A stretch of DNA of 51,202 nucleotides from contig JAUVXR010000018.1 in the NCBI GenBank assembly GCA_030603495.1, positions 1-51,202 on the forward strand, given 5' to 3'. A program made the position numbers and the translations under genes. Below are positions 1-51,202 of this stretch, piece by piece. Each line of letters begins with the position of its first letter. The stretch's first letter is position 1. The notes beneath the pieces were generated by a model, which was not told where the DNA came from, searched no databases, and saw nothing but the letters and a program-made list of their open reading frames with translations. The DNA comes from a bacterium (GTDB lineage Bacteria; Armatimonadota; Zipacnadia; Zipacnadales; Zipacnadaceae).

Positions 1-78
1 CCTGCTTACACTGCCTGCACTCTTAGGGGCTACCGTTCCTCTTCTCGCCCCGGAGTGCATTGACGGCGCAAGCGTGAC
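1..78. other. No recognisable gene at the left window edge
   Basis: This short stretch lies downstream of the first pseudopilin gene, which ends at 79 on the minus strand. I see no open frame, strong hairpin or tRNA in it. It is too short to say whether a neighbouring gene begins outside the window. Confidence 0.5.
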
Positions 79-915
79 CTAGGGGAGGTCGCAAACAGCG
101 GTACCACTGCCGCTAGGGCTGGTAAGGTTGTCGTACCGCTCGGTTAGCTCGGGAGTGTTGGGCCCCAGGTTCCACCAGTTGGCCACACCGTCATCCTCTT
201 CGCCCCAGTCGCCTGGATCTACATCTAACCCAACCCCCAGGTCGAGGCCGGGGGTGCCCTCCGCAGCCCACGAGGCATGCCCATCGCACCAGGCTATGTT
301 AGTTCCCTCGTTGTGGCGATACGCTATGCGGCTAGCCGTCCATTCGTAGCCTGTGTAGTTCATCCGCGTGCCCCACGCCGGGCAGTGCAGACTGCCGGCG
401 CCTAATTCCACCAGCAAGACAGTTTGCGCGGGCTGTTCGACCCAGGTCTCATTGGCCGGGAAGCGGCGGTTCGATCCATCAGCCATTCTTACTCTCATGG
501 TCAGACCACCGCACCGCGGATCCCAAACGTCAATCCCGTTGTAGCCGTAAGAATTTGCCTCGCCATTGATACAGAAGAGCATCTGCCGCTTGGCAATTGT
601 CGGGCACCATATCGACTCGAAGCCATCGATATAGCGGCCGGCCATGTATCCCCCAAAGGTGCCCATCCCGCCGCCGACCTTATCCCGACTCCACCAGGCC
701 CAGTCTATCACGTCAGCGGGGTAGTAAGCGCTGTAGTCGCTGGTGTAGATCTTGAAGGCCAGGGCCAGGTTCTTGATGTTGTTCAAGCACGCGGTCTGCT
801 GAGCCTTAGCCCGCGCCCGCGCGAAAACCGGGAACAGAATCGCCGCCAGGATAGCGATAATCGCTATCACTACCAGCAACTCAATGAGGGTAAAGCCTCG
901 GTCTGTGGTTCTCAT
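79..915 (-). CDS. Type II pseudopilin-like protein with H-x9-DG motif
   Basis: A 278-residue secreted protein with a class III prepilin leader: a short basic N-terminus, then [10 protein letters not shown], where prepilin peptidase would cut after the Gly and methylate the Phe, followed by one long hydrophobic helix ending in [11 protein letters not shown]. Near the C-terminus [12 protein letters not shown] gives H, nine residues, DG, the hallmark of the large pseudopilin-like families of Armatimonadota and Planctomycetes. Such proteins are thought to be exported by a type II/IV pilus machinery; the role of this copy is unknown. The start is supported by AAGGAG eight bases upstream. It follows the second pseudopilin gene by 25 bp, so the two are probably co-transcribed. 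No assembly ATPase or platform protein is nearby. Confidence 0.85.
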
Positions 916-940
916 AACTTAGTCTCCTTTCAGCGGTCAA

Positions 941-1867
941 CTAGTAGTTACGGCTTTTGGGTCCCGAGAGGTCCCAATCCCACTCACACAAGTGGCCCTC
1001 GGTCTCGGCCTCGATCGTGCTGCGGCTCTTGGCGTGGCCGTCGAAATAGGCGACGTTGAGCCGGTCTTGGCCGCCGTGCCGGGCATCGGGTCGTATCTCC
1101 ATGCAGCCCAGGCTGGTCTCATCTCCGCCGTAACATCCGTCATGCGACGCCCACCCTGAACAATTACATTGGTCCGCGGCGTTAAGCCGGTTCCAGCGAG
1201 TGCGAAGGGTAACACTGATGCTTTTGAGGCCGTCGGCCCAGGCGGTGCAGCCGTCTTCCATCTCGATTTTTGCGTCCCACAGCATGTAAATCTGGGCGGC
1301 AGACGGGTAACCTTCGCTAGAAAATGTGTCCAGGGTGAATGCGGTGCCGCTGGCGTAGTGACCGTCAGCATAGCACCAGGTCCAGTCGTAAGGGTCGGGG
1401 CAGCTGTGCAGGTCGCACCACAAGTAGCCGAAAAAGCCGTCGCCCCAGAAGGAGTCAAACTCATCGAGCTGGGTACCGTTAAAGGCGTAGCTGACGGAAC
1501 TTAACCCGATAGGACTCATGTCTACCGAATTCGCCGCCGTCGGACACTGGGCGATGTCCCAGCTCTTGAGGTAGGGCTCCAGCATCATCCAGGCGTCAGC
1601 TTGGTTATCGTCGGAGTGATCGAAGTCAAACGGCGGGTTGCCGAAATCGAGACCGTCAATCCAATACTGGGGCGGCTGCTGATCCCAGTCCGAAGCATAG
1701 GTCAACACCGCCAACGCAATCTGCTTGACGTTGCTCAGACACTGCGTCTCCAGAGCTTTAGCTTTAGCCCGGGCAAACACCGGGAACAGGATCGCTGCCA
1801 GGATGGCGATTATGGCAATTACCACCAGCAGCTCAATCAGAGTAAAACCTCTGCGTGTAGCTAACAT
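941..1867 (-). CDS. Type II pseudopilin-like protein (second copy)
   Basis: A 308-residue paralogue of the downstream gene, with the same architecture: [12 protein letters not shown] processing site, single N-terminal helix, [17 protein letters not shown], and a large globular domain rich in Trp, Asp and Cys. The late motif is H-x11-DG ([14 protein letters not shown]), two residues longer than in the neighbour. I take the ATG at 1867 because GAAAGG lies nine bases upstream; the frame is open to a GTG at 1876 that would add three residues. Several Cys pairs in the central region suggest disulfides outside the cytoplasm. It is first in a probable two-gene unit reading from the promoter at 2088-2116. 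Confidence 0.83.
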
Positions 1868-1882
1868 CCTTCTCACCCTTTC

Positions 1883-2053
1883 TTAGGAAATTACTTCCAC
1901 ATCTCTTTGCGTACTGCTTCGCATTTTCGCCTTGCAGGACTCGCATACAATGAGCCGGCAGGGCTTGAGAATTCGCTGGCTGGGTTGCCTGTGATCACCT
2001 CCTTCGAGCCGACTCATTAGAACTTTCCCCACCGCTTGGCCCACCGCGACCAT
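1883..2053 (-). pseudogene. C-terminal remnant of a LacI-family regulator
   Basis: The minus-strand frame reads EQPMVAVGQAVGKVLMSRLEGG, continuing to ILKPCRLIVCESC and a stop at 1883-1885. This matches the end of the LacI/PurR ligand-binding domain, where a G-x-x-A-V-x-x-L-x-x-R-I-E-G segment is followed by P-x-x-L-I-V-R-E-S. An in-frame TGA sits just upstream (about 2070) and no ribosome binding site precedes the ATG at 2053, so the DNA-binding and most of the sugar-binding parts are gone. The piece lies between a consensus promoter and the pseudopilin genes and would be part of their 5' leader. It is probably what is left of a regulator that once sat upstream. Expression as a 56-residue peptide cannot be excluded. 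Confidence 0.6.
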
Positions 2054-2087
2054 CGGCTGTTCGATTATTCATGACCTTATCACAACC

Positions 2088-2116
2088 ATTATACCATTAT
2101 GCGCAAACCATGTCAA
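2088..2116 (-). promoter_or_regulatory. Consensus sigma70-type promoter for the pseudopilin genes
   Basis: On the minus strand TTGACA (2111-2116) and TATAAT (2088-2093) are perfect hexamers separated by exactly 17 bp. Initiation is expected near 2081. The transcript would run through the LacI remnant into the two pseudopilin genes with a leader of roughly 210 nt. Confidence 0.75.
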
Positions 2117-2290
2117 GGGGGCGGCGGGATTATTTATCTGAGTTCTCCGAGGTCAAAGCCGGAGGGCCGGTCAAGTCAATGATTGAGTATCGCCAGGCAT
2201 TGCCCGAGAATCTTCCGGCGCGGCGGATATATGAGTCTTTCGAGTTTCGCGGTCGCGGCGAATACTCAGACAGCCAGGGCTCGTGGCTGG
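2117..2290. other. Gene-free stretch, probably decayed coding DNA
   Basis: Between the promoter and the M28 remnant I see no intact gene. The plus frame has a stretch with coding-like composition (for example RRIYESFEFRGRGEYSDSQG near 2220-2280) that I cannot assign to a family. It is open from 2071 to 2586 but runs antisense over the M28 piece, so I treat it as relic or chance. Confidence 0.35.
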
Positions 2291-2641
2291 TTATGACCTG
2301 GCAACCCGCCGAAGGGAGGGCCGGGAAGATTCCATGGGCAGGTCGAAGTAGTCGTTGCCGCCCAGGTCGGTGCGTACCGGCACCCGCGGGTTATCCTTCG
2401 ACTGCCCACCCACCAAGTCAAGGACAACCACCCGGTCAGGCAAGGCAATCTGCGCGGGCCAGTTCTGGGCCATGTAGGCCGAGCCGATGCAGAATCCGGC
2501 ATAGGGCAGGCCTGATCCACTTTGGCCGGAGTCCTCGGCATCGAAAAAGGCAAGGTAGACTGGGAGGGGCGGCGGCTCCACGCTGAACATGTAGGCCAAC
2601 TCCAGCAGAATCGCTACGCCGGAGGCGCCGTCTAGGCACCA
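2291..2641 (-). pseudogene. Fragment of an M28-type zinc aminopeptidase / glutaminyl cyclase-like protein
   Basis: Reading on the minus strand, the frame begins after a TAG at 2642-2644 with WCLDGASGVAILLELAYM, the D-G-A-S-G metal-site motif of family M28. It continues through VYLAFFDAEDSG, where the Glu-Asp pair matches the catalytic base and zinc ligand of the family, and VVVLDLVGG, the following metal Asp segment. About 116 codons remain, against 250 or more for a complete catalytic domain. Both the N-terminal part and the last His-containing part are missing. The order of motifs is intact, so this is a truncated gene rather than a chance frame. The 5' break lies close to the end of a transposase fragment on the opposite strand. 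Confidence 0.65.
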
Positions 2642-2667
2642 CTAATATCGTGGGGAGTCCCACCGCC

Positions 2668-2853
2668 GGGGCGCGGTTGCGTACTGCTCGGGTCACTAAC
2701 TGGCGTAATGGGCAGATGGTTCTGCGTTGGGCAGCAGCGGCCTATTGGGATGCTGAAAGAGCCTTTCATTGCATAATGGGATACCGGGATCTGTGGATCC
2801 TGCAGGCCGCGCTTGATGAAGACCGACAAAGCGAGGAGGTGTTGGTAGCCTAA
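2668..2853 (+). pseudogene. C-terminal fragment of a mutator-type (IS256-like) transposase
   Basis: The plus frame reads RLRTARVTNWRNGQMVLRW, then AERAFHCIMGYRDLWILQAAL and a stop at 2851-2853. Many mutator-type transposases end in this way: a basic R-x-R-T segment, a W-x-x-G-x-x-x-L-R-W stretch, then E-x-x-F-R-x-I-x-G-Y-R-x-L. Only the last 60 or so residues are present and the DDE catalytic residues are absent. The family assignment is from memory of the pattern and is moderate. Its position next to the broken peptidase suggests the insertion sequence helped to destroy it. I found no clear terminal inverted repeats. Confidence 0.5.
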
Positions 2854-2985
2854 ATATCGCACTATCAGAGAGCCGTCCTACTCTCCACTAAGAATGGGAC
2901 TTGCTCGGCCACACTGCCGCAGAGGCTAACTGTCGAATAGGCAGTCAGGCGCTTCGAGCGAAGGCACAAAGGAAGGGAATCAGTG

Positions 2986-5691
2986 ATGAGGGCCGTACAG
3001 ACTGTAGGATTCACCATGCTCATCATGGGGGTAGCATCGTCACTTGTGTGGGGGATAACCATAGACGGCCAGTTCGGGGACTGGACCGATGCCGTCGAAT
3101 TTGCCATGCCCGCCGAGGTAACCGCTCAAGTGGGTTCACTGTATGCCGTGGTTAATACGCTGGGGGTCACGCACGACAAGTCGTATCTGTATTTTCGCCT
3201 GAAGTTCAAGAAAGCCAGGCCCTTTTCTGATGGTACGCAGAGTGATTGGCAGGACAACTTCTGGTCGAACATGCGCTATATTATCCTTGATGTGAATGGT
3301 GACGCTAAGCCCGATTATTATACCAATCAGATTAGCCGCCCCGGAGTAGGCGTCAACCGGACTTACGTGGTTAAGTACACCGATGAAGGCCCAAGTACGT
3401 ATCTGTGGTATGAGGGTCACCCAAAGTGGCGTGGGGGCCCACAGGGTCATTATTCGCCCGACGGCAAGCAACTTGAGATGCGCGTACCTATCGCGCCGTT
3501 GCATTTAGAGGGACCGACGATCGGGATTCAGGTGCAGATGAGCCTGCGCGATGGGATCGAAGGGACCAACCAGTGGACAAATGATCACTACCCGTCATCG
3601 CACAACTTCTTTTGGTATTCCTTGGCCTCGGCGGCGAGGATAGACCCATCCGAGGGCTCCCGCGCGGTTAGTGTTACTATGGTACCAACCCAGATGCCTC
3701 CGGTCATTGATGGCAATATCGATGATTCTGCCTGGCACGGGAAGCCTGTGCTCACCGACTTTGTGCGCAACAGAGGCGATGAGCCAGCCCCAGTCCAGAC
3801 TGAGGTACATATCACCTACGACAGCGACAATCTATATTTGGCCATCTATGCGCACGAGCCTGATATGGAGAATCTGAAGACCGAAGCAATTGAGGCCGAA
3901 AGCAAGCGAGTGTGGGGCGATGATTGTATTGAACTGTTCATTGACTACCACAATGACGAGCAGAGCTTCTTCCACTTGGGAGTAACCGCAGCGGGCAAGC
4001 TTGCCGCTCAATTGGGCGTTGCCAAGGGCGGATCAAGCCGGGCTGCCACCGATGTCGAACCTGTCGCTGAGACCGCCTACGAGTATCATGAGCGCGGATG
4101 GAGTATTGAGATTGCCCTGCCCTTTGCTAATATGGGCGTAAGCCCCGTCGCCGGGGAGGTCTGGGGATTGAATATCTGCCGCGGGCGTCCCGGGGCTAAT
4201 GAGTACAGCTCTTGGGCCGGTGTGCAGGGCCGGTTCGCCCAGCCCGCAGAGTTTGGCGATGCCATCTTTCCTTCTGCGAGCAGTCTGAGAGTTGCCAGCC
4301 GTGGCCTGGTGGCCCGCCAGGGTAACAGTCGCCAAGCCAACGCGGTGAGCGGTAGCTACACCGCTGCTAACAACGCCGAGTTACGCGTGGCGGCCGTTGT
4401 CCGAAAAGATCAGAAGGAAATCTTCGGCGACTCCGAAATATGGCAGGCACCTGCGGGCCAGAGAATTGAATTCTTGCTACCCTACATAGTGACTGGCGAC
4501 AACCAAGTCGTTACCTTCAGGATATGGGCCGATGAAGAGTTGCTATATGAGAATGACCTACCGGCAATCGAGACCGAATTCGCTCGAGTCTGGCAAACCG
4601 ATGATCCTCTCTACGCCGAGTTGATGGGCGACGCAGGACCGGGGATGGCAGCACACGGCGTCTTGTACTGGGGACATGACCTGGTCAACTACAGGCTGGG
4701 GCCTGTCTGTCTGAAGTATGCCCCGCCGTATGTTCTCGAAGAAAGCTACAGAAATGCTGCCCGGCGCAAGCTGCGCTATTTAGACGGTGGATCTTACATC
4801 GGAGCTGACAACTTCGAAGCTCGCCATTACTCCAAGAAACACGGCGTTCAATTCGTATTCAGGGGCAGCCTCCGTTCTGGAGCCGAAGGCAAGCCGCGCG
4901 ATAAGGGGAACTTCACCTATGTTATCGATTACGAAAACCAGGAGGTTTACCTGGACGGCCTCGAGCAGTATGTCACCCGCTGGCCGGATTATATTTGGGG
5001 CGTTATGACTGGCGACGAGTTCCACGAAAAAGACATGCCTCGCGGACTGCGATTTCACTACGATGATGATCCATATCCGTTCATGCGGCAAGTGGACAAA
5101 GAGGTCAAAGAAGAGTTCGGATACGACAAATGGGGCATTCCCACCTCGTTGGCTGACAAAAACCCCTTCCGGTGGATCGCGTACCGACGTTGGTATAACG
5201 ATAGATTCGCCCGGTTCCAGAAGCGCATCTACCAGACAGTCAAAGCCATAGACCCTGAGGTCTACGTTATTGGGCCCGATCCGGTCGCGCAGATCTAGCC
5301 ACTGGACTACTCTGGCTATGGTCAGTTTACCGACATTATCACTCATCAGCTCTATCCGCGTGGTCCCCAGGAACAGGCCTTTGCCTGGATTACCAAGACC
5401 CTGGCTGACCTGACCGGCAAACCTGTGATGCCCTGCGCACTTGACCGAATCTGGCTGCTGTTCACTGGCCAGCTGCCTGACACAAAAGTTGGTGGGCTTT
5501 TGCAAGGCAAGTGGAAGCGTCTGGGGCAAGTTAGTAAGCAGTCAGTGCAGGATAGCGGCGACTTTCCGGCAGTGACCATTAGGCTGCATCCTCAGGCCGG
5601 CGCCGTCCAACGGCTACGCATTAGGTTTGGTGAACGGGATCCAGGCTGCCGCCTCGTCATCCCCGAGCTAGAGATATGGAGCCGCGAGTAG
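2986..5691 (+). pseudogene. Secreted CBM9-domain glycosidase-like gene with in-frame TAG
   Basis: The frame opens at ATG 2986 (GGAAGGG eight bases upstream; a GTG at 2983 is also possible) with a signal peptide, an IDGQFGDW segment, and from about residue 235 a clear CBM9-like domain (PPVIDGNIDDSAW ... VWGDDCIELFIDYHN ... ERGWSIEIALPFANMG). The C-terminal half looks like a sugar-hydrolase-type barrel. At 5296-5298 a TAG interrupts VIGPDPVAQI, and the same frame then continues without stops for 131 codons (PLDYSGYGQFTDIITHQLYP ...) to 5691. One C-to-T change from CAG would explain the stop. After PCALDRIW the text shifts abruptly to a jelly-roll-like ending (LVIPELEIW), suggesting an internal deletion as well. 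TAG ends other genes here, so recoding is unlikely. Confidence 0.7.
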
Positions 5692-5693
5692 CT

Positions 5694-5730
5694 TGCCCAG
5701 CGTGCGGGCAGCGTGCCTGGGGCATTTTTT
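5694..5730 (+). terminator. Probable Rho-independent terminator
   Basis: TGCCCAG (5694-5700) can pair with CTGGGGCA (5717-5724) with one bulged G, followed at once by six T residues (5725-5730). It lies a few bases after the final stop of the broken CBM9 gene. Confidence 0.6.
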
Positions 5731-6001
5731 CCGGAATCTGTGTAATGAAACCGCTTCCGCGGGGCACTATCTAGACAGTAGAGTCTGCCCGGGCGGCCCA
5801 GCTTAGCGACAGACTCGGCGGAAGCGGACCAGACGATCCCGAGGTCCTGATGCCAATCTCGTACCAGGATGAGCCATTGACAGGAAGGCCTGGGCCAGGG
5901 AATCGGGCGGGCGCGGCCTGTGTGCGGAAGGTGCTATTGAATGTCAAGGCGAACGACAATATAGTTGGCAGCCCGAAAGTTGTACAGGAGGGGCCAGTTA
6001 G
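5731..6001. other. Intergenic region before the restriction-modification genes
   Basis: No recognisable gene. A plus frame of about 70 codons around 5790-6000 runs into the start of the methyltransferase gene in another frame and matches no family I know. The only useful signal is the ribosome binding site CAGGAGGGG just before 6002. I found no convincing promoter and no controller (C) protein gene. Confidence 0.45.
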
Positions 6002-7900
6002 ATGGCGGCAAAAGCGAAGAGTTCTGAAGTGGACGCGTACGTTTTCATCAAGGATCGCCTTAAAATCTTAGGATGGGATACCCGTAACCCCAGCCGGGTG
6101 CCTGGCGGCCAGGTGTGGACGCAGAGCGAGTGTCTCGCTCATCCAGAGATCAAAAAGACGCTCGGTCTCCAGAAGCCAGAAAACATCGTAAGGGTTAGGG
6201 AATCCGTATTGTGGGTCATCGAAGCAAAGCGATCACACAAGCAACTGGACCAAGCAATTACGGAGGCCGAAGACTACGCGAATAGAATCAACACAAGCAA
6301 TTCGATTGAAGCACTGTTCGTCTCCGGAGTGGCAGGCAATGAGGTTGATAGCTATCTAGTCCGAACGCGCTTTATGGTTTGCGGTGAGTTCAAACCCATA
6401 ACGATGAACGGCAAGGAGATCTCATCGCTGATCAACTGCGAGGTTGCCAATAAAGTACTTGACAGCGGCCCGGACATACGTGATGTGGTTGTGGACGAAG
6501 CTGTCTTTCTGGGTGCAGCAGAGAGAATAAACCAGATCCTGCACTTGGGTGCCATCAATAAGAACTATCGCGCTAGCGTGATGGCGGCCCTTCTTCTGTC
6601 ACTTGTTGACGACACCCCACCGAATATTGATGCTGCCCCCACCGTGTTGATCGCTGAGATAAACAGCCGAGCACACAGGGTACTGCAACAGGAGGGAAAG
6701 CCCGAGTTCGACAAGTACATTGACCTGCGGCTCCCCGACACGGAGGACAACCACGCCAAGTTCAAACAAGCACTGGTGGATACCCTGCAGGAACTTAATA
6801 ATCTAAACATTAGGTCGGCGATGAACTCTGGGACTGATGTTCTGGGGAAGTTTTACGAAGTGTTCCTGAAATATGGGAACGGCGCTAAGGAAATCGGGAT
6901 AGTCCTTACCCCGCGACATATTACCAAATTTGCGGTGGATGTGATGGATGTTAGCGACACAGACATAGTTCTGGATCCTGCATGTGGGACCGCTGGGTTC
7001 TTGGTTGCTGCATTCGACCACGTGAAAAGGAAGTACAGCCAGGACCGAATTAACCGGTTCAAGGAGAACAACCTTTTTGGGATAGAGCAAGAACCTGAGG
7101 TAGTAGCTTTGGCCATCGTGAACATGATTTTTCGAGGGGACGGCAAGAACAACATCGTTGAAGGGAATTGCTTCCAGAAGAACTTGGTCAGGACGACGCG
7201 GTCAAACGCCGTAACAGCCAACTGGGCGGGGGAGAAACCCCAAGCGGACCGCTTGGCTATCACGAAGGTACTTATGAATCCCCCCTTTGCGTTAAAGGGA
7301 AGCGGCGAGAAGGAATATAGGTTCGTGGACTATGCGCTCAGCCAGATGGAAGATAGTGGACTACTGTTCTCGGTTTTGCCGTACTCGGCGATGGTCAAAC
7401 CCGGAGCTTACAAAGAGTGGCGCACAGGCAGGTTGCTCGGTAATAACACTCTTCTTGCAGTCATTACATTCCCCGAAAGCTTGTTCTGTCCCATCTCGGT
7501 GCATACGTTGGGCGTCTTTATTAGGAAAGGAATCCCACACCCTGGCAAACAGAACGTCCTATGGATGAGGGCGCTCAACGATGGCCTACTCAAGAGCAAG
7601 GGGAAGCGGCTTCCCAATGCAAGGGCGACCGATGACTTCCCCGAGATGGTTAATATGGTCAAGTCTTTCCTAGTGAACCCTACAATGCAGGTTGCAAACG
7701 TGGAGCGCTTTCAAAAGGCATGTCCCATAGATTTCTCTGATCCCCTGCTTGAACTGGTTCCAGAAAACTATCTTGACCAAAATCCACCAGGCCCGGATGA
7801 ACTTGGTGATGGTATTGAGCAGGTCATTAGGGACTCGGTTGCGTTTCTAATCCGAGCGAGAAAAGAAGATGACTGGGAGGTTCACAGAAATGGAGATTGA
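6002..7900 (+). CDS. BcgI-like type IIB restriction-modification A subunit (nuclease plus N6-adenine methyltransferase)
   Basis: A 632-residue fusion. Residues 1-130 resemble the HsdR-type N-terminal nuclease, with ESVLWVIEAKR giving the E-x-K core (Glu74, Lys76) of a PD-(D/E)xK site. A helical linker follows. Residues 275-440 form an HsdM-like methyltransferase with LTPRHITKF, the AdoMet-binding motif DPACGTAGF (325-333) and the catalytic NPPF (426-429). The length and the pairing with a 300-odd-residue specificity protein closely match BcgI A. In that family one A2B complex methylates its site and cuts DNA on both sides of it. The ATG at 6002 is preceded by CAGGAGGGG. Base composition looks lower in GC than the flanking genes, consistent with transfer. 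No frameshift is visible. Confidence 0.85.
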   Translation: MAAKAKSSEVDAYVFIKDRLKILGWDTRNPSRVPGGQVWTQSECLAHPEIKKTLGLQKPENIVRVRESVLWVIEAKRSHKQLDQAITEAEDYANRINTSNSIEALFVSGVAGNEVDSYLVRTRFMVCGEFKPITMNGKEISSLINCEVANKVLDSGPDIRDVVVDEAVFLGAAERINQILHLGAINKNYRASVMAALLLSLVDDTPPNIDAAPTVLIAEINSRAHRVLQQEGKPEFDKYIDLRLPDTEDNHAKFKQALVDTLQELNNLNIRSAMNSGTDVLGKFYEVFLKYGNGAKEIGIVLTPRHITKFAVDVMDVSDTDIVLDPACGTAGFLVAAFDHVKRKYSQDRINRFKENNLFGIEQEPEVVALAIVNMIFRGDGKNNIVEGNCFQKNLVRTTRSNAVTANWAGEKPQADRLAITKVLMNPPFALKGSGEKEYRFVDYALSQMEDSGLLFSVLPYSAMVKPGAYKEWRTGRLLGNNTLLAVITFPESLFCPISVHTLGVFIRKGIPHPGKQNVLWMRALNDGLLKSKGKRLPNARATDDFPEMVNMVKSFLVNPTMQVANVERFQKACPIDFSDPLLELVPENYLDQNPPGPDELGDGIEQVIRDSVAFLIRARKEDDWEVHRNGD

Positions 7901-8873
7901 ACAACTGTTCACAGTCAAGTCTGGCGATTTCCATGCCACTAGCGAACTGGACGCTGGCGGGACTCCGCTCATCTCCTGTGGAGATACTAATAACGGGTTG
8001 GTAGGTTACTTCGATATTCCTGAAGGGAAGACTTACTGCCACTGTCTCACAGTGGCATACAATGGATCATGGCCTTTACTGGCGAAATTCCACCCGTACC
8101 GGTTCGGAGCGAAGGACGATGTGGCCGTACTAGTACCCCGGACACAGTTGCGAGACGTCACGCTGTTCTATGTGGCTGCCCTACTTAACCGCATGACCTG
8201 GCGGTACAGTTACGGTAGGAAATGTTTCAAAGAGAAGTTATCGCACATTAGACTGTCTGTTTCCGTCACGACCGTGGGAGACGAAGAACAGATTGACGAA
8301 GAAGCCATTGCGCAACTGTTTGGGCGAGAGTTCTGCTCATTCATTCCAGAAAAGGCAGCTAGTGGTGGGTGCGTGGCGGGGCCCAATGGGTGGCGCGCAG
8401 TGCCGATCGTGGAGATCCTAGAGATCGAGCGTGGCGACTTTCACTCGATCGCTGCCCTCGATCCCGGCGAGTTTATGACCATCTCCCGTACATCTGATAA
8501 CAACGGTGTTGTCGGGTACTTTACGGCTCCCGAGGGGGCGCGGGTTCACCCGCCAGGACGGATTACAGTGAGTACTGTCAGCGGGGATGCTTTCGTGCAA
8601 CTCGATAAGTTTATCGCCACAGACAATGTGATAATCTGTAAGCCCAGGCGGCCCCTACCGCAAGCCGCGCTCTTCTTCCTTGCATTTATGCTGAACCGTC
8701 AAAAGTGGCGGTACTCTTATGGCCGCCAGTGTTACAAAACGAAGTTTGGTAGCATAGAAATAGTACTCCCGGTGACGGAGACAGGAGAAATAGATGAGGC
8801 GCACATGAGTACACTCGTGGAGAACACATCGTATTGGCCGATAATAAGAGGTGCTGTAGCTACCAACAGGTGA
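7890..8873 (+). CDS. BcgI-like type IIB specificity (B) subunit with two target-recognition domains
   Basis: A 327-residue protein made of two similar halves. Each half begins with a GDFH segment (SGDFHATSELDAGG; RGDFHSIAALDPGE), continues with N-N-G-x-V-G-Y-F, and ends in a nearly identical clamp (LNRMTWRYSYGRKCFKEK; LNRQKWRYSYGRQCYKTK). This duplicated target-recognition architecture predicts an asymmetric bipartite recognition sequence, one half-site per domain. I choose ATG 7890, nine bases after GGGAGG, so the gene overlaps the end of the A subunit by 11 nt and is probably translationally coupled. The frame extends seven codons further upstream to 7869. The sequence specificity cannot be read from the protein by eye. 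Confidence 0.8.
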   Translation: MEIEQLFTVKSGDFHATSELDAGGTPLISCGDTNNGLVGYFDIPEGKTYCHCLTVAYNGSWPLLAKFHPYRFGAKDDVAVLVPRTQLRDVTLFYVAALLNRMTWRYSYGRKCFKEKLSHIRLSVSVTTVGDEEQIDEEAIAQLFGREFCSFIPEKAASGGCVAGPNGWRAVPIVEILEIERGDFHSIAALDPGEFMTISRTSDNNGVVGYFTAPEGARVHPPGRITVSTVSGDAFVQLDKFIATDNVIICKPRRPLPQAALFFLAFMLNRQKWRYSYGRQCYKTKFGSIEIVLPVTETGEIDEAHMSTLVENTSYWPIIRGAVATNR

Positions 8874-8970
8874 GTAATGGCTCGAAGAGCGGGCATATGG
8901 CGCGCAGCCGCCCACCGAAGCCGGTAACGACAGTTAGCCGGTAGCGGCAGATAGCCGAATAGGTAACACC

Positions 8971-9002
8971 AGCGCCGCCTCGGGCAAGCACGCGGCGGCG
9001 CT
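8971..9002. terminator. Perfect 9-bp inverted repeat between convergent genes
   Basis: AGCGCCGCC (8971-8979) and GGCGGCGCT (8994-9002) form a perfect stem around a 14-nt loop. It sits between the end of the plus-strand specificity gene and the end of the minus-strand flavin reductase gene. There is no strong T run on either side, so a terminator role is plausible but unproven. Confidence 0.45.
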
Positions 9003-9045
9003 GCATTGTACCGGGCAACGCTATCCAGCCGGATCCACGCGTATG

Positions 9046-9606
9046 CTACTGCTGCTCCTGCGACCACTCCACGAAGGCAGCCCCAGCACCGATAAGCGCG
9101 GGCAGGACGTACGACTTTGTCCGCTGCCTGATCGGCAGAATGTCGAAGATCGGCATGCCCATGGGACCGAAGCTGCGTTCCATGGTCAGCGAACAGGTGA
9201 CCGTTCCCCCACCACCCCCGCCAGCCGCAGCAATGCCCAGGACAGGTGTGCCCTTGACCTTGTTGTTCTCGCCTTGTGTCGCCTCGCACCGGCGCAGGCG
9301 GTCGAGGAAGGCCTTGGCTGACTCGCTGAGGTCGCCGTAGTAGACGGGTACGCTGAGGATCAGCGCATCGGCCGCCCACAGCTTCTCGCGGAGCGCCTGA
9401 AAGTCGTCCTCGATGATACAATTCCCCTCGCGGCGACAGATGCCCCAGCCATCCTCGCATTGCCGGCACCGTTCGATGTCCAGCTCGCACAGGTCGACCA
9501 GTTCGCCATCTGCTCCCGCTTGCTGCGCCCCCTGGAGCGCCTCCCTGGCACAGGCGGCCGTGAGGCCGTCACTGTTGGGACTTGCCTGAACCGCTAGCAC
9601 TCGCAT
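9046..9606 (-). CDS. NADPH-dependent FMN reductase / iron-sulfur flavoprotein family
   Basis: A 186-residue flavodoxin-fold protein. The N-terminus MRVLAVQASPNSDG is the FMN phosphate-binding loop of the NADPH-dependent FMN reductase family. Four cysteines follow in the order C-x2-C-x7-C-x5-C (CRQCEDGWGIC ... GNC), just before a DDF motif, as in iron-sulfur flavoproteins that bind a [4Fe-4S] cluster. SVPVYYGDLS is the second flavin-contact segment and a glycine-rich AAGGGGGG loop follows. The start at 9606 is preceded by AGAGAGGTG six bases upstream; the longer start at 9633 has no such site. It is divergent from the threonine aldolase gene. The substrate is unknown. Confidence 0.8.
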   Translation of the reverse strand: MRVLAVQASPNSDGLTAACAREALQGAQQAGADGELVDLCELDIERCRQCEDGWGICRREGNCIIEDDFQALREKLWAADALILSVPVYYGDLSESAKAFLDRLRRCEATQGENNKVKGTPVLGIAAAGGGGGGTVTCSLTMERSFGPMGMPIFDILPIRQRTKSYVLPALIGAGAAFVEWSQEQQ

Positions 9607-9808
9607 TGAATTCACCTCTCTGTGAGCCATCACTGTGGACCTCTGGATTTCCGCACAACCATACTCCGTCCCTTCTTACTTGTACAGGAGGGCAACTGTT
9701 TCCTTCCGGCACTAGCCGCCGTGTGCACATAAGGGGTAGGGAGGAATAGGTGGCTCTGGCGCAGAATTTAGTCACAATAGGATAACTCCTGGTCATGGGG
9801 GCCGCTGG

Positions 9809-10852
9809 ATGAATGAGAGTACCGTGATTGATCTGCGTTCAGACACGAAAACCCTCCCCTCCGATTTGATGCGAAAAGCGATGGCCGAGGCAGAGGTCGG
9901 CGACGATGTCGCCGGTGAGGACCCGACGGTCAACGAGTTGGAGGCGAGAGCAGCGGAGATACTGGGGAAAGAAGCCGCCCTCTTTGTGACCTCCGGCACC
10001 CAGGGCAACCTGGTCAGCCTGCTCGCCCACACCCAGCCCGGCCAGAAGATCATTTTAGAGCAGGACGCGCACATCTTCCACTACGAGCGCGGCGGCCTGG
10101 CCCGGATCGCCGGGCTGCTGGCGCACCCTCTTCCCGGACATGGTGCAATGGACCCCGCAGATGTGGAAGCCGCGATCTGGCCCCAGGAGGTTCACCGTGC
10201 ACCAACCGGCCTCATCGAGCTCGAGAATACACACAACCGGGCCGGCGGGAGCTGTCTCAGTGTGGAACAGACAGAAGCGATCTGCGAGGTGGCCCGCCGT
10301 CACCGCGTGCCCGTGCACATTGACGGAGCCCGCATCTTTGATGCCGCTGTTGCCCTGGAAGTCCCCGCTTGTCAACTGGCCGCCCCAGCCGACTCGGTTA
10401 CTTTCTGCCTGTCCAAGAGTCTGGGGGCGCCGGTGGGCAGCCTGGTTTGCGGTAGCGCTGAGTTCATCGCGAGGGCGCGCGAATTTCGCAAGATTCTGGG
10501 CGGGGGCATGCGCCAGGTGGGTATCATTGCCGCCGCGGGCCTGGTAGCGCTGGAACACGAGTTGCCCCGCCTGCACGAAGACCACAAGAAGGCTAGGCAG
10601 ATCGCCGAAACCCTTCAGGAGTTGCCCGGTGTGTACCTTGACATAACCACGGTGCAGACCAATATGGTACGATTCGAGCTGCACCGCGACGACATGACCG
10701 CGCCTGACCTGTGCGCCCGTCTGGCAGACTACGGGATAAACGCAATAGCTCAAGACGCCATACGGATTCGGTTCGTGACGCACCGGGACGTAAGCTTTGC
10801 CGACGTCGAGCGCGTGTGCAGTGCCCTGCGCACAGTGCTGGCCCCGGATTGA
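9809..10852 (+). CDS. ltaE: Low-specificity L-threonine aldolase
   Basis: A 347-residue fold-type I PLP enzyme that splits L-threonine or L-allo-threonine to glycine and acetaldehyde in the cytosol. IDLRSDTKT at the N-terminus and EVGDDVAGEDPTVNELE are classical threonine aldolase signatures. HIDGARIFDAA (170-180) carries the cofactor-stacking and ring-nitrogen residues, and CLSKSLGAPVGS contains Lys203, the expected Schiff-base lysine. The length is normal for the family (about 340). It begins 202 bp from the divergent flavin reductase. Its stop codon overlaps the -35 hexamer of the promoter for the next gene, so the two genes are probably independently started though collinear. Confidence 0.88.
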   Translation: MNESTVIDLRSDTKTLPSDLMRKAMAEAEVGDDVAGEDPTVNELEARAAEILGKEAALFVTSGTQGNLVSLLAHTQPGQKIILEQDAHIFHYERGGLARIAGLLAHPLPGHGAMDPADVEAAIWPQEVHRAPTGLIELENTHNRAGGSCLSVEQTEAICEVARRHRVPVHIDGARIFDAAVALEVPACQLAAPADSVTFCLSKSLGAPVGSLVCGSAEFIARAREFRKILGGGMRQVGIIAAAGLVALEHELPRLHEDHKKARQIAETLQELPGVYLDITTVQTNMVRFELHRDDMTAPDLCARLADYGINAIAQDAIRIRFVTHRDVSFADVERVCSALRTVLAPD

Positions 10853-10877
10853 CGGATGCAGCCCGCGACTCTATAAT
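10849..10877 (+). promoter_or_regulatory. Sigma70-type promoter overlapping the ltaE stop codon
   Basis: TTGACG (10849-10854) and TATAAT (10872-10877) are separated by 17 bp. The -35 hexamer contains the TGA stop of the threonine aldolase gene (10850-10852). Expected initiation is near 10884, about 40 nt before the start of the following gene. Confidence 0.65.
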
Positions 10878-10922
10878 GCCCGCTGGCATGGTAGACCAGC
10901 TATTGAAGGAGCATCACTGTTA

Positions 10923-11750
10923 ATGAGCTTTCCGATGACCGAAATTGGCGGCATTGCCGTATCCCGAATGATGATAGGAATCAACTGGTTCATAGGCTGT
11001 TCCCATACCAGCCATGCCAAGGACCAGTGGATCAAGCGCTATATGACTGTCGAGCGCATTGTTGAGGTGCTGGAGGCCTGCACAGCGGAGGGTCTCAACT
11101 GCATCTGTGGCGGCCTCGAGCCGAAAATACGGGAGGCCCTTTCGGGCCACGAAGAAAAGACCGGCCGCCACATCTACTGGTTCATTACACCCATTGGGTC
11201 GTCAGTACCCGAGTTGCTGGATAACATCGAAGTCTGTGGGCAGTGGGGTGCCGAGTTTTGCCTGCCCCACCAGGCTTACACCGATAACAACCTGATAGTC
11301 GCCGAGAAGCGAATTGAGGGACTTGAGGAAATCGTCCAAAAGATCCGTGGTCTCGGTATGATTCCTGGCCTCAGTACCCATAAACCGGAGACCATAACAG
11401 TCTGCGACGAAGTCGGATATGACGTAACCACTTACATCCAGCCGTACAACGCTGCGGGCTTTCTTTGCCAGGTGGAAACAGACTGGGTAGCCCGGATCAT
11501 CAGTAATACTCCCAAACCGGTCATCTGCATCAAACCGCTGGCGGCCGGGCGTCTCCTGCCGCCTACCGGGCTCAGCTTTGTTTACAACTCCATCAAGCCC
11601 ATTGACACGGTCTGCGTGGGGTTGCTTAGCCCCGAGGAAGCGCGAGAGGATATCGCTATCGCCCGCAGCCTGCTCACCGGCGTCGAAGAGAAGCGCCAGT
11701 TGCAGTACACCCGCAGCAAATCGGCCCTGGAGTCCCATATGCAGCCATGA
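10923..11750 (+). CDS. TIM-barrel protein, aldo/keto-reductase-like, unknown function (paralogue 1)
   Basis: A 275-residue soluble protein with a barrel-like pattern of hydrophobic strands. Near the N-terminus it has MIGINWFIGCSHTS and near the C-terminus KPLAAGR followed by IKPIDTVCVGLLSPEEARED. The protein starting at 12753 shares both segments, so the two are paralogues. The ending resembles the last strands of aldo/keto reductases, but the Tyr-Lys-His catalytic set is not evident. I therefore do not assign a reaction. ATG 10923 is the first start after the promoter; AAGGAG lies 11 bases upstream. It is followed 31 bp later by a sugar-phosphate isomerase-like gene, suggesting joint work on a carbohydrate or polyol. 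Confidence 0.65.
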   Translation: MSFPMTEIGGIAVSRMMIGINWFIGCSHTSHAKDQWIKRYMTVERIVEVLEACTAEGLNCICGGLEPKIREALSGHEEKTGRHIYWFITPIGSSVPELLDNIEVCGQWGAEFCLPHQAYTDNNLIVAEKRIEGLEEIVQKIRGLGMIPGLSTHKPETITVCDEVGYDVTTYIQPYNAAGFLCQVETDWVARIISNTPKPVICIKPLAAGRLLPPTGLSFVYNSIKPIDTVCVGLLSPEEAREDIAIARSLLTGVEEKRQLQYTRSKSALESHMQP

Positions 11751-11781
11751 AGCCAGGGCACCGCTCCACGGAGACTAACCA

Positions 11782-12576
11782 ATGAAAGTTGGCATAAGCT
11801 GCATTATTACGCCGCAGGAATGGTCTTTTTCTGAGTTGCTGGCGAACTGCCGGAAGCTAGGTTACGAGGCGGTCGAACTGGCAATTCGCAACCAGGGGGA
11901 ACCGACACTCGACACCGGGCCGTCTCGATTGGCCGAAATGGCCGCCGAGGCGCAGACGGCGGGCATCGAGCTGGCCGCCGTTGTGCTGTCCGGCGAGCCG
12001 AGGGTGGACATCATGAGCAACAATTGGGATGTCCGCAAAGCCAGCATGGAGGCCATTGAGCGGGGCTTGCGCGTCGCCCAGGGTATCGGAATAGACACTA
12101 TGCTCATCACCCCAGGCCGTCTCGGCCCGGATTGCCACTATGATGACGCCTATTTCAACGCCCTGACCACGCTGCGTAAGCTCGCTCCGACCGTCGAAGA
12201 GATCGGCGTGAACCTGGCGGTGGAATATGTCTGGAACTGGTTCCTGACCAGCCCGCTGGAATACCGCCGGTTTCTCGATGACGTGGACTGCGCGCAGATT
12301 GGCTTCTACTTCGATTCAGGCAATATGGCGATCCAGGGCTACCCCGAGCAGTGGGTCAAGATCCTGGGCCGGCATATCAAGAAAGTCCATCTCAAGGACT
12401 TCCGGCGCAGTGACTACTCCTGGCCGCCATTGACCGAGGGCGATGTGGATTTTTCGGCGGTGATGGCCGAACTTCGCCGCATCGGTTACGACGGGCCGCT
12501 GCTCTCAGAAGTAGCCGAAAGCATAGCCCCGTTTGAGGAGACTGCCGCAGCCATTCGCCGAATAATGGCAATGTAG
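11782..12576 (+). CDS. Sugar phosphate isomerase/epimerase-like (xylose isomerase-like TIM barrel)
   Basis: A 264-residue member of the AP-endonuclease-2 / xylose-isomerase-like superfamily, whose members use two divalent metals to move carbonyl groups or epimerise sugars. Visible features are the N-terminal strand KVGISCIITP, LAVEYVWNWF with a likely metal-binding Glu, GFYFDSGNM with the Asp that follows the next strand, and KKVHLKDFRRS near residue 200, carrying the characteristic H-L-K-D segment. A late LLSEVAES adds the last Glu. GGAG eight bases upstream supports the ATG at 11782. It sits between two paralogous barrel proteins. The substrate is not evident. Confidence 0.8.
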   Translation: MKVGISCIITPQEWSFSELLANCRKLGYEAVELAIRNQGEPTLDTGPSRLAEMAAEAQTAGIELAAVVLSGEPRVDIMSNNWDVRKASMEAIERGLRVAQGIGIDTMLITPGRLGPDCHYDDAYFNALTTLRKLAPTVEEIGVNLAVEYVWNWFLTSPLEYRRFLDDVDCAQIGFYFDSGNMAIQGYPEQWVKILGRHIKKVHLKDFRRSDYSWPPLTEGDVDFSAVMAELRRIGYDGPLLSEVAESIAPFEETAAAIRRIMAM

Positions 12577-12752
12577 TAGCACTGCCAATTCGACCGTGGA
12601 AGCAACCTCATAACAAACTCGCGCCTGCAGGTGCAACCAAAAGAACGCGTAGCAACGTCAACCCCATAAACATCACTTTGAAGCGACGTACAGTCCCATG
12701 CACGATAGATGGCACTTGAGCTCGCTTGTCAACGGTATAGAGGAGATGAACT

Positions 12753-13547
12753 ATGTCTATAGCAACCGTCAATCTGGGTCGCCATCGCATCACCCGGCTC
12801 ATCATTGGTGGGAATCCCTTCAGCGGATGCTCACACCAGAGTCGCGAGCGCGACGAAGAGATGCTCAACTATTACACGACTGACCGCATCAAGCAGACAC
12901 TTCGGGAGTGCGAGGCTGCCGGCATTAACACATGCCTCATGCGGGCTGATGCCCATATCCTCCGAGTGTTGCGCGAGTATCGGAACGAAGGGGGCACGAT
13001 CCAGTGGATTGCGCAACAGGCCGGTGAGCAAGCCTTCGAAGGCAACTTACAACGGGCAGTTGCCGATGGGGCCATCGCGTACTTTGTGCATGGGGCCGTT
13101 GCAGACCAATTATACGCTGAAGGCAAGCTGGGCCGTATCACCGATATGGTTGCTTGCATCAAAGACGCTGGTATTCCCGCAGGGGTTGCAGGACATGCGC
13201 TCGAGGTGCATCGAGCGGTGGATCAGGCGGGGATTGCTGTGGACTTTCACGTGGTCTGTTTCTACAACTGTGGCAGCATTCATGCAGGGAGGGGCAATGA
13301 GTTTAGCACTACTGACCCGCCGAAGGCGGTCAATATTATTCAGGAAATCCAAAAACCGTGCATTGCCTACAAAGTGCTAGGTGCCGGGCGTGTGTCTGCG
13401 CAAGAGGGGCTGAGCTATGCTTTCGCTAATATCAAGCCCACGGATGCGGTTGTCGTGGGGATGTTTACGAAGGATAAGCCGGGAATGGTTGAGGAAAACG
13501 TGAGGCTGGCAGAGCGGGCGATCTCGAGTACTTGTGATGCTCCATAA
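12753..13547 (+). CDS. TIM-barrel protein, aldo/keto-reductase-like, unknown function (paralogue 2)
   Basis: A 264-residue paralogue of the protein at 10923. The shared N-terminal signature is LIIGGNPFSGCSHQS followed by an acidic residue. The shared C-terminal block is KVLGAGR then YAFANIKPTDAVVVGMF. Between these the two differ considerably, so the duplication is old. The Gly-Cys-Ser-His motif in both is a good candidate for an active-site or metal-binding element but is not one I know from a characterised enzyme. GAGGAG seven bases upstream supports the ATG. A 176-bp gap separates it from the isomerase, so it may have its own promoter, which I could not identify. Confidence 0.65.
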   Translation: MSIATVNLGRHRITRLIIGGNPFSGCSHQSRERDEEMLNYYTTDRIKQTLRECEAAGINTCLMRADAHILRVLREYRNEGGTIQWIAQQAGEQAFEGNLQRAVADGAIAYFVHGAVADQLYAEGKLGRITDMVACIKDAGIPAGVAGHALEVHRAVDQAGIAVDFHVVCFYNCGSIHAGRGNEFSTTDPPKAVNIIQEIQKPCIAYKVLGAGRVSAQEGLSYAFANIKPTDAVVVGMFTKDKPGMVEENVRLAERAISSTCDAP

Positions 13548-13948
13548 CCAAAGCACGAGAAGCGTTGATGTCACAGGGGGCGCTCCATTTGCTGAGCGGT
13601 TCGGGTGACCGCACACACCGGAGTGCCCATAGCCAGCCACCGAGGCGCGTCTTGAGTGCTCGACGTGGTTGAGACAACGTTAGCATCCCGAGCATGTCAT
13701 GCAGTTGGGAGCCTTCAATTCAGGTGATAGAATGAAGCTGCAAGTGCGCGATCGAGACCGCGTTGCGCGGATCCTGGCCCACCAGGAGGCCGACCGTCAT
13801 GCGCTATGCCTAGGCCGTCAGCACGACCGAAGTTGCAACCTGACCAGTGGGGCTCAATCGTCTTTGAGTAGCCCGGAACTATGGCCGCATTCGGACAGTC
13901 AAAGGGAATGACGGGCAACATTCCGCAGTCTGGCGAAAGCCGGTAACA
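13548..13948. other. Gene-free region with a possible UroD-like relic
   Basis: No intact gene is visible. In the plus frame from ATG 13732 the words RDRDRVARILAHQEADR resemble the first 17-20 residues of uroporphyrinogen-decarboxylase-like proteins, which typically start R-E-R-V-L-x-x-L-x-H-x-E-x-D-R. The resemblance stops there. It could be a 5' remnant, but the match is short. Confidence 0.3.
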
Positions 13949-14596
13949 ATGGTCACTAACAACACAATCGCGCAATCATCGGAACAGGCACCACCTCGCA
14001 AGCGGTCGGGGTTCTGCTGTGGTTGCCTCGTAGCCACGGTGGTACTGAGCACGGTCTTTGTCCTGGTGCTGTTGATGCTGTTTTCCTCGCCGGACAAGAT
14101 CGTGGCACGCGCGAGCCGCTCTCTAGGCCCCCGGGACACAATCGACCGGGCCGCTACGCAGGTTACTGAGGCGCAGATGCAGGCGGTACGCGGGGTGAAG
14201 CCGACGGTGCGGATCCAGGTCTCGGACGCGGATATCAATGCCTACCTAAGCGAGCACCGCGACGAGCTGAACCTGCCCTCCGGACTTCGAGACCCGAAGG
14301 TGGCCTTTGGCGAGGGCCACATTGAGGGCAGCATCCGTACGAAGGTCGCCTTCGTGCCGGTACGGGTACGGGTGACGATGAACCCCGAGGTGGTAGATGG
14401 TGAACTGGTCCTACACATCGAGAAGGTCAAGGCGGGGAAGCTAGGAGTGACCGGGTTCATGGGCGACCGCTTGGTCAGCAGAATCACCGAATTGGCTGAC
14501 CAGCGCCTGGAGCAAAGCGGGGTCGAACTGAAGGATGTCCAAGTTACGCCCGGCACGCTGATCCTCACGGGCACACTTAAACCTGACAGCGACTGA
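13949..14596 (+). CDS. Membrane-anchored protein of unknown function
   Basis: A 215-residue protein with a basic, Cys-containing N-terminus (PPRKRSGFCCGC), one strong transmembrane segment (about residues 28-46) and an extracytoplasmic domain. The domain contains VRIQVSDADINAYLSEH, then alternating beta-strand text (VAFVPVRVRVTMNPEV). This recalls anchored proteins such as the YpmS/DUF2140 and LmeA-like groups, in which a beta-rich domain binds lipid, but I would not assign the family firmly. Its stop codon (14594-14596) directly abuts the stop of the convergent acyl-CoA synthetase gene with no base between. No clear ribosome binding site precedes the ATG. Confidence 0.6.
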   Translation: MVTNNTIAQSSEQAPPRKRSGFCCGCLVATVVLSTVFVLVLLMLFSSPDKIVARASRSLGPRDTIDRAATQVTEAQMQAVRGVKPTVRIQVSDADINAYLSEHRDELNLPSGLRDPKVAFGEGHIEGSIRTKVAFVPVRVRVTMNPEVVDGELVLHIEKVKAGKLGVTGFMGDRLVSRITELADQRLEQSGVELKDVQVTPGTLILTGTLKPDSD

Positions 14597-16084
14597 TTAC
14601 CCCGGTTCGTCTCGGAGCTGGCGCTTGAGCACCTTACCCATCGCGTTACGTGGCAGTGCCTCGACGAAAACAATGCGACTGGGGCGCTGATAGTCAACCA
14701 GCCGCTCGCGGCAGTAGGCGTCAATCGTTGATTCGGTCAATTCGCCATCGTCCCTGACCACCACAGCTACTACCCGCTCTCCTTTGCGTTGGTCGGGCAC
14801 ACCGATGACCGCCGACTCCCGCACGCCCGGGCAAGAGTTGATCACCCGCTCGACTACCGGCGGATAGACATTGTACCCGCTGACGATGATCAGGTCCTTC
14901 AGGCGACCGCGCAGCGTGAGCATACCGTCGGCATCCCGCTCACCCAGATCACCGGTGGCGAACCAGCCCGCCTCGTCGAATGATTCGCTCATTGCTTGGG
15001 GCTTCCGCCAATAGCGATCGAATAGATTCGGCCCCCGCACCCAGACCTGCCCCACTTGGTCAACCTGAGTTAGTTCGCCCTCTTTGCTTCTGACCTCCAC
15101 CTCAATTCCCGGCAGCGGCAGCCCCACCGACCCCTGCTTCTTGGGCCCGTCCAGCGGCAGACTGGCGATTACGTGTGTTTCGGTCATCCCGTAGCGGTTT
15201 ATGACCGGGCGTCCTATGATCTCCTCGAGCTGAGGCAGCACCTCCGGACGGATCGGCGCTGAACCGCAGGTTATCAGGCGCAACTGCTGCCACCTCTTTG
15301 CTGCATCGGGGAATTCGGGGCGATCCAGGAATGAATAATGGAAGGGTGGCACGCCGTAGAAGACCGTCGCCTCTGCGATTTGGCGCATAGTGTTGCGCGG
15401 ATGAAAGCGATCGGCGATGATCATCTCGCAGCCGGTTGTCAGCGCGACGTGGCAGCCAAACGACAGACCGTGTATGTGGTACAGCGGCAGGCAGTTAAGT
15501 AGCACATCGTCGGGGGTGAACTGCCAGCATTCCGCCAGGGCAGAGACAGCGGCCGCCAGACTGCCATGAGTGTGCATGATGCCCTTGGGCTGGCCGGTAG
15601 TACCTGAAGAATAGAGCATAAACGCATCTTGCTCAGGACTGAAGGCCGGTTCGCTCAGCGGTTCGCCTTGCTCGTCCAGCAGAGCATAGGGATCCAGCAC
15701 CTGGCAGTCCGCCGACTGCTCCGCAGCCAGCTTGGCGATTACCTCAGCAGGGCCACCACTAGCAATGGCGAATCGCGCTCCCGAGTCCGACAGGAAGTAG
15801 CTCAACTCCGGCGGCGTGTAAGCGGGATTCAGCGGCACTGACACACCCCCAGCCAGGATGGCTGCCAGGTGGCAGGTCAGCAGCGGCAGCTTCTCCTCGC
15901 AGACCACCAGGACGCGATCGCCGGGCTCCAGTCCCCGGGCGCGCAAGTTGCCGCCGGCTATGAGAGCCGTGCGAAACAAGTCGCCGTAGGAGATACTCTC
16001 CTGCTTATAGCGCAGCGCCGGATGATCAGAGCGCGTCGCCGCAACCGTCAGCAAGTGCTCACCAAAGGGCATCGCGCTGGCCAT
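14597..16084 (-). CDS. AMP-forming acyl-CoA synthetase (class I adenylate-forming enzyme)
   Basis: A 495-residue enzyme that activates a carboxylic acid as acyl-AMP and transfers it to CoA. The ordered motifs are complete: the P-loop-like YSSGTTGQPKGIMHTH, the aromatic-Gly gate region YGMTETH, the ATP-ribose-binding TGDLGERDADG, the hinge GRLKDLIIVSGYNVYP, and the C-terminal catalytic lysine segment PRNAMGKVLKRQL. The overall form fits medium- or long-chain acyl-CoA ligases, but substrate cannot be read from sequence. I use the ATG at 16084 (AGAGAGGA ten bases upstream); the frame extends to a GTG at 16117. It follows the RraA-like gene by 39 bp, suggesting one transcript. Confidence 0.85.
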   Translation of the reverse strand: MASAMPFGEHLLTVAATRSDHPALRYKQESISYGDLFRTALIAGGNLRARGLEPGDRVLVVCEEKLPLLTCHLAAILAGGVSVPLNPAYTPPELSYFLSDSGARFAIASGGPAEVIAKLAAEQSADCQVLDPYALLDEQGEPLSEPAFSPEQDAFMLYSSGTTGQPKGIMHTHGSLAAAVSALAECWQFTPDDVLLNCLPLYHIHGLSFGCHVALTTGCEMIIADRFHPRNTMRQIAEATVFYGVPPFHYSFLDRPEFPDAAKRWQQLRLITCGSAPIRPEVLPQLEEIIGRPVINRYGMTETHVIASLPLDGPKKQGSVGLPLPGIEVEVRSKEGELTQVDQVGQVWVRGPNLFDRYWRKPQAMSESFDEAGWFATGDLGERDADGMLTLRGRLKDLIIVSGYNVYPPVVERVINSCPGVRESAVIGVPDQRKGERVVAVVVRDDGELTESTIDAYCRERLVDYQRPSRIVFVEALPRNAMGKVLKRQLRDEPG

Positions 16085-16123
16085 GTGTTCATAATCCTCT
16101 CTGGCGATATTGCCCACCGCTGG

Positions 16124-16849
16124 CTAACTTCGGGCGAATTTGCTGACCGCTTCTGCGCAGCCCCGCGAGAATTCCTCGACAACCGCCACGTAACGGTCAG
16201 GGGTGAAATCGGCTGATCGCGCCAGTTCAATCCGTGGTCGTTCCAACTCTTCCATGACCGCGCAGGCTTCCGCTAGGTTCGGCGCTGTCTCCAGGGGAAT
16301 CAAGCACACGCCGTGCTTGTCGGCGTGAATCAGATCCCCAGGGCGCACGGCCACGCCGCCTACTACCACCGGCTGGCCGAAATCCTCCAGATGCACGTAG
16401 GCATGCGCTACTTGCACGCAGCCGGCAAAGAACTGAAACCCAATCTCGCGAGTCTCGTCCAAATCGCGCACCCCCCCGTTGGTAATATGTCCAACGCAGC
16501 CCAGCGCCTGGTGTAGCGTAGCGTTGCATTCTCCGAAAAGCGCACCTATCGGCTGCTCGTCGAGGTCTTCGGCGACCAGAATGCGCGGAGCCGGCTGAGC
16601 GAGGATATGCTCGTAGTAGGCTCTCATGTCCACTTTCACACCTGGACGCGCCGGCTCTTGCGCGCAGAATGTGGCTGTGGCCGCGTAGCCCACGATTGGG
16701 TCCAACTCGGGGAACCGGCATTCGATGCCGGGAAGCATGAAGCCCTCATTTCGCGGCCGCACGTCGAACATCTCGATCGCATTGCAGACTGTCGGCGTTG
16801 GGTATCTTTTCAGTTCGTCCAGTTGCTCTGGGCTCAAAGAAGCAGTCAT
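16124..16849 (-). CDS. RraA-like family protein (aldolase/decarboxylase-like)
   Basis: A 241-residue member of the RraA / HMG-aldolase fold. The core motif is present: GALFGECNATLHQALGC, then ITNGGVRDLDE, where the Arg and Asp bind the oxoacid and Mg ion in characterised aldolases, and PGDLIHADKHGVCLIP near the end. Members act as 4-hydroxy-4-methyl-2-oxoglutarate / 4-carboxy-4-hydroxy-2-oxoadipate aldolases or as RNase E inhibitors; the longer size here and its neighbours favour metabolism. GAGGAGG seven bases upstream fixes the ATG at 16849. It lies directly upstream of an acyl-CoA synthetase. Confidence 0.8.
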   Translation of the reverse strand: MTASLSPEQLDELKRYPTPTVCNAIEMFDVRPRNEGFMLPGIECRFPELDPIVGYAATATFCAQEPARPGVKVDMRAYYEHILAQPAPRILVAEDLDEQPIGALFGECNATLHQALGCVGHITNGGVRDLDETREIGFQFFAGCVQVAHAYVHLEDFGQPVVVGGVAVRPGDLIHADKHGVCLIPLETAPNLAEACAVMEELERPRIELARSADFTPDRYVAVVEEFSRGCAEAVSKFARS

Positions 16850-17337
16850 TGATTGCCCTCCTCAAATAAAGTGTCACGTGTCTCTACCAATAGCCCGTGG
16901 TCGCCGCGCCCGGACGAATCTAGGCAGAGACCAACGCATGGGCACACTGATATCGGTCATTATAGATCCCGTGCCGCCTAGTCTTTCGCAAGGGAACCGC
17001 AGTTCACCTCCGCCTCATCCGGAAATAGGCAGAAGACTGGCGGGAATAGGAGAAACCCTGGACTGCGAGCCTGGCGTCTCTCACCGGCAATTGCAATCTT
17101 TGAGAAGCCCACGCCATGCCCGTAATGACCGCATCCCACGCCCGTCAGGCCAAGGCCTAAGTGCTCGGTGGCAATGAATGTTGTCTCAGCCCGGCACATA
17201 CTGACCGTGGTTACACCCCGGCATCTCCCAGGCTGGCAGTTGTGGCACTTCCTCAATTGAATGGCCCATCACCAGCACCGCATGAACTACCTACTCTGTC
17301 ACCATAGCAATCCGCGCATCGTACCTGCCGAGATGCT
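16850..17337. other. Intergenic region without recognisable gene
   Basis: Nearly 490 bp without an intact gene. A minus frame of 92 codons (16978-17256) contains GLGLTGVGCGHYGHGVGFSK, which I cannot assign and which has no upstream ribosome binding site. An ATTATA on the plus strand at 16959-16964 (TATAAT on minus) could be the -10 of a promoter for the RraA-like gene, but no -35 is visible at the right distance. Confidence 0.4.
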
Positions 17338-18162
17338 CTACTCATGCAGCCCCAGTAGCCGCCGGGCGGTGCCTTCGGCGATTGCTTCGTACTGCTCACC
17401 AGTGAAGGGGAACTCCCGCATCCACTGCACTATTCTCAGGGGGGCGCCGGGGCGGACGATGTCCGTGCCGAACATCAGCTTGCGCCAGTGCCGCTCGATG
17501 AAGCCGGGAGTGAACTCGGGGTCGCGAGTGAGCGCGTTGTAGCCCGAGCCGGCGGAGAGATCCGCATACATATTGTCATAATCGCCCAGCAGCCGGTCAG
17601 CCGCGCCAGTGGGCACAACCGGCTGCTGGGGATAACCGCCCTCCTTCTGGGCGTCGGCGGATATGTTCACCCACCAGACCGGACCGTGCCCAATGAAGAT
17701 GCAGTCGGGATACTCCTGCAGAACCGCTTCCATTCGTGGCAACCCTGGTTCATCCATACACGACAGCCGGTTCATATCAAAGAGCACCGGCAGGCCCAGC
17801 TCCGTACACTTGGCGTAGACACGCTTGTGCAGCGGATCGTCAATCCATAGACCGTCGAGCATCTCGCCATATCCCTTGCAGCCATGCTCCGTCGCCAGGT
17901 ACTCGATCTGCTTCTCCAGGGCGCGCACCCGCGGGTCCACGTGCAGGAAGGGAATGAGGCGCTCGGGGTAGCGCTGCACCGCCGCCAGGATCTTTTCAGT
18001 CGGCATCGGGCCGGCGTCGGTATCGGGGCTTTCCATCGGCAGCAGGACTGCCCGATCAATGCCTTCGCGATCCATCCGGTCCACGAGTTGCTCTACGGTA
18101 AGCTGTGGCCACGGGTGGTTAGGTCGGGTGGGAAACGTCAAGTGAACGTGCGCGTCAATCAT
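17338..18162 (-). CDS. Amidohydrolase-2 family metal-dependent hydrolase
   Basis: A 274-residue TIM-barrel hydrolase of the amidohydrolase-related family. It opens with MIDAHVHLTF, the strand-1 H-x-H metal pair (His5, His7). FIPFLHVDPR follows in mid-barrel, then FIGHGPVWWV with the strand-6 His, and MFGTDIVRPG with the catalytic and metal-binding Asp. This is the order of decarboxylating or hydrolytic relatives such as gamma-resorcylate decarboxylase and of many uncharacterised members. Length is typical. It is 48 bp downstream of the DUF6504-like gene on the same strand and may be the last gene of that unit. The substrate is unknown. Confidence 0.8.
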   Translation of the reverse strand: MIDAHVHLTFPTRPNHPWPQLTVEQLVDRMDREGIDRAVLLPMESPDTDAGPMPTEKILAAVQRYPERLIPFLHVDPRVRALEKQIEYLATEHGCKGYGEMLDGLWIDDPLHKRVYAKCTELGLPVLFDMNRLSCMDEPGLPRMEAVLQEYPDCIFIGHGPVWWVNISADAQKEGGYPQQPVVPTGAADRLLGDYDNMYADLSAGSGYNALTRDPEFTPGFIERHWRKLMFGTDIVRPGAPLRIVQWMREFPFTGEQYEAIAEGTARRLLGLHE

Positions 18163-18210
18163 TAGCCGATGTCACCCAGATCAGACGTGACCTTAGCCCC
18201 ACGTGACTCT

Positions 18211-18519
18211 CTAGGTATCCCTCTTCTCGCCAGGCTCCCAGCGACGACTCAGGTACCATTGCCGCTTCCCCCCACCACGGTCCAAGTAGATGTCCCAGAC
18301 TTCACCGCTTTCAGTCTGGACCCGGAAGTAGTTGCGGTGCCTGCGTTCCCACCAGCTGTGTTTTCTGCGGCGTTGGTCGGCGAAGCCAGCATCATGCCAC
18401 GCGTCAAGTATACGAGCCACCGCGTAGCGCTGTCCGCGCCACACGAACGACCTCGGCCTCGACAGAACCCGGACGCCCTCCTCCAGCTCAACTTCAATAC
18501 GATCTGCATACAGCTCCAT
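18211..18519 (-). CDS. Small DUF6504-like protein
   Basis: A 102-residue cytosolic protein. The pattern EVELEEGVRVLSRPRSFVWRG, then RYAVARILDAWHD, WWERRHRNYFRV and a final YLDRGGGKRQWYLSRRW matches the short DUF6504 group as I remember it: beta strands with W-R-G, a D-x-W helix, then WW and a Y-R-V strand. Such proteins are often found near DNA-repair genes in Actinobacteria, which is not the case here. The frame is open to 18657, but homology begins at the ATG at 18519, which leaves a 50-bp gap to the radical SAM gene. Function unknown. Confidence 0.55.
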   Translation of the reverse strand: MELYADRIEVELEEGVRVLSRPRSFVWRGQRYAVARILDAWHDAGFADQRRRKHSWWERRHRNYFRVQTESGEVWDIYLDRGGGKRQWYLSRRWEPGEKRDT

Positions 18520-18569
18520 ATAGGCCTCGTAAGTAGCCCCTCGTTGAGATGGCCATTGTATGCGTGATC

Positions 18570-19469
18570 CTATGTTAATCCATAGACTTGTCTGGGGGTC
18601 AGATACTGTGGGAACCTGTCTATCAGAGCTAGCCGAGCGAGATAGCAGAAATGACACTCATCGACGTATTGATCCTCATGTTGAACATCGTATTCTTGAG
18701 CCAAGAGCGCAGGCCCTCCTCTGGCCAAAGGCCCGCAGATCGGGTGCGAGAACGCATCATAGTTCTCAACTAGCAACGGCAGCGGAGTCTGCCACATATT
18801 GCCCATAGTCAACCCTTGACACAGGTGGACATTGCCATAGGAATCGATGTGGACCCTCTTGGGGTCTTCCAGATCTTCGTACGGGCACTGGGTGAGCTCT
18901 TGCCATTGCCTTGTCGGCAGGCCCTCGGTGAGCTTCTCAACAGCCCTACCTCGGAACATGACGCCGCCGCCGATGACTGGCGTGCCCTTATCCTGTTCCT
19001 TAGCTAAACTTGTTTTGGGTGTGGGTTTCTCAACAGAAATTGTGCCCACCGGCATGCCTAATCCCTTCGCTGCAGTTAAGGCCAGTTTGGCAGGATTGTG
19101 TTCCTCCTCATAGTGGAACAGATCATCACTCAAACTGAGACCGGAAATGTCCAGTGGATAAAGGGGTTTGAGCCAGAGATTGGCATCTTCAACGGAGGTT
19201 GCCCAATACGCATTGGTCACGGCGCCGGCCTCTAAGCCCTTAGCGCGAGCGATCGTGATGCCCTCCAGCATGAGGGGATAGAAGAGAAAGGGCTCACCAC
19301 CTTCAAAGCATACGGATTCGATTGTTCCAATCCTGGCGATCTCATCGAGGGCTTGTCTGAGCTGATTCAGGGTGAAAGTCCCCTTGGCACGCGGACCGCA
19401 GTACAAGAAGCAGTGGTCACATTCAAGATTGCAGGTATAGGTCAGGAGAATATGAATTCCTGTCAGCAT
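18570..19469 (-). CDS. Radical SAM protein
   Basis: A 299-residue radical SAM enzyme. YTCNLECDHC gives the C-x3-C-x2-C cluster motif (Cys13, Cys17, Cys20) that binds the [4Fe-4S] cluster reducing S-adenosylmethionine. VCFEGGEPFLFYP is the GGE motif that contacts the SAM amino group. Towards the C-terminus, CPYEDLEDPKRVHIDSYGNVHLCQG and a later ECHFCYLAR resemble the start of a SPASM-type domain, with cysteines for auxiliary clusters, so a peptide- or protein-modifying role is possible. No short precursor peptide gene stands out nearby. GGGAGGAG four bases upstream supports the ATG. It probably leads a unit with the DUF6504-like and amidohydrolase genes. Confidence 0.8.
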   Translation of the reverse strand: MLTGIHILLTYTCNLECDHCFLYCGPRAKGTFTLNQLRQALDEIARIGTIESVCFEGGEPFLFYPLMLEGITIARAKGLEAGAVTNAYWATSVEDANLWLKPLYPLDISGLSLSDDLFHYEEEHNPAKLALTAAKGLGMPVGTISVEKPTPKTSLAKEQDKGTPVIGGGVMFRGRAVEKLTEGLPTRQWQELTQCPYEDLEDPKRVHIDSYGNVHLCQGLTMGNMWQTPLPLLVENYDAFSHPICGPLARGGPALLAQEYDVQHEDQYVDECHFCYLARLALIDRFPQYLTPRQVYGLT

Positions 19470-19740
19470 AACACTCCTCCCGAGCGATAGTACCTATATA
19501 GCGTTTACTGTGCAATATCCCTGTATGAAAGCGGGAGCAGACGTCCTCAGGTCTTCCCTGATGACCGGTAGCCGGTAGAACGCGCTAAATGCTCCCCGCG
19601 TCCGCATGACGATGGGCTGTTCCGAGTTGCGCCGGGAACGGGCTTGTGTCCCCAGGGCATTCTCCGCGATGCACTCGACGAAGTCCGAGCAGTCGTTCTC
19701 GCCAGGACGAACTTGCCCTTCGACCACTGCCGGTAATATC
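19470..19740. other. Spacer between the radical SAM and trpA genes
   Basis: The minus strand is open from the end of trpA to 19494 (for example VRPGENDCSDFVECIAENA), with composition that looks coding. It has no clear start or ribosome binding site and I recognise no family, so I treat it as possible relic sequence. No terminator for the trp operon stands out. Confidence 0.35.
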
Positions 19741-20538
19741 TTACCTTCCCGTGGCTGCGGCCAGACCGGACACGAACTGGCCGACCTGCTCCAGCAGGGA
19801 ATCATCGTCCTGCACACTCGCGATCATGTTCACCACTGCGCTGCCCACGATCGCGCCGTCGGCTATCCGGCAGACTGCGGCGACCTGCTCAGGCGTGCTG
19901 ATGCCGAAGCCAACTGCCACCGGCAGGTCGGTAGCCTGGCGAATGCGCGCTACGGATTCGGCCAAGTCCGCGGGCAACTCGTCCTGGGCACCGGTCACGC
20001 CCGGGCGGGAGACGGCGTAGACAAAGCCGGTAGTGCGTTCGACAACCTCGCCGATACGCTCATCAGGGGTGGTAGGTGCCACAAGGAAGACCGTCGCCAG
20101 TCCGTGCTCAGCGGCAACAGCGCACCACTGGTCACTCTCGCTGGGCGGCAAGTCCGAGGCCAACACCCCGTCCACACCGACACGGGTAGCCTCCTCGGCG
20201 AAGGCCTCGGGGCCGTACTGGAGAATGGGGTTGAAGCAGGTCATAATGACCAGGGGGATTTGCGTGCGCTGGCGGATCTTCGCCACACAGTCGAAGACGC
20301 CCTGTACAGTCGCGCCGTGCTCCAGGGCCCGCTGGGAAGCCGCCTGGATAGTCGGGCCATCGGCAAGTGGATCAGAGTATGGAATGCCCACCTCCACAAT
20401 ATCCGCAGCGGACTGGGCCAGCGTGGCAACGATGTCCACTGTGGCGGCCAGGTCCGGGTCGCCGGCAGTTATATATATGATCAGCGTACCGCGCCCGGTA
20501 GCCCGGTTCGCGGCGAAGGCTTGCTGGACGGAATTCAT
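19741..20538 (-). CDS. trpA: Tryptophan synthase alpha chain
   Basis: A 265-residue TIM-barrel subunit that cleaves indole-3-glycerol phosphate to indole and glyceraldehyde 3-phosphate; indole is passed by tunnel to TrpB. LIIYITAGDPD carries the strand-2 signature, VEVGIPYSDPLADGPTIQ the catalytic acid region and family signature, and VDGVLASDLPP the second catalytic Asp. VSRPGVTGAQ and VAVGFGISTP are the phosphate-binding loops. Start at 20538 is supported by AAGGAGAT about ten bases upstream. The open frame further upstream is only translated palindromic repeat. It is last in the operon, separated from trpB by 135 bp containing two palindromes. Confidence 0.95.
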   Translation of the reverse strand: MNSVQQAFAANRATGRGTLIIYITAGDPDLAATVDIVATLAQSAADIVEVGIPYSDPLADGPTIQAASQRALEHGATVQGVFDCVAKIRQRTQIPLVIMTCFNPILQYGPEAFAEEATRVGVDGVLASDLPPSESDQWCAVAAEHGLATVFLVAPTTPDERIGEVVERTTGFVYAVSRPGVTGAQDELPADLAESVARIRQATDLPVAVGFGISTPEQVAAVCRIADGAIVGSAVVNMIASVQDDDSLLEQVGQFVSGLAAATGR

Positions 20539-20582
20539 TGGAGCACATATCTCCTTCAGCGGTGCGACAGTCCGTATCGGTA

Positions 20583-20657
20583 GGACAGGCGTCCCGCCTG
20601 TCCAGAAACCGACCACGGTATGCTTTGATGACCACCCGACAGGCGAGACGCCTGTCG
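20583..20657. repeat. Two palindromic repeat units in the trpB-trpA spacer
   Basis: Unit 1 (20583-20603) has arms GGACAGGCG and CGCCTGTCC around TCC. Unit 2 (20637-20657) has arms CGACAGGCG and CGCCTGTCG around AGA. Each is a perfect 9-bp stem with a 3-nt loop, and 33 bp lie between them. The same family occurs between trpC and trpB. Such units are common in intergenic DNA of Planctomycetes-like and Armatimonadota-like genomes, where they produce spurious GGTPVLP or RRDACPT peptides in annotations. They could form RNA hairpins that affect mRNA stability inside the operon. Confidence 0.85.
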
Positions 20658-20673
20658 TACTGAGGCAGACCGT

Positions 20674-21855
20674 CTACAGAAATGCCTTGACCTCGGCGGC
20701 GTCTTTGTCGCCCCGTCCGGATAGGTTGATCACCACGATCTCGTGTGCCTCGAACTGCCCGGCCATCTCCAGCGCCCACGCCACCGCATGCGCGCTTTCC
20801 AGCGCCGGTATTAAGCCCTCCAACTCGCTCAGGCGCCGGAAGGCCTGCAGCGCCTGCTCGTCGGTGACGGAGTCATAACGAGCCCGCCCCGTATCGCACA
20901 GGTAGGCGTGCTCGGGGCCGACCCCGGGGTAATCCAGCCCGGCAGCAACAGAGTGAGCGTTCCGGATCTGCCCATCCTGGTCCTGGAGGATATATGACGC
21001 CGACCCGTGCAGAACCCCGAAGCTTCCCGCGTTGAGCGGGGCGCTATGCTCACCAGTATGCAGCCCCCGCCCGGCCGCCTCCACGCCGATCAGCTCGACA
21101 CCTTCCTCCTCGATAAATGGATGGAAGATGCCGATGGCATTGGAGCCACCGCCCACACACGCCACCAGCTTGTCGGGCAGCCGGCCTTCCTTCTCCAAGC
21201 ACTGCTGTCTGACTTCCTTACCGATGATGCTTTGGAAATCACGGACTATCGTCGGGTACGGATGCGGCCCGCACACACTGCCCAGCAGGTAGTGGGTATG
21301 CTCGACGTTGGTCATCCAGTCGCGGATCGCCTCATTCAGAGCGTCCTTGAGTGTACCCTTGCCCGATTCGACCGGCTGCACCGTCGCGCCGAGCAGTTGC
21401 ATACAGAAGCAGTTAAGCGCCTGACGCCGGATATCCTCGACGCCCATATAGACGACCGTCTCCAGCCCGAAGAGAGCGCCGACTGTGGCGGTCGCTACGC
21501 CGTGCTGGCCGGCACCGGTCTCTGCGATCAAGCGGGGTTTGCCCATACGGCGAGCGAGCAACACCTGCCCCAGGCAATTGTTCAGCTTGTGCGCGCCGGT
21601 GTGGTTCAGGTCCTCGCGCTTCAGATAGATGCGCGCGCCGCACACCTCGCTCAGCCGCTCGGCAAAATACAGCGGCGTGGGCCTTCCCCCATACTCGCGA
21701 AAGTAATAGTCCAGTTCACGATGAAACTCCTCATCCGCTTTGGCCTCGTTGTATACCCCTTCCAGTTCTTCCAAAGCCGGCATCAATGTCTCCGGCACAT
21801 ATTGTCCGCCATATTGTCCAAATCGCCCGGGCTTCTCTTCAGTCGTGGTATCCAT
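20674..21855 (-). CDS. trpB: Tryptophan synthase beta chain
   Basis: A 393-residue PLP enzyme that joins indole and L-serine to tryptophan. [17 protein letters not shown] is the typical N-terminus. [11 protein letters not shown] contains Lys90, the expected Schiff-base lysine. [14 protein letters not shown] and [10 protein letters not shown] are the PLP phosphate and glycine-rich loops, and the tail NLSGRGDKD is the usual C-terminal signature. The open frame runs 58 codons further upstream, but that part is the palindromic repeat region, and the ATG at 21855 is the family start. It is the standard TrpB1 type that pairs with TrpA. Neighbours are trpC upstream (124-bp gap) and trpA downstream. 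Confidence 0.95.
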
Positions 21856-21886
21856 GCAAAGTCTCTCTTCCGTCCGAGCCGTAATA

Positions 21887-21976
21887 GGATAGCCGTCCTG
21901 CCTGTCCGAATACCGACGGGCGAGACGCCCGTCGTACCGCCATATCGAATCGGTAGGACAGGCGTCCCGCCTGTCC
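21887..21976. repeat. Three palindromic repeat units in the trpC-trpB spacer
   Basis: Unit A (21887-21907) is a degenerate copy. Unit B (21914-21934) has arms CGACGGGCG and CGCCCGTCG around AGA. Unit C (21956-21976) has arms GGACAGGCG and CGCCTGTCC around TCC and is identical to the first unit of the trpB-trpA spacer. Compared with the AGA-loop unit at 20637, unit B has A-to-G in the left arm and the matching T-to-C in the right arm, so pairing is kept. That is a compensatory change and argues that the folded form matters or that units are copied as palindromes. Confidence 0.85.
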
Positions 21977-21979
21977 CCG

Positions 21980-22783
21980 TCAATCTTTGTGCTTCGGTAC
22001 CCCCACAAACTCCCGAGTAGCCAGGTCAATCTGCTCGCTCTTCATCAAAGCACTGCCTACCAGCACAGCATCCACGCCCGCCGCTGCGACACGCTCGACA
22101 TCCGCGCGGCACGTAATGCCGCTCTCGCTGACCAGCAGCGCATTTTTGGGCGCAAGTGGAGCCAGCCGTTCCGTGGTCGCCAGGTCAATTTCCATAGTGG
22201 ACAGCTTGCGGTTGTTGATTCCGATAACCTCTGCCCCGATCTCCGCAGCCTGCGCCAGTTCCTCCTCATTGTGCACTTCGACCAGCGCGGTCATATTCAG
22301 CTCCCGCGTTAGATCGTACAGTACCCGCAGCATCCCCGGCTCCAGTATCGCAACGATGAGCAGGACCGCATCGGCCTCCAAGGCGCGGGACTCGTAAATC
22401 TGATAATCATCAAGAATGAAGTCTTTGCGCAGAATCGGCAGCGGAATTCGGCCCCGGGCGCGTGCGACGTAGTGCGGCTGCCCCTGGAAGTAGATCGCCT
22501 CGGTAAGTACGCTTATCGCTGCGCCGCCGCCCGCCACAAAGTCCTGAGCGATGGCCCTCGGGTCAAACCACAGCATCGGAAATTCGCCCTCGGAGGGGCT
22601 GGCTCGCTTGATCTCCGCAATCAGCGCCACATCCAGACCCTGAAGGGCCAAGGCAAAATCGCGCGGCGGCGCTATCTCAGGCAAGCGCTCCTGCAACATC
22701 ACCAGCGGCCGGTTCATCTTCTCAAGCGGGAGCTGACGACGCTTTTGTTCAACAATTTTGCCGAGAATCCCCGAGAGACCCAC
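21980..22783 (-). CDS. trpC: Indole-3-glycerol phosphate synthase
   Basis: A 267-residue TIM-barrel enzyme converting carboxyphenylaminodeoxyribulose 5-phosphate to indole-3-glycerol phosphate. The N-terminal [13 protein letters not shown] helix, [14 protein letters not shown] (catalytic Lys on strand 1), [31 protein letters not shown] and LVSESGI are all present in the expected order. VLVGSALM is the phosphate-binding end. The start is a GTG at 22783 with no strong ribosome binding site; the gene follows trpD by 24 bp and is probably coupled to it. It is not fused to trpF, which is found elsewhere in the window. Confidence 0.94.
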
Positions 22784-22807
22784 AATCAGTCAGCCTATGT
22801 CATTAGG

Positions 22808-23821
22808 TTATGCCGAGTTAGAGAACTCACGAAGGTCTTCAAGCTTGGTCAAGGCCGCGCCGCTGGCGACCGTCTCAGCCGCCTGCGCCACACCCTCCTG
22901 GACAGTTTCCGCCCTGCCTCCGACATAGATAGCCGCGCCGGCGTTGGCCACGACGATATCATAACGCGGGCCACCCTCGCCCTGCAAGACCCCCACAAGT
23001 ATTTCAGCTGACTCCTCCGGCGTACCGCCACTGATATCCTCGACGCTGGCGCGATCCAGCCCCAGGTCCTCGGGCATCAGAGTGTAGGTGCTGACCTCGC
23101 TGCCAGCAAGTTCAGCCACCACGGTCTCACCAAGTGTGGAGATCTCGTCCAAGCCGTCGCGGCCGTGCACGACTAGCGCCCGCTGGATGCCGAGCTGCTT
23201 GAGAGCTTGCGCGACCGGCTCAACCCACTCTTCAGCAAACACTCCGAGCAGTTGCCGTTGGGCGCCGGCCGGATTGGTCAGCGGTCCGAGCAGATTGAAG
23301 ACGGTACGAATCCCCATCTCACGCCGCGGCCCGATAGCGTACTTCATCGCCGGGTGCAGACTCGGGGCAAACAGGAAGCCGAAGCCAACCTCATCAAGAC
23401 ATCGTCCTACCGCGTCGGCGTCCAGAGTGATATTGACGCCCAGGGCCGCCAGCACGTCAGCGCTGCCACAGGCGCTGGAGACCGAACGGTTACCATGCTT
23501 GGCAATGGGAATGCCTGCCGCAGCGGCCACCAGGGCAGCACCGGTGGATATATTGAAGGTATCCAGCGCGTCGCCGCCGGTGCCACAGGTGTCCACCACG
23601 TCAGCCCGCTTGGTCTTGATGGGCAAGCAACTCCGGCGCATCGTACGGGCGAAGCCGCAGATCTCTTCGGGAGTCTCGCCCTTCATCCGCAGCGCCATCA
23701 GCAATGCGCCGATCTGGGCATCAGTGGCCTGCCCGCTCATAATGTAGCTGAGTATGTCTTCGCCTTGGGCCGCGGTCAGGTGCTCGCCGCGGCATAGCTT
23801 TTCCAAGGTAGCGGATATCAT
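22808..23821 (-). CDS. trpD: Anthranilate phosphoribosyltransferase
   Basis: A 337-residue enzyme that joins anthranilate to phosphoribosyl pyrophosphate. VDTCGTGGDALDTFNISTG is the glycine-rich PRPP-binding signature. AKHGNRSVSSACGSADVL follows with the KHGN and anthranilate contact residues, and IGPRREMGIRTVFNLLGPLTNP is the second family signature. Length is normal. The start at 23821 is supported by GGAGGAAG five bases upstream; a longer frame to 23887 would overlap trpG and lacks support. It is an independent gene, not fused to trpG as in enterobacteria. Confidence 0.95.
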   Translation of the reverse strand: MISATLEKLCRGEHLTAAQGEDILSYIMSGQATDAQIGALLMALRMKGETPEEICGFARTMRRSCLPIKTKRADVVDTCGTGGDALDTFNISTGAALVAAAAGIPIAKHGNRSVSSACGSADVLAALGVNITLDADAVGRCLDEVGFGFLFAPSLHPAMKYAIGPRREMGIRTVFNLLGPLTNPAGAQRQLLGVFAEEWVEPVAQALKQLGIQRALVVHGRDGLDEISTLGETVVAELAGSEVSTYTLMPEDLGLDRASVEDISGGTPEESAEILVGVLQGEGGPRYDIVVANAGAAIYVGGRAETVQEGVAQAAETVASGAALTKLEDLREFSNSA

Positions 23822-23846
23822 TGTCTTCCTCCATGCCTGATGTTGT

Positions 23847-24452
23847 CTACGTCCCAGCGCTAGCCGGCGACGCAGATTCCTTGTCACTCGCCAACGTCAA
23901 GAAACTCGACAGCAGATCCAGGCCGACCTCAGTCATCACCGACTCCGGGTGAAACTGCACCCCCTCCACGAAGTACTCCTGGTGGCGCAGGCCCATTATC
24001 TCGCCCTGATCCGTCTGGGCGGTGACTGCCAGACACTGGGGCACACTATCGGGCTGGACAATCAGCGAATGATACCGCACTGCCTCGAACGGATTCGGTA
24101 AGCCCGCGAACAGGCGCAATCCATCATGATGGATTAGTGAGGTCTTCCCGTGCATTAGCCGCTCCGCCTGCCCCACAGTTGCGCCGAATACCTCAGCAAT
24201 TGCCTGGTGCCCCAGGCAAACGCCCAGAATCGGCACCCGGTCGGCCGTCGCCTCGATAAGCTCGCAAGAGATACCGGCGTCCGCCGGGCGGCCCGGGCCA
24301 GGCGAGATGACGATGCTATCAGGCCGCATCTGCTGGATCTCTGTAACCGTGATCTTGTCGTTGCGGTAGACCTCGACCGCTTCGCCCAGGTAGGCCAGAT
24401 ACTGGTACAGGTTATAGGTGAACGAATCGTAGTTGTCAATCAGGATCGTCAT
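23847..24452 (-). CDS. trpG: Anthranilate synthase component II (glutamine amidotransferase)
   Basis: A 201-residue class I glutamine amidotransferase that supplies ammonia to TrpE. MTILIDNYDSFTYNLYQYL is the diagnostic N-terminus, SPGPGRPADAG the oxyanion-side loop, GVCLGHQAI contains the nucleophile Cys79, and GVQFHPESVMT carries the His-Glu pair of the triad. Its ATG overlaps the trpE stop by four bases (ATGA), so the two subunits are translationally coupled. The same subunit may also serve folate synthesis in genomes without a separate pabA; this cannot be judged here. Confidence 0.95.
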   Translation of the reverse strand: MTILIDNYDSFTYNLYQYLAYLGEAVEVYRNDKITVTEIQQMRPDSIVISPGPGRPADAGISCELIEATADRVPILGVCLGHQAIAEVFGATVGQAERLMHGKTSLIHHDGLRLFAGLPNPFEAVRYHSLIVQPDSVPQCLAVTAQTDQGEIMGLRHQEYFVEGVQFHPESVMTEVGLDLLSSFLTLASDKESASPASAGT

Positions 24453-25954
24453 ACCAGACCCTCCTCGGCCAAGCGCAGGGCCTCGAGCAAAGCTCCAGCC
24501 TTCGCCATGGTCTCGTCGTACTCGGCATCGGGGTCCGAGTCGGCGACGATTCCGCTGCCCACCTGCAGATAGGCCGTGTCACCCTTGACGACGAAGGTGC
24601 GCAGAGTAATGCAAGTATCCATCGCTCCCGAGAAGCTGAAGTAACCGATCGCTCCGCCGTACGGCCCGCGCTTGACCGGCTCAAGCTCCTCGATGATCTC
24701 CATTGCCCGGATCTTGGGAGCCCCGCTGACGGTGCCGGCTGGGAAAGCCGCCCGAAGCACATCGAATTGGTCTTTGTCTGCCTGAAGTCTACCCCGGACG
24801 TTGCTGACGATGTGCATCACGTGCGAGTAGCGCTCCACCGTCATCAGTTCGTCAACCTCCACACTACCGGGCTCGCAGACCCGCCCGATGTCGTTGCGAT
24901 GCAGGTCAACCAGCATGATGTGCTCAGCACACTCTTTCTCGTCGGCCAGCAGTTCCTCCTCCAGGCGCTGATCTTCGCTCTCTGTAGCGCCGCGGCGGCG
25001 GGTCCCCGCGATGGGACGGGTGATTATCTCACCCTTGTCCTCAGTGACCAGCACCTCCGGCGAGGCGCCGATGATCTTCAGATCACCGAAGCTCAGGTAG
25101 AACATATACGGCGAAGGATTGATGGCGCGCAGCGCCCGGTACAGGTCGAAGCTGTCGACACTTATCTTCGCACTCATCCGGTGCGCCAACACGACCTGGA
25201 TGATGTCGCCGGCCGTGATGTACTGCTTAGCCCGCCTGACCGCAGCGCGATGTTCGGCGCGTGTCATCGTTGACTGCAAGGCAGAGAGAGCGTCAGGGAT
25301 CCCCCCTTTGATCGCCGGCGGGGAGCGCTGCTCGACGGGCTGGCGGAGCGCGTCAATGACAGCTTCAATGCGCTCAGTCGCCTCCCAGTAAGCAGTCTGG
25401 GGATCACCCTGGATCTGGGCGTTGGCCAGGACTCGCACGCGGTTGAGCACGTGGTCGAATACCACGATCGTGTCCGTGAACATAAAGTAGCAGTCGGGCA
25501 GGTCCAGGTCATCACGGTTGGTGTCCGGGAGCTCCTCGAAAAAGCGGACCATATCGTAGCCGATATAGCCGACCGCACCGCCCGAGAACCGCTCCCAATC
25601 CGGCAGCGGCACGTACTGGTACTCACTCAGTAGCTCCCTGAGCTTATCGAGGGGATCCTGTCCACGGGGCAGTGTCTCGATCTTCTCTGCGCCATTGGTG
25701 ACGGTTGTCACCTGGTCCCCCTTGCTGTGGAAGAGCCGGTACGCATTGGTGGCCAGGTAAGAGTAGCGCGCGATGTTTTCGCCGCCGGTTACGCTTTCTA
25801 GTAGAAAGGCGAAGCCGCCGTTAGTGGCACGGAGCTTCAGGAACGCTGAGATCGGGGTCTCGAGGTCCGCGACTATCTCGCGATAAACCGGGACGAGATT
25901 CCCCCGCTCAGCACGCTTCATGAATTCGCTCAGGTCGGGCGTGTACATATTCAT
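24449..25954 (-). CDS. trpE: Anthranilate synthase component I
   Basis: A 501-residue chorismate-utilising enzyme that makes anthranilate from chorismate and ammonia. The N-terminal domain has LLESVTGGENIARYSYL, close to the L-L-E-S motif that binds feedback-inhibiting tryptophan. The catalytic C-terminal half contains SPEVLV, ITRPIAGTRRRG, DEKECAEHIMLVDLHRNDIG (active-site Glu and His), FPAGTVSGAPKIRAMEII and GPYGGAIGYF. Two ATGs (25954, 25948) are possible; I take the first, after GGAAAGG. It is first in the operon, about 435 nt downstream of the attenuator terminator. Both transcriptional attenuation and feedback inhibition are expected. Confidence 0.95.
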   Translation of the reverse strand: MNMYTPDLSEFMKRAERGNLVPVYREIVADLETPISAFLKLRATNGGFAFLLESVTGGENIARYSYLATNAYRLFHSKGDQVTTVTNGAEKIETLPRGQDPLDKLRELLSEYQYVPLPDWERFSGGAVGYIGYDMVRFFEELPDTNRDDLDLPDCYFMFTDTIVVFDHVLNRVRVLANAQIQGDPQTAYWEATERIEAVIDALRQPVEQRSPPAIKGGIPDALSALQSTMTRAEHRAAVRRAKQYITAGDIIQVVLAHRMSAKISVDSFDLYRALRAINPSPYMFYLSFGDLKIIGASPEVLVTEDKGEIITRPIAGTRRRGATESEDQRLEEELLADEKECAEHIMLVDLHRNDIGRVCEPGSVEVDELMTVERYSHVMHIVSNVRGRLQADKDQFDVLRAAFPAGTVSGAPKIRAMEIIEELEPVKRGPYGGAIGYFSFSGAMDTCITLRTFVVKGDTAYLQVGSGIVADSDPDAEYDETMAKAGALLEALRLAEEGLV

Positions 25955-26388
25955 CGGACCTTTCCTGCAGCTAATATGCTTGGCCAAAAGCCAGGCCATC
26001 GGTTAGAGCCGCCGGTACTCCTGTCCGCCAGGAGCACCGCGGGCAGGCTCCCGACTGCATTGTGTCCACAGTTCCCGCGGCCATGTTATCACCTCCCGAA
26101 CTTCTAGTCTATGCCGCCTGCTGCATGGCGGCGCTGGGGCAAGGGCTTGCCTGCGCAGAATCCGGGCTGTTGCGCCTGGGCGACCTCCGTCGCCGTTGCC
26201 TTCGCTCTCCCGCTCCGGCTGGCGGTTGTCCGGGCTATCCGCTCGGGCTTAGTCGGTGGGCCGAGGCGACCTCCGTCGCCCCTTCCGATGCTCTCCGGCG
26301 TCGGCTGGCGTCCCGACATTTCTGCCCTTCCCCATGTTGTCAAAACGAAAATGGCGAGCTGCGCTTTTGGAGCGCTGGCCCGCCACTG
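25955..26388 (-). other. Long untranslated stretch between the attenuator and trpE
   Basis: About 430 nt of transcribed leader without a recognisable gene. It contains two copies of a short palindromic repeat (listed separately) in otherwise GC-rich, irregular text. Small frames on both strands match nothing I know. The length is unusual, since an attenuator normally lies close before the first structural gene. Confidence 0.5.
26179..26280. repeat. Pair of GGCGAC-CTCC-GTCGCC palindromes in the trp leader
   Basis: Copies at 26179-26194 and 26265-26280 each have 6-bp arms GGCGAC and GTCGCC around CTCC. The following 30-35 bases (CTCTCC ... GGCTGGCG) are also similar, so the repeat unit is longer, roughly 50 bp and imperfect. 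The two copies are 86 bp apart. They are a different family from the GGACAGGCG repeats in the operon. Confidence 0.6.
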
Positions 26389-26431
26389 AAAACAAAAATC
26401 GCGGGCCGAGTTCTGGGTGAACTGACCCGCG
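26389..26431 (-). terminator. trp attenuator terminator (3:4 hairpin)
   Basis: On the minus strand CGCGGGTCAGTTC (26419-26431) folds onto GAACTCGGCCCGCG (26400-26413) around the 5-nt loop ACCCA (26414-26418): 6 bp of GC-rich base, a U-G and C-G pair, one bulged C, then 5 bp. ATTTTTGTTTT (26389-26399) follows at once. The left arm is also the partner of the antiterminator, so the two structures exclude each other. Confidence 0.88.
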
Positions 26432-26480
26432 TCGGATATTACTTGTGTTTAACTGCTGACACGCGCGAGGGTCAGTTCAC
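26417..26480 (-). promoter_or_regulatory. trp antiterminator (2:3) and pause (1:2) pairings
   Basis: On the minus strand GTGAACTGACCC (26469-26480) is a perfect 12-base complement of GGGTCAGTTCAC (26417-26428). This 2:3 pairing would take the left arm away from the terminator. Segment 2 also pairs with GGTTCAC (26484-26490), inside the last codons of the leader peptide, around the loop CTA, giving a 1:2 hairpin. Segment 2 starts at the last base of the leader stop codon, so a ribosome resting at the stop covers it and favours termination. A ribosome stalled at Trp codons 13-16 covers segment 1 and frees segment 2. Confidence 0.85.
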
Positions 26481-26536
26481 TAGGTGAACCAATACCACCA
26501 GCTAAACCAAACTTGGCCCGCCGTGTCGCGTTTCAT
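26480..26536 (-). CDS. trpL: trp operon leader peptide
   Basis: An 18-residue frame reads MKRDTAGQVWFSWWYWFT and ends in TAG at 26480-26482. Trp is at positions 10, 13, 14 and 16, four of eighteen residues, which is far above chance and is the signature of a ribosome-mediated attenuator. The promoter upstream places the transcription start at about 26539-26536, so the message has at most about three bases before the ATG. No ribosome binding site is possible and translation would have to be leaderless. The trpL of Sinorhizobium meliloti is known to be leaderless in the same way. The peptide overlaps segment 1 of the attenuator. When charged tRNA-Trp is scarce, stalling should allow read-through into trpE-G-D-C-B-A. 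Confidence 0.9.
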   Translation of the reverse strand: MKRDTAGQVWFSWWYWFT

Positions 26537-26545
26537 GGTGGGGTT

Positions 26546-26574
26546 AGTATAACGATTCCTGCCGGTCTTGTCAA
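26546..26574 (-). promoter_or_regulatory. trp operon promoter
   Basis: TTGACA (26569-26574) and TATACT (26546-26551) are separated by 17 bp on the minus strand. The distance from the -10 hexamer to the trpL ATG is nine bases, so transcription probably starts at the A at 26539 or at the ATG itself. No obvious TrpR-like operator palindrome overlaps it. Confidence 0.85.
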
Positions 26575-26757
26575 GAGGCCGTGGGCAGAGAATCATTCTA
26601 TTAGTAACAGATGACTTGGGAATATCGGTAATCTTCCTCTACACGCAGGAGGCGAAGAGTCAGGCCCGGACCACCATCGAACAGCAGCGCGTGGTGCTGT
26701 CTGAGAAGGCATCTGGCAGTACATGCTGGCCGGGCGCGTAGCGTACCTCCAGCACAA
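26575..26757. other. Intergenic region between the trp promoter and the RRM gene terminator
   Basis: No recognisable gene. Minus frames of 70-85 codons cross this stretch, but they owe part of their length to the hairpin at 26758-26796 and have no ribosome binding site. Confidence 0.45.
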
Positions 26758-26796
26758 AGCCGAGAATAGCCCACCTGAGGGTGGGTAATCTCGGCT
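26758..26796 (-). terminator. Probable terminator downstream of the RRM gene
   Basis: A compound hairpin: outer arms AGCCGAGA (26758-26765) and TCTCGGCT (26789-26796), inner arms CCCACC (26770-26775) and GGTGGG (26780-26785) around TGAG. On the minus strand it is followed by TTTGTG. It lies about 95 bp after the RRM gene stop. Confidence 0.55.
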
Positions 26797-26890
26797 AGAT
26801 CCGTGCGCCATCCTGAGACAGGTATGCTGGGCAGCCAGCCCTTACGGCGGGTTCCCAAATCCGAAGGGAGAATCCCCCGGCTAAGGTGTC

Positions 26891-27217
26891 CTACCGCCGG
26901 CCGCGGCCGCCGCTGCGTCCACCGCCGGAGCCGCCACTACGTCCGCCACCGCCGTAACCGCCACCACGGCCACCGCTACTGCGGTCGGGTTTCGGACGCG
27001 CCTCGTTAACCTTCAGAATCGTGCCGCCGAGCTCCTGCCCATTGGTGGCATCGATAGCTGCCTGCATGTTCTCGGCGGGGAGATCCACGAACCCGAAGCC
27101 ATTGGCGCCGATGAGCCGGACCTCGGCTATCGGCCCGAAGGGCTCGAACAGCGTCCGGATCTCGCTCTCGGTGGCGGTGCGGGGCAGGTTGCCTACGTAC
27201 AGTGATTTGTTGGCCAA
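26891..27217 (-). CDS. RNA-binding protein with one RRM and a Gly/Arg-rich tail
   Basis: A 108-residue protein. Residues 4-76 form an RNA recognition motif: SLYVGNLPRTAT is RNP2, ANGFGFVDL is RNP1 with the two central aromatic residues kept, and the spacing is typical of the bacterial/cyanobacterial Rbp group. The tail (from about residue 80) is almost entirely Gly, Arg and Ser, ending GGRSGGRGRR, and should be disordered and bind RNA. The start is a TTG at 27217, chosen because AAGGAAGA lies seven bases upstream and homology begins there; no ATG is in frame. A 17-spacer promoter at 27378-27406 implies a leader of about 150 nt. In cyanobacteria such genes are often cold-induced; that is only an analogy here. 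Confidence 0.85.
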   Translation of the reverse strand: MANKSLYVGNLPRTATESEIRTLFEPFGPIAEVRLIGANGFGFVDLPAENMQAAIDATNGQELGGTILKVNEARPKPDRSSGGRGGGYGGGGRSGGSGGGRSGGRGRR

Positions 27218-27377
27218 TGAATTGTCTTCCTTCTGGGAAATATCCCAATGTTCTCAGCGCACCGCACGCAGCACGAGTGCCGTTAACCGAAGATCCGATC
27301 AGTCGCAGATGCTATGAACAAGCCACAGGAGTGACGAAGGCATCGGTGCTGGACGTTGACTACTGTAGATTGGCTTG

Positions 27378-27406
27378 ATGATACACGCAATCCCGCAGAT
27401 TGTCAA
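27378..27406 (-). promoter_or_regulatory. Sigma70-type promoter for the RRM gene
   Basis: TTGACA (27401-27406) and TATCAT (27378-27383) with a 17-bp spacer on the minus strand. Expected initiation is near 27371. The untranslated leader down to the TTG at 27217 would be about 150 nt, long enough for a temperature- or protein-responsive structure, though I see no single strong hairpin. Confidence 0.7.
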
Positions 27407-27439
27407 CGCCTGGGTGCAGGATTTCTGTGGCCAGGGTAG

Positions 27440-27718
27440 AAGGCCCAGGACGCGCAGGACTTGCCCTGGGAGCTGGCCGCCTGGCTCATGCTGCCAATTA
27501 CCTCGATCCAGAAGGCCGTCCTCTGCCTGGGAGCCGGTTGCAACGGCAAGTCCGTCTTCATGGCCGCCCTGGTCGCCTTCCTCGGCAAGCGCAACTGCAC
27601 GGCGATCTCCCTGCATAAGCTGGAAGGTAATCCGTTCGCCACCTCGCGGCTCTTCGGCAAGCCGGCCAATATCTGCCCGGACTTGCCCGCCGCCCGCCTC
27701 CGCCGCCGCAGGAGTTAG
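27440..27718 (+). pseudogene. Fragment of a phage/plasmid-type (P4 family) primase-helicase
   Basis: After a TAG at 27437-27439 the plus frame reads DLPWELAAWLMLPITSIQKA, then VLCLGAGCNGKSVFMAALVAFLG and FATSRLFGKPANICPDLP before running into an Arg/Ala stretch and a stop. This is the superfamily 3 helicase core of P4/D5-type primases: a helix with W-x-x-x-M/L-x-P, Walker A G-x-G-x-N-G-K-S, and the A-N-I-x-x-D-L-P segment. Only about 90 of the usual 450-700 residues remain. It is a relic of an integrated phage, satellite or plasmid. No integrase or attachment site is visible nearby. Confidence 0.7.
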
Positions 27719-27749
27719 CGCCCTAGGTACAATCCGAAGAGAATAATCG

Positions 27750-27782
27750 CAGGCCGATACGATTAGTCGGCCTGTTTCTTTT
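27750..27782 (+). terminator. Rho-independent terminator
   Basis: CAGGCCGA (27750-27757) and TCGGCCTG (27767-27774) form a perfect 8-bp stem with a 9-nt loop, followed by TTTCTTTT. It stands after the primase fragment and before trpF, with no intact plus-strand gene directly upstream, so it is probably a leftover of the lost element. Confidence 0.8.
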
Positions 27783-27840
27783 GGGCTGGGGGAAGGATTT
27801 GGCGTGGTCAGCGATAATGTAATTGCAGAGGTGCAATGAT

Positions 27841-28509
27841 ATGCCCGTGGAGCTGAAGATATGTGGGCTGACGACGCTGCCAGATATGCGTATAGCCGAA
27901 GGCATCGGTGCAGACTATGTCGGGATGGTCGTCGAGGTGCCCTATTCGCGGCGCCCTATCAGCCGCTGGCAGGCCCAGGCCATGTGCCGAGCCGCCCGTG
28001 CCCGTCCCGCGCTGGTGGTGGCACAGCAGCCGCCTGACCAACTGGTTGAGATAGCTCGGCTGTGCAGCCCCTTTGCCCTGCAGGTGCACGGCGACGAATC
28101 AACTGAGCAGATCGGCGAGCTTGTCAAGCAGCTTACAGATGATACCGAAATCTGGCGGGGTATTGCCGTCGCGCCCAGCGATGAAGACCAGCTCCGATCT
28201 GTCGCTGAGCACCTGGCGCTTATAGAACAGCTTGTGCAGATCGGCGTGCGGCGCATCGTGCTCGACACTCGCGTGCAGGGCGAGATGGGTGGCACCGGCG
28301 TGACCTGTGACTGGGAGACTGCCGCGGCGATTATCAGAGACAGTCCCCTGTCCGTGATGCTCGCCGGCGGACTGGGACCGGACAACATCGTAGAAGCAAT
28401 TGAGGCTACCGGGGCAAGTGGCGTGGACATGGCCACAGGCGTCGAGTCCACCCCCGGCCGCAAAGACCCCGCCAAGCTGCGTGCCCTGGCCGCCGCTCTT
28501 CGGCAGTAG
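27841..28509 (+). CDS. trpF: Phosphoribosylanthranilate isomerase
   Basis: A 222-residue TIM-barrel enzyme that isomerises phosphoribosylanthranilate to the enol form used by TrpC. ELKICGLTTLPD carries the catalytic Cys8 in the K-I-C-G motif, ADYVGMVVEVPYSRRPIS is the second strand region, VLDTRVQGEMGGTG carries the catalytic Asp and phosphate loop, and MLAGGLGPDNI is the final phosphate-binding loop. GAGGTG seven bases upstream supports the ATG at 27841. The gene lies about 1.3 kb beyond the trp promoter on the opposite strand, so it is outside the attenuated operon. It is followed by a truncated 5'-nucleotidase gene. Confidence 0.93.
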   Translation: MPVELKICGLTTLPDMRIAEGIGADYVGMVVEVPYSRRPISRWQAQAMCRAARARPALVVAQQPPDQLVEIARLCSPFALQVHGDESTEQIGELVKQLTDDTEIWRGIAVAPSDEDQLRSVAEHLALIEQLVQIGVRRIVLDTRVQGEMGGTGVTCDWETAAAIIRDSPLSVMLAGGLGPDNIVEAIEATGASGVDMATGVESTPGRKDPAKLRALAAALRQ

Positions 28510-28565
28510 TCAGTGGCGCCAGACAACGCTTAGCGTCACTCCAACCTATGGGAGGTAATGGGATC

Positions 28566-29312
28566 ATGCTGCGCCGCGTCAGCGGCCGTGATGCCAACGG
28601 CAGGCATCTAGGGCAACTGGATGCATACATCGAAGCTGGTGACGTTGCCAAGCACTGCGGCTTCCTGCGCACCATCAACAATGAGATCTCGCCTGACCCG
28701 GAGATTGCTACGCTGGTCACCCGCTATGCCCAGAAGGTTGAGGCGCAGCTCGGCGAGGTCATTGCCACGGCACCAGTTCACCTGGCAGGAGAGCAAGAGG
28801 CGGTGCGCAGCCGCGAGACGAATCTCGGCAGCCTGCTGTGCGACATCGTCCGGGAATACACCCACACCGACATCGTCGTACTCAACGGCGGCGGCATCCG
28901 CGCGCCCATTGCCAAAGGGCCAATCACCACCGAGGACGTACTCACCGTCCTGCCCTTTGGCAACGACATAGTCAAGCTGACGCTGACGGGCACGCAGGTC
29001 CGGGAGATGCTCGAGAGTTCCGCCTCGCGCGCGCCCGGCGATGGTGGTTTCCTGCAGGTTTCGGGTGTACGCTTTCGGATCAAGAGCGGCAAAGCAGTGG
29101 ATATCGAGGTGGCCGGTAAGCCGCTGGACCCCACCGCTGAATACACCATTGCCACCACCGACTTCCTCTACACCGGCGGAGACGGCTATACCATGTTCGA
29201 GCAGGGCAAAGACCCTTATCCTTACGGCGTGCGGCTAAGTGCAGTCGTCATTGAGGCGTTCCGAGAAATGGGCACGGTCCAGGCCGATGTTGACGGCCGC
29301 ATAGCTCGTTAG
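28566..29312 (+). CDS. 5'-nucleotidase C-terminal domain protein, N-terminally truncated
   Basis: A 248-residue protein that consists only of the C-terminal, substrate-binding domain of UshA-like 5'-nucleotidases. The inter-domain linker (GRHLGQLDAYIEAGD, ISPDPEIATLV) is followed by ETNLGSLLCDIVRE, VVLNGGGIRAPI, LPFGNDIVKLTLTG and YTIATTDFLYTGGDGYTMF, which bind the nucleoside base. The metallophosphatase domain with its metal ligands, and any signal peptide, are missing. Without them it should be cytosolic and catalytically dead, so it may be a pseudogene that starts at a deletion join just after trpF. I use ATG 28566 (GGGAGG ten bases upstream); 28548 is also possible. Confidence 0.65.
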   Translation: MLRRVSGRDANGRHLGQLDAYIEAGDVAKHCGFLRTINNEISPDPEIATLVTRYAQKVEAQLGEVIATAPVHLAGEQEAVRSRETNLGSLLCDIVREYTHTDIVVLNGGGIRAPIAKGPITTEDVLTVLPFGNDIVKLTLTGTQVREMLESSASRAPGDGGFLQVSGVRFRIKSGKAVDIEVAGKPLDPTAEYTIATTDFLYTGGDGYTMFEQGKDPYPYGVRLSAVVIEAFREMGTVQADVDGRIAR

Positions 29313-29432
29313 CCGGCTCTTTTCCCAGTCCGCGGTACCAAACCGGGCACGAAGGGAATTGCCAGGAGACGCGACATTCTTAGTTGCACCCATACACTGA
29401 AGCTCGATGGGCGAACTCTTTCAATAGACAGC

Positions 29433-29461
29433 TTGACACATTCTCGTCATTTATGTATGAT
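29433..29461 (+). promoter_or_regulatory. Promoter of the AbrB-TolC-HlyD-RND operon
   Basis: TTGACA (29433-29438) and TATGAT (29456-29461) are separated by 17 bp. Expected initiation is near 29468. The encoded AbrB-type protein is a natural candidate for regulating this site, but I see no clear operator repeat. Confidence 0.75.
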
Positions 29462-29524
29462 TAGTATGCTTGGAATGGTTACCGATTGCGCCAACCACTG
29501 ATCTGCAGAAAGATGGCGACAAGA

Positions 29525-29782
29525 ATGGCAGACCACACGGATATTGATGAGCTGTTCTACGGCACTGTCACGGTAGGGGAGCGCGGGCAGGTCGTGATAC
29601 CGGTCCAAGCGCGGGAGGATTTCGACGTCAACGCCGGCGATAAGCTACTGGTATTCGGTCATCCCCATCGCGTTGGCCTGATCATTGTGAATGTCAGCAA
29701 TGTGGGCCCCATTATGGCTCTTATGGAACAAACACTGGTAGCCATGCGCAGGGGACTCGGTGAAGAAGACGAAGGCAACTAG
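29525..29782 (+). CDS. AbrB/SpoVT-type DNA-binding protein
   Basis: An 85-residue protein with one swapped-hairpin AbrB domain: FYGTVTVGERGQVVIPVQAR, then NAGDKLLVFGHP. G-R-x-x-I-P and G-D-K-L are the usual landmarks, and the domain dimerises to bind DNA. The tail is a short acidic helix. The start is uncertain: ATG 29525, ATG 29513 and TTG 29486 are in frame and none has a strong ribosome binding site. It directly precedes a TolC-HlyD-RND set and follows the operon promoter, so it is probably an autoregulator of the pump. An antitoxin role is less likely because no toxin gene follows. Confidence 0.8.
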   Translation: MADHTDIDELFYGTVTVGERGQVVIPVQAREDFDVNAGDKLLVFGHPHRVGLIIVNVSNVGPIMALMEQTLVAMRRGLGEEDEGN

Positions 29783-29855
29783 TGTGCGGGGCACGTCGGG
29801 TGAGGACTGCGCCGGGCAGACAGTAGTTGGGTGGCAGCAAACGGGAGAATAACAA

Positions 29856-31202
29856 ATGGGCAACAAGCTAGGCATCCAGGTAAGCTGCCTCACAGTGCTG
29901 ATTACTCTAGTCGGCTGTGCTGGAGCAGCAGCTAATGAACCGGCCAAGGAGCAACAACAGCTCCTGATACTGACGCTGGATGATGCCATACAGATGGCGC
30001 TGGAACGCAATTACGCCGTGCAGGTCGCCGAGGCACAAGTCCGGGAGGCCGAGGCAGCCTACGGCCAAGCCGCGGCACCCAACCGCTTCCAGATGAACTT
30101 CGAGGGCGCTTACCTGCGCCTGGGCCCAGTCACTTCGTTGGAGGTGCCAACTCCCACGGGCCCGGAAACTATGGAGCTTGGTACCGACCAGACCTGGAAC
30201 TACGGCGCTTCGGCGTACAAATCTCTGTACAGTGCGGGGCGAAATCAGTCACTGCGCGCACTGGCGAGGCTGGGCCTTTCCACGGCCGAGCTGAACGTGG
30301 CCTCCCAGCGGCACCAGATAGCTCTGGCAGCTACCGAGCTATTCTACGCAGTAAGCCAGACCGAGGGCCTACTGGCAGTGGCCCAGCAGGACGAGGAGCG
30401 CGCGCAGGAACAACTGCGAGTGGCTACAGCACGCGTCAAGGCTGGAGCCGCGCCGCAGTTCGACTTACTGCGCGCCGAGGTAGCGGCGGCCAACGTTCAC
30501 CAATCGGTTATCTCGGCACAGACCGCAGTGGAAACCGTCAATAACCGATTGAAGAATCTGCTCGCGCTCGACGTGGCCCAGCCAATTGAGATTCAGCCGC
30601 ACGAGGAGGTCGCGCGGATAAGCCCGGATCCGTATGCCTGCCGCCAACTGGCTCTACAACAGCGTGAAGAGATCAAGATTGCCCGGCAGCAGGTGGCAAT
30701 GGCGGAGCAGAGCGTACGGCTGGCACGAGCCACGCGGGGGCTCAATCTGGGAGCCGTCGGCTCTTACACGCGTCAGAAGGCCTCGGGATTTGCCGATGAC
30801 TACTCGTGGTCTCTCGGCGTCCAGGCTAGTAAACCAATCCTTGACGGGGGTAGCTCGCGTTCGCAGCAACGGCAGGCGGAGGAGCAGCTCAAGCAGGTCC
30901 GGCTGTTCGCCCAGCAGATCACGGAACTGGTCGCACTCGACGTCTGGCAGGCGGTGCTAGCGCTCGAGGAGGCCCAAGCGAAGCTGGCTTCCACGGACAA
31001 GACGATTGAACAGGCCGAAGAGGGACTACGCCTGGCGCAGCTTCGCTACAAGGCGGGTGTGGGGACGACGCTGGAGATCACCGATGCCCGCACCGCACTT
31101 ACCGTCGCCGAGACCAATCACGTGAATGCCATCTATTCCTACCAAATTGCCGAGGCCCGATTGGCTCGGGCCGTGGGTGTGCCGACTGCCGAGCTGCCTT
31201 AG
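29856..31202 (+). CDS. TolC-family outer-membrane efflux channel
   Basis: A 448-residue outer-membrane factor. The N-terminal signal ends in a lipobox-like LITLVGCAGA, so the mature protein may be lipid-anchored at Cys21. The rest is two repeats of long amphipathic helices separated by short beta segments (LTLDDAIQMALERNYAVQVAEAQ ... LDVWQAVLALEEAQAKL, TLEITDARTALTVAETN), the TolC fold in which three subunits form a 12-stranded barrel and helical tunnel. GGGAG eight bases upstream supports the ATG. The adaptor gene follows after 27 bp. It should give the exit duct for the RND pump encoded downstream. Confidence 0.87.
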   Translation: MGNKLGIQVSCLTVLITLVGCAGAAANEPAKEQQQLLILTLDDAIQMALERNYAVQVAEAQVREAEAAYGQAAAPNRFQMNFEGAYLRLGPVTSLEVPTPTGPETMELGTDQTWNYGASAYKSLYSAGRNQSLRALARLGLSTAELNVASQRHQIALAATELFYAVSQTEGLLAVAQQDEERAQEQLRVATARVKAGAAPQFDLLRAEVAAANVHQSVISAQTAVETVNNRLKNLLALDVAQPIEIQPHEEVARISPDPYACRQLALQQREEIKIARQQVAMAEQSVRLARATRGLNLGAVGSYTRQKASGFADDYSWSLGVQASKPILDGGSSRSQQRQAEEQLKQVRLFAQQITELVALDVWQAVLALEEAQAKLASTDKTIEQAEEGLRLAQLRYKAGVGTTLEITDARTALTVAETNHVNAIYSYQIAEARLARAVGVPTAELP

Positions 31203-31229
31203 CAAACAATCAATCCGGAGATGAAATTG

Positions 31230-32882
31230 ATGAGCGCGTTATCTCGTAACAAGCTTGTTGCTGTGATAATCGGGATTATCCTGGTGGTGGGGGGGGTAAT
31301 GGCAGTACGTATGCTGGCGGCCAAGAAGAAAGCCCGACAAGAAGTGGAGCTAAGCCAGGAGCAGATAGCTACGGTCGAGGTGACCGAGGCCCGCCGAGGA
31401 GACATCGGGCGGAGCTTCCTATTCACGGGCAGCCTGGAAGCGGAGCACAAGGCCGGAGTAGTCTCGAAGCTCCCTGGTAAGATAAGCAAAGTCCCCGTAG
31501 ACGAGGGCGATTTCGTGCGGCGGGGGCAGGTATTGGTGGAGCTCGAGCGGGCTGATCTGCTAGCTCAGCGCGACCAGGCGCGCGCGGCCGTGCAGGCGGC
31601 CGAGGCCCGCCACAAGCAAGCCCAGACCGGGGAGATCCTCCAAGACGCCCAGACCGATACCAGCATAGCAACTGCGGAGGCAGCCCTAGCCGCGGCTCAG
31701 GCTCAGCGCGAACAGGCCCGCATCAGCCTGGAGCTGGCCAAGAGCCAGGCCGACATAAGCGTGGACCAGGCTCAGCAGCAGCTCAGCCAAGCACAGTCTC
31801 GCCTTCAAATCCTGGAGACCGGCGCCCGCGGGCAGGAGCTAGCGATAGCTGAGGAGGCGGTGACGCAGGCCCAGGCCAACCGCGATACCGCCCAGACCAA
31901 CCTGGAGCGGGCCCGTGGTTTGCTGGGCGAAGGCGCCATAGCCCAGCAACAGTTTGACGGCGTACAGTTGCAATTCGATACCGCTCAGGCGCAGTACCAG
32001 AGCGCTCTGCAGCGGCTCGATCTGGTCAAAGAGGGCGCCCGCAGTGAGGAGATTCAAATCGCTCAGGCCCAGGTGAACCAGGCTCAATCGGCGGTGGCCC
32101 TGACGCAGGCCAACCGCAACCAGGTGCGGATCCTGGAACAGCAGTTGCGGGCCGCCCAGGAAGGGGTTCACCAGGCCGAAGCCAACCTGCGGCTAGCCCG
32201 GGCTAGCACCGCCCGCAACGTCGTCAGCGAACAGGAGACGGAGGCGGCTCGCTCCGCGCTCAGCCAGATGCAAGCCAATCTTCAATATCTTAACGCACAA
32301 ATTAGCTACACTTCGATACGCGCGCCCATCTCCGGCTTCGTAGTAGCTCGCATGGCCGAGCCGGGCGAGGCGGCTGTCCCGGGAATGCCGCTCATCAACA
32401 TAGTTGACAACCGCAAGTTGTACCTGCGTAGCAGCATTGCCGAGAACCGCATCAATAAGATCAGCGTAGGGCAACCAGTTGCGCTGACGGTGGACGCGCT
32501 GCCTGAGGCGGAATTCGCCGGCCACATCCGGGACATTGTACCGGCCGCCAACCCCAAGTCACGCACTTTTGACGCGAAGATCGAGGTCTCTAATCCCCGA
32601 GGCCTGCTCACGGCAGGAATGTTTGCCCGAGCCAGCGCTGCCGTTGAGCGCCAGGCCGGAGTAATTATTGTTCCTCGCCACACGGTGCTGGAAGACCAGG
32701 AAGGCCCCTATGTATTGCTGGTGGATGGCGGCGTGGTACAGCGCCGTCAAGTTACCCAGGGCCTCAATAACGAAACTGATGTGGCAATTACCCAAGGACT
32801 CACTGAAGGCATTAATGTCATCACGCGCGGCCAGAGCATAGTCAGGCCCGGCGACCGCGTAAACGTGAAAGTAGCGGACTAA
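31230..32882 (+). CDS. Periplasmic adaptor (HlyD/MFP family) with very long coiled-coil hairpin
   Basis: A 550-residue membrane-fusion protein. One N-terminal transmembrane helix (VAVIIGIILVVGGVMAV) anchors it. The lipoyl half-motifs are SKLPGKISKVPVDEGDFVRRGQ and, far downstream, TSIRAPISGFVVARMAEPGE. Between them lie about 250 residues of Ala/Gln-rich helix with a repeated L-x-x-G-A-R-x-x-E-(L/I)-x-I-A pattern. Common RND adaptors of 370-420 residues have only 60-100 residues there, so the hairpin is long or built from two hairpins. The beta-barrel and membrane-proximal domains follow (KISVGQPVALTVDALP, GMFARASA, VVQRRQVTQG). ATG 31230 is nine bases after GGAG; an in-frame ATG at 31221 is too close. 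Confidence 0.85.
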   Translation: MSALSRNKLVAVIIGIILVVGGVMAVRMLAAKKKARQEVELSQEQIATVEVTEARRGDIGRSFLFTGSLEAEHKAGVVSKLPGKISKVPVDEGDFVRRGQVLVELERADLLAQRDQARAAVQAAEARHKQAQTGEILQDAQTDTSIATAEAALAAAQAQREQARISLELAKSQADISVDQAQQQLSQAQSRLQILETGARGQELAIAEEAVTQAQANRDTAQTNLERARGLLGEGAIAQQQFDGVQLQFDTAQAQYQSALQRLDLVKEGARSEEIQIAQAQVNQAQSAVALTQANRNQVRILEQQLRAAQEGVHQAEANLRLARASTARNVVSEQETEAARSALSQMQANLQYLNAQISYTSIRAPISGFVVARMAEPGEAAVPGMPLINIVDNRKLYLRSSIAENRINKISVGQPVALTVDALPEAEFAGHIRDIVPAANPKSRTFDAKIEVSNPRGLLTAGMFARASAAVERQAGVIIVPRHTVLEDQEGPYVLLVDGGVVQRRQVTQGLNNETDVAITQGLTEGINVITRGQSIVRPGDRVNVKVAD

Positions 32883-32891
32883 TATCTCCCG

Positions 32892-35800
32892 ATGAACATA
32901 GCAAGGTTCTCTGTTACGCGTCGCGTTACAATCTGGATGGGGATTCTAGCCATATTGGTGATGGGTACGTTAGGCCTATCCCTGTTGAATATAGACCTCT
33001 TCCCCGATATTGACTTCCCCGTAATCGCCGTTATCACCGCCTACCCGGGGGCCTCGCCGGAGGAGGTCGAAGAATTCGTCACCAAGCCCATTGAAGAGGC
33101 CGCGGCGATCGTCTCCAATCTAGAAAATGTCAGTTCGGTATCCAGCGAGAGTCTCTCCGCCGTTATGATCGAGTTCGACTGGGGCACGGACATGGACCGG
33201 GCGGCCTTCGATGCCCGGGAGAGAATTGACCCGATCATTGGCCGCCTCCCTAAGGACGCTAGCCGTCCCACCGTCCTCAAGTTCGACGCCCAAACCTTCG
33301 AGCCAGTGGTGTCCATAGGTATGAGCGGCTCCCGCGACCTACGCAGTCTCTACGATCTGGCCCGCGATATCACCAAGCCCGAGCTGGAGAAGATCCCCGG
33401 AGTGGCTGCGGCCAGCATATTCGGTGGCCTGGAGCGGGAGATCCGCGTCGCCATCAACTGGCAGCGGCTGAAAGCCTACGGTCTGGGTGTTGGCCAGATC
33501 GAGGATGCCCTGCGCAACGAGAATCTCAATATAGCCAGCGGCTTCCTGACCGAAGGACCCCGCGAGTTTGCCGTTCGCGTGGTGGGCCAATTGGATCTAT
33601 TGGAAGCGATCGGCAACATCGTTGTGGCAATTCGGAACGGCACGCCGATCTACCTGAAGGACGTCGCCGCAATCGAGGATACGCACAAGGATGTCCGCAG
33701 CTACGCGCGCATCAACGGTCAGCCCGCCGTAACTCTGGCCGTGCAAAAGGAATCTGGGGCCAACACCGTGCGGGTCTCACACGCGGTGCGCCAGGCCGTA
33801 GCTAAATTGAAAGACAAGCTACCCGAGGACATCGAACTGGTCGTCGTCAACGACAACGCCGAATTCATCAAGAAAGCGATCGCTAATCTGAAGGGCGTGG
33901 CCGTCGAGGGCGCTCTGCTGGCGATGATAATTATCTTCGTGTTCCTGGCGACTCTGCGGGGTACTCTTATCGCCGGTATCTCGATCCCCTTATCTATCCT
34001 CGCTACGTTCGCCCTAATGTACCTCAACAATATGACGCTCAACATGATCACCATGGGCGGATTGGTCCTGGCGATCGGACGGATGATTGATGACTCTGTG
34101 GTGGTTCTGGAGAATATCTACCGCCACATGGAGCTAGGCGAGGAGCCCGACGATGCGGCCGTAAATGCCGTTGGCGAACTAGCCATGGCCATCACCGCCA
34201 CCACCTTGACCACGCTCTGTGTCTTCATACCGCTGGCGCTGGTGGGGGGGCTGGTGTCAACGTTTTTCACGCCCATGGCGCTGGTGGTAACCTTCGGTCT
34301 GCTCGCCTCTTTGCTTATCGCCTTCACAGTAACGCCCTCGCTTTCGGCAACGTTCCTGCGCGCCGTGATGGCCCAGCGAGAATCCTCGCCGGTCGAGCGG
34401 CCCCCCGGACCGTTTTTCATCATCCTGTCGTGGTGGCGCCGCGGCATCGCCCGCCTTACCGACCGCTACCGCGCCGCTATAGACTGGTGTTTGCATCATC
34501 GCTCGATCGTGGTGGCGGTGGCCGTGAGCACCTTCGCCATCAGCATAATGCTCGTTGGTATGAAGCTGATTGGCCTGGCATTCTTTCCCGATACTGACAT
34601 GGGCGTGGTCCAGTTTATGGCCGAGGTGCCGGTTGGCTCATCCATCGAGCACACTAACCAGGTTGCTCAACGGCTCGAAGGCATCGTCACCCAGGTGGAA
34701 GAAGCCGAGGCAATACTGGTCACAGTTGGCCAAGCGGGCGGAGGCCACGGCATGTTTGCCGGTGGTGGCGGTATCCGCCAGGCCAGTTTCTACATGGACT
34801 TGGTTAACCGCACCGAACGCCAGCGCAGCAGCCATGAGATAACCCAGTGGCTACGCGAACAGTTTGCCACCGTCCCGGGGGTAGAGATTCGATTCATGGC
34901 TGGGATGGGGCCACCGGGTGCGGACCTCGAGATCAAGATCACTGGCGACGAACTGGATACCCTCAGCCACCTGGGCACCGAGATCATGGCCTTGATCGAA
35001 GACATCCCTGGCCTGGTCGATCTAGACGTGGACTGGGAGCCGGGGGCTCCCGAATACCAGATTAAGATTGACCGGGACAAGGCCGGCCGGCTGGGCCTGT
35101 CCGCCCGCGACATCGGCGACGTCCTCCGAACCATGGTCCGGGGCACCCAGGAACTGACTAAGTTCCGGGAAGCCGACCAGGAGTACGATATTACCGTGCG
35201 CGCGCGCGTGGCAGACCGCAACTGGATTGACACTATCAGGCAGATTGAACTCATTACTCACGACGGGACTACGGTGCCGCTGGCAGAGGTGGCCGAGATC
35301 GTCAGCACCGTTGCCCCCAGCCAAATAAACCGCGACGACCGGCAGCGAACAGTAACCCTGGCTGGTGCCGCTGCCGGACGGCCGCTCAGTGAGATAGTAA
35401 GGGATGCCAAGGACAGGCTGGACAATTATGGTTGGCCGGCTGGCTACGAATACGAGTTCGGTGGCGGTGAAGAGGAGCGACGGGAATCGTTTGGGGGCAT
35501 CTTCATCGCACTGGGCCTCGGCATCATCCTCATATACATGATCCTGGCGGCCCAGTTTGAATCGTTCTTCCATCCATTCACCATCATGCTGGCGATTCCC
35601 CTGGAGGTGATCGGCGTACTCGGGGCCCTGCTCATTACGGGCGTACCCATCAGCCTGTTCGTTATGCTGGGTATTCTGCTGCTGACCGGCATCGTGGTGA
35701 GCAACTCGATCCTCCTCGTTCAGATGATCAACCTGCTGCGCGAACGGGGTCACGAGCTGCGGGAAGCGATAATCGAAGGCGGTGCGCTGCGGCTGCGGCC

Positions 35801-36014
35801 CATTCTGATGACAGCGCTGTCCACACTGCTCGCACTGGTGCCCGTATCCCTCGGGCTGCGCGAGGGTTCTGAACTATGGCAGCCGCTAGCAATCGCCGTA
35901 ATCGGTGGCCTGTTCACCTCCACATTCCTGACTCTCTTTGTGGTCCCCGTCGCCTACAGCCTCAACGAGCAGGCTGCGAACTGGCTGCGCCGGCTCGTCG
36001 GACTGGCAACCTGA
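32892..36014 (+). CDS. RND efflux transporter, inner-membrane pump (AcrB/HAE1-like)
   Basis: A 1040-residue proton-driven pump with the duplicated RND layout: helix 1 at the N-terminus (VTIWMGILAILVMGTLGLSL), a large periplasmic loop, helices 2-6, then the same again in the second half. FPDIDFPVIAVITAYPGASP is the standard porter entry. VLAIGRMIDDSVVVLENIYRH on helix 4 carries the paired Asp residues of the proton relay, and ATTLTTLCVFIPLALVGG is helix 5. The final block GIVVSNSILLVQMINLLRERG and LRPILMTALSTLLALVPVSLG is diagnostic. With TolC and HlyD it forms a complete tripartite pump. Its substrate is unknown; the family exports drugs, lipids or metals. Confidence 0.92.
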   Translation: MNIARFSVTRRVTIWMGILAILVMGTLGLSLLNIDLFPDIDFPVIAVITAYPGASPEEVEEFVTKPIEEAAAIVSNLENVSSVSSESLSAVMIEFDWGTDMDRAAFDARERIDPIIGRLPKDASRPTVLKFDAQTFEPVVSIGMSGSRDLRSLYDLARDITKPELEKIPGVAAASIFGGLEREIRVAINWQRLKAYGLGVGQIEDALRNENLNIASGFLTEGPREFAVRVVGQLDLLEAIGNIVVAIRNGTPIYLKDVAAIEDTHKDVRSYARINGQPAVTLAVQKESGANTVRVSHAVRQAVAKLKDKLPEDIELVVVNDNAEFIKKAIANLKGVAVEGALLAMIIIFVFLATLRGTLIAGISIPLSILATFALMYLNNMTLNMITMGGLVLAIGRMIDDSVVVLENIYRHMELGEEPDDAAVNAVGELAMAITATTLTTLCVFIPLALVGGLVSTFFTPMALVVTFGLLASLLIAFTVTPSLSATFLRAVMAQRESSPVERPPGPFFIILSWWRRGIARLTDRYRAAIDWCLHHRSIVVAVAVSTFAISIMLVGMKLIGLAFFPDTDMGVVQFMAEVPVGSSIEHTNQVAQRLEGIVTQVEEAEAILVTVGQAGGGHGMFAGGGGIRQASFYMDLVNRTERQRSSHEITQWLREQFATVPGVEIRFMAGMGPPGADLEIKITGDELDTLSHLGTEIMALIEDIPGLVDLDVDWEPGAPEYQIKIDRDKAGRLGLSARDIGDVLRTMVRGTQELTKFREADQEYDITVRARVADRNWIDTIRQIELITHDGTTVPLAEVAEIVSTVAPSQINRDDRQRTVTLAGAAAGRPLSEIVRDAKDRLDNYGWPAGYEYEFGGGEEERRESFGGIFIALGLGIILIYMILAAQFESFFHPFTIMLAIPLEVIGVLGALLITGVPISLFVMLGILLLTGIVVSNSILLVQMINLLRERGHELREAIIEGGALRLRPILMTALSTLLALVPVSLGLREGSELWQPLAIAVIGGLFTSTFLTLFVVPVAYSLNEQAANWLRRLVGLAT

Positions 36015-36050
36015 TGAGCACAAGTCAGTAAACCGGACGTATAAGGAAAG

Positions 36051-36087
36051 GCCCGGCAGCCTCTTGTCGCAGAGGCTAACCGGGCTT
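36051..36087. terminator. Terminator hairpin after the RND operon (possibly bidirectional)
   Basis: GCCCGG-C-AGCCTC (36051-36063) pairs with GAGGCT-AA-CCGGGC (36072-36085) around an 8-nt loop, followed by TT. It lies between the convergent RND and isomerase genes; on the minus strand it is followed by TTTCC. Confidence 0.65.
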
Positions 36088-36124
36088 ATCTGATGCCAAC
36101 TTATCCGCCAGCAGCCCTGGCTGT

Positions 36125-36895
36125 CTACTCTATCCCCATCTTCTTCAGATTGTTGAAGCTGATGGCTAGGCTCTCGAACGGATCTCGCTCGCAGGTATCC
36201 TGCTCGACGATGTACCACTCGACGCCGGCCTCGTGCGCCGCTTCCAGAATGCCTTCCCAATCGAGGTTGCCCTCCCCCACCTCGGCCATGAACTGCTCGC
36301 GACCGTGCATAGTCATATCCTTCACATGCAGCAGTGGCAGCCGCCCGCTGAGCTTGTTGATCCACGCTACCGGACTAGCCCCACCGTGCGCGACCCAGTA
36401 GGTGTCCAGCTCAGCGAAGACGAAGTCAGGATCGCTTTCTTCGTAGAGAATCTCAAACGCGGTGCGCTCGCCGAACTTCTCGAATTCGTGGCTGTGATTG
36501 TGGTAGGCGTAGTTGAGGCCCATCGAGGCCAGTGTGCGCGCCACTTCACTGGCTTCTTTGGCAAAGCCCACCCAGTCCTGTTCGGTGCGAAGGTCTTTGC
36601 TCCAGCCCCCGGTCGCTATCCACTCACATCCAATAATACGATGGTACTCTGCCTCCCTTTCGGGATTGTCACGCAGCCCGTCGAATCCCACGTGATGTGT
36701 CACACAGCAGGTGAGGCCATTCTCGCCGAGCATGGCCTTCATTTCCTCCGCAGATAGCTCCGCCCCTATCGCCGAAAGCTGCACGGCTTGGTAACCGATG
36801 TCCGCAACCTTGCGGAAGGTCTCGGCGAGATCCTCGCGAGTTTTCGTAAAGTCGCGCAGGGTGTACATCTGTGCGGCAATAACAGAGCCAGCCAT
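36125..36895 (-). CDS. Sugar phosphate isomerase/epimerase-like TIM barrel (tandem copy 2)
   Basis: A 256-residue member of the xylose-isomerase-like superfamily. It has VIAAQMYTLRDF at strand 1, GLNYAYHNHSHEFEKF with the His/Glu pair, ELDTYWVAHGGASPVAWI with an Asp ligand, and LPLLHVKDMTMHG as the H-x-K-D segment. EWYIVEQDTCERDPFESLAIS near the end adds the last acidic ligand. It is clearly a tandem duplicate of the gene just upstream, since the last 25 residues are almost identical. AGGAGG eight bases upstream fixes the ATG. Relatives act as inosose or keto-sugar isomerases; the substrate is not evident. Confidence 0.82.
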   Translation of the reverse strand: MAGSVIAAQMYTLRDFTKTREDLAETFRKVADIGYQAVQLSAIGAELSAEEMKAMLGENGLTCCVTHHVGFDGLRDNPEREAEYHRIIGCEWIATGGWSKDLRTEQDWVGFAKEASEVARTLASMGLNYAYHNHSHEFEKFGERTAFEILYEESDPDFVFAELDTYWVAHGGASPVAWINKLSGRLPLLHVKDMTMHGREQFMAEVGEGNLDWEGILEAAHEAGVEWYIVEQDTCERDPFESLAISFNNLKKMGIE

Positions 36896-36947
36896 TTGTC
36901 TTGCCTCCTGATCGCTAATTGAACTATTGTAGAAACAGACAGCGGGC

Positions 36948-36979
36948 GGAGGATTCGTGCCGCAGCACGAACATCCTCC
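36948..36979. repeat. Long intergenic hairpin between the tandem isomerase genes
   Basis: GGAGGATTCGTGC (36948-36960) pairs with GCACGAACATCCTCC (36965-36979) around the loop CGCA, 13 bp with a 2-nt bulge. It occupies a third of the 100-bp gap. It may be a dispersed palindromic element or an RNA processing/attenuation hairpin; there is no T run. Confidence 0.6.
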
Positions 36980-36995
36980 CCTACATACGAACTGT

Positions 36996-37757
36996 TTAGT
37001 CCAGGCCCATCTTCTTCAGGTTATTGAAGCTGATGGCCAGGCTCTCGAACGGATCGCGCTCGCAGAAATCCTGCTCGACAATGTACCACTCAACTCCGGC
37101 CTGCCGACCGGCAGCCACGATCGCCGGCCAATTCATATTGCCCTCACCCACATCGGCCATAAATTGCTCGTGGCCGTGCATCGTCATATCCTTCATATGG
37201 AGCATCGGCACACGGCCCGCCAGCCAGTCAATCCACGCGACCGGACTACCCCCACCGTGCTGGACCCAGTATGTGTCAATTTGGGCATTGACCAGGTCGG
37301 GATCACTTTCCTCGTAGAGGATAGCCAGAGCGGTGCGGTCGCCGAACTTCTCTAATTCGAAGCTATGGTTGTGGTAGGCGTAGTTGAGGCCCAGCTCGCC
37401 CAGCCTCCCGGCTACTTCGCTGGCCTCCTGCGCGAACCCGATCCAGTCTTCCTCCGTGGCAAGCTCCCCCGACGGGCCGCTCACTGCCCACTCACAGCCC
37501 AGAATGTCCAGCTCCTCAGCCACTACCTCGGGAGTATCCTGCAACGCAGCAAATCCGACATGGCTCGAGCAGACCTCAAGCCCCAAGTCGCTGAGTAGGT
37601 CGGCCAGCTCCGGCACCTCCATCCCCCCGTAGCCCGCAGGTTCCACCACCCGGTAACCGATGTCCGCCACCTTGCGATACGTCTCAGCAGTATCCTCCGG
37701 CGTCTGCATGAAGTCGCGAACCGTATACATCTGCACACCAATCACTGAATCAGCCAT
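36996..37757 (-). CDS. Sugar phosphate isomerase/epimerase-like TIM barrel (tandem copy 1)
   Basis: A 253-residue paralogue of the following gene, with the same landmarks: VIGVQMYTVRDFMQTPEDTA, LNYAYHNHSFELEKFGDRTA, DTYWVQHGGGSPVAWIDWL, VPMLHMKDMTMHGHEQFM and WYIVEQDFCERDPFESLA. Apart from the ends and metal-site segments the pair differ, mainly in residues 35-90, where the substrate pocket is expected, so they may act on different sugars. ATG 37757 is eight bases after AGGAGG; the open frame extends to 37835 without support. The two genes are probably co-transcribed. Confidence 0.82.
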   Translation of the reverse strand: MADSVIGVQMYTVRDFMQTPEDTAETYRKVADIGYRVVEPAGYGGMEVPELADLLSDLGLEVCSSHVGFAALQDTPEVVAEELDILGCEWAVSGPSGELATEEDWIGFAQEASEVAGRLGELGLNYAYHNHSFELEKFGDRTALAILYEESDPDLVNAQIDTYWVQHGGGSPVAWIDWLAGRVPMLHMKDMTMHGHEQFMADVGEGNMNWPAIVAAGRQAGVEWYIVEQDFCERDPFESLAISFNNLKKMGLD

Positions 37758-37963
37758 CAAAACTACCTCCTGGAAAGGACGGCTCCGGGCACAAACGCAG
37801 CCCATGTCTGCACGCCGAGATAGATAATTAGCCACTCATCGCCAATCTCCTCCCTGTGCGGAAGGGAAACCTGCAAAATTAGCGAACCCGTAGTACAGTA
37901 AAGCGGACTCATGTCATCGAACCGACCGTATTCCATCCCAGACGCGGAGAAATAGACTAACCA

Positions 37964-38758
37964 ATGAATCCGAAAGCCGGTGAAACTCCTGACAAGCTGC
38001 AGCGGCGGCTGACTGCGCGGAATCTGGCCGACTTCCGGCTCTGCCCGCAGAAGTACCTACTCTCCGTCCTTGTGACTCCAACCGATACACGCAAGTTCAT
38101 CGGCGGGCCGGCAGTTCTGCACAGGGCGATGCGCCAGGCGCTGGTCAATTGCTACCAGCGTGGCGGTCCCCAGGAAGTACCCGTCGAGACGCTGCTGGAG
38201 TTGTTCGAGCAGAACTGGGAGGGCAACCTGTGTGCCGATAGCCTGGAAGAGACGCTGCTTCACGCCCGGGGCATTGAGACGCTTACCGCCTACTATCAGG
38301 CGCATCACGACCAAGCCAACCAGACAATCGCCGTGGACCTACCCCTGAACGATACGATCGAGGGGCACGAATTCGTGGCCGTAGCCGACCGCGTGGATCG
38401 GGATGAGTCCGGCCTGATTACCCTACTGCGCTACAAGTCCGGCAGTAGTCTGCCAGGCCCCGGAGCATTGGGCAAGGACGTCTCCGCCGGATTGCTGCTG
38501 CTGCTGGGCACTAGGCATTACGCACCGCAGCCGTGCCAGACGGCCATCTATGCCCTGCGGCGCAGCCGGCTGACCACAGCAGATATTGACGAAGCCCAAC
38601 TCGAGCGGCTTCGCCAGCAGATTGTGACGCTCGCCAGCGAGCTGCGTTCGGCCGAGGAGTTTCCCGTGCGCAAAGGCCAGCACTGCCGATGGTGCCGATC
38701 GCGGGCTCAGTGTCCGGCGTGGGCATCGGCCCACTACCAGCGGGGAGGCAACCGGTGA
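37964..38758 (+). CDS. RecB-like PD-(D/E)xK nuclease family protein, probably Fe-S
   Basis: A 264-residue protein of the PDDEXK_1 (AddB/Cas4-like) type. RNLADFRLCPQKYLLS is the N-terminal Cys-containing helix. VAVADRVDRDESG supplies the first acidic residue of the site. A C-terminal HCRWCRSRAQCPAW has three more cysteines in the C-x2-C-x5-C spacing, so with the first Cys it can bind a [4Fe-4S] cluster as in AddB and Cas4. The strand that usually reads (I/L)-x-D-Y-K-T-G is LLRYKSG here, with Arg in place of the catalytic Asp, so cleavage activity is doubtful. No helicase or cas gene is adjacent. Its stop overlaps the next start by four bases (GTGA). Confidence 0.75.
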   Translation: MNPKAGETPDKLQRRLTARNLADFRLCPQKYLLSVLVTPTDTRKFIGGPAVLHRAMRQALVNCYQRGGPQEVPVETLLELFEQNWEGNLCADSLEETLLHARGIETLTAYYQAHHDQANQTIAVDLPLNDTIEGHEFVAVADRVDRDESGLITLLRYKSGSSLPGPGALGKDVSAGLLLLLGTRHYAPQPCQTAIYALRRSRLTTADIDEAQLERLRQQIVTLASELRSAEEFPVRKGQHCRWCRSRAQCPAWASAHYQRGGNR

Positions 38759-39696
38759 AGTGGCTGGTCGGCTTGCTTACTGCCGCTATCGGCCTACTCC
38801 TGCTCGCCGCCGTGGCTGGTGCTCCTTGCGCTCAGGAGCCAGCCCGTCGGGCTAGAGGCAGCGACGAATTTCGCATCGCCTACTGGCCAGTGGATGCGGA
38901 CCAGGCTGAAGTCGCAGCAGAAGCGGCGGGCGTGGCGATTGAGCGCCTGGAGTATGTCCTGGGAGTCGAACTAGCGCAGCGCATTGAGATAGACCTATGC
39001 CACACGCACAGGGAGTTCGACGAGCGCACCGGTGAGAAAAACGCCTTGTGGATCCAAGGCCGGGCCTTTCCTTGGGAGTACCGGGTGGTCGTGAAGGCGC
39101 TGGGGCCGCGGCGTATCGGGAAGCTGGTCGCGCATGAATTAGTGCACGTACTGCTCCAGCGCAAACTTGATGAAACCGGCGCACCCGCGCCGCGCTGGCT
39201 ACACGAGGGCCTGGCTAAGTACGTGACCGGGGCCCTACCGATGGCAGACCGCCAACTCCTCGCCCAGGCAGCGAGACGGGATCAGTTGCTAGGTATCAAT
39301 GAACTGGCAGCGGCTTTCGACGGTCCGCCGGCGCAGGTTTCACTAGCCTATACGCAGAGCTATACGCTGGTGGAGTATCTAAGTACGCTGGCGGGTGAAG
39401 CAGGTCTGAGCGAGTTCCTTGAGGAACTTGGGTTGGTCAAGGACGTAGACCGGGCGCTGGTCCGTGCTTATCAGATGCCGGTCAGTCAACTGGAAGAGGA
39501 GTGGCTCGCCCAGATTCGCCACATCTACATAGCTGTGCGCAGGCCGGACGTGTGGGGAGACTGGCTTTGGGGCGGGATTGCCGGGCTTTTTATAGTGGCG
39601 CTGGTGGTCCAGTTACGTCGCTCACGAGCTATCCGCCGGCGCCTGCAGGAAGAGGAGCGGCTGCTTCGGCCACCAAGAGCTGACGCCGCCGACTGA
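38755..39696 (+). CDS. Membrane-bound gluzincin metallopeptidase (peptidase MA-like)
   Basis: A 313-residue protein. It opens with a signal/anchor helix (WLVGLLTAAIGLLLLAAVAG). The zinc site is KLVAHELVHVLLQ (His127, Glu128, His131) with the third ligand in WLHEGLAKYV (Glu151), the HExxH plus Glu arrangement of the peptidase MA family. A second transmembrane helix lies near the C-terminus (GGIAGLFIVALVVQL), followed by a basic tail. The peptidase domain is therefore extracytoplasmic. The start is the GTG at 38755, after GGGGAGG, overlapping the nuclease stop; coupling is likely. The nuclease, peptidase and short MscS genes form a three-gene unit. Confidence 0.8.
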   Translation: MKWLVGLLTAAIGLLLLAAVAGAPCAQEPARRARGSDEFRIAYWPVDADQAEVAAEAAGVAIERLEYVLGVELAQRIEIDLCHTHREFDERTGEKNALWIQGRAFPWEYRVVVKALGPRRIGKLVAHELVHVLLQRKLDETGAPAPRWLHEGLAKYVTGALPMADRQLLAQAARRDQLLGINELAAAFDGPPAQVSLAYTQSYTLVEYLSTLAGEAGLSEFLEELGLVKDVDRALVRAYQMPVSQLEEEWLAQIRHIYIAVRRPDVWGDWLWGGIAGLFIVALVVQLRRSRAIRRRLQEEERLLRPPRADAAD

Positions 39697-39719
39697 ACCG
39701 TTCTTGAGGAGGCCCACTG

Positions 39720-40274
39720 ATGGAATCATTCTTTGCCTTCTTCCGCCGTATCTGGATGTCCGGGCTAACGAATCAGCTCGTCCGCGCCATACTCATCGCG
39801 GCGGTTTTCGAACTGCTGGTGTGGCTTACCCATCGCTGGATCCAACGCAAACTGGGTCCGGTACTGGTTCGCGATGTCGGCGCCGACCCGTCCGCGCGCG
39901 TGCGGCGGCGCCGCCTACTGCTCGGGGTTCCGACACTGCTGGTCCGTGCTGTTCTGTACCTGATCGCGCTACTGATGATTCTTCGCGTCTTCGGCCTGAG
40001 AACTGACGCCGAACTCCTGCCGGTAGGACTGGCGCTGGTCGCGCTCGGCCTGGTCGCGGCTAACGCCGCCCTGCGCGACGCGCTCAGTGGCTATCTCATC
40101 CTCTACGACCACATTTATGCCGAGGGCGACGAAATAGTCATCGGCGACATCGAGGGAATCGTTGACCAGATAAGCCTGCGCTGCACGCGCCTACGTGCCG
40201 CCGACGGTGAGCTGATCACTATCCCCAACCGTAAGGTCGGCGCAGTGGTCAACCGCTCCCGAGGGAAAGAATGA
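39720..40274 (+). CDS. Short MscS-like mechanosensitive channel protein
   Basis: A 184-residue membrane protein. Three hydrophobic segments precede the pore-helix-like run VALGLVAANAALRDALSGYLIL, which matches TM3 of MscS (Ala/Gly-rich, then a kink). The beta domain follows (DEIVIGDIEGIVDQISLRCTRLRAADGELITIPNRKV). The protein then ends abruptly at VVNRSRGKE. Typical MscS (about 280 residues) continues with an alpha/beta domain that is absent here, in contrast to the complete homologue at 45839-46840. GAGGAGG seven bases upstream supports the ATG. It may be a natural minimal form or a truncation. The convergent GH172-like gene ends two bases further on. Confidence 0.78.
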   Translation: MESFFAFFRRIWMSGLTNQLVRAILIAAVFELLVWLTHRWIQRKLGPVLVRDVGADPSARVRRRRLLLGVPTLLVRAVLYLIALLMILRVFGLRTDAELLPVGLALVALGLVAANAALRDALSGYLILYDHIYAEGDEIVIGDIEGIVDQISLRCTRLRAADGELITIPNRKVGAVVNRSRGKE

Positions 40275-40276
40275 GC

Positions 40277-41341
40277 CTATTCACTACCCCGCGCGTGACG
40301 GCCGCGCCGGTCGGGTAGCTCGGGGAAGGCCGCGTGGGGTTCGTGTTGGTACCAGTAGCCCACCGAGCAGATGTCATCGGTGAGTGGCTCGTAGACGCCA
40401 TCCGGCCACCAGCCCAATGCTTGGATCGTCACCCGCAGGTCCTCATCGAAGCGGATCGGGTCCATGATGTGCCAGCGGTAGAGCCCGTGCTTGGGCACCT
40501 TGCCTTCCTCTTTCTGATAGAGCGGATACCCCAGGAAGGCCGTTGAGTACGTCTGGCCGCCGAAACCCCAGGCTCCCCCAAAGTAATCCTCGGTGCCGGT
40601 GCCACAGATGGTCGGGTAGTCTTTGTCGCCGTCAATGTAGAACTTGATCTCGCCCTCGCCCCACCAGCCGTCGGAGAACTGCGTCCACGCCAGGTAAGTG
40701 CCCACATACTGGCCGCTGCCCACCACGCCGTCCAGGATCGTATGCTCAGGCAACTCGCGGGTGGTCACCGCACGACGCCACTGGGCGTGGAAGCGGGTCG
40801 CATCGTCCGGGATATCGCCCAGTGCGTAGGTGATTTGATAGAAGAACCCCGGAGTTTCCTCGGGGTGCTGGCTCTCGATGGTAATCCGGGCACATTCGTT
40901 AAAGGGCATCGGCCAGTAGCAGTTGAAGCCACCGCTGGGATTGACAGCCACCGGCAGCGAGTTGATATCGCAGCGGACCCCGTGCCCGTTGCAGAAGAAG
41001 TCGCCCAGAGGCACTTCTACTGAGGCGCTCTCCTCACCGTCCCAGAACATCCGCAGGACGCAGTCGCGGTAGGCCTGCTGACACGTGGTGATCCAGATGT
41101 GCTGGATTGTTCCCGGGCCGTCAATCTCAGCGAGCGTCGTCGTCGAGTTCGGCGGCAGCGTGATACACGGCCGGACCTTCCAGCCTACGCCGAGTTCCCG
41201 CGCGGCGCCCTGCCCCTCAGGGTCGGCCTTAGCGCCGCCGGCCTTTCGCCCATTCGGGTTTTCTGCGGATATTGAGCGGGTTCTGGCGTCAGCCAGAACT
41301 GGCAGGTTGCCCAAGCCACAACTGAAGCGATGGATGGGCAT
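40277..41341 (-). CDS. DUF2961 / GH172-like glycoside hydrolase
   Basis: A 354-residue cytosolic protein (no signal peptide). Landmarks of DUF2961 are GPGTIQHIWITT, LRMFWDGEESASVEVPLGDFF, FNCYWPMPF and NECARITIESQ near the middle, and WWGEGEIKFYIDGD followed by GTGTEDYFGGAWGF. The last two blocks carry the conserved acidic residues thought to be catalytic in family GH172, whose studied members act on alpha-fructofuranosides, difructose anhydride and arabinofuran. These enzymes form trimers or higher oligomers of paired jelly rolls. GGAGGAG five bases upstream supports the ATG. It lies 18 bp after the UroD-like gene on the same strand, so the two are probably co-expressed. The sugar target is unknown. 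Confidence 0.85.
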   Translation of the reverse strand: MPIHRFSCGLGNLPVLADARTRSISAENPNGRKAGGAKADPEGQGAARELGVGWKVRPCITLPPNSTTTLAEIDGPGTIQHIWITTCQQAYRDCVLRMFWDGEESASVEVPLGDFFCNGHGVRCDINSLPVAVNPSGGFNCYWPMPFNECARITIESQHPEETPGFFYQITYALGDIPDDATRFHAQWRRAVTTRELPEHTILDGVVGSGQYVGTYLAWTQFSDGWWGEGEIKFYIDGDKDYPTICGTGTEDYFGGAWGFGGQTYSTAFLGYPLYQKEEGKVPKHGLYRWHIMDPIRFDEDLRVTIQALGWWPDGVYEPLTDDICSVGYWYQHEPHAAFPELPDRRGRHARGSE

Positions 41342-41359
41342 GACAACTCCTCCTGTACG

Positions 41360-42481
41360 CTAGAGTGATTCCGGATCCGGCGGGCCGTCCGCCCAGGGGT
41401 CGGGAATACCCAGCACCTCGCGTTTATAACTCAGGTAATAGAGGTAGTTTTCGTAGCTAACGTCAGGTGGGCAGCGGTGGTCAACGTGGGGGATGTAGCC
41501 ACCCTGCTCTACCAGCCTCGCCACCCGGTCAACTTCCGCGCGAATCGCCGCCTTATCCTTGGCTAGTTCCCGCTTGTTGACTCCGCCCAGCAGTAGCACT
41601 TCGCGGCCGAATTGCTCGCGCATCTGGAAAGGGTCTGTACCAGCGGCGATCTCTAGCGGGAACATGCAGTTCACGCCCGCGGCGAGCCAGTGCTCTACCA
41701 GCAGCGTGATATCGCCGTCGCAGTCCACGATATTGATATCACATCCCCCCTTCTTCAATACGTCGGTGATGCGCTTGTAGCGCGGCGTCATCAGCTCGCG
41801 GAATAGCTTCGGCGAGATCATCGGGCCCTGCCTGAAGGCCATATCCTCCCAGAACATCGCGCAGTCAATGCGCACGTGCTTAACTGCCTCCTCAAGTACG
41901 CTACAGCACAACTGGGTGACGTCCTCCATCATCTGCTCGACCCACTCCGGCTGCTCCATGATGGCGATCGCAATGTTCTCAAAGCCCATCCACTCGCGAA
42001 TCCGCCCGAATAGACTGCCCGCGCCAACTCGCACCGGAAGAGAGGAATTGTTCAGCCCCTTCGCTACCTCGTCCCAGTTATCCGGATAGCGATCGGGATC
42101 TGCCGGATCGAGGTGTTCCTTAAACACTTCCCAGTCGGCGGGCGTCTTGAGTGACCAATCCAGGAACCGAGGTATCGTGGAGCGGCCGTCGGTCATCACC
42201 ATACATGTGACACCTTCACTGTCAATGTATATCTTGTGCCGGTCAGTCTCCTCGATAACTTGCTCCTCGAAGCCCGGCAACAAGCCAACATTGACCGGCA
42301 CACCGGCGTACGGAGCAAAACCGAAGTACCGGTCAGCGACGGCATCATCATTGACCTGCTCGGGTAGGCCCTCCTTGTGCCACCTAGGCAGGGTCTCAGC
42401 CCAGTAGCCAAATTCCATATCCGGCACATGGTCTACCTCTTCGAAGCGATACGTCTTTAGGAACCGCTCACGATGCGTCAT
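41360..42481 (-). CDS. Uroporphyrinogen-decarboxylase-like protein (UroD/MtaA/CmuA superfamily)
   Basis: A 373-residue TIM-barrel protein. The N-terminus MTHRERFLKTYRFEEVDHVP is the typical R-E-R-F-x-x-x-x-x-x-E-x-D-x-V-P entry. IDCAMFWEDMAFRQGPMISP is the W-E-D-M-x-x-x-x-G-x-x-x-S-P motif. INIVDCDGDITLLVEHWL, FPLEIAAGTD and LLLGGVNKRELAKDKAAI follow. A late Cys (DHRCPPDVS) could bind zinc, as in corrinoid methyltransferases of the family. The heme enzyme's N-terminal Arg cluster is not obvious, so a methyltransferase-like or unknown role is more probable than heme synthesis. GGAAGAG six bases upstream supports ATG 42481. It precedes the GH172-like gene. Confidence 0.82.
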   Translation of the reverse strand: MTHRERFLKTYRFEEVDHVPDMEFGYWAETLPRWHKEGLPEQVNDDAVADRYFGFAPYAGVPVNVGLLPGFEEQVIEETDRHKIYIDSEGVTCMVMTDGRSTIPRFLDWSLKTPADWEVFKEHLDPADPDRYPDNWDEVAKGLNNSSLPVRVGAGSLFGRIREWMGFENIAIAIMEQPEWVEQMMEDVTQLCCSVLEEAVKHVRIDCAMFWEDMAFRQGPMISPKLFRELMTPRYKRITDVLKKGGCDINIVDCDGDITLLVEHWLAAGVNCMFPLEIAAGTDPFQMREQFGREVLLLGGVNKRELAKDKAAIRAEVDRVARLVEQGGYIPHVDHRCPPDVSYENYLYYLSYKREVLGIPDPWADGPPDPESL

Positions 42482-42515
42482 AGTGATCTCTTCCGTTCGT
42501 AGAATGGTCTTCCGC

Positions 42516-42695
42516 TTATTCGAAGAGCGGTGTTCGCCGACCCTGGAATTGAGCGGATTTGGCTGCTGCCTCGATGAAGGCAACAATCTGTGCGCCGTCC
42601 ACCCATTGCTCCTCCTCGATACCTACATGATTGAGCCGGCGCGTGAACTGCACAACATGAGAGGTGTCAAAACTAACTATGCCTACACGAATCAC
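42516..42695 (-). pseudogene. N-terminal fragment of a Gfo/Idh/MocA-like oxidoreductase
   Basis: From a GTG at 42695 the minus frame reads MIRVGIVSFDTSHVVQFTRR, then IEEEQWVDGAQIVAFIEAAA, and stops at 42516-42518 after 59 codons. V-G-I-x-x-x-D-T-S-H-V-x-x-F-T-x-x-L-N with D-G-A-x-V-V-A further on is the start of a Gfo/Idh/MocA subgroup: the first Rossmann strand, the D-T-S-H loop, then strand two. The next 20 residues no longer fit, so the gene is cut near residue 40. It lies 34 bp upstream of the UroD-like gene start. The identification rests on pattern memory and is moderate. Confidence 0.5.
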
Positions 42696-42832
42696 GGTAC
42701 TGCTTCTTTCCAGCCAACGAGTATATTGAGCTGCTACGCCAACCTGGTAGCTTGGCCAACTACTGCACCGAGACCTTCTTCACCAGAAGACCGAATCAAC
42801 TCAAATCAGCACTAAGCTATCGCACCGCCTAC

Positions 42833-42861
42833 TTGACAGCAGGCCGTAGGCATGGGATAAT
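42833..42861 (+). promoter_or_regulatory. Promoter of the tRNA-Gln gene
   Basis: TTGACA (42833-42838), 17-bp spacer, GATAAT (42856-42861). The tRNA begins 13 bases after the -10 hexamer. Confidence 0.75.
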
Positions 42862-42873
42862 CTACAGGTATGC

Positions 42874-42947
42874 TGCCGGGTGGTGAAGGGGTATCACGAC
42901 TGACTCTGGATCAGTTATCGGAGGTTCGAATCCTCCCCCGGCAGCCA
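42874..42947 (+). tRNA. tRNA-Gln (anticodon CTG)
   Basis: A complete cloverleaf can be drawn. Acceptor TGCCGGG (42874-42880) pairs with CCCGGCA (42937-42943). The anticodon stem ACTGA/TCAGT (42899-42903, 42911-42915) closes the loop CTCTGGA with anticodon CTG at 42906-42908. The T arm GGAGG-TTCGAAT-CCTCC spans 42920-42936. Discriminator G and an encoded CCA end at 42947. The first base T and the CTG anticodon are typical of tRNA-Gln reading CAG. Confidence 0.95.
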
Positions 42948-42970
42948 CGGCAAATTGGGCGATGAGGAGC

Positions 42971-43000
42971 TTGACACGAGCGCCCTGTGTGTGCAATAAT
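42971..43000 (+). promoter_or_regulatory. Promoter of the beta-barrel protein gene
   Basis: TTGACA (42971-42976) and AATAAT (42995-43000) with an 18-bp spacer, or CAATAA with 17. Initiation near 43007 would give a 35-nt leader containing AGGAGG. Confidence 0.65.
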
Positions 43001-43041
43001 GTGCTTGGTCGCACCAAGTATGGCAAAAGGAGGGTACTGTA

Positions 43042-43872
43042 ATGATGAAGTGGACGACAGCGGCAGTAATGATTGTGGTGGTATTGGCAGTGGGGACGTC
43101 GGCCTTCGCACAGTACACGACGACTGTGAACGTTGAGGTGCCGGGACTGAGCTTGGCCCGCTATATGGGCATGGGTTCGGTCGGAGTAGCCGCGGCGGAC
43201 GATGCCGGTGCCTTGCTGTACAATCCCGCAGCACTGGCTGGGCTACCCTGGCAAGCAGCAGGCAGCTACGAGCTCGGGGGCGAACTGGACTACTGGGCAG
43301 TACATCTGGCGGGGAGCAACCCGGGCAGCCGCGTGGGCCTAGGCGTTTCCTACCATTCCGTCTCCGAGGAAGGGAATGCCGACTGGTGGCTGGCAGGTTT
43401 TGGTGCGCCTCTAGGTAGCGCTGGCTGGCAGTGGGGGGCTTCGGTGATGGACTCAGAGCTGTTCAATGAGACCATCTTCACCGTGGGGGTGCTCGGTAAC
43501 CTGCCCATGGGGCCGGGTGCGCCCATGCGCATTGGCCTGACTGTGGAGGACGTGACTGACGAGTACGGTATAGGTCCGTTCGTCAACGTGGGCATTGCGT
43601 GTCCGCTGGACGTTGGGCCGGGCCGGAAGCTGCTGCTAGCCGCCGACTATCTCGATGCGACAGATAAGAACGAAAGCATGCTGAATGTCGGTCTTGAGTA
43701 TGACACGAGCGGCAGTTGGATCTGGCGGGCCGGCTGGTATGACACCGACATGTTCACAGCGGGGTTTGGCTACAACGAGGGAAGCTGGCGAGCCGACCTG
43801 TCCTGGCAGGAGTATAATTACCCGGGCGTGGACGATGCAATCGCTGCTACCGTCTACTGGCCATTAAAGTAG
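43042..43872 (+). CDS. Secreted outer-membrane beta-barrel-like protein
   Basis: A 276-residue protein with a clear signal peptide (MMKWTTAAVMIVVVLAVGTS, cut after AFA). The mature part starts with LARYMGMGSVGVAAADDAGALLYNPAAL, the entry segment of PorV/PorQ/FadL-like outer-membrane proteins (G-M-G-x-x-x-x-A-x-x-D-x-x-x-x-x-x-N-P-A-x-L). It continues as alternating aromatic and polar strands down to ATVYWPLK, with a strand-like C-terminus ending near an aromatic residue. AGGAGG eight bases upstream, its own promoter and a strong terminator at 43935 make it a single-gene unit. Function is unknown; it could be a small porin or a shuttle like PorV. Confidence 0.75.
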   Translation: MMKWTTAAVMIVVVLAVGTSAFAQYTTTVNVEVPGLSLARYMGMGSVGVAAADDAGALLYNPAALAGLPWQAAGSYELGGELDYWAVHLAGSNPGSRVGLGVSYHSVSEEGNADWWLAGFGAPLGSAGWQWGASVMDSELFNETIFTVGVLGNLPMGPGAPMRIGLTVEDVTDEYGIGPFVNVGIACPLDVGPGRKLLLAADYLDATDKNESMLNVGLEYDTSGSWIWRAGWYDTDMFTAGFGYNEGSWRADLSWQEYNYPGVDDAIAATVYWPLK

Positions 43873-43934
43873 CGCGTGACGCGGACGGCTGGCCACCTAT
43901 AGCAGCAGTAGGATGTTTGACGCTCGCACCCAAG

Positions 43935-43966
43935 AGCCCTCTGTTATCTGGCAGAGGGCTTTTTCT
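43935..43966 (+). terminator. Rho-independent terminator of the beta-barrel gene
   Basis: AGCCCTCTG (43935-43943) and CAGAGGGCT (43952-43960) form a perfect 9-bp stem with an 8-nt loop, followed by TTTTCT. It lies about 60 bp after the stop codon. Confidence 0.88.
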
Positions 43967-44246
43967 CTGACCATTTGACGGCTGGTATGGTCCATGGCCC
44001 GGTGTGGTGTGGAGAAGACTCAGGAGGCATTGCACCGCGACCGCCGAAATGCTGGGACACGTGCTGGCAGTCCCTTGCAAGGGGCGACCAGCCCTATAAA
44101 GTGAGCTCGCAGCACGCAGCTAACGTTTTCCTCGCTTCTCCCGTGGACGCAACAAGTTGGGTTCGAAATGAGTCCACTAAGGGCAGCCAGTTTTATGCCT
44201 CCGCAGTAGCAGCGCCGCTCGCTGCGCCGGTCCTCTCAAGTACCCC
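43967..44246. other. Intergenic region before acpS
   Basis: No gene recognised. A plus frame of 91 codons (43975-44250) has low-complexity, unassignable text and no ribosome binding site. The promoter for acpS lies at its right end. Confidence 0.4.
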
Positions 44247-44275
44247 TTGATGCCGTTCGCCGCTATGTGTATACT
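44247..44275 (+). promoter_or_regulatory. Promoter of the acpS-lptF/G unit
   Basis: TTGATG (44247-44252), 17-bp spacer, TATACT (44270-44275). Expected initiation is near 44282, about 40 nt before the acpS ATG. Confidence 0.65.
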
Positions 44276-44320
44276 TACTCTATCACAGGATTTGCTCCGC
44301 CTGCGAAAGCGAGCAAGGCA

Positions 44321-44746
44321 ATGATCGTTGCCATCGGCACCGATATCATCGAAACTGACCGGATCAACGCGCTTATCGAGAAGTACGGCCAGCGCTTCCT
44401 CGACAAGGTGTTCACAGCCACCGAGCAGGAGATCTGCATGCCCGCGGCTAATTGTGGACAGCGCCTGGCGGCCCGCTTCGCCGCCAAAGAATCAGTAATG
44501 AAAGCACTGGGTACGGGCTGGGCCCAGGGCGTGCGCTTCCGAGATATCGAGATACCGAGCCGTGAAAAGGAGCCGCCGCGGATCGAACTGCGCGGCATGG
44601 CCGCCCAACGCGCCCAGGAGCTCGGTGGCAACAGGTGGCACGTTTCGCTCACTCACATCCACAAGTACGCAGTTGCCTTCGTCATTCTCGAGGGGCCTGA
44701 CAGCAGCAACCATTCATCCCAGCAAGGGGATCTCCAGCCACTGTGA
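44321..44746 (+). CDS. acpS: Holo-[acyl-carrier-protein] synthase
   Basis: A 141-residue phosphopantetheinyl transferase that moves the 4'-phosphopantetheine of CoA onto acyl carrier protein. IVAIGTDIIETDRI carries the first Mg ligand Asp, FTATEQEICMP precedes the helix, AARFAAKESVMKALGTGW contains the conserved Glu and Lys, and VSLTHIHKYAVAFVILE is the last strand with the S-(I/L)-(S/T)-H segment. The ATG at 44321 begins the family homology; the frame is open to 44267, but that part overlaps the promoter. The stop overlaps the GTG start of the LptF/G-like gene by four bases. Confidence 0.92.
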   Translation: MIVAIGTDIIETDRINALIEKYGQRFLDKVFTATEQEICMPAANCGQRLAARFAAKESVMKALGTGWAQGVRFRDIEIPSREKEPPRIELRGMAAQRAQELGGNRWHVSLTHIHKYAVAFVILEGPDSSNHSSQQGDLQPL

Positions 44747-45825
44747 TCTACCGCCTGGACCGTTACATCCTGCGACAGCTCGTGCTGCCCTTCATCATCG
44801 GCGTGCTCATCTTCGTCATCATTCTGCTGGGCGACGAGGCCCGCAAGCTCGGCGCGGTGATCATGGGGACACGGGCGTCGCCCCAACTGATCCTGACGTA
44901 CCTGCTCTACCGGATGCCCCAGGCATTGGTCTGGTCGCTACCGGTCGGCACGCTGGTCGGCGTGGCGATGGCAATGACCAGCCTGAGCCGCAACTCCGAG
45001 TCAATTGCCATGCGCAGCGCGGGCGTTGCCTTTCCCCGGATATGCACAGCGCTCATAGTCGTGGGGATCGTCGGTACCGGCCTGGCGTTCGGAATAAACG
45101 AGTGGCTGGTGCCACGCAGCAGCAGGGCGTCCCTGCGGGTTTTCGAAGCCATGACCCGTAGCCAGCCGATTGTACGCCAGGAGTACAACCAGTTCTTCCG
45201 CGACGAGGCCGGCCGGATATTCTACGTACGCCATATGAACGCCGACACCAATCAGCTCTCGGAGATTGCTATCTGGCAGGAAGATGAGCGGGGCCGGTTG
45301 ACCTCAATCACCACAGCACGCCGGGCCACCATTCGGGGACGGGTTTGGACACTGGAGGAGGGCACGACCGTCTACCTGGATGAGCAGGGGGAGCCCAAAG
45401 CAGGCGAACAGGAGTGGTTTGACCGCCGCCCCATCAAACTGCGCCAGGCGCTCCAGCAATATTACGCAGAGAAGCGCACCCCGTACGAGATGACCGCCCA
45501 GGAGCTATCCGAGCTGGCCGCGACCTTGGCCCAAACCGGACAGCCCACCCACCAACTGCGCACCCACTGGCACTTCAAGTACGCCATCCCCGTAGCCTGC
45601 TTGATCTTTGCGCTGATTGCCGCCCCACTGGCCGACCGCTACGCCTACATGGGCAGCTTCGCGGGTATCACCTTGGCGATTGTGCTGGTGTTCCTGTACA
45701 ACGGGGTGCGCTCGTGGGGGCTGGCGCTGGGGCTGGCGGGCAGCGTGCCGCCAGGTATAGCCGCCTGGGCACAGAACATCATCTTCGGTGCAATCGGTGT
45801 CTACCTGCTGCTCACCCGCAGGTAG
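44743..45825 (+). CDS. LptF/LptG-family permease
   Basis: A 360-residue inner-membrane protein of the YjgP/YjgQ family that, as LptF or LptG, forms the membrane part of the lipopolysaccharide exporter with LptB and LptC. YRLDRYILRQLVLPFIIGVL is the standard N-terminus. Three helices precede a periplasmic beta-jellyroll (residues about 125-250, with GRIFYVRHM and GRVWTLEEGTTVYLD). Three further helices follow (YAIPVACLIFALIAAPLADR ...). The start is a GTG at 44743. Only one such gene is present here; some phyla use a single homodimer gene. It supports a diderm envelope. Confidence 0.85.
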   Translation: MIYRLDRYILRQLVLPFIIGVLIFVIILLGDEARKLGAVIMGTRASPQLILTYLLYRMPQALVWSLPVGTLVGVAMAMTSLSRNSESIAMRSAGVAFPRICTALIVVGIVGTGLAFGINEWLVPRSSRASLRVFEAMTRSQPIVRQEYNQFFRDEAGRIFYVRHMNADTNQLSEIAIWQEDERGRLTSITTARRATIRGRVWTLEEGTTVYLDEQGEPKAGEQEWFDRRPIKLRQALQQYYAEKRTPYEMTAQELSELAATLAQTGQPTHQLRTHWHFKYAIPVACLIFALIAAPLADRYAYMGSFAGITLAIVLVFLYNGVRSWGLALGLAGSVPPGIAAWAQNIIFGAIGVYLLLTRR

Positions 45826-45838
45826 ACGGTGCTATTCA

Positions 45839-46840
45839 TCAACGTCTCGGGATGACCTCCGTTCCGCTCACCGCCGCCTTAGTCTCCTCAATATGTACGC
45901 TCATTTCACTGATATCAGCGTAGACCCGCATTTTCAGCTTCTCCGCTACTGCTATATCCATTTCATCCAGCATGATCTGCACGCGGGTAGCCAACTCTTC
46001 CGTGGCGATCCAGTCCTGCGTGGGAAACACCGCCAGCGGCAGGCGTACGAGGTCGGGGTAATCCTGCGACTGGTCCACAACCGCCGGGCCCATTTCGGTT
46101 ACATGAAGTGGATACTTTTTCGTCATCTCCGCGCTCAGGTCCACGAGCCCCGCCCGCACTCTCTCTGCCTCCATAGCATCGGCCAGCGGGATCTCAAGAA
46201 TATAGTTGATATAGGGCTCCTCGTAGACCGTCACCGCTGTGATCGAGCCATTGGGAATGTGATGAAACTGGTTATCCAGGTCGCGCAGCACGGTAGTGCG
46301 GAAGCGGATCTCTTCCACCCGCCCGAATTTTCCGCCCAGACTAACGTAGTCACCCTCGACATACTGCCCTTCCAGAAGCAGAAACACGCCGCTCACCAAG
46401 TCCTTGACCAGGGTCTGTGAACCAAAAGCTATTGCTGCTCCGAGGAAGCCAACGCCAGCGAGCAGAGGGATAACATCAATGTCGAGAGCACCCAGAATCC
46501 AGATGAGTGCCACTACCGCGATTACCCACTTGACGCCGCTGCCGATAACTGACAGGACGGTCGCAGCACGTAGCATACGCACATGCTGCAGCCCCTCCAG
46601 CGTGTCTGCCGTTTGCAGCAGTCTGCGACGAGCCCGGGCTAGAAGGTGCAGAACCACCCAGTACGCTGCGACAGAGACGAGCACGATCACCAGTACGCTG
46701 GCCGCCCGCCCGGCCAGCGTCTCGGGCTTGGCTATCTCCTCAACCAGCGCCTGCAAAAAGGGACTGGCCGAGACGTGCTCTGCTAGTTCTGCCGCCTCGT
46801 CCGCCACTTCGGTGGCCTGTCCTGCTGTCTCCGAATCCAT
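45839..46840 (-). CDS. MscS-family mechanosensitive channel
   Basis: A 333-residue small-conductance channel. Two N-terminal helices (VLVIVLVSVAAYWVVLHLL; IGSGVKWVIAVVALIWIL) precede TM3, LLAGVGFLGAAIAFGSQTLVKDLVSGVFLL, whose Gly/Ala packing and kink match MscS. The beta domain has VEGDYVSLGGKFGRVEEIRFRTTVLRDLDN followed by HHIPNGSITAVTVYEE, and a full alpha/beta C-terminal domain comes after it. The channel opens under membrane tension to release osmolytes. GGGGAGG nine bases upstream supports the ATG. It is convergent with the LptF/G-like gene, 13 bp apart. Confidence 0.88.
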   Translation of the reverse strand: MDSETAGQATEVADEAAELAEHVSASPFLQALVEEIAKPETLAGRAASVLVIVLVSVAAYWVVLHLLARARRRLLQTADTLEGLQHVRMLRAATVLSVIGSGVKWVIAVVALIWILGALDIDVIPLLAGVGFLGAAIAFGSQTLVKDLVSGVFLLLEGQYVEGDYVSLGGKFGRVEEIRFRTTVLRDLDNQFHHIPNGSITAVTVYEEPYINYILEIPLADAMEAERVRAGLVDLSAEMTKKYPLHVTEMGPAVVDQSQDYPDLVRLPLAVFPTQDWIATEELATRVQIMLDEMDIAVAEKLKMRVYADISEMSVHIEETKAAVSGTEVIPRR

Positions 46841-46939
46841 ACTGGTCTACCTCCCCGTAGTAGCCAAGCTCGTCAGCCTCAATCCGCACCGGCTCGGCCA
46901 GGCTCCTTCTTATGATAGACATCGAGACCGACGATACGC

Positions 46940-47710
46940 TCAATCCAGCGGAGCAGAACGGCTCTGGTCCCTTGCCTTCAGTTCAGGCAGAAACTCACTT
47001 TCAAGCATCATTGCTGTAGCCCGAAACAAGCTCTCGGGCGTGCCGGCATCCGACCAGCCATAGTCTATAATGTCGTGCTCCAGCACACTGCGCGCCAGGT
47101 AGGCATTCTGCACGTCGGTGATCTCATACTGGCCACGGGCGGAGAGCTCCAGTGCGGGCAGAATCTCCCAGAGCAACTCATCGTACATATATACGCCGAT
47201 AGCAGCATATTCCGACGGCGGCTGGGCAGGCTTTTCAATGATGCGCACGATGGTGCCCTGCTGGTCGAACTCGGGGACGCCAAACCGCTGCGGGTCGGGC
47301 ACCTCGGCCAGCAGGATGTGCGCGCCTTGCGGCTGCTCGCGGTAGCGGTCTACATACGGGCGGATACTCCCGGCCAGGATGTTGTCGCCCAGGATGACAA
47401 CGCACCGGTCATTATCCACGAAATGCTCGGTTACGCGCAGGGCGTCGGCAATCCCCTGGGGCTGCTGCTGGTAGGTGAAGTAGAGGTGGTCCAGACCAAA
47501 CTCGCTCCCGCCGTTTAACAACTCCAGGAACTCCCCGGGATTGTTGCCGCCGGTGACGATCATAATGTCGCGAATGCCAGCATCTACCAGCGAGTGGATG
47601 GGATAGTAGACCATCGGGAATCGGCCCACCGGCAGCAGATGCTTGTTGATGACCCGTGTCATCGGGTCCAGCCGGGTCCCCAGGCCGCCTACGAGGATGA
47701 TGCCCTTCAT
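46940..47710 (-). CDS. Nucleotidyltransferase, glucose-1-phosphate thymidylyltransferase-like
   Basis: A 256-residue sugar-nucleotide synthase. MKGIILVGGLGTRLDPMTRV is the nucleotide-binding G-G-x-G-T-R-L signature. KHLLPVGRFPMVYYPIHSL contains the K-x-x-L-P-V-x-x-x-P-M motif. VVILGDNILAG is the Mg-binding G-D-N loop. IIEKPAQPPSEYAAIGVYMYD and ARGQYEITDVQNAYL follow as in RmlA. It is shorter than RmlA (about 290), lacking the C-terminal dimer/allosteric helices, like short NDP-sugar pyrophosphorylases. GGGAGGGG before the ATG at 47710. It follows pdxT by 20 bp; with the glycosyltransferases upstream it suggests surface-polysaccharide synthesis. Confidence 0.85.
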   Translation of the reverse strand: MKGIILVGGLGTRLDPMTRVINKHLLPVGRFPMVYYPIHSLVDAGIRDIMIVTGGNNPGEFLELLNGGSEFGLDHLYFTYQQQPQGIADALRVTEHFVDNDRCVVILGDNILAGSIRPYVDRYREQPQGAHILLAEVPDPQRFGVPEFDQQGTIVRIIEKPAQPPSEYAAIGVYMYDELLWEILPALELSARGQYEITDVQNAYLARSVLEHDIIDYGWSDAGTPESLFRATAMMLESEFLPELKARDQSRSAPLD

Positions 47711-47730
47711 TATGCCCCTCCCTTGGCCGA

Positions 47731-48312
47731 CTATAGTGCCTGGTCAATCATATCCAGGAAGTACTGCTGGACACGAGAATCACTGGTCAGCTCAGGATGA
47801 AAGGCCGTGGCCAGCAGATTGCCCTGGCGCACTATTACTATCTTGTCCTCGAACCGAGCCAATACCTCCACGCCTTCGCCTACGCGCGTCACGAACGGGG
47901 CACGGATGAAAACCGCCCGCACCGGCCCGTCCGCAAGACCCGCCACCGACAACTCAGCCTCAAAGCTATCCACCTGCCGGCCGAAGGCGTTGCGCTGCAC
48001 GGTTATGTCCATCAGTCCCAGCCGCCATTGATCGCTTCCATTGATCTCCTTTGCCAGCAGGATCATCCCCGCGCACGTTCCCCAAATTGGCTGGCCCCGC
48101 CGATGAAGCTCAGTGATAGCCTCCCCCAGGTGAAAGCGCTCACACAGCTTGCCGATGGTCGTGCTCTCGCCGCCGGGGATCACCAACGCATCGCATTTGA
48201 GCACCTCCTCGGGCCTCTTGACCGGCACGGCCTCGCAGTCCAGGTCAGCAAAAGCTCGAATGTGCTCGGCAAAATCACCCTGCAAGGCTAATACGCCCAC
48301 ACGTCTGCTCAT
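47731..48312 (-). CDS. pdxT: Pyridoxal 5'-phosphate synthase glutaminase subunit
   Basis: A 193-residue class I glutaminase that feeds ammonia to PdxS in the DXP-independent vitamin B6 pathway. VGVLALQGDFAEHI is the diagnostic N-terminus, VIPGGESTTIGKL the oxyanion loop, WGTCAGMILLA holds the nucleophile Cys80, RNAFGRQVDSFE the PdxS-contact loop, and TAFHPELTSDSR the catalytic His-Glu. pdxS is not in the window; it usually sits next door, so it must lie elsewhere. GAAGG eight bases upstream. It is embedded among glycosyltransferase and nucleotidyltransferase genes, 24 bp after the short GT2 gene. Confidence 0.94.
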   Translation of the reverse strand: MSRRVGVLALQGDFAEHIRAFADLDCEAVPVKRPEEVLKCDALVIPGGESTTIGKLCERFHLGEAITELHRRGQPIWGTCAGMILLAKEINGSDQWRLGLMDITVQRNAFGRQVDSFEAELSVAGLADGPVRAVFIRAPFVTRVGEGVEVLARFEDKIVIVRQGNLLATAFHPELTSDSRVQQYFLDMIDQAL

Positions 48313-48336
48313 TGACGTAACCTTCGTGAGAATCGG

Positions 48337-49023
48337 TCAATCCGTGAACCGGTACTTCAGGAGCGTCCAGATAGCCTGCAAGCCGTCGCGCCAGCCAATC
48401 TTCTTGCCCTCCTGGTAGGTGCGGCCAGCGTACTTTATGGGCACCTCGTAAAGCCGCGCCCCCCGCTTGAGCAGCTTAGCGGTTATTTCCGGCTCGATGT
48501 CGAAGCGGTTGCTGCGCAGCGGCATGTCTTCAACAAACGAGGTGCGAATCGCCTTGTAGCAGGTCTCCATATCGGTCAGGTTGACGTTGTACAGGATATT
48601 AGTCAGAAAGGTCAGAAAGCGGTTGCCCATGTAGTGCCAGAACAGCAACACCCGGTGCGCACCCAGGAAACGTGAGCCATAAACGGCGTCGGCTATCCCC
48701 TCTTCGAGCGGCTCCAGCAGCACCTCGTAGTCCCGCGGGTCATACTCTAGGTCGGCGTCCTGAATGATGACCACATCGCCGCTAACCCGCTTCAGACCAC
48801 TGCGCACCGCCGCGCCCTTGCCCCGATTCTGCTCGTGGATCACGAGTTTGATCGTCTCGGGATGCTGTGCCGCCAAGCGGCGCAGAATCGCGAGCGACCC
48901 GTCGCCAGAGCCGTCGTCAACGACGATCAACTCCTTGTCGTGCTCCTCAGCCAGCACCCGACCGACGATCTCTTCGACCGTGGCCTCTTCGTTGTAGACG
49001 GGCATTACCACTGAGAGCTTCAT
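48337..49023 (-). CDS. GT2 glycosyltransferase, dolichyl-/polyprenyl-phosphate mannose synthase-like
   Basis: A 228-residue GT-A glycosyltransferase. KLSVVMPVYNEEATVEEIV is the entry strand, LIVVDDGSGDGS the first Asp pair, and IIQDADLEYDPRDY the metal-binding D-x-D equivalent. YGSRFLG, NLTDMETCYKAIRT and FDIEPEITAKLLKRG are typical of the DPM1-like group that loads sugar onto polyprenyl phosphate. There is no transmembrane domain. The ATG at 49023 gives the usual N-terminus; a GTG four codons upstream (49035) lies just after GGGAG and may be the true start. It is followed by pdxT after 24 bp. Confidence 0.87.
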   Translation of the reverse strand: MKLSVVMPVYNEEATVEEIVGRVLAEEHDKELIVVDDGSGDGSLAILRRLAAQHPETIKLVIHEQNRGKGAAVRSGLKRVSGDVVIIQDADLEYDPRDYEVLLEPLEEGIADAVYGSRFLGAHRVLLFWHYMGNRFLTFLTNILYNVNLTDMETCYKAIRTSFVEDMPLRSNRFDIEPEITAKLLKRGARLYEVPIKYAGRTYQEGKKIGWRDGLQAIWTLLKYRFTD

Positions 49024-49099
49024 CTTGCTAACCACGGATCTCCCGTTCGGAGTTTAACGCGATGGCACAGTGATATCCGGCAGCCGACCATGGGCCGAT

Positions 49100-50308
49100 C
49101 TAGCCAAGCGGCTCATCCGGAGCAATGCCAGCTTCAAGCGACCTAGCTTTCTCTGCAAACAGCATCAGAAGATAGTCCATGATCACGAATCCGCCCAGCA
49201 GCATAGACTGAAGGACGGCAAAAAGGCCGAACATCGCGAAGCTCCAGTGAACATCCACATGGCCCATAGTAACGTATTGGACTATCCCCTGGCGGTTGGC
49301 GACCAGCCCACCGACCAACAGAACAAGCGCGAGCGTCACGAGCCCAGGGGCACGGGTTACCCGCTCCAGCAGGTAACGGGCCCGGTAGTTGCGCTCCTGG
49401 CGGTTGAGCAGAGCGACCATTCGTTCAGTCAGCAGGCCCAGCAGAATCAGATTCACTCCGGCGGTGCCGAAGGCGATGATCGCAGCCATGCGATATAGCA
49501 TCCATTCGGGGATCGCGCGGTGCTGGACATACCAGTGCAGGACGCCCACGCCATAGAACATAGCAATGAGGGTGAGGATGAGTCCCGGGATCCCAAAGAA
49601 GCGTAGCGGCTTATAGGTCAGCGCGATTGAGGCAATCACCCGGGCGAAGCGCAGGCCGTCGGCGATAACGTTGAGCTTGCTGCGCCCCACTCGTTCTCGG
49701 TAGGTCATAGGGATCTCGACGATCTTGAGGTGCAAGTCGAGCACTGCTCGACAGGTCATCGCCGGAGTAAAGTGTAGACCATCCGGCAGCGGATAGATGT
49801 CGGCCAGACGCTCGGCACGAATTACCCGCATACCGCTGGCCGCATCCGTGATGCGCATCCGTCCCAGCCAGTTGATGATCCCTCGGAAAATGCGGTTGCC
49901 CACCCGGCGCACCCACGGCATCTCACTGTCCGGGCCCATGCGCGAGCCAACGCTAATGTCGGCACCCTCCTCAACTAGCTTGTTGACCAACGGAACAAAA
50001 TAAAGCGGGTCGCAAGTGCCGTCCGCATCCAAGAAGCTCACCAGATCGCCCGAAGCAGCAGCAAAGCCAGTCTTCAGCGCCGCCCCGTACCCGCGATTGT
50101 TCGGGTAGGCTATAAGTTGTATCTCCGGTTCATATTCGCCCGCAATCTCCTCAGTACGATCAGACGAGCCATCGGAAACAACAATAACCTCAACCGCCGA
50201 CACGCCTGTCTGCTCGATAATAGCAACTCGTGCGGTCAGACAACGCTCAACGATGTGCGCTATTGCCTCTTCCTCATTGTATGCCGGAATGACGATTGAT
50301 AATCTCAT
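49100..50308 (-). CDS. GT2 glycosyltransferase with C-terminal membrane domain
   Basis: A 402-residue protein. Residues 1-235 are a GT-A domain: RLSIVIPAYNEEEAIAHIV, VIVVSDGSSDRTEEI, SFLDADGTCDP with the D-A-D metal site, DAASGMRVIRAE and VEIPMTYRERVGRSKLN. The C-terminal part has four hydrophobic helices (for example FFGIPGLILTLIAMFYGVGV and LVTLALVLLVGGLVA), as in GtrB- or ArnC-like polyprenyl-phosphate glycosyltransferases. The start at 50308 is chosen because homology begins there; upstream frame to 50386 is unsupported. It lies 74 bp downstream of a multi-pass membrane protein gene and 76 bp upstream of the second GT2 gene. Confidence 0.86.
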   Translation of the reverse strand: MRLSIVIPAYNEEEAIAHIVERCLTARVAIIEQTGVSAVEVIVVSDGSSDRTEEIAGEYEPEIQLIAYPNNRGYGAALKTGFAAASGDLVSFLDADGTCDPLYFVPLVNKLVEEGADISVGSRMGPDSEMPWVRRVGNRIFRGIINWLGRMRITDAASGMRVIRAERLADIYPLPDGLHFTPAMTCRAVLDLHLKIVEIPMTYRERVGRSKLNVIADGLRFARVIASIALTYKPLRFFGIPGLILTLIAMFYGVGVLHWYVQHRAIPEWMLYRMAAIIAFGTAGVNLILLGLLTERMVALLNRQERNYRARYLLERVTRAPGLVTLALVLLVGGLVANRQGIVQYVTMGHVDVHWSFAMFGLFAVLQSMLLGGFVIMDYLLMLFAEKARSLEAGIAPDEPLG

Positions 50309-50382
50309 GCTCTGCTTCGGCGTTCTTTGATACGGACAAGACAATTGGGTGTGGACGTCAAATCCTGGGCGTGCGGCCAGCA

Positions 50383-51202
50383 TCAACCGTATTCTTCTCC
50401 GGCAGCCACCATTCCTCTATGCCAAACCTTGACCAAGCTGGTGATCGCCAGCAGATTCAAGCTGATGAGCACCGCCAGGCTAGCTACGATCATGCCTGTC
50501 GGCGCTCCATAGTAGTAGGCCAGCGCCCACCAGCAAAAGGGTAGATGAAACGAGCGCGTTCGGGCGACCAAGGCACTGGCATCTGCGCCAACAGCCGCCC
50601 TGGGCTCAAGCGAACGTAGCCAATCGCCCCGGTGCAGAGCGTTGTAGGTGACCTCTGCTGCAATTTGCCACGATTCGACCAGCAGCGACTCGCGGAAGCG
50701 ATTGCTGATTCTGCCCACTTCCACCGCAAACTGCGCGGGATCCCGTTCCTGCCAGATCTGGTGGCGGGCGATACGTCGAGCGAAGTAGTACGAGCTGTTC
50801 ACGTACACGAGCGGGAGCTGCACCACTACGGACGCCACTATGAGCGCACTGATAGCCAGCCGCCAGCCACGCGTGCGGTATTGCTGCATTACTGCACCGA
50901 CAAAGACTATGATGTACGGCATCGAAACCAATACATACCTGTTCCCCACACTGTGGGCACCCTCGGGAAAGGCCACTAAAGCATACACTGCGAGATGAGC
51001 AACAAATAACAGCGCAAATATCACTGCTGCCTTCCGGTTCATCCGATACAGCAGGACCAGCCCCACTGGGAAAAGCAGTGCAACCGGGTTGTACCAGAAC
51101 AGCCCGGCCAAATGCAAACATAGAATACGCGAAAGGTCAGAAGGAATGATGAACGAGGAAATAACACGATTCTTCAACACCACACCGACCTGCCACGCTG
51201 GA
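50383..51202 (-). CDS. Multi-pass membrane protein, C-terminal part (cut by the window edge)
   Basis: The frame is open to the right edge of the window, so the N-terminus is missing. The visible 272 residues contain several transmembrane helices: LCLHLAGLFWYNPVALLFPVG, VIFALLFVAHLAVYALVAF, YIIVFVGAVMQQY, LAISALIVASVVVQLPLVYV, and a last one near MIVASLAVLISLNLLAITSL. Short loops such as PEGAHSVGNRYVLVSMPY recall the C-terminal halves of membrane glycosyltransferases or O-antigen-type proteins in the PMT/ArnT class. The neighbouring polyprenyl-phosphate glycosyltransferase genes fit a pathway in which this protein uses a lipid-linked sugar. The assignment is tentative. Confidence 0.65.
   Translation of the reverse strand, partial: PAWQVGVVLKNRVISSFIIPSDLSRILCLHLAGLFWYNPVALLFPVGLVLLYRMNRKAAVIFALLFVAHLAVYALVAFPEGAHSVGNRYVLVSMPYIIVFVGAVMQQYRTRGWRLAISALIVASVVVQLPLVYVNSSYYFARRIARHQIWQERDPAQFAVEVGRISNRFRESLLVESWQIAAEVTYNALHRGDWLRSLEPRAAVGADASALVARTRSFHLPFCWWALAYYYGAPTGMIVASLAVLISLNLLAITSLVKVWHRGMVAAGEEYG

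Follow-up and report, generated by a model that had tools for sequence, protein, structure and literature searches.

The stretch of DNA that we analysed (the window; 51,202 nucleotides of contig JAUVXR010000018.1) carries a tryptophan operon on its minus strand, in the order trpE-trpG-trpD-trpC-trpB-trpA, behind a leader with a Trp-rich reading frame and two hairpins. The genome (2.67 Mb) belongs to the same family as G007, which itself matches a Candidatus Zipacnadia MAG contig (JALGVG010000038.1). Candidatus Zipacnadia is a class of Armatimonadota, and the shared family bears out the initial annotation, which had judged from the letters alone that the genome was of an Armatimonadota type. 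In the direction of transcription the features are:

26569-26574, minus strand: -35 hexamer TTGACA, identical in four members of the genus
26546-26551, minus strand: -10 hexamer TATACT after a 17-nt spacer, with a predicted +1 near 26539
26480-26536, minus strand: Trp leader peptide ORF (MKRDTAGQVWFSWWYWFT, then stop), conserved in the genus and without a Shine-Dalgarno sequence
26484-26490, minus strand: region 1 (GGTTCAC), which pairs with region 2 in the folds; both sides are changed in locus L085
26469-26480, minus strand: region 2 (GTGAACTGACCC), 5' strand of the antiterminator, from the inverted repeat and folds
26417-26430, minus strand: region 3 (GCGGGTCAGTTCAC), 3' strand of the antiterminator and 5' arm of terminator 1, from the inverted repeat and folds
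26401-26413, minus strand: region 4, 3' arm of terminator 1; its GGCCCGC (26407-26401) is complementary to region 5
26400-26431, minus strand: terminator hairpin 1 (-21.6 kcal/mol, z -4.9)
26389-26399, minus strand: U-run 1 (ATTTTTGTTTT)
26372-26383, minus strand: region 5, 5' arm of terminator 2; its GCGGGCC (26383-26377) pairs with region 4
26353-26364, minus strand: region 6, 3' arm of terminator 2, from the folds
26351-26386, minus strand: terminator hairpin 2, conserved in the genus (segment 26391-26341: -23.8 kcal/mol, z -4.6)
26342-26350, minus strand: U-run 2 (TTTCGTTTT)
24449-25954, minus strand: trpE, the first regulated gene, ATG at 25954 (TIGR00564, 586 bits, above the cut-off)
19741-24452, minus strand: trpG, trpD, trpC, trpB and trpA, from NCBIfam matches

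The trpF gene (27823-28509, plus strand) is not part of the operon: it is encoded on the opposite strand, and a gene for a small RRM RNA-binding protein (26891-27217, minus strand) lies between the two. A 54-bp direct repeat (26171-26224 and 26257-26310, 78% identical) lies between terminator 2 and trpE. This spacer is far shorter in loci L083 and L084, and therefore looks like expendable inserted sequence. Just upstream of trpE is a 37-codon ORF (25971-26084, minus strand) with a consensus Shine-Dalgarno sequence (GGAGGTGATAACATG). Four genus members retain both the start region of this ORF and a hairpin (GGUGCUCCUG/CAGGAGUACC), and in L084 and L085 the ORF runs beyond the trpE start; translational coupling to trpE is possible. 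In the nearest relative, L083 (G001:C148:4165-5706), the trpE match passes through one TGA stop.

The promoter and the leader peptide were as initially annotated, on the minus strand. The TTGACA-17-TATACT promoter scored 11/12, where 0.3 promoter-like sites are expected in the 1-kb region. The leader ORF has 18 codons, starts at ATG 26536, ends with TAG at 26482-26480 and carries four Trp codons, at positions 10, 13, 14 and 16. Only 9 nt separate the -10 hexamer from the ATG, from which we infer a 5' UTR of about 3 nt; a transcription start at A26539 would leave ACC 5' of the ATG. The leader ORF thus likely begins close to the 5' end of the predicted transcript. All four genus members place the ATG 9-10 nt from the -10 hexamer, and 15 of 39 leaders, spread over seven families, place it at 6-10 nt. 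This distance was mostly 13-14 nt in the leaders of family f5, and at least 18 nt in those of family f3 and a few others, some of which have a Shine-Dalgarno sequence. The L106, L107 and L133 leaders share a conserved AAGTGATA a few bases 5' of the leader ATG, and in these three a GTG in the same frame, 10 nt past the -10 hexamer, is a second candidate start.

The remaining parts of a ribosome-mediated attenuator claimed by the initial annotation were likewise all found on the minus strand. The antiterminator pairing, a perfect 12-bp inverted repeat (26480-26469 with 26428-26417), occurs once in the window and was not reproduced in any of 100 shuffles. Region 2 overlaps the leader ORF by a single base, the third of the stop codon. 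Terminator 1 is GC-rich and followed by its U-run, as had been described. The initial annotation had also proposed that the 1:2, 2:3 and 3:4 helices be scored by folding. The 2:3 segment was stable (-26.8 kcal/mol, z -4.5), and the isolated 1:2 segment was weak, no stronger than its shuffles (-10.9 kcal/mol, z -0.4). In constrained in silico folds 2:3 and 3:4 were mutually exclusive, and the position of the ribosome decided between them. With the ribosome held at W13 or W14, 2:3 formed and 3:4 did not; a ribosome placed on the stop codon covered region 2, and 3:4 formed. Stalls at W10 or W16 gave the terminator and no antiterminator, and W13-W14 are therefore probably the regulatory codons. 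Untranslated RNA adopted 2:3 in the folding model, which departs here from the classical scheme.

Taken together, the element almost certainly controls the trpEGDCBA operon as a ribosome-mediated attenuator. Translation of the 18-codon peptide would begin at the 5' end of the transcript or within about 3 nt of it. A ribosome short of charged tRNA-Trp would stall at W13-W14, so that 2:3 pairs and terminator 1 (3:4) is blocked. When Trp is plentiful, it would reach the stop codon and cover region 2, so that 3:4 forms and transcription terminates. We infer from this arrangement that the leader responds to Trp.

Conservation was followed first within the genus. Four members could be aligned from the promoter through the second terminator, and all four encode the peptide MKxDTxGxVWxSWWYW. 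In L085 stem 1:2 has been rebuilt by changes on both sides (GGTTCAC/GTGAACT to GGTCCC/GGGGCT). A search with the leader DNA outside the genus gave only matches of 20-31 nt (E about 0.08), and more distant relatives were therefore found through TrpE. Of 107 Armatimonadota regions upstream of trpE, 38 contained a leader ORF with three or more Trp within 7 codons; shuffles averaged 1.7 (maximum 5), and the reverse strand had none. The 107 regions are not independent, and this strict filter misses the real leaders of L086, L106, L107 and L133 and probably admits false ones at L130 and L158, so that the count of 38 is only indicative. The other trpE upstream regions among the 107, from many families, had no Trp leader by the strict filter. 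A terminator-like hairpin followed 39 of 40 leaders examined, and with crude segment limits the 2:3 pairing was stronger than about 95% of shuffles in 20 of 39. In family f5 the 2:3 helix was 100% paired over nine species; of its 11 pairs, 7 show one-sided and 1 two-sided variation. A conserved CUGGUUC/GAACCAG helix was first taken for 2:3 in this family, and the sequences show that the antiterminator is GCGAGUCGCUU/GGGCGGCUCGC. The comparison of related genomes that the initial annotation had set as a refuting test found conserved Trp codons and covarying stems.

In an AT-rich Armatimonadota genus (L202, L203 and L204) the 2:3 helix has 13 bp, hairpin 1 is untailed and the U-run of hairpin 2 abuts the AAGGAGG of trpE; the two strands of stem 1:2 flank the Trp codons, and this stem has a compensated change (TTCAT/ATGAA to TTCGT/ACGAA). 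Upstream of trpE in L054, from a record titled Deltaproteobacteria bacterium, a WWW leader is followed by two U-tailed hairpins, of which arm 4 (UCCCACGGUUU) complements arm 5 (AGGCCGUGGGA) by eye. The doubled layout may therefore occur outside Armatimonadota.

The attenuator reading of the initial annotation stood in its core parts, its switching folds and its conservation; it had left out the second terminator (26386-26351) and the probable coupling of this hairpin to the first. Hairpin 2 lies directly 3' of hairpin 1 and its U-run. A second terminator was seen at 6 of 6 loci checked in the window's own family (f1), at 5 of 5 f3 loci, at the f5 loci, at L111 and L117 and in the three f23 genomes. 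Both hairpins of the window have U-runs, and its layout is thus that of a double terminator.

Arms 4 and 5 of these paired hairpins are complementary to each other. The longest uninterrupted helix averaged 9.6 pairs for 4:5, 9.2 for 3:4, 9.1 for 5:6 and 7.5 for 3:6. Arm 4 combined with arm 5 of another family gave a mean of 7.7 pairs, and with a shuffled arm 5 a mean of 5.4. As background, roughly 450 kb of these genomes yielded 27 adjacent hairpin pairs, including two from the window's own trp leader; the 27 also averaged 5.4 pairs. The best background pair, at L214, was the only one with a 9-bp 4:5 helix; it is antisense to a long coding ORF and was set aside as a coincidence. In f1 the mean 4:5 energy was -19.2 kcal/mol versus -11.0 kcal/mol for 3:6, so that likeness between the hairpins alone does not explain the 4:5 complementarity. 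In f3 and f5 hairpins 1 and 2 do resemble each other, and part of the complementarity follows from that likeness. Pairing in f3 was 98.2% for 4:5, 92.7% for 3:4 and 93.8% for 5:6. Column 160 of arm 5 is invariant in this family; its partner in arm 6 mispairs in 4 of 5 species, and its partner in arm 4 always pairs. No excess of 4:5 covariation was found in f1, where the observed value was reached by 336 of 500 shuffles.

This complementarity suggests how the leader could govern both terminators. Once 2:3 has formed, arm 4 would be free and could capture arm 5 as it emerges, delaying 5:6 until the polymerase has passed. With arm 6 still to be transcribed, all 20 loci had 4:5 as their minimum-energy fold. 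Once arm 6 was included, 4:5 was the more stable pairing at 14 of the 20 loci; the window was not among them. At equilibrium the window favours 5:6 over 4:5 by 3.4 kcal/mol, and there the relay must therefore be kinetic. The heuristic barrier to the loss of 4:5 in the window was 9.3 kcal/mol; with an assumed rate constant of 1e6 per s this gives a half-life of roughly 2.5 s.

Terminator 2 may instead act independently, as a constitutive and partly efficient back-up against leakage that the leader does not switch. We consider this possible and the less probable arrangement. The 5:6 hairpin of the window stays the stable fold whichever ribosome state is imposed, the 4:5 helix there has only 7 pairs and 4:5 covariation in the window's family is not above chance, all of which fit a back-up. 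Such a terminator would, however, damp the operon even under starvation, and yet it is conserved. Nor does a back-up account easily for 4:5 exceeding 3:6 in f1 while unrelated hairpin pairs are far less complementary. Hairpin 1 has no good U-run at most f5 loci, at L111 and in 3 of 3 f23 genomes, and the second hairpin usually has one (L097 and L132, in f5, have poor U-runs behind both). With hairpin 1 untailed, the Trp signal can reach the terminator only through 2:3 and then 4:5; an independent terminator 2 would leave most f5 loci, L111 and f23 with no visible Trp control.

We therefore prefer the reading in which a near-leaderless ORF sets the 2:3/3:4 switch and terminator 2 is coupled to it through 4:5, and give it a probability of about 0.62. 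A relay across the two terminators is probable. We also lean, with a little less assurance, toward its broader form, in which one Trp leader peptide with a nearly leaderless ORF would govern two serial terminators in several Armatimonadota families by a pairing domino (2:3 and 4:5 versus 3:4 and 5:6).

Control of the operon by another RNA device (a T-box, TRAP binding or a riboswitch), with the Trp-rich ORF incidental, is very unlikely. Such a device would likewise show conserved hairpins, but the region has no Rfam match: in the window no family reached the gathering threshold, none was meaningful at E up to 10 and no T-box was matched, and eight related loci had no match at E up to 1. Trp codons also recur across the phylum far above shuffles, and region 2 begins exactly at the stop codon of the ORF. 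GC-rich DNA commonly has short ORFs and GC-rich hairpins, but a chance combination of ORF, inverted repeat and hairpins is a negligible prospect given a 12-bp repeat that the shuffles never yielded and an architecture kept in four genus members and recurring in other families.

Before a 2010 survey found His leaders in Firmicutes, leader-peptide systems had by its own account been demonstrated only in Proteobacteria and Actinobacteria (PMC2965389), and our literature search found nothing linking Armatimonadota with attenuators. In many Armatimonadota families Trp leaders recur, and a large share of these leaders seem to be leaderless or close to it. This phylum has single-terminator, double-terminator and his-type relay forms side by side, and the evolution of multi-segment attenuators is thus open to study by comparison and with reporter mutants.

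The classical reference is trpL of E. coli, with a Trp-rich leader peptide, mutually exclusive 1:2, 2:3 and 3:4 helices and a terminator before trpE. The window resembles it in the Trp-rich peptide, the exclusive helices and the terminator ahead of trpE. It differs in a probably near-leaderless start without a Shine-Dalgarno sequence, in a second terminator with a 5' arm complementary to region 4 and in having no Rfam match. In the enteric his leader the relay logic, AB, CD and EF versus BC and DE, is established. Its AB, CD and EF hairpins and the alternative DE have been described (PMC10989985). The f23, L111 and most f5 leaders have the same three-hairpin layout with an untailed middle hairpin. 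Leaders of the window's genus differ from it in carrying Trp and not His codons and in having U-runs on both the middle and the last hairpins; the non-terminator middle hairpin of the his type is thus seen in most f5 loci, L111 and f23, and hairpin 1 of the window carries a U-run.

Leaderless trp leaders have been reported upstream of trpE in Sinorhizobium meliloti, whose trpL transcript begins at the start codon (PMC7298713), and in Streptomyces lividans, whose trpL1 transcript does the same and encodes 18 amino acids with WWW (PMC8079986). The window shares with both a Trp leader before trpE, and with trpL1 also the length of 18 residues. They belong to other phyla, no likeness of the peptides was seen beyond Trp, and their starts come from transcript data, whereas that of the window is predicted. 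A leaderless trp leader is therefore no novelty in itself; what would be new is where it occurs. The trp attenuators of the actinobacteria Corynebacterium and Streptomyces, again from a different phylum, are classical ones with double or triple UGG codons that occur outside Proteobacteria, and the passages describing them mention no tandem terminators (PMC1262725). The Salmonella mgtCBR leader combines two attenuation elements (PMC3641672), but these have two ORFs and different signals (proline and ATP), whereas in the window a single ORF precedes two hairpins. Attenuation of trp is itself already known; the new part would be the his-like relay topology applied to trp, which in the window appears to run across two real terminators.
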